Origin: Pseudomonadota bacterium | GTDB lineage: Bacteria; Pseudomonadota; Gammaproteobacteria; Xanthomonadales; Rhodanobacteraceae | Reading direction: 5' to 3' | Length of the DNA: 47,188 nt | NCBI GenBank assembly: GCA_021793575.1 | Contig: JAJYSM010000022.1 | Coordinates: 1 to 47,188, forward strand | Shown here: positions 1 through 47,188 of the stretch, piece by piece | Layout of the letters: each line of letters opens with the position of its first letter | How positions within the stretch are numbered: position 1 is the stretch's first letter | Translations under genes and position numbers: made by a program | The notes under the pieces: generated by a model | Seen by the model: the letters and a program-made list of their open reading frames with translations, nothing else | Database searches by the model: none | What the model was told of the DNA's origin: nothing

Positions 1-1172
1 TGTTGCAGTGCCAGCACGTGTCGCCGCCGCGCGCTGAAGGCGCCTTCACCACCGCTGCCGGCCAGCCGCTTGAGTTCCTCGCGCAGCGCATCGATGCCGG
101 CGCCGGTGCGCGCCGAGGCCCACAGCCACGTGGCCCCGTCGCGCTGTTCGCGACGGGGCGCGGTTGCCGCCAGATCGATCTTGTTGATCAGCACCAGCCG
201 GGTGGCTGCGGCGGGCAGCTGAGCGAACCATGCCAGATCCGCCGCGACGTGCTCATCCGTGCTGACCAGCAGCGCGACGTCGGCACGCTGCAGCTCGCCC
301 TGCGCGCGGCGCACGCCCTCGCGTTCCACTTCATCGTCGGTGTCGCGCAGGCCGGCGGTGTCGGCCAGCTCCAGCGCGATGCCGTCGAGATTGAGCTGTT
401 CGCGCAGCACATCGCGGGTGGTGCCGGCGACCGCGTTGACGATGGCGCGATCGGTGCCGGCCAGCGCATTGAGCAGGCTCGATTTGCCCGCATTCGGACG
501 GCCGATGATCACCACACGCAGGCCGTCGTTGAGGCGCACGCCGCGCTGCGCCTCGCGCAGCAGCGCGGCCAGATCGGCGCGCAGCGCGTCCAGCTGGCGT
601 GCGATGGCGGGGTCGGCGAGGAAGTCGATCTCCTCCTCCGGAAAGTCGATCGCCGCCTCGACGTGCACGCGCACGGCGATCAGCCGCTGCAGCAGCGCCT
701 CGACCCGGCGCGAAAACACGCCCTCCATCGACTGCAGCGCCGCGCGCGCGCCGGCCTGCGAGCGCGCGGCGATCAGGTCGGCCACCGCTTCGGCCTGGGC
801 CAGGTCGAGCTTGCCATTGAGAAACGCGCGCTCGGTGAATTCGCCCGGACGCGCCAGCCGCGCGCCGAGGGCACACACGCGGCGCAGCAGCGCATCGAGC
901 AGCACCGCGCTGCCGTGGCCCTGCAGCTCCAGCACGTGCTCGCCGGTGTACGACGCCGGTGCCGGGAAATGCAGCAGCAGGCCGCGATCGATCAGCGCGC
1001 CGGCGGCGTCGCGAAACGCCGTGAAGTGCGCGTGGCGCGGCCGCGGCGCCCGCCCCAGCAGCTGCCGGGCGATCGCCGGCACGGCCGGGCCGGACACCCG
1101 CACCACGCCGACGCCGGCCGCGCCGGGGGCGCTGGCGATGGCGGCAATCGTGTCGGTGGCAGGCTCGGTCAT
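1..1172 (-). CDS. mnmE: tRNA uridine-5-carboxymethylaminomethyl GTPase MnmE (3' end beyond window)
   Basis: MnmE, with MnmG, modifies the wobble uridine (U34) of several tRNAs. The start ATG at 1172-1170 opens MTEPATDTIAAIASAPGAAG, the usual N-terminal tetrahydrofolate-binding domain. The motif YTGEHVLELQGHGS lies near residue 80 and FTERAFLNGKLDLAQAEA near residue 110. The inserted Ras-like G domain follows, with P-loop GRPNAGKSS at about 224-232, the DTAGLRDT switch and the NKID specificity motif. The reading frame is still open at base 1, so the C-terminal helical part with the conserved C-(I/L/V)-G-K end is missing only because the window stops. It is the last gene of the leftward rpmH-rnpA-yidC-mnmE group; yidC ends 77 bases upstream. 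The identification is secure. Confidence 0.96.
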   Translation of the reverse strand, partial: MTEPATDTIAAIASAPGAAGVGVVRVSGPAVPAIARQLLGRAPRPRHAHFTAFRDAAGALIDRGLLLHFPAPASYTGEHVLELQGHGSAVLLDALLRRVCALGARLARPGEFTERAFLNGKLDLAQAEAVADLIAARSQAGARAALQSMEGVFSRRVEALLQRLIAVRVHVEAAIDFPEEEIDFLADPAIARQLDALRADLAALLREAQRGVRLNDGLRVVIIGRPNAGKSSLLNALAGTDRAIVNAVAGTTRDVLREQLNLDGIALELADTAGLRDTDDEVEREGVRRAQGELQRADVALLVSTDEHVAADLAWFAQLPAAATRLVLINKIDLAATAPRREQRDGATWLWASARTGAGIDALREELKRLAGSGGEGAFSARRRHVLALQ

Positions 1173-1248
1173 GCGCGCACTCCGGACGAATCAGCCGCGC
1201 GGGTTGCCCGCGCGCGGCTGATGAAATGGCCCGCGGAGCAGCGTGTGC

Positions 1249-2979
1249 TCAGGCGGCCTTGGCCACTTCCTCGCGATCGATGTGATGGGTGACCCACCAC
1301 TGCTGGCCCAGCCCGACCAGACCGTTGACCGCGTAATACAGGCACAGGCCGGAGGGGTAGAAGGCAAACAGCAGCGTGAACAGCAGCGGCATCACCTTCA
1401 TCATCTTGGCCTGCGCCGGATCCATGCCCGCGGCCATCGGGTTGAGCCACTGCGTGCCCAGCATCACCAGCGCGTAGATGATCGGCAGGATGTAATACGG
1501 GTCCGGCGCGCTCAGATCGGGGATCCACAGGAACGGCGCGTGGCGCAGCTCCAGGCTGTTTTCCAGCACGTAGAACAGGCTCAGGAACACCGGCATGGTG
1601 ATCAGCACCGGCAGGCAGCCGCCCATCGGGTTGACCTTCTCCTTCTTGTACAGCTCCATGGTGGCCTGCTGCAGCTTCAGCTTGTCGTCGCCGTAGCGCT
1701 CCTTCAGCTGCGCGATGCGCGGCTGCAGCTTGCGCATCTTGGCGCTGGAGCGGTACTGCACTGCGGTCAGCTTCCAGGTGACGGCCTTGATCAGCAGCAC
1801 CAGCAAGATGATGGCCACGCCCCAGTTGCGCGCGACCGCATGCAACTGCGACAGCACCCAGTGCATCGGCACGGCAATCACCTTGAACATGCCGTAGTCG
1901 ATGCTCAAATCCAGCCCCGGCGCAATCGCGTCCAGCGTGCCCTGCAGATTCGGCCCGAGGTACAGCCGCGACTGGCTGCTGGCGCTCTGGCCCGGCGCCA
2001 CGTTGATGGCAGGGCCGACTGTGCGGATCAGGTAGTGCGGGTGCGCGCTGTCAGGGTTGATGGTGGTGGTGATGTACTGCTGCGTTACGTTTGCCGGCGG
2101 TATCCACGCCGCGAAGAAGTACAGCCGCAGCATCGCCGCCCAGCCACCCTTGAACGAGGCGTCGAGCTGATCGCTCTTCTTGCTGAAATCCTCGAAAGTG
2201 AGCTTTTCAAACTTCTCGCCCGTGTACCAGCCCGCTCCCTGGAAGGCGCGCGATTCGGGATCGGTGTAGTGGCTGAACCAGCTGGCCGGCTTGGGCGGAG
2301 CCACCCGCTGCAGCTGCTCGTAGGCGTTGCCCTGCCACGCCTGGCTGCCGGCGTTGTCGATGCGCTGGGTGACATCGATCACGTAGCTGCCGCGCGTGAA
2401 CGTATACGTCTTGGTGACCTTCAGGCCGGCGGCATCCTGCCAGGTCAGGTCGACGCTCAGCGTGTTCTGCCCGCTGGCCAGCGTGTACGCGCTCCGGGCG
2501 CTCTGGAACAGCGCCAGATGATCGGGCTGATCCTGCGCTGCGGTGTCGCTGCTGCTGACCAGGCCGCTCTGCGCCACGAAATAATGCGTGGCGTCGTGGT
2601 CCAGCAGAACCGTCGGTGGCGGATTAGGTGCCTTGTGCGTGAGCGGCGCCGACGGGTAGGCCAGCAGCTCGGCATGCACCAGGCTGCCGCCGCGTGTATC
2701 CACGCTCAACTGCAGGACGTCGGTGGTGATGTTGATCAGCCGCGCTGCGGGTACGCTCGCGCTGCCGGCCAGCGCCGGCACGGCGGGCGTGGTGCCGGAG
2801 GGCGGCGCTGTAACCGTGCTGCTGGCCATTGGCACGCTGCCATCGGCGCTCGACATACGCGCGCTGGAGGCGACCGGCGGCGGCGGGGAAGGTGGCGCGT
2901 AATCCTTCTCCCAGGCCAGAAACAGGAAGTAGCCCACGGCCAGCAGGGCAAACATGAGGAAGGTGCGCGTTTGATTCAT
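1249..2979 (-). CDS. yidC: Membrane protein insertase YidC
   Basis: YidC inserts proteins into the inner membrane, alone or with SecYEG. The start chosen is the ATG at 2979, giving MNQTRTFLMFALLAVGYFLF, the typical signal-anchor helix. An in-frame extension of 12 codons lacks family resemblance. The 576-residue protein has a large periplasmic P1 domain at about 60-350. The conserved C-terminal insertase core begins near the segment RSSAKMRKLQPRIAQLKERY and continues through NPMGGCLPVLITMPVF and the FYPSGLCLYYAVNG helix. Length and architecture match Gram-negative YidC. It lies 96 bases after rnpA; the small yidD gene that often sits between them is absent here. Confidence 0.97.
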   Translation of the reverse strand: MNQTRTFLMFALLAVGYFLFLAWEKDYAPPSPPPPVASSARMSSADGSVPMASSTVTAPPSGTTPAVPALAGSASVPAARLINITTDVLQLSVDTRGGSLVHAELLAYPSAPLTHKAPNPPPTVLLDHDATHYFVAQSGLVSSSDTAAQDQPDHLALFQSARSAYTLASGQNTLSVDLTWQDAAGLKVTKTYTFTRGSYVIDVTQRIDNAGSQAWQGNAYEQLQRVAPPKPASWFSHYTDPESRAFQGAGWYTGEKFEKLTFEDFSKKSDQLDASFKGGWAAMLRLYFFAAWIPPANVTQQYITTTINPDSAHPHYLIRTVGPAINVAPGQSASSQSRLYLGPNLQGTLDAIAPGLDLSIDYGMFKVIAVPMHWVLSQLHAVARNWGVAIILLVLLIKAVTWKLTAVQYRSSAKMRKLQPRIAQLKERYGDDKLKLQQATMELYKKEKVNPMGGCLPVLITMPVFLSLFYVLENSLELRHAPFLWIPDLSAPDPYYILPIIYALVMLGTQWLNPMAAGMDPAQAKMMKVMPLLFTLLFAFYPSGLCLYYAVNGLVGLGQQWWVTHHIDREEVAKAA

Positions 2980-3075
2980 CGCGTAACAAATCCGGGTGGC
3001 ACCACGACCATGCAAGCCGCGGTAATCAGAAAGGGGCAGGCCAACACGGGATTGTGGCGGTCGCGTCGGTTCGCT

Positions 3076-3459
3076 TCAATGGTGCGCGGGTGTCGGCGCC
3101 GCGGTTCCGGTCCGATTCGCCAGCAGCTTCTGCCACAGCTCGTCGAGCTCGCCCAGCAAAAGCGTGCCGGATACCCCGGCGGCGTGTTCGCGCGCCATCA
3201 CCATCAGATCGACCGCCGGGAGCTGGTGGCGTATGCGTCGAAATGATTCGCGAACCAGACGCTTGATGCGGTTGCGCTCGACGGCGCGTTTGGAGACACG
3301 CTTGGAAATGGCCAGGCCCAGGCGGGCGTGGCCGAGCTCATTGCGCCGATAGCGCATATGAAAACAGCGGCCGCCTGCGCGACCGCTGCTCGATCGCAAC
3401 GCGGCAAAATCACCCGCGCGACGCAGCCGCGCCTCGCGCGGCAGCCCGGCGGTCGGCAT
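3076..3459 (-). CDS. rnpA: Ribonuclease P protein component
   Basis: RnpA is the protein subunit that helps the RNase P RNA remove 5' leaders from tRNA precursors. The 127-residue basic protein carries the family signature near residues 55-75 (KRAVERNRIKRLVRESFR), and the upstream RLGLAISKRVSKR segment is also typical. The start ATG at 3459 lies 14 bases after the rpmH stop, so the two genes are almost certainly co-transcribed. The C-terminal tail is alanine- and threonine-rich and probably disordered. Confidence 0.95.
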   Translation of the reverse strand: MPTAGLPREARLRRAGDFAALRSSSGRAGGRCFHMRYRRNELGHARLGLAISKRVSKRAVERNRIKRLVRESFRRIRHQLPAVDLMVMAREHAAGVSGTLLLGELDELWQKLLANRTGTAAPTPAHH

Positions 3460-3473
3460 CGCGGTTGTTCCGC

Positions 3474-3608
3474 TTACGGGATCAGGCGCTTGCGGCCCTT
3501 TGCGCGACGGGCGTTGAGAATCTTGCGACCGTCGGCGGTTGCCATACGGGCACGGAAACCGTGCGTGCGCGCGCGCTTGAGCTTGCTGGGCTGGAAGGTC
3601 CGCTTCAT
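3474..3608 (-). CDS. rpmH: 50S ribosomal protein L34
   Basis: A 44-residue ribosomal protein read directly from the complementary strand: it begins [20 protein letters not shown] and ends [11 protein letters not shown], the hallmark L34 sequence, with TAA at 3474-3476. The ATG is at 3608. L34 is a structural protein of the large subunit, and rpmH-rnpA is one of the most conserved bacterial gene pairs. A perfect DnaA box lies 19 bases upstream of its start, so its promoter region overlaps the dnaA-side box cluster. Confidence 0.98.
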
Positions 3609-3626
3609 GGCTTACTCCGAAGGGAA

Positions 3627-3716
3627 TGTGGATAAAAAGGTTGGAAAGTATGTGGTGTTTTCAGGAGCACTGTCAAATCGCGCCTGAGCCCAACCTGTGG
3701 ATAGCCATGTGGATAT
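3627..3716. promoter_or_regulatory. DnaA-box cluster between rpmH and dnaA
   Basis: Three DnaA boxes in the same orientation lie in the divergent rpmH/dnaA intergenic region. The one at 3627-3635 (TGTGGATAA) is an exact match to the 9-mer on the reverse strand. Those at 3696-3704 (TGTGGATAG) and 3708-3716 (TGTGGATAT) each differ at one position. Such clusters autoregulate dnaA and, in bipartite origins, form one half of oriC. No other feature is evident in this 192-base interval except the two divergent promoters that must lie here. Confidence 0.75.
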
Positions 3717-3800
3717 CTGACCGATAACGGCACGTATGCTGCTGCTAGACTTGTCCGTTCTGCGCGTGCACGCGCCCCACGCTGTGGCTGAAAAGTATTC

Positions 3801-5147
3801 ATGAGTGATCTGTGGCGGCGCTGCCTTGAGCGTCTCGAGGGCGATCTGAGCGCCGAGGACCTGCACACCTGGCTGATGCCGCTGCAGGCGCGCGACGGCC
3901 CGGCCGGGCTGCAGCTGTTCGCACCCAATTCCTACACGCTCGATACCGTGCGCGAACGCTATCTGGTGCAGATCGAGACCGTGTTGCAGCAACTGCAAGG
4001 GGGCAAGCCCTGGCCTGTGCGGCTGAAGGTAGGCTCCAATTCGGCGCGCACGGCGAAACCGGGCCCCGCCGCTCAGCCGGCTGTAGCGGGGCGCAGCCGT
4101 GCTGCAGAAGCGCCCAGCCAGACTTACCACCATAATCTCGATCCGCACTACACCTTCGAGACCTTCGTCGAGGGCAAATCCAACCAGCTCGGCAAGGCGG
4201 CCGCCATGCAGGTGGCGACCAACCCGGGCCGCGCCTACAACCCCTTGTTGCTGTACGGTGGCACCGGGCTGGGCAAGACCCATCTGATGCATGCCGCCGG
4301 CAACCTGATGCGCGAGCACAATCCTGACTTCAAGGTGCTGTACCTGCGCTCCGAGCAGTTCGTCGGCTCGATGATCGAGGCGTTGCGCGCCAAGAGCATG
4401 GATGAGTTCAAACGGCGCTTCCGCTCGGTCGATGCGTTGCTGATCGATGACATCCAGTTCTTCGCCGGCAAGGACACCACGCAGGAGGAGTTCTTCCATA
4501 CCTTCAATGCGCTGTTCGAATCCAAGCAGCAGATCATCCTCACCTGCGATCGTTACCCGAAGGAAGTCGACAAGCTTGAGCCGCGCCTGAAGTCCCGGCT
4601 GGGCTGGGGGCTGAGCGTGGCGATCGAACCCCCCGATTTCGAGACGCGCGCGGCGATCCTGCTGGCCAAGGCGCACGAAAAAGGGGTGGCGGTGGACGAG
4701 AGCGTGGCGATGCTGCTGGCCAAGCGCATCCGTTCCAACGTGCGCGATCTCGAAGGCGCCCTGAACACACTGGCGGCGCGCGCCAACTTCTACGGCAAGC
4801 CGATCACCGCCGATTTCGCCGAAGAGACCCTGCGCGATCTGCTGGCCACGCACGCCCAGGCCATCACCGTGCCGAACATCCAGAAGATCACCGCCGAATA
4901 CTTCAACGTGCGCCTGCAGGACCTGCTGTCGAAGCGACGCGTGCGTTCGCTGGCGCGGCCGCGGCAGATCGCGATGGCTTTGTCGAAGGAACTGACCGGG
5001 CACAGCCTGCCGGAAATCGGTGAAGCTTTCGGCGGACGCGACCATACCACCGTCATGCATGCCTGCAAGACCATCCGAAAGTTTGTCGAAACCGATCCAC
5101 GCATGCGTCAGGACTGGGAACAGTTGATCCGTACGCTGACGGGCTGA
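3801..5147 (+). CDS. dnaA: Chromosomal replication initiator protein DnaA
   Basis: DnaA binds 9-bp boxes in oriC, oligomerises with ATP and melts the origin. The 448-residue protein shows all four domains. Domain I begins [21 protein letters not shown] short linker at about 80-110 follows. The AAA+ domain III has Walker [10 protein letters not shown] at 153-161 and Walker [10 protein letters not shown] near 215. Domain IV carries the DNA-binding signature [12 protein letters not shown] at about 411-422. The ATG at 3801 is preceded by only a weak ribosome-binding site, which is common for dnaA. DnaA boxes occur on both sides of the gene. Confidence 0.98.
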
Positions 5148-5180
5148 TGGCCGCAGTGCACGGGTAACTTGGTAAATTAG

Positions 5181-5400
5181 GGATAACCCGCGGTGCAAGC
5201 TGTGGATAATGGGTGGATGGATGCGCGCATGCAGTTATCCACAAAGCATCCACCGTCAAACGACCAGCAAGGGCACAGCCTAATATCCACCCAAAATATT
5301 GATTTATATACAAAAAAATGGATGTTTGAGTTATCCACCGAGCCAACAACAGCTACTAAACTTCTTTTAAAGACTAAACAGCAGGACTAGGGGAAGCAAA
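5181..5400. other. Replication origin oriC (dnaA-dnaN interval)
   Basis: The 256 bases between dnaA and dnaN hold the main origin signals. There are exact DnaA boxes at 5201-5209 (reverse) and 5235-5243 (TTATCCACA, forward), a one-mismatch box at 5331-5339 (TTATCCACC) and weaker relatives near 5181, 5246 and 5284. A strikingly AT-rich stretch at 5293-5319 (for example GATTTATATACAAAAAAATG) stands out from the GC-rich surroundings and is the likely unwinding element. A second AT-rich patch at 5355-5385 precedes dnaN. The location matches the usual xanthomonad origin, but function is inferred from sequence. Confidence 0.85.
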
Positions 5401-5403
5401 GCC

Positions 5404-6504
5404 ATGCAATTCAGCATTCAACGAGAAGCGCTGCTCAAGCCACTGCAGCAGGTCGTTGGCGTGGTTGAACGCCGCCAGACACTGCCAGTACTTGCCAACC
5501 TGCTGGTGAAAGTGGCCGAGGGCAGACTTTCACTGACCGGCACCGACCTGGAAGTGGAGATGATGGCCACCGCTCAGGCCGAGAAGCTGGTTGACGGTGA
5601 AATCACCATTCCGGCGCGCAAGCTGTTCGATATCGTGCGAGCACTTCCGGACGGTGCACGCATCGAACTGAAACTCAGCGGCGATCGCGTTGCCCTGAGT
5701 GCGGGTCGCAGCCGCTTTACGCTGACCACGCTGCCCGCCAGTGAATTTCCTACCGTCGATGAAATCGAGTTGATGGAAAAAGTCAGCTTGCCGGAGGAAG
5801 TGCTGCGTGACCTGATGGAACGTACGTCTTTTGCCATGGCCAACCAGGATGTCCGCTACTACCTCAACGGGATGCTGCTGGATTTGCAGGAGCACACCCT
5901 GCGCTGCGTGGCAACCGACGGTCATCGCCTGGCGATGAAGGAAACCCAGCTGCAGAATTCCGTGACCACTCGCCGGCAGATCATCATTCCGCGCAAGGGC
6001 GTCAACGAACTGGTGGGCTTGCTCGAAAGCGGCGAGGGTCAAGTGGAGCTGGAATTTGGTCGCAACCATCTGCGCGTGCGCCGTGGCGACGTGGTGTTCA
6101 CTTCCAAGCTGATCGACGGGCGCTTTCCGGACTATGAGGCCGTGATCCCGTTGGGCGCGGACAAGACCGCCACGCTGGATCGTGACGTGCTGCGCGGCGC
6201 GCTACAGCGTGCCGCCATCCTGTCCAACGAGAAGTACCGCGGAGTTCGTCTTGAGCTTTCCCCCGGCAAACTGCGCATCGTGGCGCACAATCCGGAACAG
6301 GAGGAAGCGGTGGAGGAGGTGGAAGCGGACACTCACGTCTCCGACCTCGCGGTAGGCTTCAACGTGGGCTATCTGCTGGAAGCGCTGGCCGCCTTGCGCG
6401 GCGACAAGGCGCGACTCAGCCTGCGCGACGCGCAATCCAGCTGCCTGGTGCAGGAAAACGACAACGAGCACTCGCGCCACGTGATCATGCCGCTGCGTCT
6501 CTGA
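5404..6504 (+). CDS. dnaN: DNA polymerase III beta sliding clamp
   Basis: The beta clamp encircles DNA and tethers polymerase III and many repair factors. The 366-residue protein starts MQFSIQREALLKPLQQVVGV and ends RHVIMPLRL, both typical. Length is that of the family (about 366), with three repeated clamp domains, and conserved segments such as RFPDYEAVIP and ATDGHRLAM are visible. A purine-rich ribosome-binding site (AGGGGAAGC) precedes the ATG. It follows oriC and precedes recF in the conserved dnaA-dnaN-recF-gyrB order. Confidence 0.98.
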   Translation: MQFSIQREALLKPLQQVVGVVERRQTLPVLANLLVKVAEGRLSLTGTDLEVEMMATAQAEKLVDGEITIPARKLFDIVRALPDGARIELKLSGDRVALSAGRSRFTLTTLPASEFPTVDEIELMEKVSLPEEVLRDLMERTSFAMANQDVRYYLNGMLLDLQEHTLRCVATDGHRLAMKETQLQNSVTTRRQIIIPRKGVNELVGLLESGEGQVELEFGRNHLRVRRGDVVFTSKLIDGRFPDYEAVIPLGADKTATLDRDVLRGALQRAAILSNEKYRGVRLELSPGKLRIVAHNPEQEEAVEEVEADTHVSDLAVGFNVGYLLEALAALRGDKARLSLRDAQSSCLVQENDNEHSRHVIMPLRL

Positions 6505-6544
6505 CACCTGGCCGATGCCGGCTTTTCTGCTACGCGATGCCATT

Positions 6545-6579
6545 CAACGCCGGAGTGCCGCTTGCGCCCTCCGGCGTTG
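6545..6579 (+). terminator. Hairpin between dnaN and recF
   Basis: Eleven-base perfect arms (CAACGCCGGAG at 6545-6555 and CTCCGGCGTTG at 6569-6579) enclose a 13-base loop. There is no long T-run after it, only TCGTTT, so it may be a weak terminator or attenuator that reduces read-through into recF rather than a full stop. Confidence 0.55.
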
Positions 6580-6600
6580 TCGTTTGACGGCAGGCACGGC

Positions 6601-7683
6601 ATGAGACTTGCTCAACTGCGTATCCGGGGCTTGCGCTGCCTCGGTGAGGTTGAGCTTGTTCTGAAACCGGGCATCAACGTGCTGGTCGGTGCCAACGGCG
6701 CCGGCAAAACCACCGTACTGGAAGCCGTCTTTCTGCTGTCTCGGGGGCGCTCCTTCCGCACTGGTGCAAAGGAAGCACTGGTGCAACGCGGCGCCAGCGG
6801 ATACTCGTTGTTTGCCGAAATGCTCCACTCCGATCAGCGTAGCTGTCGGCTGGGGCTCGGCCGCGAGGGCAGCCGCTGGGAGGCGAGAGTCGATGGCAGC
6901 AGCGCAACGCTCGGCGCGTTGGTGCAGGAGTGCGCCGTCGTCTGTTTTGAACCCGGCACGCACGCGCTGATTGCGGGTGCAGCCGAGGAGCGCCGGCGCT
7001 ACCTCGACTGGGGTGTGTTTCACGTGGAACACGATTTTCTTGCCCATTGGCGCCGCTATCAACGCGCCCTCAAGCAGCGCAACAGCCTGCTGCGTGCCAC
7101 CAGCGCACCGCTCAACGACACGTTGTTTGCTCCCTGGGAAGCGGAGTTGGCGCAAGCGGGCCAACAACTCCATCAGCAACGCGAAGCCTACCTGGCGCGA
7201 CTTCACCCCAGGCTGGTCGCCAGTGCGGGGTTTCTTTTGCCGGAGCTCGGGCCGCTGACTTTGCACTATCGCCGCGGTTGGTCAGTGGATCAGACTCTCG
7301 CCGAGCAGCTGCGGGAACAACGCGGCAGGGATCTTGCGCGAGGACACACAACCTTGGGCGCGCATCGGGCGGACTGGTCGATTGCCTTCGAGCAGGCACC
7401 ATTGCGTGAACACCTCTCGCGCGGCCAGGAAAAGCTGACAGCGTTGGCTTGTGTGCTGGCACAGGCGCAGTTGTATGCCGAATGCCGGGGCGAGTGGCCC
7501 ATCGTCTGCCTTGACGACTTGGCGTCGGAGCTCGATCTGCCCCACCAGTCTGCCGTGGTGGCGCAGCTGCATGCGGCGGGTGCGCAGATATTGCTTACCG
7601 GGACCGAACTGCCGCAAGCCCTGCAGTCGCTGGCGGCGCAGGTGTTTCACGTGGAACAAGGCCAGCTGACGCGCCTGCTATAA
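6601..7683 (+). CDS. recF: DNA replication and repair protein RecF
   Basis: RecF is an SMC-like ATPase that loads RecA at single-strand gaps with RecO and RecR. The start at 6601 gives MRLAQLRIRGLRCLGEVELV; an upstream in-frame ATG at 6562 would add 13 unconserved residues. The 360-residue protein has Walker A GANGAGKTT at 30-38, the ABC-like signature SRGQEKLT near 274 and Walker B CLDDLASELD near 303. Two stretches encoding VFHVE (residues 139-143 and 348-352) coincide exactly with two parS palindromes. Confidence 0.96.
   Translation: MRLAQLRIRGLRCLGEVELVLKPGINVLVGANGAGKTTVLEAVFLLSRGRSFRTGAKEALVQRGASGYSLFAEMLHSDQRSCRLGLGREGSRWEARVDGSSATLGALVQECAVVCFEPGTHALIAGAAEERRRYLDWGVFHVEHDFLAHWRRYQRALKQRNSLLRATSAPLNDTLFAPWEAELAQAGQQLHQQREAYLARLHPRLVASAGFLLPELGPLTLHYRRGWSVDQTLAEQLREQRGRDLARGHTTLGAHRADWSIAFEQAPLREHLSRGQEKLTALACVLAQAQLYAECRGEWPIVCLDDLASELDLPHQSAVVAQLHAAGAQILLTGTELPQALQSLAAQVFHVEQGQLTRLL
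7016..7031. promoter_or_regulatory. parS centromere site 1 (within recF)
   Basis: TGTTTCACGTGGAACA is a 16-bp near-palindrome matching the bacterial parS consensus TGTTNCACGTGNAACA. ParB binds such sites to organise and segregate the origin region. It lies about 1.7 kb from the oriC boxes, as expected for a chromosomal centromere. Confidence 0.9.
7643..7658. promoter_or_regulatory. parS centromere site 2 (within recF)
   Basis: A second copy of TGTTTCACGTGGAACA, identical in all 16 bases to the copy at 7016, lies near the 3' end of recF. The spacing is 627 bases. Two clustered sites support a genuine ParB loading region rather than a chance coding match. Confidence 0.9.
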
Positions 7684-7714
7684 TCAACGATTGCATCATT
7701 CCACGATGGCATAA

Positions 7715-10198
<2,484 letters not shown>

Positions 10199-10413
10199 GC
10201 GATGCTGCCCGCGGGGCAACCCTGATGGGCGGCGCTCGGCGGATGCAGCCAGCATGCGGCCGGCTCCTCGTGGGGCCAACGGGGAAGCACCAAGTAATTG
10301 ATTTTTAACAATCTTTCATGCGGCACTGCAACTTGTTCTGAGGTACCGGCTCAGGTTACGCTCAGCGGCTACGCGGGTGTTTCATACGCGCAAACACAGT
10401 CACGAGGATCATC

Positions 10414-11706
10414 ATGAAACATGCCCCCGGGTTCACCATGCTGGCAAGCGCGGCGCTGCTGCTGTCGCTGGCAAGCAGTCCGGTACTTGCGCGCGACAGC
10501 CATGCCGCCAAGGACAAGCAGACGGTGCAGTACCCCAACGCCACGCGCGTGGCACCGAAGCTCGATCTGAGCAGCGAGAAGGATCAGAAAAATCTCAACG
10601 CCGGGCTGGATGCGGTGAGCGCTGGCGATGCCGCCAAGGCCGACCAGTTGCTGCAGCCTCTGGTTGACGGCAGCAAGAGCAAGTATGCCCAGGCGCTGGC
10701 GCTGCAGGGTCTGGCCACGATCAAATACAACGCCGGCGACTACAAGGGCGCGATCGCGCTGCTGCAGCGCTCGCTGGCGATCGGGGTGATGCCGAACGAC
10801 ACCTACTTCCAGCTCGAATACATGCTGGCGCAGTTCCAGCTCGCGGACGAGCAGTACCAGGCAGCGCTGGATACCATCACCAAGTGGCGCGCCGAGGGCA
10901 AGAAGGAAACCGCGCACTCCTATGCCCTCGAGGGCAACGCCGACTACCGCCTCGGCAAGTATCCGGAGGCGATAGCCGCGATCAAGAAGGCGCAGTCGCT
11001 GACCGACAAGCCGGAAAACAGCTGGAACCAGATCCTGATGGCCAGCTACTCCGCCTCAGGCCAGAGCGACCAGGCCGCACAGGTTGCCGAGCAGCAGCTG
11101 GCCGCCAACCCCAACGATCCGGACGCGCTCAACAATGCGGTGGCGGTGCTGATGCAGGCGCAGAAGAATTCCGAAGCGATCCAGCTGATGGAAAAGGCCC
11201 GCGCCAGTGGTGCTCTCAAGACCGAAGCCAACTACGTCAACCTGGCCAAGCTTTACCTGATCACCGCCCAGTCCGGCAGCGATCCGAAGCCGAACGCCGT
11301 CAAGGCCACCCAGGTGCTCGATGAGGGCATGGCCAAGGGCCTCGTGACACCCAGCGCGGACAACTACATGCTGCTGGGCGAGGCCAACGAGATGGCCGAC
11401 AACGTGAGCAGCGCCATCGCGGCGTACAGCAAGGCCACGACCACCGGCACCAATGGCGAAGCGGCCATCCGTGGTGGCAGCCTGCTGCTGACCGAGAACA
11501 AATACAGCCAGGCGCGGGCGATGATCCAGCAAGGCATCAGCAAGGGCGTCAAGCACAAAGGCACCGCCTACATGCTGCTGGCCGAGAGCGAGCGCGGCCT
11601 GAAGAACAAACCGGCTGCGATCGCCGCGATGAAGCTCGCTGCGCAGCAGCCGGAAACGGCCGAGAAGGCCAAGGCATGGTTGAAAAAAGCCGGCGCCGGC
11701 AAGTAG
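10414..11706 (+). CDS. Exported tetratricopeptide-repeat protein
   Basis: The 430-residue product starts with a cleavable signal peptide (MKHAPGFTMLASAALLLSLA, likely cut after SSPVLA). The rest is alanine-rich helical repeat sequence. TPR-like signatures recur, for example YAQALALQGLATIKYNAGDY, SYALEGNADYRLGKYPEAI and NYMLLGEANEMADNVSSAI, which fits a periplasmic protein-protein interaction scaffold. It sits between gyrB and the tonB-exb genes on the same strand, so a role in TonB-linked or envelope function is possible, but the sequence itself does not show one. Promoter and leader must lie in the 215-base gap after gyrB, which shows no strong terminator. Confidence 0.85.
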   Translation: MKHAPGFTMLASAALLLSLASSPVLARDSHAAKDKQTVQYPNATRVAPKLDLSSEKDQKNLNAGLDAVSAGDAAKADQLLQPLVDGSKSKYAQALALQGLATIKYNAGDYKGAIALLQRSLAIGVMPNDTYFQLEYMLAQFQLADEQYQAALDTITKWRAEGKKETAHSYALEGNADYRLGKYPEAIAAIKKAQSLTDKPENSWNQILMASYSASGQSDQAAQVAEQQLAANPNDPDALNNAVAVLMQAQKNSEAIQLMEKARASGALKTEANYVNLAKLYLITAQSGSDPKPNAVKATQVLDEGMAKGLVTPSADNYMLLGEANEMADNVSSAIAAYSKATTTGTNGEAAIRGGSLLLTENKYSQARAMIQQGISKGVKHKGTAYMLLAESERGLKNKPAAIAAMKLAAQQPETAEKAKAWLKKAGAGK

Positions 11707-11908
11707 CAGGTAGCCGCGCGACACCCCGCGAGTCAGATGGGCGACCATTTTTGCCTCGTGGGTGCTATACAAAAGTGATGCGCTGTTGTACCGTTGAAAA
11801 CCTTTCCCTGCGTCTCCCTAGCGGCGAGTTCCGTCCGTGCAAACGACGGTTTCGGGCTAACCGCTGCGGTAGCGTTTCTTTCGATTGATCAGCTTCAGAC
11901 AGTGACAG

Positions 11909-12568
<660 letters not shown>

Positions 12569-12623
12569 TCGCCTCCAGTCGATTACGTTCACAGTTCACG
12601 CTTGACTTCCCTAGGGTAGCGTT

Positions 12624-13388
12624 ATGTTCTTACAGACTCCTGCAGTAACCGATGCCGCACAGGCCTTGGGTAGCAACACCAACGCCGAAGCCATGAAGCA
12701 GATGGGCTTCAGCAACTTGATGCAAAATTTTGATGCACTTGGCTGGATCGTGTTCGTGACGCTGGTCGTGATGTCATTCACGTCCTGGTACTTCATCGTC
12801 GCCAACGCCATTCGCAGCACCATGGTCAGCCGTCGCGCCGACGGCGTGATCAACGGCTTCTGGGGCAACGGCTCCACTCAGGACGCGATCCGCGAGCTGG
12901 AAGCGCAGCCCAAGGGCGAACCGTTCTCGAAGATCGCGCTGGATGCCGCTTCGGCGGTGGCCCATCACCAGCAGACCTCCGGCGGTACCGGTGGTCGTCT
13001 GGCCGAGTCGCTCAGCCGCTCGGAGTTCATCGATCGCGCCCTGCGTCAGGCCGTGTCGCGTGAAAGCCTGCGTCTGGAAGGCGGCCTGACCCTGCTCGCC
13101 ACGGTCGGTTCGTCCGCGCCGTTCGTCGGCCTGCTCGGTACGGTGTGGGGCATCTACCACGCGCTGATCGGCATCGCCGCTACCGGCAATGCGTCGATGA
13201 ATGCGGTTGCCGGCCCGGTGGGTGAGGCGCTGATCATGACCGCGTTCGGTCTGTTCACCGCGATTCCGGCGGTGCTTGCCTACAACTTCTTCAACCGCTC
13301 GAATCGCCTGATCTACGCCCGTTTCGATGAGTTTGCGCATGACCTGCACGACTTCTTCGCCACCGGTTCGCGCGTCGAAAGCAAGTGA
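12624..13388 (+). CDS. exbB: TonB-system proton channel ExbB (MotA/TolQ family)
   Basis: ExbB forms the pentameric proton channel that, with ExbD, energises TonB. The 254-residue protein has the three expected membrane helices (near 30-55, about 150-185 and about 195-220). The conserved MotA/ExbB region is [20 protein letters not shown] followed by [25 protein letters not shown]. It lies 55 bases after tonB and 11 bases before exbD1, consistent with one operon. Confidence 0.95.
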
Positions 13389-13399
13389 GGGATTGACCC

Positions 13400-13822
13400 A
13401 TGGCGATGAGTACAGGAGGCAATGCCGGCGGCCCGATGTCGGAGATCAACGTCACGCCGCTGGTCGACGTGATGCTGGTACTGCTGATCATCTTCATGAT
13501 CACGGCCCCGCTGATGTCGCACTCCATCACGATCCAGTTGCCGACCGCCAATCCGAAAACCAAGGATGACGAGGTCAAGACGCCGCCGCTGGATCTGGCC
13601 GTGAAGCAGGACGGCAGCATGTACCTCAACGATCATCCGGTCACCGATGCCGAGCTGAAGGCACAATTCCTGGTCGACGCACAGAAGGTGCCGCAGCCGG
13701 AACTGCAGATCCGCGCGGACAAGGCGACCGAGTTCAAGATCGTCAAGAAGATTCTTGGCAGCGCCAAGGGTGCGGGCATGGTGCATGTCGGCTTCATGAC
13801 CACTGACGCGCCGAAGGGGTAA
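13400..13822 (+). CDS. exbD1: Biopolymer transport protein ExbD, first copy
   Basis: ExbD (140 residues) has one N-terminal membrane helix and a periplasmic domain. The helix carries the proton-relay aspartate in the motif [20 protein letters not shown]. It begins [21 protein letters not shown] second exbD follows after 6 bases. The first 80 bases of the conserved part (13431-13510) are 95 percent identical to the equivalent part of the next gene, while the periplasmic halves have diverged. Two tandem exbD genes downstream of tonB-exbB are characteristic of Xanthomonas relatives. Confidence 0.95.
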
Positions 13823-13828
13823 GCAGAC

Positions 13829-14233
13829 ATGGCTTTCACAAGTAACACCAGTGGCCCGATGTCAGAGATCAACGTCACGCCGCTGGTCGACGTGATGTTG
13901 GTGCTGCTGATCATCTTCATGATCACGGCGCCGGTACTGGCGCACAAGATCAAGGTCGATCTGCCGCAGCCGAACGTGAATACGCCGCCGCCCACGAATC
14001 CGCCCGATCCAATCCATCTGAAAATCGATCAGAGCGGCGCGTTCTACTGGAACGACACCCCGGTCGACGAACTCGGCCTGAAGGCCCAGCTGGCGGTGAT
14101 CGCCCAGCAGACCAATCAGCCCGAGATCCAGATCGCCGCGGCTGATGGCGTGGCCTATCAGTATGTGGCGAGCGTGCTGGCTGACGCGAAGAGTTACAAC
14201 CTGGCCAAGATCGGGTTCGCCGAAGGCAACTGA
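13829..14233 (+). CDS. exbD2: Biopolymer transport protein ExbD, second copy
   Basis: A 134-residue ExbD paralogue with the same membrane helix and catalytic aspartate ([19 protein letters not shown]) but a different periplasmic half (HKIKVDLPQPNVNTPPPTNP onward). In Xanthomonas campestris the equivalent second gene is reported as dispensable for iron uptake but needed for plant interactions; whether that applies here is unknown. A strong intrinsic terminator follows about 50 bases after the stop, closing the tonB-exbB-exbD1-exbD2 operon. Confidence 0.94.
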   Translation: MAFTSNTSGPMSEINVTPLVDVMLVLLIIFMITAPVLAHKIKVDLPQPNVNTPPPTNPPDPIHLKIDQSGAFYWNDTPVDELGLKAQLAVIAQQTNQPEIQIAAADGVAYQYVASVLADAKSYNLAKIGFAEGN

Positions 14234-14281
14234 CCTCCAGGCCGCCTGTCGGCAAGTGACGACACCGGCTTCGCTCAACGC

Positions 14282-14308
14282 AAACCCCCGCTTCGTGCGG
14301 GGGTTTTT
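14282..14308 (+). terminator. Rho-independent terminator of the tonB-exb operon
   Basis: Arms AAACCCCCGC (14282-14291) and GCGGGGGTTT (14297-14306) close a TTCGT loop and run into TTTTT. It is also a reasonable terminator for the convergent pdxJ gene because the stem begins with an A-run. Confidence 0.92.
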
Positions 14309-14332
14309 GCTTGTTGGGCTCGGCGTTCGGCT

Positions 14333-15076
14333 TCAGCGCAGGATCTGCAGATAGTTGCGCACGGTGACGGCCAGCCCCTCGTACAGGGCTTCGCCGATCA
14401 GCGCATGGCCGATCGACACTTCGGCCAGTCCGGGGATGGCCACCTTGAAGGTCCCCAGGTTGACCTGACTCAGATCGTGCCCGGCGTTCACCGCCAGGCC
14501 TGCCTGCTGCGCCCGCCGTGCGGCATCGGCACAGGCAGCCAGTGCGGCGGCCGGTCGCCCCTCGGCAAAGGCCTGGGCATACGGTCCGGTGTAGATCTCG
14601 ATGCGCTGCACGCCGAGTGCCAGCATCGCCGCGAAGTCCTGTGGCGCGGCATCGACAAACAGGCTGACGCGGCAGCCTAGCGCGCGCAAGTCACCCACCA
14701 CGTTGCGCAACCTTTCCATATCCTGCGCCAGATCGAAACCATGGTCGGAGGTGAGCTGGCCATCACTGTCGGGCACCAGCGTCACCTGGGTGGGGCGCAC
14801 GTCGCGCGCCAGCGCCAGCAGTCCGGGATAGGCGCCGCGTGCGGGAGCGAAGGGATTGCCCTCGATGTTGTATTCCACCCGGCCGCGCAGCATCGCGGCC
14901 AGGGCGCGCACGTCGTCCGGCCGTACGTGGCGCAGGTCCGGCCGCGGATGCACGGTGATGCCGCCGCAGCCGGCCTCGATGCAGGTCTGCGCCGCCTGGC
15001 AGATATCCGGTTCGCCGCCGCCGCGCGAGTTGCGCAGCACGGCGATCTTGTTGAGGTTGACGCTGAGCACGGTCAT
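14333..15076 (-). CDS. pdxJ: Pyridoxine 5'-phosphate synthase PdxJ
   Basis: PdxJ condenses 3-amino-1-hydroxyacetone 1-phosphate with deoxyxylulose 5-phosphate to make pyridoxine 5'-phosphate. The 247-residue TIM-barrel protein begins with the signature [20 protein letters not shown], followed by [16 protein letters not shown] and later [15 protein letters not shown] and [13 protein letters not shown]. It converges on the exbD2 terminator. The downstream and opposite neighbours match the Xanthomonas order. Confidence 0.96.
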
Positions 15077-15146
15077 GGCAGGGAGGGTCTCTTGCGGTGA
15101 TGAGCGAACACGATGGATGCAGCCGGCAAACAGTACGGATACGCAT

Positions 15147-15182
15147 CCTTCGACCTCGCTTCGCGACGCTCGGGACGAGCGG
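15147..15182. repeat. REP-like repeat, copy C
   Basis: In the 169-base gap between pdxJ and the phosphopantetheinyl transferase lies CCTTCGACCTCGCTTCGCGA followed by CGCTCGGGACGAGCGG. This is the inverse complement, with few mismatches, of the element at 37668-37708 and is related to the pair at 38764-38871. Such CTTCGAC...GAACGG elements resemble the dispersed REP sequences of xanthomonads and pseudomonads. Confidence 0.6.
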
Positions 15183-15245
15183 CAGGGATAACATGTTTGC
15201 GGGCCTGATCCACAAGCGTACTGTGCTGCGCTCGGAAATCCGCGT

Positions 15246-15890
15246 TCAGAGCGTATCGGTCAGCCTGAAATGCCGAACCAGCCGCGGCGCGCCACGCCAT
15301 GCCAGCGCCGCCACCAGTGACGTATCGAGCGACAGTGACCGCAGTTGCCAGGCGTCGACATCGTCCTGCTCCAGTTGGCACAGCATGAGGCCAGCATCCG
15401 TACGCGTGATGCTGAGCCGATGCAGGCCGAAGGCGAGGCCGCGGCCGAGTGCCTTGAGCACGGCCTCCTTCGCCGTCCACAGGTCGAGGAAGGCGGCGCT
15501 GCGCTGATCGGCCGGCAGCGCGGCCAGCGCGTCGGCCTCCGCCGTACTGAAGAAGCGCCGCGCGATATCCAGCGCGCGCGGTCGCGGTCGCTGCAGTTCG
15601 ACATCGATGCCGGGCGCGACGTGGCGACCCAGCGCAACCAGCGCGTGCGACCCGCTGTGCGACCAGTTGAAACCGAACGCCTGTGCGTGCGCAGGCCCGA
15701 GCACCGGCCGGCCAAAAGCGTCATCCACCACGCTCAGTCGCGCTGCCTCGATGCCGAGGTAGGCCGCCAGCAGCGCACGCAGCGGAGCACGCCGCTGCTC
15801 CGCCCGATAAGCCAGCTGCCACACGTGCATCTCGTTATCGTGCAGGTGCTCTGCTAGGTTGGCGGGTAGCGACGCGTGGGTGACGGGCAT
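15246..15890 (-). CDS. 4'-phosphopantetheinyl transferase (Sfp/AcpT type)
   Basis: The enzyme transfers phosphopantetheine from CoA to a serine on carrier proteins. The 214-residue form begins at ATG 15890. Family motifs are FNWSHSG at 74-80, the magnesium-binding GIDVE at 94-98 (D96, E98) and [14 protein letters not shown] at 138-151. A start at the internal ATG 15830 ([14 protein letters not shown]) is equally plausible because neither has a strong ribosome-binding site. No polyketide or peptide synthetase lies nearby, so the target could be the housekeeping acyl carrier protein or an unseen pathway. Confidence 0.9.
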
Positions 15891-15983
15891 GCGTGCATGG
15901 TGGCGCCGGCCGCCGCCGCAGACAAGCGCGCATGCACGCCCTCGGCGCGCTCGCGGCGATTGGCTTGACAGGCAAGATGATTC

Positions 15984-15989
15984 GGGAGG
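15984..15989 (+). promoter_or_regulatory. Ribosome-binding site deciding the TTG start of crbS
   Basis: GGGAGG lies six bases before TTG 15996. It is the best Shine-Dalgarno match in the area and decides the start at a TTG codon. Confidence 0.75.
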
Positions 15990-15995
15990 CGCTGC

Positions 15996-18900
15996 TTGAT
16001 TCAGGGTTGGCTGCTGCTGCTGGTGTCGCTGCTGTACGTTGGGCTGCTGTTCGTGGTGGCTTATGCAGGCGATCGCCGGCCGGTGTATCCGCGCCAGCCG
16101 AAGCTGCGCCCGATCATCTACAGCCTGGCGCTGGCGGTGTACTGCTCGTCGTGGACGTTCTACGGCGCAGTGGGCACGGCAGCGCGCGACGGGGTGGCCT
16201 ACCTGCCGATTTATCTGGGTCCGATTCTGCTGTTCGTGTTCGGCTTCGGGCTGTTGCGCCGGCTGGTACGGGTAGTGAGACAACGCAACATCACTTCGAT
16301 TGCCGATTTCATCGGCGCCCGCTTCGGCAAGTCCTATGGTCTGGCGGCGCTGGTTGCGGTGATCGCGGTAGTCGCGGTGGTGCCGTACATCGCGTTGCAG
16401 TTCAAGGCCGTTGCCACGTCGTTCGGGGTACTGGTCGGGGCAAGCCATGGTGCAGTGACGGCTGGCGGCATTGACAGTGCCTTGTGGTGCGCGGTCCTGC
16501 TGGCAGTTTTCGCGATACTGTTCGGCACGCGCAGCATCGATGCGACCGAACACCACCACGGGCTGATGCTTGCCATTGCCCTCGAATCACTGATCAAGCT
16601 GCTCGCCTTTGTCACGCTGGCCGGCTATGCCTGGTGGCAGGGACCGGGGCTGGTAACGACCGTGCAGGTTCCGTTGCAGCAGTTGAGCAGTGGCCTGTCC
16701 TCAGGATTTCTGGCGCAGACGGTGCTGGCGTTCTGCGCGATGTTCTGCCTGCCGCGGCAGTTCCAGATTGGGGCAGTTGAATGCGAAGACGCGGATGATC
16801 TCAAGCGTGCGCGCTGGATGGTGCCGCTGTATCTGGCGTTGGTCAGCTTGGCCGTGCTGCCCATCGTGGCAGCGGGTGCCTCCATGCCGCAGGTGCGTGA
16901 CAGCAACGCCGATCTGTGGGTGTTGACGCTGCCACTGGCACACGGCGACCACGGCATGGCGCTGCTGGCATTCATTGGCGGACTGTCGGCGGCGACCGGG
17001 ATGGTGGTGGTGGCGTCGGTGGCGCTGGCAACCATGATCAGCAACGATCTGGTGATGCCGGCGCTGCTGCGTATCCAGAGCCTGCATCTGGAGAAGCGCA
17101 GCGACCTCTCGCAGCTGGTGTTGCGCGTGCGTCGGGTGGCGATCGTGGTGCTGGCGCTGATGGCCTATGTCTATTACCGGGTAGCCGCCGACGCGGAGAA
17201 TCTGGCGGCAACCGGCTTGCTCGCGTTTGCGGCCGTGGCGCAGTTCGCGCCAGCCCTGGTGGTGGCGCTGTACTGGCGCGGGGCCAGCCGGCGCGGTGTC
17301 GCGCTCGGGTTGCTGGGCGGCTTCACCGTGTGGGTGTACACCATGTTGCTGCCGGCGGTCATTCACACGGGCGCCTGGCTGCAGGATGGGCCGTTTGGAT
17401 GGAGCTGGCTGCGTCCGCAGAGCCTGTTTCATCTCAACGGCTGGCATCCGGTCATGAACACCACGTTCTGGTCGCTGCTGGTCAACGTGGGCTGTCTGGT
17501 GTTCTTTTCCTTGCGCTACCGGCCCAGCCTGGAAGAGCGCCTGCATGCGGCGATGTTTGCCGACCCCGATCCGGCCAGTCGCAGCGGCGCCGGCGATTGG
17601 CGCGGTCGCGTGGTGGTGGCCGACCTGCGCACCATCACGGAACGCATTGTTGGAGAGCGGAGCAGTACGCGGGCGTTCGAGGAGTACGGCCAGCGGCGCG
17701 GCCGGTCGTTGTCGGAGAGCGAAGTGGCGGACCGCGCGCTGATCCAGTATACCGAGCAACTGCTGGCTGCTGCCGTGGGTGCGGCGAATGCCAGACGCAT
17801 CCTGATCGGTGTGCTCTCCGGCAGCGGGCTGGACATCGCCGAGGCGATGGCACTGATGGACGAAGCCTCGCAGGCATTGCGGTTCAACCGCGAGTTGCTC
17901 TCCACCACGCTGGAGAACGTATCGCAGGGAATCAGCGTGGTCGACGTCCGGATGCATCTGGTGGCATGGAACCGGCGCTATCTGGAATTGTTCGATTACC
18001 CCGACGGCATGGTGTACGTCGGAGTTCCGGTGGAGGATCTGATCCGCTGGAATGCCGAGCTGGGCGAATGCGGACCAGGCGAAGTGGATGGCCACGTGGC
18101 CAAGCGCATCGACTACATGCGCGCCGGTTCGTCACATCTGTTTCAGCGGATCCGGCCGGATGGCACGGTCATCGAGATGCGCGGCCGTGCGCTGCCGGAC
18201 GGCGGCTACGTGACAACGTATACCGACGTCACCGCCTACAAGCATGCCGAGCAGGCGCTGATCGAGGTGAATGAGACGCTGGAACTCCGGGTGGAGCAGC
18301 GTACCGCCGAGCTCTCGGATGCGCTGGCTGCGACGGCGCAGGCGCAGCGGGCGGCGGAGGCGGCGAACATTTCCAAGACGCGCTTCCTCGCTGCCGCCAG
18401 CCATGATCTGCTGCAGCCGCTGAATGCGGCGCGGCTGTTCACCTCAGCCTTGCGCCAACACCCAGGCCTGGATGCGGAAGCCAGTCAGTTGGCCGAGCGG
18501 ATCGATGCGTCGTTCAGTGCCGCGGAGGATCTGCTGGATGCATTGCTCGACAGCTCACGACTGGATGTGGGCAGCTACCGGCCGGAAGTGGGCGGCTTTG
18601 CGCTGACCGATCTGTTTGAATCGCTGAAGGCCCAGTTTGCCGTGGTGGCCGAACAGCGCGGCCTGCGCCTGCACGTGATGCCGACCACGCTGGCGGTACG
18701 CAGCGACCCGCAGCTGCTGCGCCGGATCGTGCAGAATTTCCTTTCCAACGCCTTGCGCTACACGCGCCGGGGCAGCGTGCTGCTGGGGGCGCGCCGGGCG
18801 CATGGCGCGGTGCGCATCGAGGTATGGGATTCCGGCCCCGGCATCGCCGCCGAACAGCGTGCGCGGATCTTCGATGAGTTCCAGCGGCTCAACCAGCCCT

Positions 18901-19454
18901 CGCCGTGGGGCGAAAAAGGCCTCGGGTTGGGCCTGTCCATCTGCGATCGCCTGGCTGGCATTCTTGATCACCGGCTCGATCTGCATTCGCAGGTCGGTCG
19001 CGGCAGCTGCTTCGCGGTGACCGTGCCGCGCAACGTGCAGGTACCGGTGCGCCACCAGCAGGTCAAGCGCAGGGGAGCGGATGAACAGCTGCCGCTGACC
19101 GTGCTGTGCCTCGACAATGATGCGTCGATCCTCGACGGCATGCGCGCCTTGCTCACGCGCTGGGGCGTGGACTGCCGCGTCGCCTTGGATCTGGAGCAGG
19201 CGCGGATCGAGCTGACGCGCGGATCCATCGACTTGATGCTGGTCGATTACCATCTTGCCGATGACCTGGACGGCCTGCAGGTGTTGCAACTGCTTCAGAC
19301 TGAATACCCGAAACTGCCGCCGGCCGCGATGATTACCGCTGACGGCAGCAGCGAACTGAAGCAGCGTGCACGTGCACGTGGCTACCCGCTACTGCACAAA
19401 CCGGTACGCCCCGCCGCGCTGCGCTCGTTGCTGTCCGCCTTGCTGCACCATTAG
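15996..19454 (+). CDS. crbS: Transporter-fused hybrid sensor histidine kinase, CrbS/MxtR type
   Basis: A 1152-residue hybrid kinase. Residues 1-510 form a sodium:solute-symporter (SLC5-like) domain of about 13 membrane helices. A STAC-like linker (about 530-620) and a PAS domain (about 630-755, LLSTTLENVSQGISVVD) follow. The HisKA domain has its phosphorylated histidine in ASHDLLQPLNAA (H803). The ATPase domain shows NALRY, DSGPGIA and GLGLGLSICDRL. The receiver domain has its aspartate in LMLVDYHL (D1084). The start is TTG at 15996, supported by GGGAGG six bases upstream; no good ATG exists in frame. In CrbS systems this kinase senses acetate-related signals and drives a LuxR-type regulator that activates acs. 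Both lie immediately downstream here on the opposite strand. Confidence 0.9.
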   Translation: MIQGWLLLLVSLLYVGLLFVVAYAGDRRPVYPRQPKLRPIIYSLALAVYCSSWTFYGAVGTAARDGVAYLPIYLGPILLFVFGFGLLRRLVRVVRQRNITSIADFIGARFGKSYGLAALVAVIAVVAVVPYIALQFKAVATSFGVLVGASHGAVTAGGIDSALWCAVLLAVFAILFGTRSIDATEHHHGLMLAIALESLIKLLAFVTLAGYAWWQGPGLVTTVQVPLQQLSSGLSSGFLAQTVLAFCAMFCLPRQFQIGAVECEDADDLKRARWMVPLYLALVSLAVLPIVAAGASMPQVRDSNADLWVLTLPLAHGDHGMALLAFIGGLSAATGMVVVASVALATMISNDLVMPALLRIQSLHLEKRSDLSQLVLRVRRVAIVVLALMAYVYYRVAADAENLAATGLLAFAAVAQFAPALVVALYWRGASRRGVALGLLGGFTVWVYTMLLPAVIHTGAWLQDGPFGWSWLRPQSLFHLNGWHPVMNTTFWSLLVNVGCLVFFSLRYRPSLEERLHAAMFADPDPASRSGAGDWRGRVVVADLRTITERIVGERSSTRAFEEYGQRRGRSLSESEVADRALIQYTEQLLAAAVGAANARRILIGVLSGSGLDIAEAMALMDEASQALRFNRELLSTTLENVSQGISVVDVRMHLVAWNRRYLELFDYPDGMVYVGVPVEDLIRWNAELGECGPGEVDGHVAKRIDYMRAGSSHLFQRIRPDGTVIEMRGRALPDGGYVTTYTDVTAYKHAEQALIEVNETLELRVEQRTAELSDALAATAQAQRAAEAANISKTRFLAAASHDLLQPLNAARLFTSALRQHPGLDAEASQLAERIDASFSAAEDLLDALLDSSRLDVGSYRPEVGGFALTDLFESLKAQFAVVAEQRGLRLHVMPTTLAVRSDPQLLRRIVQNFLSNALRYTRRGSVLLGARRAHGAVRIEVWDSGPGIAAEQRARIFDEFQRLNQPSPWGEKGLGLGLSICDRLAGILDHRLDLHSQVGRGSCFAVTVPRNVQVPVRHQQVKRRGADEQLPLTVLCLDNDASILDGMRALLTRWGVDCRVALDLEQARIELTRGSIDLMLVDYHLADDLDGLQVLQLLQTEYPKLPPAAMITADGSSELKQRARARGYPLLHKPVRPAALRSLLSALLHH

Positions 19455-19475
19455 CGCGCCACGCGGCGCGCGGGT

Positions 19476-20147
19476 TCACTCTTCGTCGGCAGGCATCACC
19501 GGCAGGGCCACCTGCTCGACGGCCAGATGGCTGGCGGCAAGAGCCACCTGAGTACGATTGTTGACGCTCAGCTTGCGCATGATCGCGGTCATGTGCGCTT
19601 TCACCGTAGCTTCGGAAACGCCCAGCTCGTAGGCGATCTGCTTGTTCAGCAGGCCCTCGGCAATCATCGTCATGACGCGGAACTGCTGCGGCGTCAGGGT
19701 GGCGATCCGCGCGGCGGCGGCCGCCTCGTCGGGCTTCAGTTCGGTGCTGCCGCCGAGCAGCGAGGGCGGCAACCAGATATCGCCTTCCAGCACGGCGCGA
19801 ATCGCTTCGACGATGCCCTCGCCCGGTGTCGATTTGGGAATGTAGGCGGAGGCGCCATGGGCCAGCGCACGGCGTGCCACCGGCGATTCCTCATGGCCGG
19901 ACACCACGATGGTCGGTAGCCCCGGATATTGCCCGCGGATGTGTGCCAGCGCGGAGTAGCCGCGGGCACCGGGCATGTGCAGGTCCAGCAGCAGCAGATC
20001 GGCCTCGGGAAACTGTTCGATCAGGCCGAGCAGGCCATGCACGCTGTCGGCGCTGTGCACGCTGGCCAGCGGTAACGCGGCCAGCACCGCGCGCTGCAGG
20101 GCTTCGCGGAACAGCGGGTGATCGTCGGCAATCAGGATGTCGGGCAT
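19476..20147 (-). CDS. crbR: LuxR-family response regulator, CrbR/ErdR type
   Basis: A 223-residue two-component regulator. The N-terminal receiver domain has acidic residues D8 and D9, phosphoacceptor D55 (LLLLDLHMPG) and K105 (AYIPKST). The C-terminal LuxR helix-turn-helix spans about residues 150-205 (LTPQQFRVMTMIAEGLLNKQ, VSEATVKAHM). The start is ATG 20147; the in-frame extension upstream runs through the G-rich repeat and is not coding-like. It ends 21 bases from the convergent crbS, and acs lies directly upstream on the same strand. By analogy with CrbR/ErdR it should activate acs and acetate-uptake genes. The pairing is inferred from proximity and family. Confidence 0.88.
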   Translation of the reverse strand: MPDILIADDHPLFREALQRAVLAALPLASVHSADSVHGLLGLIEQFPEADLLLLDLHMPGARGYSALAHIRGQYPGLPTIVVSGHEESPVARRALAHGASAYIPKSTPGEGIVEAIRAVLEGDIWLPPSLLGGSTELKPDEAAAAARIATLTPQQFRVMTMIAEGLLNKQIAYELGVSEATVKAHMTAIMRKLSVNNRTQVALAASHLAVEQVALPVMPADEE

Positions 20148-20160
20148 GGCTTTCAGGAGC

Positions 20161-20262
20161 GGGGAACGGGGAGCGGGGAACGGGGAACAAAAGCCGTCCA
20201 TGGCGCGCCGCCAGCGATGGAGCGGGCCGCCTGTGTTCCCCGTTCCCCGTTCCCCGCTCCCC
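20161..20262. repeat. Long inverted repeat of 7-mer units between acs and crbR
   Basis: Two 29-base arms (20161-20189 and 20234-20262) are built from tandem GGGGAAC/GGGGAGC units and their complement and match at 27 of 29 positions. They enclose a 44-base spacer. In either transcript this would fold into a long GC-rich hairpin. Similar GGGGAAC repeats are scattered in xanthomonad genomes. It may separate acs and crbR expression. Confidence 0.85.
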
Positions 20263-20268
20263 GGCGCT

Positions 20269-22209
<1,941 letters not shown>

Positions 22210-22321
22210 GAGGAGCCTCCTGACAAAGGGTCACAGCGGATCGCTGACGGGAATGCCGGATGCTCCCGGCATGCGTCGAGTTTAGCCGCGGGCCGCGTGT
22301 CACGCGGCGTCTGGCGGCAAG

Positions 22322-22343
22322 ACTTTGGTCGAGGTTAGACCAA
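22322..22343. promoter_or_regulatory. Candidate operator in the acs/satP divergent promoter region
   Basis: TTGGTC (22325-22330) and GACCAA (22338-22343) form a perfect inverted repeat with a 7-base spacer. It is placed between the divergent acs and satP genes. Its left part (ACTTTGGTCGAGGT) resembles ACTAAGGTATGAGGT at 30916-30930 in the other carboxylate-transporter divergent promoter. Binding by CrbR is only a hypothesis. Confidence 0.4.
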
Positions 22344-22467
22344 TGGCGAATGGCGGCTCGCGCTGCAGCATGATCATGCTCAGCGTGAATCGTGCGGGAG
22401 TAGGGGCAACGGCGACTGCAATGCGTGACGAAGCAATTCATCTGAACCACAAGGGGAGATTGAACCA

Positions 22468-23031
22468 ATGAGCAGTGAAAGCGCACCGAAGAAATTCGCC
22501 AACCCGGCCCCGTTGGGCCTGGCTGGCTTCGCCCTGACAACCTGGTTGTTGAGCATCATCAACGTCGGCTGGTTCGACGGTGGCGCGATGCCCATGGTGC
22601 TTGCCGTTGCGCTGGCCTTTGGCGGTACCGCGCAAATGATCGCCGGTGTGATGGAAATGCCCAGCGGGAATACTTTCGGCACCACGGCCTTCATCAGCTA
22701 TGGCGCGTTCTGGTGGTCGTTTGCGCTGTTCCTGGAGTTCGGGCATGACAAGGTGCCGGCCAGCTTTGTGGGCTGGTATCTGTTCATGTGGGGCGTATTC
22801 ACTTTCTACATGTGGGTCGCCACGCTCAAAAAGCCGCGCGCGTTGCAGCTGATCTTCCTGGCGTTGTGGATCACCTTCTTCCTGCTGGCGGCCGGTGAAT
22901 GGACCGGCATGAGTGCACTGCATGTCGCCGGCGGCTACGGTGGGCTGCTCACGGCGGCACTGGCGTTCTACCTGTCGGCGGCGGAAGTCATCAACGACTC
23001 GCATCAGCGCACGGTGTTGCCGGTCGGCTAG
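22468..23031 (+). CDS. satP: Acetate/succinate permease SatP (YaaH/GPR1 family)
   Basis: SatP-type proteins are six-helix inner-membrane channels that take up acetate and succinate with protons. The 187-residue sequence carries the family signature NPAPLGLAGFALTTWLLS near the N terminus, followed by six hydrophobic helices. It is divergent from acs, giving a complete uptake-and-activation pair next to crbS/crbR. Confidence 0.95.
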   Translation: MSSESAPKKFANPAPLGLAGFALTTWLLSIINVGWFDGGAMPMVLAVALAFGGTAQMIAGVMEMPSGNTFGTTAFISYGAFWWSFALFLEFGHDKVPASFVGWYLFMWGVFTFYMWVATLKKPRALQLIFLALWITFFLLAAGEWTGMSALHVAGGYGGLLTAALAFYLSAAEVINDSHQRTVLPVG

Positions 23032-23110
23032 CCTGGCGGTCAATCAGCGCTTGCACGCATCGACGCCGAACGCGTGCGACGAGGTTGGATACGTCGTGCG
23101 GTTCCACCCG

Positions 23111-23155
23111 CGACATGGCATCGACCTGACAGGTGTTCAGGTCGATGCCGTGTCG
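23111..23155 (+). terminator. Strong stem-loop downstream of satP
   Basis: Nineteen-base arms (23111-23129 and 23137-23155) pair with a single G-T mismatch around a 7-base loop. It sits 80 bases after the satP stop and in front of the EamA gene. No T-run follows, so it may act as an mRNA 3'-end stabiliser or a Rho-dependent stop. The rest of the 305-base gap (23032-23336) shows nothing recognisable. Confidence 0.6.
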
Positions 23156-23336
23156 AAGACGGTTGCCGCGGCAGGCACCGGGTGCGGTCCAGTCAGAGCA
23201 CCGAGGCTTCCGTTACCTTGGCAGCGTGCTCGAACGCCCCGCGCCGATCCATCCGGGCCGGAGGCGCCATTCAAAGGCAAGCCCGGAAAGGTCGACGCCG
23301 GGGCAGGCTCCAGCCGGACTTGGTAAAGTCGCGCGG

Positions 23337-24272
23337 ATGAATCGACGCCTGACACCCGGCACCGTCCTGCTGCTGGTGATTTCTCCGTTGCTCTGGGCAG
23401 GCAATGCGGTGGTGGGGCGCCTCGTTGTCGGGCTGGTGCCGCCGATGACGCTCAACTTTCTGCGCTGGGCGCTGGCGTTTGCGATCCTATGGCCGCTCGC
23501 CCACCGCGTCCTGCGGCGGGACAGCGGCCTGTGGCCGAACTGGAAGCGCTTCGCGTTGCTGGGTCTGCTTGGCGTGGGTTGCTACAACGCGTTGCAATAT
23601 CTGGCGCTTGAAACTTCCACGCCGCTCAACGTGACGCTGGTCGCGGCGAGTGTGCCGATCTGGATGCTCGCGGTCGGCGGGCTGTGCTTCGGTCAGCGTG
23701 TCTCGCGGCAGCAAATCACCGGCGCGCTGCTGTCGATTGCCGGCGTGCTCGTGGTGCTGTCACGTGGCCAGTGGATCCTGCTGGAGGACGTCCGGCTGGC
23801 GCCTGGCGACCTCTACATGCTGCTGGCCACCCTGGCGTGGGCGTTTTACAGCTGGTTGTTGGCGCAACCCGGGGCGACGCCGGCCAGCATCCGCCAGGAT
23901 TGGGCGGCCTTCCTGATGGCGCAAATTGTATTCGGCCTGGGTTGGTCGGGCCTTTTCGCGGCCGGCGAATGGACACTGACCGACGCGCATATCACCTGGG
24001 GTTGGCCGCTCGCCGTGGCCTTGTTGTATATCGCCGTCGGCCCCGCCGTGATCGCCTACCGCTGCTGGGGGGTGGGCGTGCAGCGTGCCGGCCCCGCCAT
24101 CGCCGGTTTTTTCTCCAACCTCACGCCGCTGTTTGCGGCACTGTTGTCGGCGGCTTTTCTCGGAGAGCGCCCGCACATGTACCACGCGTTGTCGTTTCTG
24201 TTGATCGTGGGCGGGATCGTGGTGGCTTCGTGGCGATCGCCGGTCGTCAGAGCCCGAGGTACGCGCGCTTGA
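23337..24272 (+). CDS. EamA/DMT-superfamily transporter
   Basis: A 311-residue inner-membrane protein with about ten helices and two EamA repeats; it starts MNRRLTPGTVLLLVISPLLW. Family members export or exchange small metabolites such as amino acids. The ATG at 23337 removes an unconserved upstream extension. Its last 26 bases overlap the 3' end of the convergent livF gene. Substrate cannot be told from sequence. Confidence 0.9.
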   Translation: MNRRLTPGTVLLLVISPLLWAGNAVVGRLVVGLVPPMTLNFLRWALAFAILWPLAHRVLRRDSGLWPNWKRFALLGLLGVGCYNALQYLALETSTPLNVTLVAASVPIWMLAVGGLCFGQRVSRQQITGALLSIAGVLVVLSRGQWILLEDVRLAPGDLYMLLATLAWAFYSWLLAQPGATPASIRQDWAAFLMAQIVFGLGWSGLFAAGEWTLTDAHITWGWPLAVALLYIAVGPAVIAYRCWGVGVQRAGPAIAGFFSNLTPLFAALLSAAFLGERPHMYHALSFLLIVGGIVVASWRSPVVRARGTRA

Positions 24273-24960
24273 CCTCCGGATCCTCGATCAGCGCCTGGGC
24301 AGTGCCGGCCCGCGTCACGGCCCCGGTTTCCATGACATAGCCACGGTCGGCCACCTGCAGTGCGGCGAACACGTCCTGCTCGATCAGCAGCACCGTCATG
24401 CCTTGCTTGCGGATCGCTGACAATACGTCGAGCAACTGGTCGACAATCACGGGGGCGAGGCCCAGGCTCATTTCGTCCACCATAAGCAGTTTGGGCTTGG
24501 CCATCAGTGCCCGGCCCATCGCGCACATCTGCTGCTCGCCGCCGGACATGCTGCCGGCACGCTGCGCGCGGCGTTCGTGCAGGCGTGGAAAAAGCTCGTA
24601 GACGTATTCCAGCGTGGCCCGGATGTCGGTCTTTCCGCGGCGCCGGTAAGCCCCCATCATCAGGTTTTCCAGCACGGTCATCTTGTCGAACAGCTGACGG
24701 CCCTCGGGCACCTGCACGAGCCCGAGCCCGAACGCCTGGTCGGGGCTGAGATCATGCAGGTCGTGGCCGTCGAACTCGATCCTTCCGGTACTCGCGATCA
24801 TCCGCGACAACGCCCGCAGCAAGGTCGTCTTGCCCGCACCGTTGCTGCCGACGAGCGCGACAATTTCACCGCGGCTGACGTCGATGGTGACTTCCCGGAG
24901 CACCGACATTTCGCCATAGCCGGCCGACAGGCCCTGAACACTCAGCAGGCTTTCGCTCAT
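24247..24960 (-). CDS. livF: Branched-chain-type ABC transporter ATPase LivF, system 1
   Basis: A 237-residue ATPase of the HAAT family. Walker A is GSNGAGKTT, the signature region is SMSGGEQQMCAMGRALM, and Walker B is KLLMVDEMSLGLAP. It is the last gene of a leftward five-gene operon (binding protein, livH, livM, livG, livF), and its start overlaps the livG stop by an ATGA. Substrates of the family include branched-chain amino acids, amides and carboxylates. The neighbouring acetate and symporter genes make a carboxylate possible. Confidence 0.92.
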   Translation of the reverse strand: MSESLLSVQGLSAGYGEMSVLREVTIDVSRGEIVALVGSNGAGKTTLLRALSRMIASTGRIEFDGHDLHDLSPDQAFGLGLVQVPEGRQLFDKMTVLENLMMGAYRRRGKTDIRATLEYVYELFPRLHERRAQRAGSMSGGEQQMCAMGRALMAKPKLLMVDEMSLGLAPVIVDQLLDVLSAIRKQGMTVLLIEQDVFAALQVADRGYVMETGAVTRAGTAQALIEDPEVKRAYLGL

Positions 24961-25694
24961 GCGCGTCGCCGTCCCAGGTAGGCTTCGATGACGCGGGGAT
25001 CGGCCAGCACTGCGTCCGGCGCTCCTTCGATGATCTGCTTGCCGTGATGCAGCACCAGCAGGCGGTCGGCCAGACTCTGGACCGCCTTGATCACGTGCTC
25101 GATCACGAGCACTGAAATACCGGTGCTGCGCACTTTCCGGATGGCTTCGATCACATCGTCGATCTCGACATGATTCAACCCCGCCATCACCTCGTCGAGC
25201 AGCAGCAGTTTGGGTTTCATCGCGATTGCCTTGGCCAGTTCCAGCCGCTTGCGGTCAGGCCCGCCCAGCTCGTCGGCGCGCTGGTCGGCGTGGCGGGACA
25301 GATCCATCAGCTCCAGCCATTCGCGCGCCTCTTCGCGGGCCACGCGCAGGGCCTTGGCGGTCGTCGAAGTACCAAACAGTGCGCCAACGGCGACGTTATC
25401 CAGCACCGACAATCCGGGAAAAGGCTTCATAATCTGGAACGTGCGGCCAATACCCTGACGGGCCCGTCGGAAAGCCGATGCGCTGGTGATCGAGCGGCCT
25501 TCGAAAAGAATCTCGCCGGTGGTCGGCGTGACGCTGCCGCTGATCAGGTTGATGAGGGTGGTCTTGCCGGCCCCGTTGGGTCCGATCAGGCCCAGCGTCT
25601 CGCCAGGCGCGATGCAGAAATTGACATCGTCGACCGCAACAAGCCCGCCAAAGCGTTTGCTCAGCCCGCGGATTTCAAGCAGAGGCGTGCTCAT
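24957..25694 (-). CDS. livG: Branched-chain-type ABC transporter ATPase LivG, system 1
   Basis: A 245-residue ATPase partnering LivF. Walker A is GPNGAGKTT and Walker B is KLLLLDEVMAGLNH. The signature motif is degenerate (LGGPDRKRLELAKAI) rather than LSGGQ, a variation common in LivG proteins. It overlaps livM and livF by four bases each, showing tight translational coupling. Confidence 0.92.
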   Translation of the reverse strand: MSTPLLEIRGLSKRFGGLVAVDDVNFCIAPGETLGLIGPNGAGKTTLINLISGSVTPTTGEILFEGRSITSASAFRRARQGIGRTFQIMKPFPGLSVLDNVAVGALFGTSTTAKALRVAREEAREWLELMDLSRHADQRADELGGPDRKRLELAKAIAMKPKLLLLDEVMAGLNHVEIDDVIEAIRKVRSTGISVLVIEHVIKAVQSLADRLLVLHHGKQIIEGAPDAVLADPRVIEAYLGRRRA

Positions 25695-26641
25695 AGCCGG
25701 TACTTCTTCACGTTTTCGCTGAAATAGCGCCAGCCGGTCTTGCGAAAGCGCCGCAGCACATCGGCCAATCCGCGTGGCATGAAGACCACGGCGACGATGA
25801 TCACGGCGCCGAAGAAAAGGCTCGCGACGCTTGAAATGGCGCTCGACAGGATTTCCGAAATACCCGACAGCACGAAAGCACCGACGACGGGCCCGAGGAT
25901 CGAGGCGGGGCCACCGAACACCGTCATGATGATCATCTTGACGTTGAGGCTCAGATCAAACGCGCTGACCGGGTCGATGAAGGTGATCCAGTAGGCGTGA
26001 ATGCCGCCGGCAAGTGCGCTGAAGATGCCTGATATCGCAAAAGCCAGCACTTTGTACAGCGTGGTGTTGATGCCCATCGAGGCGGCGGCGTCCTCGTTTT
26101 CGCGGATGGCGATCAACCCAAAACCGAAGCGGCTGTGCGCGATCCAGAAAACCGTGAGCGTGGCAAGCACGAGCAGCGCGAGCGAAAGTTCGTAAAACAG
26201 CGGATCGCCGTTCAGCAGCGGCAGCACGAGGCCGGTATTGCGCCCGGCAATCTCGAGGTTGGAGACAATCGCCGTCATCACCTGTGACAGCGCCAACGTG
26301 GCAATCGCGAAGTAGTGTCCACGCAGGCGCAACACGGGAATCCCCAGCACCAGCGCAAACACGACGGCAAGCACGGCACCGAAGACCAGGCCCACCCCAA
26401 ACGGAAGATGCCATTGCACCATGGCAATGGCGGTGCCGTAGCTGCCGAGCCCGAAAAACACGGAGTTGCCGAAAGAGGCATAGCCGGTATAGCCGCCGAT
26501 GATGTTCCAGCCCTGCGCCAGCGTGGCGAGCAGCAAGGTCGAAATGCTGAACTGGAGGATCGTCGCCGACGCCAGCCACGGCAAGCTGGCGAGCGCGCAG
26601 GTCACGGCGACGGCCAGCGCCACTTTCAGCTTCGGCGTCAT
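25691..26641 (-). CDS. livM: Branched-chain-type ABC permease LivM, system 1
   Basis: A 316-residue permease with about nine helices; the LivM signatures QGWNIIGGYTGYASFGNSVF and RGHYFAIATLALSQ are visible. The start at ATG 26641 was chosen because it overlaps the livH stop (ATGA) and gives a normal N terminus. A much longer open frame continues upstream only as a shadow of livH. The C terminus is basic (RRFRKTGWRYFSENVKKYRL). Confidence 0.9.
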   Translation of the reverse strand: MTPKLKVALAVAVTCALASLPWLASATILQFSISTLLLATLAQGWNIIGGYTGYASFGNSVFFGLGSYGTAIAMVQWHLPFGVGLVFGAVLAVVFALVLGIPVLRLRGHYFAIATLALSQVMTAIVSNLEIAGRNTGLVLPLLNGDPLFYELSLALLVLATLTVFWIAHSRFGFGLIAIRENEDAAASMGINTTLYKVLAFAISGIFSALAGGIHAYWITFIDPVSAFDLSLNVKMIIMTVFGGPASILGPVVGAFVLSGISEILSSAISSVASLFFGAVIIVAVVFMPRGLADVLRRFRKTGWRYFSENVKKYRL

Positions 26642-27501
26642 GCGGCCGCTCCCAGGAGTCCGTTCGGACGAAGAATCAGCACCAGCACCAAGATGCCGAA
26701 GCTGGCGACGTCGACATACGTGGGGCCGACATACAGCGCTGTCAGCGACTCGACAATGCCGAGAAAAATTCCGCCGACCACGACACCCAGCGGATTTTCC
26801 AGTCCGCCGATGATGGCGATGGCAAACGATTTCGCAGTCAACGCGGCGCCGATGTAGGGATTGATCTGCGAGACCACCCCGTAAAGATCGCCGGCTCCGC
26901 CAGCCAGCGCGGCGCCGAGCCCGAACGTCAGCGCGTATAGCCGCCGCGGCTCGACGCCGTAAAGGCGTGCGGCCCCCAGATTCTGCGCCGTGGCGCGGAT
27001 GGCGCGGCCAACGCGGAAACGCGAAAGGAACAGCCAGAGCGCGACCGTGAGCACGATCGCCACGAGGAAGGCGAGCACGCGCACGAGCGGCAAGGTGATG
27101 CCGAACAGCGTGAAATTGGCGCCGGCATAGCCCGGGTTGATGGTGCGGAAATCCGCGCTGAAGAACATCTGCGCCAGGTACGTCAGCACGACATCCAGGC
27201 CGAACGTGATCAGCAGCGTGTTGAACATCGGCGCGCGGGCGATCAGGTTCAGCAAATGGCGCTGGATCAGGTAGCCCAAACAGAACAGCGCACCCATGGA
27301 AACCGGCAACGCCACGAAGGGGTCGATGTGAAACAGGCTGAAAAGGTAGTAGCCGACGTAGGCGCCGAGCATGATGAATGCGCCGTGGGCCAGGTTGACG
27401 ATATTCAGCACCCCCCAGATCAAGGCCAAGCCGAGAGCCATCAGCGCGTACAGGCCGCCGAGCAGGACGCCGTTGGCAAGAATTTGTGCGAGCAATTGCA
27501 T
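26638..27501 (-). CDS. livH: Branched-chain-type ABC permease LivH, system 1
   Basis: A 287-residue permease beginning MQLLAQILANGVLLGGLYAL with the LivH hallmark LALIWGVLNIVNLAHGAFIM. Later conserved parts include RATAQNLGAARLYGV and FAIAIIGGLENPLGVVVGGI. It forms the membrane channel with LivM. The binding-protein gene lies 186 bases upstream, separated by an inverted repeat. Confidence 0.92.
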   Translation of the reverse strand: MQLLAQILANGVLLGGLYALMALGLALIWGVLNIVNLAHGAFIMLGAYVGYYLFSLFHIDPFVALPVSMGALFCLGYLIQRHLLNLIARAPMFNTLLITFGLDVVLTYLAQMFFSADFRTINPGYAGANFTLFGITLPLVRVLAFLVAIVLTVALWLFLSRFRVGRAIRATAQNLGAARLYGVEPRRLYALTFGLGAALAGGAGDLYGVVSQINPYIGAALTAKSFAIAIIGGLENPLGVVVGGIFLGIVESLTALYVGPTYVDVASFGILVLVLILRPNGLLGAAA

Positions 27502-27635
27502 GATGGTGGCTACGCATGGGGGGGGAGAGACGTGCCGGCCCGGGTCGATGGCCGCGCGTCGACAACGCGCGGCTCATCTTGAGCGCCTGTCGGTCGAAGG
27601 CTTCGGCGTGAGCCGCCGGGGAATCTCCGCACCGG

Positions 27636-27663
27636 CGTCATTCCGGCTTGCGCCGGAATGACG
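27636..27663 (-). repeat. Palindromic hairpin between the binding-protein gene and livH
   Basis: Arms CGTCATTCCGGC (27636-27647) and GCCGGAATGACG (27652-27663) enclose a TTGC loop. CATTCCGGC...GCCGGAATG hairpins are a widespread proteobacterial repeat. Placed just after a binding-protein gene, it probably protects that part of the mRNA or dampens permease expression. Confidence 0.8.
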
Positions 27664-27687
27664 AACAAAAGCCGGTTCAGGCGTTGC

Positions 27688-28881
27688 TTAGCGCTTGCCC
27701 CACAACGGCATGGGGTATTGCGGCTTGGAGATCATGATGCCTTGCGCATAAATCGGCGTCACCTGGCCGTTCTGCACCTGGATCACGGTTTGCGGCAGAC
27801 TGATCTGCCCGGCGGAATCGAACGCGATCGTGCCGTAAATGCTGCCGAAATTGACGTGCGAAATCGCATCACGCACCTTCTTCGGGTCAAGCGTGCCGGC
27901 AGCTTGCATGGCCTTGGCAAACGCTTCGACATCAGCCACGGCAGAGGCGGCGTGATAGTCGGGTTCATAGCCGAACTTCTGCGTATAGGCTTTGACAAAG
28001 GCCGGCGCATCGCCAAAGTACTGGTCCTTGTTGGTCGGCGAAGGCAGCCATGGCGTCATGCCGAAGGCATAGTTGGCATCGGCACCGAGTGCCTTGCGGA
28101 AATCCGCGGTCGGCACGCCGACGGTGAACGAATAGATCTTCGGGCTCAGGTTCAGGCTCTTGGCCTGGCGGATGAAGTTCAGCACTTCGGTTTCATGACC
28201 GGAGACGAGGATCGCATCCGGGTTGCTGGATTTGACTTCGGAAATCAGCGTGCTGAAATCGCTTGTGTTGCTGCTGTAGCGCTTGTCTTCGGTAAGCTTG
28301 AGGCCTGCTTTGCGGATCAGCTCACGCGTGCCGGCGGCCACCGATACGTCGAAAGCATCATCGGCATAGAGCAGCGCGACCGACTTGGGCGCGGGATTGA
28401 GCTTGCCCATCATGGCGATGGTGCTGCCGAAATACTTGCTCGCCACCGGCAGCGTGCCAAAAATATATTTGTAGCCGCGGCTGAAGATCTGATCGGAGGC
28501 GCCGCCGCCCTGGATCATCGGCACCTGGTATTTTTCGGCCACCGAGGAATCCGCCAGGGCAAAATCGCTGGCAAACGGCCCCAGCAGGAAATTGACCTTG
28601 TCCTGGGTCAGCAATTGCACGTATTGGCGCACGCTCAGGTTGCTGTCGGATTGATTGTCGAGAATTTTCAGAGCCAGCTTGTAGGTCTTGCCACCGACTT
28701 TGACGCCGCCGCTCTCGTTGATTTTCGCGATGGCGAAATTGTAGCCGTCGCGGTAATAGCGCCCCGTATTGGCCAGCGCGCCGGTTTCCTGCACCGACGC
28801 ACCCAGGGTGACCGTGTTCTGTGCATGCGCGACGCCGCTCATTGCCAGCAGGGTTGCCAAACAGCCTATTGCTCGTTTCAT
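27688..28881 (-). CDS. ABC transporter substrate-binding protein, system 1
   Basis: A 397-residue periplasmic binding protein (type I fold, Peripla_BP_6). The signal peptide [20 protein letters not shown] is followed by [20 protein letters not shown], a normal mature start. A GAGGAG ribosome-binding site precedes ATG 28881. It heads the leftward livH-livM-livG-livF operon. The ligand is unknown: family members bind leucine, amides, aromatic acids or other carboxylates. Confidence 0.92.
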
Positions 28882-28979
28882 TCAGAGTCTCCTCGTTGCA
28901 TGTAGCCATGCCGCTGTGGGGCGGCATCGTCGGTGATTGCCACCGTTCCGGTTGCCGTCGATCAAGAGCGGGAAAATCC

Positions 28980-29017
28980 GCTGATCACGCGCCAACTCGA
29001 GTTGGCGCGTGATCAGC
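28980..29017. repeat. Perfect 38-bp palindrome after the symporter gene
   Basis: Bases 28980-29017 read identically on both strands. The half GCTGATCACGCGCCAACTC is followed directly by its reverse complement, with no loop bases. It lies 11 bases past the symporter stop and about 100 bases upstream of the binding-protein start. On the leftward strand ATTTT follows, so it could be the symporter terminator. It could also be an operator for the next operon. Confidence 0.85.
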
Positions 29018-29027
29018 TCCTGGCGAC

Positions 29028-30569
29028 TCAGCCGGCGTAGTCGGCTGCCGCCGTGGCGTCCGTGTTGTTACCCATGCCCAGCTGGCGGATAACCAGATTG
29101 GCGATGATCGCCACCACGAAATTGAGCACCAACGCATACAAACCGATGTAGGCCGGGATCACCATGCCGCCGAGGTGCAGAGCGTAAGCGGATTTCTGGA
29201 AGCCGGTCAGCGACGCGGCCCAGACACCCCAGCCCAAGCCAATCGCCCACCCCAGCAGCAGCGCCTTGGAGTCGAACCAGCGGGTGTAGATGCCGGAGAC
29301 AATGGCGGGGAAGGTCTGCAGGATGAGAATGCCGCCCAGCAGCTGCAACTGGATCGCGTAGGTCATCGGCAGGAACAGGATGAACAGCAAGGCGCCGAAC
29401 TTGACGACCAGCGAGAACAGCTTGGCCATGCTGGTTTCCTGCGCCACCGAACACGTCGGGTTGATGTAGGCCTTGTAGATGTTGCGGGTGAACAGGTTGG
29501 CCGCGGCGATCGACATGATCGCCGCCGGTACCAGCGCGCCGATCGCTACCGCCGCGAAACCCACGCCGACGAACCAGCTCGGGAAAAAATGCAGCAACAG
29601 ACCGGGCATCGCAAACTGCGCCTTGTACTGGGCGAAGTACGGAGCCAGTTCAGGCAGCTTGTCGATACCCGCGGCGTAGGCCACATAGCCGAGCATGGCA
29701 ATCAGGCCCAGCACGAAGGAATACGCCGGCAGGAACACCCAGTTGCGCCGCAGGGTATTGGGCCCCTTGGCCGCCAGCACCGCGGTGGTGGCGTGCGGGT
29801 AGAGCATCAGCGCCAGCGCCGAGCCGAAGGCCAGCGTGGTGTAGAAGGAAATCATCCCGGTGTTGCCATCCTTGATCGGCGGCAGCAACAGGTGGTCCTT
29901 CGGAATCGCGGCGAAGATATGGCCGAAACCACCCATCTTGATCGGGATGATGACGATCATCGCAATGATGGTGATGTACACCAGCAAGTCCTTCACCACG
30001 GCAATCGACGCCGGCGCGCGCAGGCCGCTGGTATAGGTGAAGGCCGCCAGGATGACGAAGGCGATGATCAGCGGCAGATCGCCGATCAGGCCGTGGCCGG
30101 TGGGGAAGCCCAGGCCGCCGATGACCACCTGGATGCCGACCAGTTGCAGCGCGATGTAAGGCATGGTGGCGACGATGCCGGTGACGGCAATCGCCAGTGC
30201 CAGCCCCGGGCTGTTGTAGCGCCCGGCGACGAAGTCGGAGGCGGTGACATAGTTGTGCTTGCGTGCGACCACCCACAGCCGCGGCAGGATCGCGAACACC
30301 AGCGGATAGATCACCACCGTGTACGGCACCGCGAAAAAGCCGAGTGCCCCGGCGCCGAAGACCAGTGCCGGTACGGCGATGAAGGTATAGGCCGTGTAGA
30401 GATCTCCGCCGATCAGGAACCAGGTGATCCAGCCGCCGAAGCGGCGTCCGCCCAGGCCCCACTCGTGCAGATGGGTCATGTCGCCTTTCTTCCAGTGCGC
30501 GGAGACAAAGCCGAGCACCGTGATGAACACGAACAGCGTGACGAAAACAAGCGTGGCAACGACATTCAT
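29028..30569 (-). CDS. Sodium:solute symporter, monocarboxylate-type (MctP-like)
   Basis: A 513-residue SSS-family permease with about 13 helices; the typical WGLGGRRFGGWITWFLIGGD and ASDFVAGRYNSPGLALAIAV segments are present. The start ATG 30569 lies 4 bases after the stop of the DUF3311 gene. Pairs of a DUF3311 peptide and this type of symporter resemble monocarboxylate carriers such as MctP. Uptake of lactate, pyruvate or acetate is a reasonable guess given the acs and satP genes nearby. Confidence 0.88.
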   Translation of the reverse strand: MNVVATLVFVTLFVFITVLGFVSAHWKKGDMTHLHEWGLGGRRFGGWITWFLIGGDLYTAYTFIAVPALVFGAGALGFFAVPYTVVIYPLVFAILPRLWVVARKHNYVTASDFVAGRYNSPGLALAIAVTGIVATMPYIALQLVGIQVVIGGLGFPTGHGLIGDLPLIIAFVILAAFTYTSGLRAPASIAVVKDLLVYITIIAMIVIIPIKMGGFGHIFAAIPKDHLLLPPIKDGNTGMISFYTTLAFGSALALMLYPHATTAVLAAKGPNTLRRNWVFLPAYSFVLGLIAMLGYVAYAAGIDKLPELAPYFAQYKAQFAMPGLLLHFFPSWFVGVGFAAVAIGALVPAAIMSIAAANLFTRNIYKAYINPTCSVAQETSMAKLFSLVVKFGALLFILFLPMTYAIQLQLLGGILILQTFPAIVSGIYTRWFDSKALLLGWAIGLGWGVWAASLTGFQKSAYALHLGGMVIPAYIGLYALVLNFVVAIIANLVIRQLGMGNNTDATAAADYAG

Positions 30570-30573
30570 GGCA

Positions 30574-30795
30574 TCAGTCTCCGCTTCCCGAAGGCACGAC
30601 CATCTTGTAGACGATGGCGATGAAAACACCCGACAGCGGCACCCAGACGAGCTGCCACCAGTAGAAGAACGGAATGCCGAACAGGCTCGGTTCGAGTCGG
30701 TTGAACCAGGGCACGACGAGCACGGCAATGCAGGGGATTGCCAGCAGAATGACCTGCAGCAACCCGAGCTTGCGCGGGGTGAGGTTGGAATCCAC
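30574..30795 (-). CDS. DUF3311 small membrane protein
   Basis: A 73-residue protein with two membrane helices (LLQVILLAIPCIAVLVVPWF and FFYWWQLVWVPLSGVFIAIV). DUF3311 proteins are almost always encoded directly before a sodium:solute symporter and are thought to be an accessory subunit, as here. The 294 bases between it and the divergent porin gene hold both promoters. Their only notable motif is ACTAAGGTATGAGGT at 30916-30930. Confidence 0.88.
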   Translation of the reverse strand: MDSNLTPRKLGLLQVILLAIPCIAVLVVPWFNRLEPSLFGIPFFYWWQLVWVPLSGVFIAIVYKMVVPSGSGD

Positions 30796-31089
30796 GTTGA
30801 TGTCTCCCCAAAGGTTGGCGCCCGGAATGTCCCCCCAGGCGCAATGCCACGGATCCGGTCAGATCCGATGCGAATCAATGTAAGTCAAAAACCGGGTTAG
30901 CGCGCACACCCCCCCACTAAGGTATGAGGTCGCTGTGCGGATCAACCATGCAACAATCCGTTTCACCAAATATTCATGCATTCGCAACAACGCAACAACG
31001 CCACACCGCTGCACGACGGCCCCTGGGGACCTGCGGCTGTGGCAACTGCCTGGCGATCCATGTTCCATCCACCAGAGGGGAAAACTGCC

Positions 31090-32523
31090 ATGAAACGACA
31101 CCCGTTGTTCTGCGCCCTGGCCGCCACCTTGGGTCTGGCCGTGGCCAGCCCGACCTTTGCGGCCACTGCGCACAAGAAGGATGAGGTCAAGGCGCTGCAC
31201 ACGCTGATCGACAAGCAGCAACAACAGCTTGATCAGCAGCAGCAGGACCTGCAGATGCTGCGTGACAGCCTCAAACGGCTGGAAGGCGCGCAGGTGCAGC
31301 AGCAGGCGCAGATCCAGGCACAGGCCAGTGCGCCGCAGCCCGCACCGAAGGCATCGAGTTTCAAAGACCAGATGGCGCCCACTTTCAGCAGTGGCCCGGG
31401 CGTGTCGGTCGCCTTGCATGGCTGGGTCAGCGCAACCGCCTTCAGCCAGAACAAGAGCTTCATCTTCGGCAACGGCACGAATGCCGAATTCCCGGAGCCC
31501 GGATCCACCGGCGCGCTCAGTGGCATTGACGTGCGCAACACCCGTCTCTGGTTCGACTTCACCGGCTCGAAGTTCGCCGGTAACTGGCAGGGCGGCGGAC
31601 ATATAGAGATGGACTTCTTCGGTGGTTTCAACGGCACCGGTCCCTTCAGCGGGCAAATGGAGATACCCCGCCTGCGCCAGGCGTACATGATCTTGGAGAA
31701 CCCCAAAAGTGGCAGCAAGGTGGTTATCGGCCAGCAGTTCAACCTGACGATAGGTCTGGACAATATCCCGGCGTCCCTGACCAACCTGGCATTCCCGCTG
31801 GGTTACAGCGCAGGCGGTCTAATCGGTTGGCGCTTCCCAGGTGCGGTCTACATGCAGGATCTCAACCGCGGCGCAACGGGCCCGAAATGGCGGCTCGACC
31901 TGGGCACCTTTACGGGTAACTGGAATACCGGCCCTGGTCAAAATATCAACTATCAGACCGCCGGAAACGTCGGTTTCAGCCCGCAGCTCGAGGCGCGGCT
32001 GCATGTCGAGGACAAGAGTTGGCTGGCCTATGCCGTGGTGCACTACAGCAAAATCGATCTTCGCGGGGTAGCCGGTACGACTCCGACGCCCATCAAGCCG
32101 AGCTTCAACAGCGAGGCGTTTGTCGTCGGTGCCAATTGGCATCCAGGTGCCTGGATGTTCAAGGGCAGCTGGTATACCGGCAAGGGAATTGGCCAGTTGT
32201 TCGGCGCCTTGACCCAGTTCGGTGATATCCAGGATACCGGTGGATTTTTCCAGGCCGGTTATTCGTTCACGCCACACTGGAGCGTGGACGCATTTTATGG
32301 GTTCAGCAAGCCCAACAAAAACGACGTGATCGCCTGGCTGGGCCAGGGCTCTGCCGGTCGTCTCGACAATCACCAGATAGCGGTCAGTCTCAATTACATT
32401 GCCGGTCCTTTTGGGTTTGGTCTGCAGTTTCTTAATGACAAGCTCAAGTCCACGACCAATGGCGTTGATCGCCAGACGACGACGGGCAATCAACTGAGCC
32501 TCAGCGGGATTTATCATTTCTAG
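31090..32523 (+). CDS. Outer-membrane porin, DcaP-like
   Basis: A 477-residue outer-membrane protein. The signal peptide MKRHPLFCALAATLGLAVAS is followed by a coiled-coil segment at about 35-75, rich in glutamine, which would trimerise. A beta-barrel of about 350 residues with alternating aromatic strands ends in ISLSGIYHF, the terminal phenylalanine expected for barrel assembly. The ATG at 31090 has GAGGGGAAA upstream. DcaP-type porins admit dicarboxylates and aromatic acids. The divergent symporter and the downstream ABC genes suggest a joint uptake role. Confidence 0.85.
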   Translation: MKRHPLFCALAATLGLAVASPTFAATAHKKDEVKALHTLIDKQQQQLDQQQQDLQMLRDSLKRLEGAQVQQQAQIQAQASAPQPAPKASSFKDQMAPTFSSGPGVSVALHGWVSATAFSQNKSFIFGNGTNAEFPEPGSTGALSGIDVRNTRLWFDFTGSKFAGNWQGGGHIEMDFFGGFNGTGPFSGQMEIPRLRQAYMILENPKSGSKVVIGQQFNLTIGLDNIPASLTNLAFPLGYSAGGLIGWRFPGAVYMQDLNRGATGPKWRLDLGTFTGNWNTGPGQNINYQTAGNVGFSPQLEARLHVEDKSWLAYAVVHYSKIDLRGVAGTTPTPIKPSFNSEAFVVGANWHPGAWMFKGSWYTGKGIGQLFGALTQFGDIQDTGGFFQAGYSFTPHWSVDAFYGFSKPNKNDVIAWLGQGSAGRLDNHQIAVSLNYIAGPFGFGLQFLNDKLKSTTNGVDRQTTTGNQLSLSGIYHF

Positions 32524-32533
32524 CAGAAGGCTG

Positions 32534-32558
32534 GCCGCCGGCACATGGTGCCGGCGGC
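32534..32558 (+). terminator. Hairpin after the porin gene
   Basis: Eleven-base arms GCCGCCGGCAC (32534-32544) and GTGCCGGCGGC (32548-32558) enclose a 3-base loop just after the stop. No T-run follows. The rest of the 263-base gap up to the next gene shows no other element. Confidence 0.65.
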
Positions 32559-32786
32559 GCCTCATCCTGGGGCGCGCTGAAGCGGCGATTTTTCCGAGTT
32601 TCGTGGCCTGATGGACAGGGGCTGGTCGTCGACGCAGTTGCAGCCGACGAACGTGGTGTCCGGTGTTTTGCAGCAATCCCGCCGGGGTTGCCAATCAACC
32701 AGAAAATGCCACCCGTAGCGCATGGGCTTGAAAGCCAGTGCGTGCATTGCAGCAGCACTTCAATACCTGACGATTCATCCGACGCC

Positions 32787-33554
32787 ATGTCAAACACAAC
32801 CATTTTACGCACGCGCGGGCTCAGCAAGCATTTTGCAGGCTTTGCCGCGGTGCAGAATGTCGATATAGAAGTCGCGCAGGGTTCCATTCATGCCTTGGTC
32901 GGACCCAATGGCGCAGGGAAAACGACCTGTTTCAATCTTCTCAGCAAGTTCCTCGACCCCAGTTCGGGGGATATTTATTTTCACGACCAGAACATCACCC
33001 GCATGCAACCGGCAGATGTCGCCCGGTTGGGCATGGTGCGTTCGTTTCAAATCAGTGCCACCTTTCCCCACATGACCTTGCTGGAAAATGTGCGGGTCGG
33101 CCTGCAACGCAGTGCCGGTCTTGCCCATCAGTTCTGGAGGCCCACACGTGTGCTGAAGCGGTTGGACGACGAAGCCATGCGCTTTCTCGATCTGGTGGGG
33201 CTGGTCGCGCAGCCGGATCAGCTGGCCGCCAATCTGCCCTATGGACACAAGCGGGCGCTCGAACTGGCCACGACATTGGCGATGAATCCGCAGCTGCTGC
33301 TGCTGGACGAACCGACGCAGGGGCTGGGTCACGAGGATGTCGAGCAAGTCACCGAGTTGATCCGCCGCGTTGCCCAGGGCCGCACCGTGCTGATGGTCGA
33401 GCACAACATGTCGGTGATTTCCAGAATCTGCGATCGCGTCACCGTCATGCAGCGTGGTCAGGTTCTGGCGGAAGGCAGTTATGCCGAAGTCGCGGGAAAT
33501 CCTGAAGTGATTGCGGCCTACATGGGTGAATCCACTGAGGAGATGCACGCATGA
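32787..33554 (+). CDS. livG: Branched-chain-type ABC transporter ATPase LivG, system 2
   Basis: A 255-residue HAAT-family ATPase. Walker A is GPNGAGKTT, Walker B is LLLLDEPTQGLGH and the H-loop region is VLMVEHNMSV. The start ATG 32787 was preferred over an unconserved upstream extension. It overlaps the next gene by four bases. System 2 has the order livG-livF-binding protein-livH-livM, all rightward, following the porin. Confidence 0.92.
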   Translation: MSNTTILRTRGLSKHFAGFAAVQNVDIEVAQGSIHALVGPNGAGKTTCFNLLSKFLDPSSGDIYFHDQNITRMQPADVARLGMVRSFQISATFPHMTLLENVRVGLQRSAGLAHQFWRPTRVLKRLDDEAMRFLDLVGLVAQPDQLAANLPYGHKRALELATTLAMNPQLLLLDEPTQGLGHEDVEQVTELIRRVAQGRTVLMVEHNMSVISRICDRVTVMQRGQVLAEGSYAEVAGNPEVIAAYMGESTEEMHA

Positions 33555-34339
33555 GCCAGGCGCAGGCGCAGGCGCAGGCGCACGGTCCGGCGCCGACAGC
33601 GCCCGCATCGCTGCGGCCGGCGGACGAGGCCAGCCCGGCGGCGCTGCAGATCGACAATCTGCATGCCTGGTACGGCGAGTCGCACGTACTGCACGGCGTC
33701 AATCTGCGGGTCAACCCGGGCGAGACCATCTGCCTGCTCGGACGCAACGGCGCGGGCCGTACCACCACCTTGCGCGCCGTGATGGGGCTCACCAGCGCGC
33801 GTACCGGCAGCATTCGCGTGTTCGGGACGGAGGTGATCGGATTGCCCCCGCACCGCGTCGCTCCGCTGGGCGTGGGTTATTGCCCGGAAGAGCGCGGCAT
33901 TTTCGCCAGCCTGACGACACGCGAAAATTTTCTGCTGCCGCCGGAACTGCCGACACGTTTTCCCGGGATCAGCGCGGATGAAATCCACGCGCTGTTTCCG
34001 AATCTGCAGGAGCGCGCCAACAGTCCGGGCTCCCGCTTATCCGGCGGCGAACAGCAGATGCTGGCCGTCGCTCGCATTTTCCGTACCGGCGCGCGGTTAT
34101 TGCTGCTCGACGAAATCTCGGAAGGTTTGGCACCGGTCATTGTTCAGGCCCTGGGTCGCGCGATCATCGAATTGAAGAAGAAGGGATACTCGGTGTTGCT
34201 GGCAGAACAAAATTTCAGGTTTTCCGCAAACCTGGCTGACCGGTTTTATGTGATGGAACGTGGCCAGATCGTGCTGGAAATAGCACGCGCTGAGCTGGAC
34301 AAGAATCGCGCTGAGCTCAAGGCTTTGCTCGGCGTTTGA
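33551..34339 (+). CDS. livF: Branched-chain-type ABC transporter ATPase LivF, system 2, with arginine in Walker A
   Basis: A 262-residue ATPase. The N-terminal 30 residues are a low-complexity AQ-rich extension (MSQAQAQAQAHGPAPTAPAS) absent from system 1. The Walker A motif reads GRNGAGRTT: the invariant lysine is replaced by arginine (codon CGT). The signature SRLSGGEQQMLAVARIF and Walker B LLLLDEISEGLAP are intact. If the change reduces hydrolysis, LivG of the same transporter could carry the second ATP site. Its start overlaps livG and it is followed 38 bases later by the binding-protein gene. Confidence 0.9.
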   Translation: MSQAQAQAQAHGPAPTAPASLRPADEASPAALQIDNLHAWYGESHVLHGVNLRVNPGETICLLGRNGAGRTTTLRAVMGLTSARTGSIRVFGTEVIGLPPHRVAPLGVGYCPEERGIFASLTTRENFLLPPELPTRFPGISADEIHALFPNLQERANSPGSRLSGGEQQMLAVARIFRTGARLLLLDEISEGLAPVIVQALGRAIIELKKKGYSVLLAEQNFRFSANLADRFYVMERGQIVLEIARAELDKNRAELKALLGV

Positions 34340-34377
34340 ACCCTGGCATGAACATTCATTCTCCGAGGAGACTTTGC

Positions 34378-35571
34378 ATGAAACCCAAACAGTTGATTCT
34401 GGCTCTCGCCCTGACGCTGGGAGCGGCAACCCTGGCGCATGCCGGGGACTCCGTGAAAATCGGCTACATCACCGATTTGTCGGGGGTGTACTCGGCCGTG
34501 GACGGTCCCGGTGGCGAGGCTGCCATCAAGATGGCCATCCATGATTTTGGTGGTTCGGTGCTGGGCCGGAAAATCGAACTGATGGATTTTGACCATCAGA
34601 ACAAGGCCGATCTCGCCGCCGCCAAGGCGAAGGAATATCTCTCGCAGGACGGCGTGGACATGCTGCTCGGCGGCACCAACAGCGCCACCGCGCTGGCCAT
34701 GGCGCCGATTGCCGCGCAGTACAAGAAGCCCTTCATCGTGGTGGGTGCGGGCGCATCGAGCATCGTCGGCAAGCAGTGCACGCCCTACACGGTGATGTAC
34801 GCCTACAACACCACGGCGCTGGCGCGAGGCACGGCCAGTGCGGTGATCAAGCATGGCGGCAAGAGCTGGTACTTCCTGACCGCCGACTATGCCTTCGGCA
34901 AGTCGCTGGAAGACGAAGCCGCGAAAGTGGTGAACGCCGACGGTGGCAAGGTGGTTGGCCAGGTGCTGGCGCCGCTGGGGGCTTCCGATTTCTCGTCCTA
35001 CATGTTGCAGGCGCAGGCCTCCAAGGCTCAGGTACTGGGTCTTGCCAACGCGGGAGGCGATGCCGACAACGCCATCAAGCAGGCCAATCAGTTCGGTGTG
35101 ACCAAGAGCATGAAACTGGCCGGTCTGCTGCTGTTCCTTACGGACATCCACAGCGTGGGCCTGCCCGCAGCCCAGGGGCTGTACCTCACGACACCGTGGT
35201 ACTGGAATCAGAACGCCCAGTCGCGTGCCTGGGCCGAGCGCTACTTCAAGCAGATGAAGGCCATGCCCACCTTCCTGCAGGCGGGTGACTATTCCGCCGT
35301 GATGAGCTACCTCAAGGCAGTCAAGGCCGCGGGCACGACCGACGGCACCAAGGTCATGGCCGAAATGCGCAAGATGAAGGTCAACGACATGTACATGCAT
35401 GGCGGCAGCATGCGCCCCAGCGGTCTGATGATCCACGACATGTACCTGATGCAGGTGAAGACCCCGGCCGAATCCAAGGAGCCCTGGGATTATTACAAGC
35501 TGGTGCAGACCATCCCCGGCAATGAGGCCTTCGGCCCGGCGGCCGCGTACGGCTGTTCGCTGGAGAAGTGA
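34378..35571 (+). CDS. ABC transporter substrate-binding protein, system 2
   Basis: A 397-residue periplasmic binding protein (Peripla_BP_6) with signal peptide MKPKQLILALALTLGAATLA cut near AHA. The mature part begins GDSVKIGYITDLSGVYSAVD. GAGGAG precedes ATG 34378, a leader nearly identical to that of the system-1 binding protein. It is only distantly similar to system 1. The subgroup resembles binding proteins for aromatic or other carboxylates, an impression only. Confidence 0.9.
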   Translation: MKPKQLILALALTLGAATLAHAGDSVKIGYITDLSGVYSAVDGPGGEAAIKMAIHDFGGSVLGRKIELMDFDHQNKADLAAAKAKEYLSQDGVDMLLGGTNSATALAMAPIAAQYKKPFIVVGAGASSIVGKQCTPYTVMYAYNTTALARGTASAVIKHGGKSWYFLTADYAFGKSLEDEAAKVVNADGGKVVGQVLAPLGASDFSSYMLQAQASKAQVLGLANAGGDADNAIKQANQFGVTKSMKLAGLLLFLTDIHSVGLPAAQGLYLTTPWYWNQNAQSRAWAERYFKQMKAMPTFLQAGDYSAVMSYLKAVKAAGTTDGTKVMAEMRKMKVNDMYMHGGSMRPSGLMIHDMYLMQVKTPAESKEPWDYYKLVQTIPGNEAFGPAAAYGCSLEK

Positions 35572-35578
35572 GCGAGAG

Positions 35579-35719
35579 GCACTTCCCCCGGCTTGCGGGA
35601 AGTGCATGCTGTGCAAAGCCCTCCCGTCCGGGGTCGGGGGGCAACTCCCGCCCCGGCCATGGGTGGCGGCTGTTTGACAAGCCGGTGCCGCAACCCGCGC
35701 AAGGGCGCGGGTTGCGGCA
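35579..35719 (+). terminator. Two stem-loops between the system-2 binding protein and livH
   Basis: The first is GCACTTCCC (35579-35587) with GGGAAGTGC (35597-35605). The second has perfect 15-base arms (35686-35700 and 35705-35719) around an AAGG loop. Neither has a T-run. Such hairpins after a binding-protein gene typically stabilise its message and lower permease expression. Confidence 0.65.
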
Positions 35720-35756
35720 GGCGGTTACTCCACGTACTTGATGCTCGAGGTGGCCA

Positions 35757-36644
35757 TTGACTGAATTGTTCGGTGTTCCGGTGGCGCTCCTGCTCGGCCA
35801 GCTGCTGCTTGGTCTGGTGAACGGGGCCTTCTACGCCATGCTGTCGCTGGGCTTGGCCGTGATTTTCGGGCTGATGGACGAAGTCAATTTCGCCCACGGC
35901 GCGTTTTTCATGATGGGCGCCATGTTCACCTGGATGGGCGGGCAATATTTCCACCTGAATTTCTGGTGGATGCTGCTGCTTGCACCGCTGCTGGTGGGGC
36001 TGGTGGGCATGCTGGTCGAGCGCCTGATGCTGCGGCGCTTGCGCGGCATGGACCCGATCTACGGCCTGCTGCTCACCTTCGGCCTGACCCTGCTGATCGA
36101 GGGCGTGTTCCGCTCCTTCTACGGTGTGGCAGGTGAGCCCTACAGCCCGCCCGATCTGCTTGGTGGCACGCTGGATCTGGGCTTCATGTATCTGCCGCTG
36201 TATTACGTTTTCGCCATGCTGGCCAGCCTGCTGGTGTGCCTCGGCACCTGGCTGCTGATCGAGCGCACCAAGCTCGGCGCCTATCTGCGGGCGGGTACCG
36301 AAAACCCCTCGCTGGTGCAGGCGTTCGGCATCAACTTCCCGTTGCTGGTGATGCTCACCTTCGCTTTCGGCTCGGCGCTGGCCGGCTTGGCCGGTGTGCT
36401 GGCGGCGCCGATCATCCAGGTGTCGCCGCTGATGGGCTCGAACCTGATCATCGTGGTGTTCGCCATCGTCGTCATTGGCGGCATGGGCTCGGTGATGGGC
36501 GCCATTGTCTCGGGTCTGGCGCTGGGCGTGATCGAGGGCCTGGCCAAGGTGTTCTATTCCCCGATCTCCACCACCGTGGTGTTCATTCTCATGGCCGTGG
36601 TGCTCACCGTGCGCCCGGCCGGTCTGTTCGGCAAGGAGAAATGA
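35757..36644 (+). CDS. livH: Branched-chain-type ABC permease LivH, system 2
   Basis: A 295-residue permease with the LivH hallmark LGLAVIFGLMDEVNFAHGAF. The start assigned is TTG 35757, supported by GAGG six bases upstream; the only nearby ATG (35741) runs into a stop after seven codons. It has about eight helices, and the C-terminal VFILMAVVLTVRPAGLFGKE is typical. It overlaps or abuts livM, so the two are translationally coupled. Confidence 0.88.
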   Translation: MTELFGVPVALLLGQLLLGLVNGAFYAMLSLGLAVIFGLMDEVNFAHGAFFMMGAMFTWMGGQYFHLNFWWMLLLAPLLVGLVGMLVERLMLRRLRGMDPIYGLLLTFGLTLLIEGVFRSFYGVAGEPYSPPDLLGGTLDLGFMYLPLYYVFAMLASLLVCLGTWLLIERTKLGAYLRAGTENPSLVQAFGINFPLLVMLTFAFGSALAGLAGVLAAPIIQVSPLMGSNLIIVVFAIVVIGGMGSVMGAIVSGLALGVIEGLAKVFYSPISTTVVFILMAVVLTVRPAGLFGKEK

Positions 36645-36646
36645 CC

Positions 36647-37639
36647 ATGCCAAGGCGCCCGCGCATACCCGTTTACATGGTCTGGGGGCTGTTGCTGCTC
36701 GCCATCGCTGCGCCGTGGCTGGGGCTGTACCCGGTGCTGGGCATGCGCATGATGTGCTTTGCGCTGTTCGCCTGTGCCTTCAACCTGCTGGCCGGTTACA
36801 CCGGACTGATTTCCTTCGGCCACGCGGCATTGTTCGGCGGGGCGGGCTACATCACCGGCCTGGCGCTCACCAGTTGGGGTTGGTCGACACCGGCTGGCAT
36901 CCTGCTTGGTGTGCTGGTCGCGCTGGCCATCGGTCTGGTCATGGGCGTGCTGGCAGTGCGCCGCTACGGCATCTATTTTTCCATGGTGACCCTGGCATTG
37001 GCGCAGATCGTCTATTTCTACTGCCTGCAGGCCGATTTCACCGGCGGCGAGGACGGTTTGCAGGGCATTCCGCGCGGCACGCTGTTCGGCCTGCCGTTGC
37101 AGTCCGATCGCGTCATGTACTACGTCGTGCTGGTGGTGTTCGTGGCGAGCTGGTGGTTCATGCGCCGCATCGTGCGTTCGCCCTTCGGCCAGGTCTTGCA
37201 GGCGGTGAGCGAGAACGAGCCGCGCACGATCTCGCTGGGCTACCGCGCCAACCGCTACAAGCTCGGGGTGTTTCTGCTGTCGGCTGGTTTTGCCGGCCTG
37301 GCCGGAGCGCTGAAGTCGGTGGTCATGGGTTTCGAGACGCTCACCGATGTGCATTGGAGCACGTCGGGCCTGGTCATTCTGATGACTCTGGTGGGCGGCC
37401 TGGGTACTGACCTCGGGCCTATCCTCGGTGCGGTGATCATCACCGTGCTGGAGGAGAAAATGGGCACCATCAGCCGCTTTCTCGAGCAGCTCACCGGCAT
37501 CCACTGGTTTGCCACCCTGAACGACTCGGCGAGCATGGTCAACGGCGCGATTTTTGTGCTGTGCGTGCTGCTGTTCCGGCGCGGCATCGTGGGCGCGCTG
37601 CGCGAGCGCTGGGGCGGTGCGCAGGTCCCGGCGGACTGA
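36647..37639 (+). CDS. livM: Branched-chain-type ABC permease LivM, system 2
   Basis: A 330-residue permease with LivM signatures FNLLAGYTGLISFGHAALFG and RRYGIYFSMVTLALAQIVYF, plus GGEDGLQGIPRG. The start ATG 36647 has AAGGAG at an 8-base spacing. The alternative ATG 36641, overlapping the livH stop, would leave only two bases between ribosome-binding site and start. It closes the porin-livG-livF-binding protein-livH-livM series. Confidence 0.9.
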   Translation: MPRRPRIPVYMVWGLLLLAIAAPWLGLYPVLGMRMMCFALFACAFNLLAGYTGLISFGHAALFGGAGYITGLALTSWGWSTPAGILLGVLVALAIGLVMGVLAVRRYGIYFSMVTLALAQIVYFYCLQADFTGGEDGLQGIPRGTLFGLPLQSDRVMYYVVLVVFVASWWFMRRIVRSPFGQVLQAVSENEPRTISLGYRANRYKLGVFLLSAGFAGLAGALKSVVMGFETLTDVHWSTSGLVILMTLVGGLGTDLGPILGAVIITVLEEKMGTISRFLEQLTGIHWFATLNDSASMVNGAIFVLCVLLFRRGIVGALRERWGGAQVPAD

Positions 37640-37667
37640 GTTCCGCCGAGGCGCGACGTTACCTCCA

Positions 37668-37708
37668 CCGTTCGTCCAGAGCGTAGCGAAGCGAAGTCGA
37701 CGGAGCGG
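37668..37708. repeat. REP-like repeat, copy A
   Basis: CCGTTCGTCCAGAGCGTAGC followed by GAAGCGAAGTCGACGGAGCGG lies in the 115-base gap after livM. It shares the core GAGCGTAG...GAAGTCGA with copies at 15147-15182 (inverted) and 38764-38871. It is typical of dispersed REP sequences in this order. Confidence 0.65.
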
Positions 37709-37754
37709 TGTCGATATCGTTTGCGGGCCGGGTCTATACCGGTATGCGGGCGGA

Positions 37755-38015
37755 TCAGGCGCGCCGGATCAGGCCGATCAGCACCAGCAGCACGATCGCG
37801 CCGATCATCGCGTACACGATGCTGGTGACGATCGGGTTGCCGAGACTGAAGCCGACGCCGAGTATCGGCAGCAGCCAGCCGGCGAGGAACGCGCCCACGA
37901 TGCCGACCACGATGTTGCCGAGCAGGCCGAAGCCGAAACCGCGCACGATCAGGCCGGCAAGCCAGCCGGCGATGGCGCCGATGAGCAGAAAGATGATCAA
38001 GCCGGTAGCAGTCAT
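37755..38015 (-). CDS. GlsB/YeaQ/YmgE-family stress membrane protein
   Basis: An 86-residue hydrophobic protein with three helices and the glycine-rich family pattern (GAIAGWLAGLIVRGFGFGLL, NIVVGIVGAFLAGWLLPILG). Family members are induced by stress in many bacteria; their biochemical role is unknown. The start is ATG 38015 with CTGGAG upstream. Confidence 0.88.
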   Translation of the reverse strand: MTATGLIIFLLIGAIAGWLAGLIVRGFGFGLLGNIVVGIVGAFLAGWLLPILGVGFSLGNPIVTSIVYAMIGAIVLLVLIGLIRRA

Positions 38016-38083
38016 CACGAACTCCAGGTCAGGTGGGGCGATGGGCACGGGCGTGATGCCCCGCCACCGCGTCTGCCCAAGAG

Positions 38084-38329
38084 TCAGCGTTCGGATGTGG
38101 AGCGGTCGTGATCGAGCGGCGGCTTGCCCTCGCGCAGCCGGCGCAGGTCGTAGTCGGACAGGCTCTCGCTGCGCGCGTTGTCGGCGATCCGCGCCTGCGC
38201 AAACGCCAGCGCGGTGGCCAGCGTGCCGGCGCAGCTGACGAACAGCCACCAGCCCATGGCGCCGGCACCGTGGCGGGTGAAACACAGCACGATGGCCAGC
38301 ACCGTGAGAACAAGCAGCAGCCAGCGCAT
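38084..38329 (-). CDS. Small two-helix membrane protein of unknown function
   Basis: An 81-residue product starting MRWLLLVLTVLAIVLCFTRH, with two hydrophobic helices in the first 45 residues and a charged tail (RIADNARSESLSDYDLRRLR). I do not recognise a family. It lies 68 bases upstream of the GlsB-like gene on the same strand and could be co-expressed with it. Confidence that it is a gene rests on its compact organisation and coding-like composition. Confidence 0.6.
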   Translation of the reverse strand: MRWLLLVLTVLAIVLCFTRHGAGAMGWWLFVSCAGTLATALAFAQARIADNARSESLSDYDLRRLREGKPPLDHDRSTSER

Positions 38330-38405
38330 GACGAGCCCCCGATGCGTGGAAAACCGGCCGCCCCCGGCCGTCGTCTGCGCGTGATCATAGCGCCGTGATG
38401 GCGCG

Positions 38406-39335
38406 CTACGCGTTGCCGGCCGTGCTGCGGCGCCTGCGCGCGGGCTTGGCAGGCTTGCCGGGCAGCAGCGAGGTGAGCTGCTGGTAGCGCTCAAACAGAA
38501 ACGCCACGCGCTCGGCGTCGCTGCCCAGCCGGGGCGGTTTGCGGCCGGCCCGTTTCTCGGCCGCGAGATAAGCCGCATCCACCGCCCGATCCAGTGCCTG
38601 ATGCGCCTTCACCAGTACCGGCGGCATGCTCAGCGGATCGTACAGGTCGGCCAGCGTGGATTCGGGAAAGGTGGCGCGCGCATCCAGCACGGCCTGCGCG
38701 GCGCGTTCGATGGCGACGGCATGCCTGTGCCCTTCTACCAAACTGATGCGCTGATCCTCACGAGTCCGTTCGCCCTGAGCGTAGGCGGCGCCAGCGGACG
38801 GAGTCGAAGGGTGCGCCGGCGACACTTCGACGTCGCCGTCCTGCGGACAGCTACGCTCAGTGCGAACGGACGAGGGAATGTCAGCCAGCTCGGGCCACGG
38901 GAAGTTGTTGTAGACGATGTCCTTGGAATAGTGCGGAAATCACTCTTCAGGCGGCCCCAGGTGTAGCGCACCCAGGCCATGTGCATGGCTGAACTCATCA
39001 CGCCAAGATGGAAAAGTTCGGCATCGGGTACGACGAACACCAGGTTATTGGCGATGACTTCGGGCGACATGAAGCCGATCGGAATGTACTGGCGTCTCTC
39101 TGACGAGACACCCGGCACCAGCAGATATCCCGTCTTGGGTTGTGCGATCTGGCAAAACCGCGTCGGCGTTGCGGAAAATTTGCGTGTCGCGGCTGCCTTG
39201 CTCGCCAGCCTGAACCGTCGAGTCTGCTCGATGCGCGCCATCACGGATGGCATCGCGCGTAGCGCATCGGGAGGAACATCAATCAACCATAGACACCAGC
39301 GCCAAGCGCCGTTCAGAAATTCATCCGAGCCAACA
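38406..39335 (-). pseudogene. Remnant of an MmeI-type class I DNA methyltransferase (3' part, frameshifted)
   Basis: The leftward strand encodes the last third of a large type IIL/MmeI-like modification-restriction protein. Reading from about 39335, recognisable family segments are YVGSDEFLNG, WCLWLIDVPPDALRAMPSVM, RLASKAAATRKFSATPTRF, LLVPGVSSERRQYIPIGF and AWVRYTWGRLKSDFR. Near 38936 two extra bases break the frame. The expected continuation, YSKDIVYNNFPWPELADIP, resumes in the next frame. A REP pair (38764-38871) is then inserted in frame, and the normal C terminus follows (ARATFPESTLADLYDPLSMP to the stop at 38406). The N-terminal two thirds, with the nuclease and SAM-binding parts, are absent. 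The gene is dead here. Upstream, 39336-39481 shows nothing recognisable. Confidence 0.82.
38764..38871. repeat. Inverted pair of REP-like repeats inside the methyltransferase remnant
   Basis: The left unit (38764-38811) starts GTCCGTTCGCCCTGAGCGTA and the right unit (38823-38871) is its imperfect reverse complement, ending TACGCTCAGTGCGAACGGAC. The units are separated by 11 bases. The pair reads through the methyltransferase frame without adding a stop. Head-to-head REP pairs are the mobile unit in RAYT-associated systems. Confidence 0.75.
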
Positions 39336-39481
39336 TAGGGATGTCCTTCTCGGCCAAGACCACACTTGGGCGCGTCGACTTGCGATGGGTCTCGAATCAG
39401 CCGCCGGCCTGGATAGCCGGGGCCGACTGCTCGGCACCTTTTACATTCTGTCGACCAAGCCTCGCTTCGACGACAGGCAAA

Positions 39482-39913
39482 TCAGCGTTTCCCGAGCTTC
39501 AAACCGAAGTCCTCAGGGCGCAGCAACAGATCATTCAGTGTGTATCGGTCAAGCGTTGCAACAAATGCGTCAAGCGCCTCGCTCAACACTCCGCGCAGTC
39601 GGCAGGAGGGAGTGATCTGACAGCGGTTATCGGCGGTGAAGCACTCCGCCATGGCGAAATCCGGTTCGGTCACGCGCATGACGGTGCCGAGGCGGATATT
39701 ATTCGGACTCACTGCCAGCGTGAATCCCCCCGTGCGCCCGCGGACGGCTTTCAGGTATCCCGCACGCGTCAGCACAGTGACCACCTTCATCAGATGATTG
39801 CGAGAGATCTTGTACACCACAGCTGTCTCTTCGATGGTGATCAGACGTTCGCGCTGTGCCGCAGCGTACATCAGCACTCGCAACGCATAGTCCGAAAAGT
39901 GAGTTAATCGCAT
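39482..39913 (-). CDS. nsrR: Rrf2-family nitric-oxide-sensing repressor NsrR
   Basis: NsrR is an Fe-S repressor that releases DNA when nitric oxide attacks its cluster. The 143-residue protein begins MRLTHFSDYALRVLMYAA. It has the winged-helix segment ISRNHLMKVVTVLTRAGYLK, three cluster cysteines (C91, C98, C104, in ECFTADNRCQITPSCRLRG) and the Asp8 position used as the fourth ligand in other NsrR proteins. The C91-C98 spacing is longer by two than in E. coli. The start ATG 39913 excludes an upstream extension. It is divergent from a hemerythrin gene, and a consensus-like NsrR operator lies downstream at 40678. Confidence 0.93.
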   Translation of the reverse strand: MRLTHFSDYALRVLMYAAAQRERLITIEETAVVYKISRNHLMKVVTVLTRAGYLKAVRGRTGGFTLAVSPNNIRLGTVMRVTEPDFAMAECFTADNRCQITPSCRLRGVLSEALDAFVATLDRYTLNDLLLRPEDFGLKLGKR

Positions 39914-39974
39914 GGTTTTCCGAAGGATTGCGTTGGCGCGGTATGGTATGACACAGGGAGGCAAGCCAAATGAT

Positions 39975-40001
39975 GTGCGCATTATACCTGTTTATGCGCA
40001 C
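39975..40001 (-). promoter_or_regulatory. nsrR promoter with an inverted repeat around the -10 box
   Basis: On the leftward strand a perfect TATAAT (39986-39981) sits between arms GTGCGCAT (39975-39982) and ATGCGCAC (39994-40001), with an 11-base spacer. The -35 box is weak. A palindrome enclosing the -10 suggests regulation of nsrR, but it does not match the NsrR consensus, so the factor is unknown. Confidence 0.5.
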
Positions 40002-40066
40002 CCGACTTCAGCCCGAGCGCTGCATCGATTAAGAGATTCAGCCGTGCGGATGCCAGCCGGTACCCT

Positions 40067-40486
40067 ATGTCCGCCGATATGAATCCGATGTTCCAGTTCA
40101 CCGATCTCACGACGCAGCACGCACAGATGTTGAATCTCTTGCAGGATGAGCGTTTGGCGCTGCTGGATGGCGAGCTGTCCCGCGCACGCGCCTTGCTGGC
40201 GCAGCTGCATGAGTTGCAAGAGACGCACATCGAGGATGAGGAAAGCGGGTTGATCCCCTATCTGCCCGAGTGGGCGCGCTGGCATGCCAGGGTATATCTG
40301 GCAGAACACCGCAAATTGTCCGCGATGCTTGGCGAGCTGCGCCTGGCACTCGAGCCGCTGCCCGCGCGGGTGCCGGATGGTACGACGCGCCTGGCACTGC
40401 TGGATATCCACGCGCCGTTCCGGCACGTGCTCGAACACCACTTCGAGCGTGAGGAAAAAGGGCTTTTCGTCGAAGTTCAAAGGTAA
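40067..40486 (+). CDS. Hemerythrin-like (HHE) protein
   Basis: A 139-residue four-helix protein with the iron ligands expected for a di-iron hemerythrin fold: H18 (TTQHAQML), H54 and E58 (ETHIEDEES), H81 (EHRKLS), H115 (DIHAPF) and H124/H125 with E129 (LEHHFEREEKGLF). Proteins of this group bind oxygen or nitric oxide, or supply iron to damaged Fe-S clusters (as proposed for RIC/YtfE, to which it is only loosely similar). It is divergent from nsrR. The start could also be ATG 40079. Confidence 0.85.
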   Translation: MSADMNPMFQFTDLTTQHAQMLNLLQDERLALLDGELSRARALLAQLHELQETHIEDEESGLIPYLPEWARWHARVYLAEHRKLSAMLGELRLALEPLPARVPDGTTRLALLDIHAPFRHVLEHHFEREEKGLFVEVQR

Positions 40487-40677
40487 CGCCACGGGTGGGA
40501 ACCGCTACATCCATGAACCCGACTGGCGTTCCGGCCATGCGCTCGGGGTGGTGCTTCGATCCAATCGGCTTGAATGCTTTGCGCTGGTGATCCGGTACGG
40601 GGATCGATGCCGATGCGCCAGATCAATCTTGCCGCGCTGACCCGGTTCCCGCCATGTTGCGCGTCAGTTTGCCATTT

Positions 40678-40700
40678 AAGAGGCATTGACAATGCCTCTT
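40678..40700 (+). promoter_or_regulatory. NsrR operator overlapping a consensus -35 box
   Basis: A perfect palindrome: arm AAGAGGCATT is mirrored by AATGCCTCTT around GAC. Against the published 11-1-11 NsrR consensus (AAGATGCATTT and its mirror) 18 to 19 of 22 positions agree. TTGACA, an exact -35, lies at 40686-40691, and TACGCT at 40710-40715 could be the -10 with an 18-base spacer. NsrR binding here would block the downstream genes. In the same 342-base gap, 40732-40756 forms a 9-base-arm hairpin (GCTTCCATC/GATGGAAGC) in the untranslated leader. Confidence 0.85.
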
Positions 40701-40828
40701 ATGAGAGTCTACGCTTGCTTCACGCAGCCGAGCTTCCATCCCGCAACGATGGAAGCCGCCAAAAGAAAGGCCATCGCCAGGCTGCCCGGTCGCATGTCGA
40801 CTGCGGCGATCGCTCCCACCCCATCCGG

Positions 40829-41098
40829 ATGAACGTCATGCCCCATTCCGCTGTATCTCCCACGTCTCCCGAGGTCGACGTGCGGCCCCTCGTGCCGGCG
40901 CAACGCCATGCCAAGATCTTCCAGCTGGTCGACGCCTTGCTTCCGGGCACCGCTTTCGTCCTGGTCAATGACCACGACCCTAAGCCGCTGTACTACCAAC
41001 TCGAGGCGGAATATCCGCAGCAGTTCGCATGGAACTATCTGGAAAAGGGTCCCGAGATCTGGCGCGTCGAGATCCGCAAACTCGCGCAGGCAGCCTGA
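40829..41098 (+). CDS. DUF2249 protein, single domain
   Basis: An 89-residue protein. The DUF2249 region runs from VDVRPLVPAQRHAKIFQLVD to the end and includes VNDHDPKPLYYQLEAEYPQ and WNYLEKGPEIWRVEI. DUF2249 proteins are often found beside denitrification, hemerythrin and NsrR genes; their biochemical function is not established. It is the first gene after the NsrR operator. The ATG at 40838 is an alternative start. Confidence 0.85.
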   Translation: MNVMPHSAVSPTSPEVDVRPLVPAQRHAKIFQLVDALLPGTAFVLVNDHDPKPLYYQLEAEYPQQFAWNYLEKGPEIWRVEIRKLAQAA

Positions 41099-41122
41099 AG
41101 TCGTACCGTCAAGTCAAAGTAG

Positions 41123-41147
41123 GTGCCGGGCCGCAGGGGCCCGGCAC
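41123..41147 (+). other. Intercistronic stem-loop
   Basis: Ten-base arms GTGCCGGGCC (41123-41132) and GGCCCGGCAC (41138-41147) with a 5-base loop lie between the DUF2249 and membrane-protein genes. There is no T-run, so it is probably a processing or stability element that sets different levels for the two messages. Confidence 0.5.
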
Positions 41148-41169
41148 AAGCATCCCGGGAAGTCGTCTC

Positions 41170-42525
41170 GTGGCCGGTGTTTCGCTCTCTCGCTGGACAA
41201 TGTCGTATTTTGCTGCCGCGCTGGTCGCGCTGCTGGCCGCAGAGAGTCTGATGGCTGCGGGATGGGGTTTTCCAAACGCGCCCATCGAGGCGCCAGCGAC
41301 ACTGCTGCTTGTCCATCTGGTGGTTCTGGGTTGGCTAAGTCTGCTGCTGTGTGGCGCACTGTTCCAATTCGTACCGGTACTCATCGCCAGGCCGCTCCAT
41401 AGCGCGACACTGCCCTTGCCCGCGCTGGTCCTGCTTCTCGGCGGGCTGGCGGCGCTGCTGACGGGTTTCCTCGGTTTAGATGGGACGGTCGCAGCGACGT
41501 TGCCGTTCTTCCCCGTCGCGAGCATCCTGCTGGCGGCCGGCTTCAGCCTCGTGCTGTGGAATCTCGGCCGCACGCTCTGGGCCGCACGACCGCTGGGATT
41601 GCCGGCGCAGTTTGTCGCCGTGGGTTTGCTTGGCCTGACGGCCACCGTGGCCATCGGCATCACCTTCGCACTGGTGCTGGCGGGCGACGCGACGACCCCC
41701 GTAGCGCTTCGCATCTTTGCTTACGGCCTGCCGGTCCACATCGTCGCCGGACTAGGCGGCTGGCTTACTTTGACCGCCATGGGCGTCAGCTACCGGTTGC
41801 TGGCGATGTTCATGCTGGCACCAGAGCTGGATCGTCCGAGCACCCGCGCGGTTCTGCGGTTCGGTGCATGGGCACTGGGCGTGACGGTTCTCGGCGGCAC
41901 GACCATGATTCTTGTGAATCATGGCACCGCTCCGGTTTTCGTTGCCGCCGGGGTATTCGGCTTGCTGACCGTGATCCTGTACGCGCGTGACATCGCGCAT
42001 TTGTACCGGGCGCGCAGACGGCGAGTGATCGAACTCAACAGCCGGATGGCGGCGGCGGCGGTGGGATCGCTGGTACTCGCCGCGCTGCTGATAGTGGTGC
42101 TTGGGAGCATGGGCGCACTGGCACGCCATGCCGGCGCGGTGGTGTTCCTGGTTGCCTTCGGCTGGCTGTCGGGGCTGGGTCTGGCCAAGCTCTACAAGAT
42201 CGTCCCGTTTCTTACCTGGCTCGAATGCTACGGCCCGGTGCTGGGCAAGGTATCCACCCCAAGGGTGCAGGATCTGGTTGCCGAGCAACACGCGCGCAAG
42301 TGGTTCGGGCTGTATTTCATCGCCGCCTGGGCGGCGACAGCGGCGCTGTTCCTGGACAGCGCATGGGCATTCCGGGTAGCGGCAGCGATGCTGCTGGTCG
42401 GAACTGCGGGCATCGTCCTGCAGTTGGTGCGAGCGCGCCGTCTGGACGACGTACCCGCTTCGGCACGCTTCCCGGCGGGAAGCATGCGACCACCGCTGGT
42501 TCTTTCCTTGACGCGCTCGCACTGA
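41170..42525 (+). CDS. Multi-helix membrane protein resembling heme-copper oxidase subunit I
   Basis: A 451-residue protein with about twelve helices. Histidines fall inside helices where heme ligands would sit: H49 (LLVHLVVLGWLSLL), H191 (LPVHIVAGLGGWLT) and one near residue 345 (ALARHAGAVVFL). The helix pattern recalls NorB/CcoN, but the full set of six metal histidines is not evident. Similar genes accompany NsrR and DUF2249 genes. A nitric-oxide reductase or sensor role is a hypothesis. The start is GTG 41170 (GGGAAG 7 bases upstream); ATG 41200 is an alternative. Confidence 0.75.
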   Translation: MAGVSLSRWTMSYFAAALVALLAAESLMAAGWGFPNAPIEAPATLLLVHLVVLGWLSLLLCGALFQFVPVLIARPLHSATLPLPALVLLLGGLAALLTGFLGLDGTVAATLPFFPVASILLAAGFSLVLWNLGRTLWAARPLGLPAQFVAVGLLGLTATVAIGITFALVLAGDATTPVALRIFAYGLPVHIVAGLGGWLTLTAMGVSYRLLAMFMLAPELDRPSTRAVLRFGAWALGVTVLGGTTMILVNHGTAPVFVAAGVFGLLTVILYARDIAHLYRARRRRVIELNSRMAAAAVGSLVLAALLIVVLGSMGALARHAGAVVFLVAFGWLSGLGLAKLYKIVPFLTWLECYGPVLGKVSTPRVQDLVAEQHARKWFGLYFIAAWAATAALFLDSAWAFRVAAAMLLVGTAGIVLQLVRARRLDDVPASARFPAGSMRPPLVLSLTRSH

Positions 42526-42542
42526 TCGGCAGGAGACTGGTG

Positions 42543-43073
42543 ATGACGACGTTTGTGGATCTCGATGTGCGCCCCATCCTGCGCGATGGCGGCGAGCCTT
42601 TCGAACAGATCATGGCCACGGTAGCGGAATTGCGGCCGGATCAGGGCTTGCGATTGTTCGCGACCTTCAAGCCGACGCCGCTGCTGCACATGCTGGGTTC
42701 CAAAGGTTACACGCATGACGTGCGGGAGCTCGGCCATGACGACTGGGAGGTTCTGTTCACCCCCACCGGGCGGACACCGGCGTCCGCCGCTGCGGTTGCC
42801 AGCACGCCCGATGACGATGACGTCTGGCCGCCGCCCACGATCTCCATCGACAACCGCGATCTCGATCCGCCCGAGCCGATGGTGCGCACGCTGGCGGCGC
42901 TGGAATCCCTCAAGGAAGGCGAGGTGTTGTCGGCGCTGCTTTGTCGCGAACCGATGTTCCTGCTCCCGGAACTGGTCGAGCGTGGCCATCGCTGGCGCGG
43001 CGGCTTTGACGCCGACGGCACGACCTACCGCCTTGCAGTGCGCATCGGCAGTGAGCCGGGGAGCGGCGCATGA
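42543..43073 (+). CDS. Double DUF2249 protein
   Basis: A 176-residue protein with two DUF2249 repeats. The first spans about 1-75 (FVDLDVRPILRDGGEPFEQI, FKPTPLLHMLGSKGYTH). The second spans about 95-170 (IDNRDLDPPEPMVRTLAALE, LCREPMFLLPELVERGHRWR). An acidic proline-rich linker joins them. AGGAG lies 7 bases before ATG 42543. Its stop overlaps the next start by ATGA, so the genes are coupled. Confidence 0.85.
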   Translation: MTTFVDLDVRPILRDGGEPFEQIMATVAELRPDQGLRLFATFKPTPLLHMLGSKGYTHDVRELGHDDWEVLFTPTGRTPASAAAVASTPDDDDVWPPPTISIDNRDLDPPEPMVRTLAALESLKEGEVLSALLCREPMFLLPELVERGHRWRGGFDADGTTYRLAVRIGSEPGSGA

Positions 43074-43405
43074 ACAGCAGCGAACGAGAATCCCCGATCG
43101 AACGGGCCAGGGAGGCACTTCGCACCGTGATCGATCCCGAGCTCGGCTACAACATCGTCGACCTCGGGCTCATCTATGAAGTCAGCATCGATGACGCCGG
43201 CATGGCGCACGTACTCATGACCACGACCACGCGCGGCTGCCCGGCGACGAGTTACCTGCAGGAGGGCGCTCGCGAGAGCGTCGCGCAGCTGCCCGGCATC
43301 GTGGGCGTCGAGGTAGTCATGACCCACGATCCGGAATGGTCGCCGCAAAAGATGACTCCCGAGGCCAGGCGGTACCTCGGCATCGAGGAGGAGAGCATCC
43401 AATGA
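43070..43405 (+). CDS. MIP18/SufT-type Fe-S assembly factor (DUF59)
   Basis: A 111-residue protein of the MIP18 (DUF59) family. It begins with the helix ERAREALRTVIDPELGYNIV and carries DLGLIYEVSIDDAG. The conserved cysteine lies in TRGCPATSYLQEGA. Family members (SufT, PaaD, MIP18) help mature Fe-S proteins, and SufT in Staphylococcus supports lipoyl synthase. It overlaps both neighbours by four bases, and a lipoyl synthase is encoded 1.4 kb downstream. Confidence 0.9.
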   Translation: MNSSERESPIERAREALRTVIDPELGYNIVDLGLIYEVSIDDAGMAHVLMTTTTRGCPATSYLQEGARESVAQLPGIVGVEVVMTHDPEWSPQKMTPEARRYLGIEEESIQ

Positions 43406-43638
43406 TCGACCACACGTCAACGGAACGCGAGGGGCGTTCTCACGCCTTGAAGCCGTCGCCCGAAAGCCTCACCGGCATCCTGCTGGCCAGTCTGGAAGCG
43501 CTGGCGGTGGTCGGGCAGGTCGAGGCGGCTTGCCGCTTTGCCGGGCGTGCATGCGTCGCATTGCGACACAGTGATCCGAAAGGCGAGCACCGGTTCAACG
43601 CGTTGCTGCATCGACTCGCGTCGCGCGTGCCCTGGTGA
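43402..43638 (+). CDS. Small protein of unknown function
   Basis: A 78-residue product (MIDHTSTEREGRSHALKPSP...), mostly helical, with two cysteines at about 43 and 50 in EAACRFAGRACVALRH. I recognise no domain. Its ATGA overlap with the MIP18 gene and its position in the cluster support it being real and co-translated. A metal or partner-binding role would be a guess. Confidence 0.7.
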   Translation: MIDHTSTEREGRSHALKPSPESLTGILLASLEALAVVGQVEAACRFAGRACVALRHSDPKGEHRFNALLHRLASRVPW

Positions 43639-43667
43639 ACGCGAATGAACCACGATCGGGAAACCAC

Positions 43668-43977
43668 ATGATGTCCGATATTCCGCACAGCTTGCCCGGG
43701 GGTCTCGAAGCCTATGGCCGTTCCATCGACTTCACCGCGGACAATCTGCCGTTGAAGCTGCAGCGGGCTCACACGACCAAGCCCGGAACATGGGGCCTGA
43801 TCCATGTGCTCGAGGGCCGCATCCACTTCGAACTGGAGCCCCCCCCTGGCAGGTGAGGTCTTCGCCGAAAGGGGCGACACGATCGTGATCGAACCGCCGG
43901 CGCCCCACCACGTCCGTTTCGTGGAGCTCGGGCGCTTCTACGTTGAATTTTATCGTCTTGCATGCGCGACCTTTTGA
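43668..43977 (+). pseudogene. DUF1971 cupin (TehB N-terminal type), frameshifted at a C8 run
   Basis: The first frame reads MMSDIPHSLPGGLEAYGRSI and GTWGLIHVLEGRIHFELEPP, then stops at 43856. The rest of the cupin is intact in another frame: GEVFAERGDTIVIEPPAPHH, then VRFVELGRFYVEFYRLACAT, ending at 43977. The break coincides with eight consecutive C bases at 43839-43846. Seven would restore one continuous protein of about 102 residues. DUF1971 cupins are linked to tellurite and reactive-species resistance. The break may be a sequencing slip, a real mutation or a phase-variable tract. GGGAAA precedes ATG 43668. Confidence 0.85.
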
Positions 43978-44123
43978 ACACGAGGGAAACCATCGTCCGT
44001 GATCGCCCCTGTGCGGCGTGCACCGTGCCGCCGACGAGCCCGGCGAAGTTGAACGAGGCAAGCGCGGCATCTGCGCCAGCAATCTGCTTCCGGATGCGTG
44101 CAGCGTAACGGGAGAATCAAGTC

Positions 44124-44447
44124 ATGACTCACGTCGTCACCGATAACTGCATCAAGTGCAAATACACCGACTGCGTCGAGGTCTGTCCGGTCGACTGCTT
44201 TCACGAAGGCCCCAACTTCCTGGTGATCGACCCGGTTGAATGCATCGACTGCACGCTCTGCGTCGCCGAATGTCCGGCCTATGCCATTTTCGCCGAGGAC
44301 GATGTGCCCGGGGGGCAGGAGCATTTCCTGCAAATCAATGCCGAACTGGCGCCGAAGTGGCCGGTGATCGACGGCAGAATCGACGCCCTGCCGGATGCCG
44401 GGCAGTGGAACGGCGTGGCCGACAAGCTGCCGTATCTGGAGCGTTGA
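44124..44447 (+). CDS. fdxA: Seven-iron ferredoxin FdxA
   Basis: A 107-residue ferredoxin. Cysteines C9, C17 and C50 fit a [3Fe-4S] cluster, and C21, C40, C43 and C46 fit a [4Fe-4S] cluster. C12 and C25 are extra, as in Azotobacter ferredoxin I, whose spacing is the same. Such low-potential ferredoxins donate electrons in stress metabolism and could reduce the radical-SAM cluster of lipoyl synthase encoded next door. The 146 bases before it show no gene; GGGAGA precedes the ATG. Confidence 0.95.
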
Positions 44448-44448
44448 C

Positions 44449-44772
44449 ATGGATATCGGTCAGCGATGGCAGGCCCCATCCGATCCGGTCACCGGACTGC
44501 GCGTGAGCGCATCCGAGACCGTGTGCGAAGTAGGCTGGGACGAGCTGCCGCTGACTTGCCCGCCGCACGACAGCAGCCTCTGGAACGGCCATCCGCGCAT
44601 CTATCTGCCGATCCACCAGACCGGCCGCGAGCGTTGCCCGTATTGCGGCACGCTTTACCTCCTGCGCGAGGTGCAGCCGGACGCCGCTACGTTGCACTTC
44701 GCCGATGTGGGGATCGAGCAGTGCTACGCCATCGCGCACGAGCGCCGGGTTCGCGAGCTCGCGCAGAAATGA
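44449..44772 (+). CDS. CHCC zinc-finger protein (zf-CHCC)
   Basis: A 107-residue protein. The zinc site is C37, H48, C63 and C66 ([20 protein letters not shown], then RCPYCGTLY), the pattern of the zf-CHCC family that includes complex I accessory subunit NDUFS6. It directly follows fdxA (one base between stop and start) and overlaps the lipA start by ATGA. Function in bacteria is not defined; a role in Fe-S or respiratory assembly is possible. Confidence 0.85.
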
Positions 44773-45797
44773 CCCAATCTCTCAATTATCTGCCTGCAAG
44801 GTTATCGCCCATGGCTCCGCCTGTTCATTCCAGCACGCCACGTGACGGCAGCAAGTACGTCACCCCGGAAGGCGTCCGTGCGGTCAAGGGAGGGTTGCGC
44901 CCGCATGCCGACAGCGCGGCCCCCGATGTCGATCGCAAGCCGCCATGGTTGCGCGTGCGCCTGCCCGCCGGCGAGCGTTATGAAGCTGTGCATGACATCG
45001 TCCGCGGTTATGGTCTGCACACGGTCTGTGCGGAATCCAAGTGTCCCAACATCGCCGAATGCTGGGGCCGCGGCACCGCGACCCTGATGTTGATGGGCGA
45101 GGTCTGCACTCGCGCCTGCCGGTTCTGTTCCGTGAGCACCGGCAATCCGCACGGCTGGCTGGATCCGCTCGAGCCGCCGCACGTGGCCGAGGCAGTGGCG
45201 CTGATGGGGCTGAAGTACGTGGTGTTGACGTCGGTCGATCGCGATGATCTGGCCGATGGCGGTGCGGCGCATTACGCGGCCTGCATCCGCGCCATCCATG
45301 CGCGCACGCCGGCGGTCGCGGTGGAGGCGCTGACACCGGATTTCGCCGGCAACCTCGCTGCGGTGGCAAGGGTGCTGGACGCCGGGCTGGTCACCTATGC
45401 GCAGAATCTGGAAACCGTCGAGCGTCTGACCCGGCAGGTGCGCGATCCGCGCGCCGGTTATGCGCAGACATTGCGCGTGCTCGAGTTCGCCAAGCAGCAC
45501 GCGCCCGACACGCTGACCAAGTCCAGCCTGATGCTGGGTTTGGGCGAGACCGATGCCGAAATCGGACAAACCCTTGATGACTTGCGCGCGGCGCAGGTCG
45601 ATATTGTGACTCTCGGGCAGTACCTGCGCCCGTCGCCGAATCATTTGTCGGTGGCACGCTTCGTGACGCCCGAACAATTCCACCACTATCGCGACCTGGC
45701 GCTGGCGAAAGGCTTTGTCGAAGCGGTCGCCGGGCCGCTGGTACGTTCGAGTTATCGCGCCGAGCGCGTGCTGGAGCGCAATAATGTGGGGCTGTAA
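44769..45797 (+). CDS. lipA: Lipoyl synthase
   Basis: LipA inserts two sulfurs into octanoyl groups on lipoyl domains, sacrificing an auxiliary Fe-S cluster. The 342-residue protein has the auxiliary cysteines C87, C92 and C98 ([12 protein letters not shown]), the radical-SAM triad C113, C117 and C120 (CTRACRFC) and the C-terminal RSSY at 326-329. The central segment [20 protein letters not shown] differs from the usual proteobacterial FNHNLETVPRLYR..RPGADY, suggesting a different LipA branch. The start overlaps the zf-CHCC stop; ATG 44811 is an alternative. No lipB is adjacent. Placement in an NsrR-led cluster is unusual. Confidence 0.93.
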
Positions 45798-45863
45798 ACC
45801 GAAGGAGCCATCCGGTTTCGGACGTCGCCACGCGCTGCTCGCGTGCCATGGAGAAGATCCATC

Positions 45864-46088
45864 ATGTCGCTGAGTAATCAAGTGGGCCCACACCTGCGTC
45901 ACTCGGTGATCCCGCAGGTACTTCGGACGTGTCAACCGTCTCCGCCGAGGATCTCCACGAGTGTGGTGGATGACGCATGCGATGCACGTGAGCGCCTGCT
46001 CGACGACACGCTGGCGGAGAGTTTCCCGGCCAGCGATCCATTGCCCTGGACGCTCGGGCGGCGCCGCACAACGCCGCCAGAACGCTGA
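45864..46088 (+). CDS. Small protein with a DDTLAESFPASDP motif
   Basis: A 74-residue product whose C-terminal part RLLDDTLAESFPASDPLPWT matches a short motif (D-E/D-T-L-A-E-S-F-P-A-S-D-P) recurrent in small uncharacterised proteobacterial proteins. GGAGAAG lies 7 bases before ATG 45864. The function is unknown. Confidence 0.75.
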   Translation: MSLSNQVGPHLRHSVIPQVLRTCQPSPPRISTSVVDDACDARERLLDDTLAESFPASDPLPWTLGRRRTTPPER

Positions 46089-46111
46089 TTTCTTCACCAA
46101 GGAGTAATGTC

Positions 46112-46456
46112 ATGGAACATCCGGTCTATCCCCCGCTCACCCCGGAACTCGCACGCAAGCGCCGCGAGCTGGCGCCGGCCACGCTGGATGCTTTCAAGGC
46201 CTTCAGCGCCCAGGTCTTTGCCGACGGCGCGCTGCCGGGCAAGACCAAGCAGTTGATCGCGGTAGCTGTGGCGCACGTCACGCAATGCCCCTATTGCATC
46301 CGTGGCCACACCGAAGCCGCGCTCAAACACGGCGCCAGCGAGCAGGAGATCATGGAGGCCATCTGGGTTGCTACCGAGATGCGCGCGGGTGGCGCCTACG
46401 CGCATGCGATGCTGGCGCTCGACACCATGCACCAGGTACACGCGGCATCACGCTGA
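46112..46456 (+). CDS. Carboxymuconolactone decarboxylase/AhpD-family protein
   Basis: A 114-residue AhpD-like protein with the redox pair C59-x2-C62 and H66 (TQCPYCIRGH), as in alkylhydroperoxidase. In AhpD the CxxC passes electrons from a lipoylated protein to a peroxiredoxin, so its presence next to lipoyl synthase is functionally suggestive. AAGGAG precedes ATG 46112. Confidence 0.9.
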   Translation: MEHPVYPPLTPELARKRRELAPATLDAFKAFSAQVFADGALPGKTKQLIAVAVAHVTQCPYCIRGHTEAALKHGASEQEIMEAIWVATEMRAGGAYAHAMLALDTMHQVHAASR

Positions 46457-46474
46457 CATCCGGAAGGTACACAC

Positions 46475-47131
46475 GTGAACACGCGTTATGCGGGCATCTC
46501 CGCCAGTATTCTCGACGCGATCGGCGACACCCCGCTGCTCGAGATCGAGGGCATCTCCGCCAAGCTGGAATTTCTCAATCCCTCCGGTTCGATCAAGGCG
46601 CGCATCGCCCACTACATGATCGAACGCGCCGAGCGCGAGGGTTTGCTCAAGCCTGGCGATACCATCGTCGAGGCCACCAGCGGCAACACTGGAAATGCCC
46701 TGGCTATGGTCGCCGCGGTCAAGGGCTACCGCATGCTGGTGGTGATGCCGGAAGGCCTGTCCAGTGAACGCGTGGCGATTTCGCGCGCCTACGGCGCCGA
46801 AGTGCTGTTCTGCGGGCGATTCCACGTCAACGATGCGCTGGCCAAGGCGCATGAACTCGGCCGGCAGCCGGGCTATTTCTGTCCGCGCCAGTTCGAGTCG
46901 GAATGGAATGTCGAAGAAAACCGCCTGGTGCTGGGCCCCGAGATCCTGGCGCAAATGCCGGCCGGCCGCTTGCCCGACGCGCTGGTGGCCGGCGTCGGCA
47001 CCGGCGGCACCCTGATCGGCGTGGGCCAGGCGTTGCGCGCTGTCAATCCCGCCGTGCGCCTGTTGTTACGTCCGTCGAAGTCCGAGGGCCGATGGCCTCT
47101 GACGCCCCGAGTTCTTTCAGGGCGTTCATGA
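46475..47131 (+). pseudogene. PLP-dependent cysteine synthase, C-terminus replaced
   Basis: The start is GTG 46475, with GGAAGG 7 bases upstream. The protein follows the CysK/CysM family: DAIGDTPLLEI, PLP-lysine motif PSGSIKARIA, phosphate-binding TSGNTGNALAMVAAVKGYRM and GVGTGGTLIGVGQALRAVNP. Homology ends near AVRL (about base 47062). The last residues (LLRPSKSEGRWPLTPRVLSG) are unrelated, and the frame closes at 47131 after 218 residues, against about 300 normally. A rearrangement or insertion lies at this junction. The PLP part is present, but the missing C-terminal third makes activity unlikely. Confidence 0.8.
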
Positions 47132-47188
47132 GAACCGCTCCCAGCGCAGCCTGGGACGAAGTGCCAACAAGATAGGCCGGTGCTCCTT
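47043..47188 (-). other. Unidentified coding-like segment entering from the right edge
   Basis: From about 47065 the sequence no longer belongs to the cysteine synthase. On the leftward strand an open frame runs from the window edge to a stop at 47043 and reads PAYLVGTSSQAALGAVLMNA followed by LKELGASEAIGPRTSTDVTT. It has coding-like composition but no family I recognise. It may be the end of a mobile element that interrupted the gene. Confidence 0.35.

Follow-up and report, generated by a model that had tools for sequence, protein, structure and literature searches.

The window (the whole stretch of DNA analysed, 47,188 nucleotides) is a Rhodanobacter contig on which an NsrR-type Rrf2 regulator and a 23-bp NsrR-type operator stand at the head of a rightward gene run. 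The run encodes a DUF2249 protein, a membrane protein of predicted NorB/cbb3 fold, a DUF2249/TusA protein, a MIP18-like protein, a small protein and a DUF1971 cupin, and continues with FdxA, a zf-CHCC protein, a lipoyl synthase (LipA), a CMD protein and cysM, which is cut near the contig end. The host is a soil bacterium. The features are as follows:

39482–39913, minus strand: nsrR, Rrf2-family regulator (Pfam Rrf2 112.4 bits; NsrR model 123 bits, below the cut-off of 182)
40067–40486, plus strand: hemerythrin-like protein (Pfam Hemerythrin 37 bits, cut-off 25.3)
40678–40700, no strand assigned: NsrR-type operator AAGAGGCATTGACAATGCCTCTT, a perfect 11-1-11 palindrome containing TTGACA
40829–41098, plus strand: DUF2249 protein (Pfam DUF2249 102 bits)
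41170–42525, plus strand: membrane protein, predicted NO reductase NorB/cbb3 oxidase subunit I fold
42543–43073, plus strand: DUF2249 protein with a DUF2249/TusA-like second half (Pfam DUF2249 115 bits, two stretches)
43070–43405, plus strand: MIP18/DUF59-type Fe-S assembly protein (Pfam FeS_assembly_P 69 bits)
43402–43638, plus strand: small conserved protein (81–91% identity in four relatives; dN/dS 0.13–0.35)
43635–43977, plus strand: DUF1971 cupin, frame broken (Pfam DUF1971 41 bits)
44124–44447, plus strand: fdxA, 7Fe-type ferredoxin (NCBIfam FdxA NF045490 157.8 bits, cut-off 135)
44449–44772, plus strand: zf-CHCC protein (Pfam zf-CHCC 35 bits, cut-off 27)
44769–45797, plus strand: lipA2, second lipoyl synthase, of a separate LipA lineage (TIGR00510; dN/dS 0.08–0.13)
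45843–46088, plus strand: small protein with an ESFPASDP motif (L034 and L035 have a similar ORF at this position; cluster c6 in nine loci)
46112–46456, plus strand: CMD/AhpD-core protein with CxxC (Pfam CMD 82.7 bits; TIGR00778 72.6, cut-off 27.8)
46475–47064, plus strand: cysteine synthase (cysM-like), cut (Pfam PALP 180 bits)

Neighbouring genes overlap by ATGA at 43070, 43402 and 44769, as originally predicted and as read in the sequence. Homology of cysM to loci L159, L160 and L163 stops at 47064, and the contig ends at 47188. The genes named in the original prediction are present, most of them with domain or family model matches and the membrane protein by its predicted fold only. That list lacked the hemerythrin-like ORF between nsrR and the operator, which is also present in L034 and absent from L033 and L035, and the conserved small ORF at 45843–46088; the break in the cupin frame had not been spotted either.

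The nsrR reading frame is open to 39982; the start is probably 39913, the point from which the family models match. The regulator carries the Rrf2 domain and scores below the annotation cut-offs of both the NCBIfam NsrR model (PRK11014) and the RirA model (124.8/193 bits). Its three cysteines lie within ECFTADNRCQITPSC and presumably have the Fe-S cluster role expected in an NsrR-type regulator. The operator palindrome, built around TTGACA, matches the 11-1-11/gATGyAT-N5-ATrCATc pattern with two mismatches (motif taken from passages in PMC1274295 and PMC4432287), and is the sole match to AANATGYAT-N5-ATRCATNTT at up to two mismatches in the 3.2 Mb genome, where the reversed-pattern control gave 0. 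At the same tolerance, other NsrR-type sites numbered 17 in genome G443 and 9 in G447 (reversed controls 1 and 2); the genes around four loci (L287, L288, L297 and, from G010, L301) added little.

Operator-type sites precede DUF2249 in seven genomes including the source genome (L157–L161 and L187), six of them scoring 16–17 of 20 consensus positions and L187 15/20. When one 12 kb locus was shuffled 200 times, the top score was 15, obtained in 15 of the shuffled versions, and 16 was never reached. No site of at least 15 was found in L194 or L207, both of which hold part of the module. The operator had been predicted to sit on a -35 element, and this held: the perfect palindrome contains TTGACA, and the operator recurs in six related genomes. 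A scan of 39300–47188 found no full sigma-70 promoter, hence this is a -35 without a good -10. The predicted NsrR control of the run is backed by the conserved operator.

The membrane protein has an overall predicted haem-copper oxidase/NO reductase subunit I fold, with 10–14% identity to NorB and cbb3 oxidase subunit I. It matched no Pfam family up to E 0.1, hence neither COX1 nor NnrS. Haem-copper oxidases and NO reductases have six conserved histidine ligands, a set not found here, where only His49 and His190 are invariant in eight sequences. The double-DUF2249 protein (DUF2249 being, we presume, COG4309) occurs in 2 of 369 genomes of the class, source genome included, and its second half scores 26.8 bits against TusA, just under the cut-off of 28.6. 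The next protein had been predicted to be a MIP18/SufT-like factor; the MIP18 part stood through the Pfam FeS_assembly_P domain, its only assignment, and the SufT part did not, with scores below the cut-offs of TIGR03406 (73.2/202.6) and TIGR02945 (88.5/143.4). FdxA and the CMD protein both score above their family cut-offs (NF045490 and TIGR00778), the latter being an AhpD-core protein with a putative peroxidase role.

The lipoyl synthase of the run, LipA2, reaches 379.5 bits against the TIGR00510 equivalog (cut-off 310.25). The original prediction turned on whether a second lipA with lipB exists elsewhere in the genome; a canonical copy (LipA1) indeed lies on contig C26 behind a lipB-like gene (named by eye), hence the lipA of the run is not the only copy in the genome. 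LipA2 is ~50% identical to LipA1; the two fall into separate lineages, and 29 columns of the alignment are type-specific. CX4CX5C, CX3CX2C and RSSY are present in LipA2 and in 160/160 sequences of its lineage, some genomes being entered twice among these. Its solved relatives by sequence are PDB 4u0o (260.8 bits) and 8ugo (309.4 bits), which we take to be lipoyl synthase 2 of Thermosynechococcus and the human mitochondrial lipoyl synthase, respectively. Strong purifying selection acts on lipA2 while LipA1 is also kept. A second LipA is present in 21 of 35 same-genus genomes, and LipA2 was presumably acquired horizontally.

Elsewhere the lineage usually stands on its own. Leaving the source genome aside, 40 of 41 class-sample genomes have no LipA but this type, the same is true of 37 of the 50 genomes from which related loci come, and a lipB-like gene (named by eye) adjoins the LipA2-lineage gene in 11 loci. 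This sole presence in many genomes is indirect evidence that LipA2 acts as a lipoyl synthase elsewhere. The separate lineage and its type-specific columns would also suit an enzyme that lipoylates one special carrier and is not a general backup; we consider this highly improbable, as the lineage serves as sole LipA elsewhere and no carrier gene was recognised among the genes of the run.

The run does not lack conservation, being kept in close relatives. The order fdxA–zf-CHCC–lipA2 is found in the window, L157–L162, L168 and L187, with a zf-CHCC-like ORF in all these loci and in L194. The zf-CHCC and lipA2 genes share a four-base overlap in the window, and lipA2 starts at the end of zf-CHCC in L157–L160. 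Apart from the source genome, the NsrR part was found in just 3 of 35 genomes of the genus. In L157 only a remnant of cysM is left, in the L158 locus the gene was not found, and the cupin frame, broken in the window after a run of C near 43841–43848, is open in L157, L159 and L160, with a stop near the first codons in L158, where only that part was read. A fixed “kit” is not supported: cysM, the cupin and the NsrR part vary in their presence from genome to genome, and LipA2 is a housekeeping enzyme elsewhere. Other Rhodanobacter carry lipA2–CMD–cysM without the module, many near pyrG- and eno-like genes (by eye), as would be expected if the NsrR operon ended before lipA2 and these three genes were a separate sulfur/lipoyl unit merely lying downstream. 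The conserved fdxA–zf-CHCC–lipA2 order and the overlap in the window argue against such a boundary, which we regard as unlikely.

NO-gene markers lie within 7.5 kb of lipA in 26 of 84 loci of the LipA2 subclade, and in 21 of the 35 whose genomes also have LipA1, versus 0/45 control loci in the rest of the LipA2 lineage and 0/21 LipA1 loci; the score thresholds behind these counts were our own, and Fisher tests on them treat related loci as independent. When NO linkage was set against the co-presence of LipA1 in a tree-aware test, there were only three supported pairs. The NO label changes seven times on the tree. The arrangements include norCB-like genes followed by fdxA and then lipA2 (L165, L171 and L181), norCB-like genes divergent from lipA2 (L186), DUF2249–membrane protein–MIP18 genes divergent from lipA2 (L194) and qnorB directly before lipA2 (L174). 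The “norCB” names draw on similarity, on a COX1 domain and on a cytochrome c encoded next to it; none of the curated NorB models matched. For qNorB, Pfam NorB_cytochrome_c-like gives backing in L163 and L174 only, and weak NorB matches (~100 bits) in other Rhodanobacter loci were counted as qNorB on that basis.

In L186, from an Oxalobacteraceae MAG, a clear NsrR-type site stands directly before lipA2 (16/20, 0 mismatches, against a top score of 14 among 83 control loci). A second such MAG has a weaker site, in L190 (14/20, two mismatches; a score of 14 was equalled by 2 of 43 control loci). Apart from these two, none of 83 subclade loci had a score higher than 13 within 400 bases upstream of lipA2. 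FNR/DNR-type boxes (TTGAT-N4-ATCAA), which may answer to oxygen or NO, were also seen, four in L194, including one ~100 bases before lipA2, and one in L186 before norC. Both nirK and a qNorB-like gene are present in the source genome, their matches separated by 1.3 kb on contig C37; nosZ was not found in it. Genus-wide, nirK goes weakly with LipA2 (18/21 vs 8/14, p 0.11). Across the class, norB-like genes show no enrichment with the LipA2 lineage (9/41 vs 90/327, p 0.58), in a blunt search where 37–42% matches may be other haem-copper oxidases.

This missing class-wide association, together with the sole-LipA genomes and the lipB-like neighbours, would fit an ordinary housekeeping LipA that entered the genus on a denitrification island, its proximity to NO genes reflecting shared transfer and no NO-specific role. 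Such an origin is possible but doubtful in our view, given that the operator recurs upstream of the operon and, in L186, immediately upstream of lipA2, that several distinct NO-gene arrangements and seven label changes occur, and that lipA2 is under purifying selection beside LipA1. The NO-inducible kit of the original prediction survives in part: the conserved operator and the position of lipA2 near NO genes, far oftener than control lipA, favour NsrR control and a link to NO, and the fixed set falls away. NO control of the second lipoyl synthase is well supported by genomics.

We therefore propose, with a probability of roughly 60%, that the genes from 40829 onwards form an NO response operon repressed by NsrR and including a second, horizontally acquired LipA2. 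NO would hit the Fe-S cluster in the Rrf2 regulator, and the regulator would then leave the operator over the -35. Transcription, probably NO-induced and as one transcript, would then yield proteins that handle or sense NO (the DUF2249 proteins and the NorB-fold membrane protein) and also the MIP18-like Fe-S maturation factor, the FdxA ferredoxin and LipA2, so that NO-damaged lipoyl groups and Fe-S enzymes would be replaced while NO lasts. LipA2 would repair lipoylation under NO, with FdxA the likely electron donor and the MIP18-like protein the likely cluster donor. A repair route for NO-poisoned enzymes is suggested by LipA2 relatives often adjoining NO genes. More tentatively, the 82-row LipA2 subclade could be an NO-specialised lipoyl synthase lineage that passed between gamma- and beta-proteobacteria in company with NO reductase and genes under NsrR control. 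It would have served at first as a backup to LipA1, inducible by NO, and would later have replaced LipA1 altogether in lineages such as Castellaniella and Comamonas badia.

NO and its products disable enzymes that depend on lipoyl groups. If our reading is true, a second lipoyl synthase controlled by a repressor that senses NO would give cells that produce NO during respiration a direct means, open to test, of keeping PDH and OGDH lipoylated, and lipoylation would join the NsrR response. The 4u0o and 8ugo lipoyl synthases are of the same family as LipA2, and neither is known to be linked to NO genes. According to passages in the respective papers, NO-derived species block the lipoic arms of PDH/OGDH (PMC9974485) and LipA uses up its auxiliary cluster during turnover (PMC13232139). 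Among the open-licence PMC papers found on lipoyl synthase together with NsrR and NO or with denitrification, no title or abstract opening described such a second copy under an NO-sensing repressor. The beta- and gamma-proteobacterial NsrR regulons (Rodionov 2005, PMC1274295) share the gATGyAT-N5-ATrCATc motif and have COG4309, nnrS and norB as predicted targets, COG4309 often being co-transcribed with norB; “lipa” occurs 0 times in the main text, whereas here LipA2 stands with fdxA, MIP18 and zf-CHCC. M. tuberculosis SufT, also of the DUF59 type, has been linked to lipoate-dependent metabolism and to survival under NO, its depletion giving signs of impaired lipoate synthase and lower NO survival (PMC9045647), but the MIP18-like protein here falls under the SufT model cut-offs. 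Compared with the canonical LipB–LipA pathway (LipA1, C26), LipA2 shares the motifs for radical SAM and the auxiliary cluster as well as RSSY, but it is of a separate lineage, only ~50% identical to LipA1, and stands here away from lipB and behind an NsrR-type operator.

Every gene named in the original prediction was located in the window, which is the whole of contig C3 in a 3.2 Mb genome of 123 contigs. The features used below are as follows.

38406-39286, minus strand: fragments of an MmeI-type restriction enzyme, from its C-terminal and target-recognition domains, in a pair of overlapping ORFs immediately to the left of nsrR; probably a degenerate gene
40067-40486: hemerythrin-like ORF
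40678-40700: candidate operator AAGAGGCATTGACAATGCCTCTT, a perfect 11-1-11 palindrome
44769-45797, plus strand: lipA2, the second lipoyl synthase gene
45843-46088: small ORF with an ESFPASDP motif

Four points add to the original prediction: the hemerythrin-like ORF, the ESFPASDP ORF, a broken reading frame in the DUF1971 cupin gene and an incomplete cysM, cut near the contig end. The final 124 bases (47065-47188) have no match to the cysM region of relatives, reflecting an insertion or an assembly join. Among related loci, L159 and L160 have a complete cysM and L157 retains a 63-base match, with no match detected in the L158 locus. The cluster lies ~30–35 kb from the apparent replication-origin region at the window start (dnaA, dnaN and gyrB, 3801-10198). 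A paralogue of the module's membrane protein of predicted NorB/cbb3 fold (32% identity; locus L060, genome G000, contig C101) adjoins an ORF judged hemerythrin-like by eye.

The original prediction also raised the question of another lipA with lipB in this genome, and a canonical lipA was found on contig C26, downstream of a lipB-like gene (named by eye). The two LipA proteins share ~50% identity and, in a FastTree phylogeny of 168 rows, the canonical type (LipA1, 41 rows) and the LipA2 lineage (127 rows) separated with local support of 100; loci repeating a genome under another identifier, the near copies L175 and L176, and L250–L266 were left out of this tree. The LipA2 lineage (≥375 bits, next score 303) occurred in 41 of 368 other Gammaproteobacteria genomes of the class sample, 40 of which had no other LipA at E up to 1e-40. 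Within the genus, taken as Rhodanobacter, 21 of 35 genomes carried LipA2; among these, G022 alone lacked LipA1. Where LipA1 was searched for (50 of 80 named loci), it was present in 13 genomes and absent from 37; some copies may be hidden by MAG incompleteness. Among loci L182–L228, Castellaniella, Comamonas badia, Thermomonas, Luteimonas and HdN1 had the LipA2 type only, where searched, as if LipA2 had replaced LipA1.

Linkage to nitric oxide (NO) genes was concentrated in the LipA2 subclade that includes the window's enzyme. Markers within 7.5 kb of lipA (NorB, NorC, NnrS, NirK, NsrR, the membrane protein and DUF2249, a set including genes of the window's own module) were detected at 26 of 84 subclade loci, counting the near copies L174–L176. 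These comprised 21 of 35 loci with LipA1 in the genome and 5 of 49 where LipA2 was the sole LipA or its status unknown. No marker was found within this distance at 45 loci from the remainder of the lineage or at 21 LipA1 loci, and NirK was near none of the loci. Fisher p-values on these counts ignore kinship of the loci; the NO label requires seven changes on the LipA tree. Gene order was norCB-like, fdxA, lipA2 in L165, L171 and L181, while qnorB immediately precedes lipA2 in L174. In several Rhodanobacter loci, including L163, L164 and L173, a haem-oxygenase-like gene (Pfam, L163) and/or a PAS-GGDEF-EAL gene (Pfam, L164 homologue) lies between qnorB and lipA2. Two association tests weigh against an NO link: class-wide, the LipA2 lineage was not associated with norB-like genes (9/41 vs 90/327), and within the genus nirK above the family cut-off occurred in 18 of 21 LipA2 genomes vs 8 of 14 without LipA2 (p 0.11, with G009 scored as lacking nirK despite nirK fragments).

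The membrane-protein-marked module was present in three of 35 same-genus genomes besides the window's own, adjoining LipA2 in all three, and in another close MAG (L159). Partial or rearranged versions were found in Mizugakiibacter (L161), an uncultured Rhodanobacteraceae (L162), DS4.bin36 (L187), a Natronospirales MAG (L194) and REEB218 (L207). Against the four closest relatives, dN/dS was at most 0.43 across the ten genes measured, with 0.08–0.13 for LipA2 and 0.06–0.10 for FdxA.

Operator sites were scored at 20 fixed positions of the E. coli-type NsrR consensus, of which the 40678-40700 palindrome matches 16. Equivalent sites ahead of DUF2249 scored 16–17 in L157–L161 and 15 in L187; when a single 12 kb locus (L161) was crudely shuffled 200 times, 15 of the shuffles had a top score of 15 and none reached 16, hence the L187 site alone is not beyond chance. 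Weaker sites (14/20) lie beside nsrR in two relatives, and the window's Rrf2 regulator falls below the curated NsrR model cut-off. In L186, an Oxalobacteraceae MAG whose norCB-like genes are divergent from lipA2, a 16/20 site overlies a TATAAT ~100 bases ahead of the probable lipA2 start (best of 83 control loci, 14). L190 has a 14/20 site ~210 bases ahead of lipA2, equalled by two of 43 controls, and a 17/20 site ahead of a norC-like gene. FNR/DNR-type boxes were also seen upstream of norC in L186 (2938) and before fdxA and lipA2 in L194 (1971 and 7892).

The S. coelicolor NsrR site is likewise a 23-bp, 11-1-11 sequence (PMC4432287). The published motif gATGyAT-N5-ATrCATc (Rodionov et al. 2005; PMC1274295) fits the window's site with two mismatches, and at this stringency it was the only site genome-wide, with none for the reversed-pattern control.

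Species derived from NO modify lipoic arms and block them, with only partial reversal (PMC9974485), and LipA turnover uses up its auxiliary cluster (PMC13232139). Through SufT, DUF59 proteins are connected both with lipoate enzymes and with survival under NO (PMC9045647), and haloarchaeal denitrification induces DUF2249 genes (PMC11218638). A second LipA under NsrR control, accompanied by FdxA and a DUF59 protein, would be consistent with a response that rebuilds lipoylation. A second lipoyl synthase in NsrR regulons was not found among the open-licence PMC papers listed by the literature searches, and the main text of a 2023 lipoate-assembly survey (PMC10332631) contains neither “Rhodanobacter” nor “nitric oxide”. 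That NsrR regulons include a COG4309 gene has already been predicted (PMC1274295).
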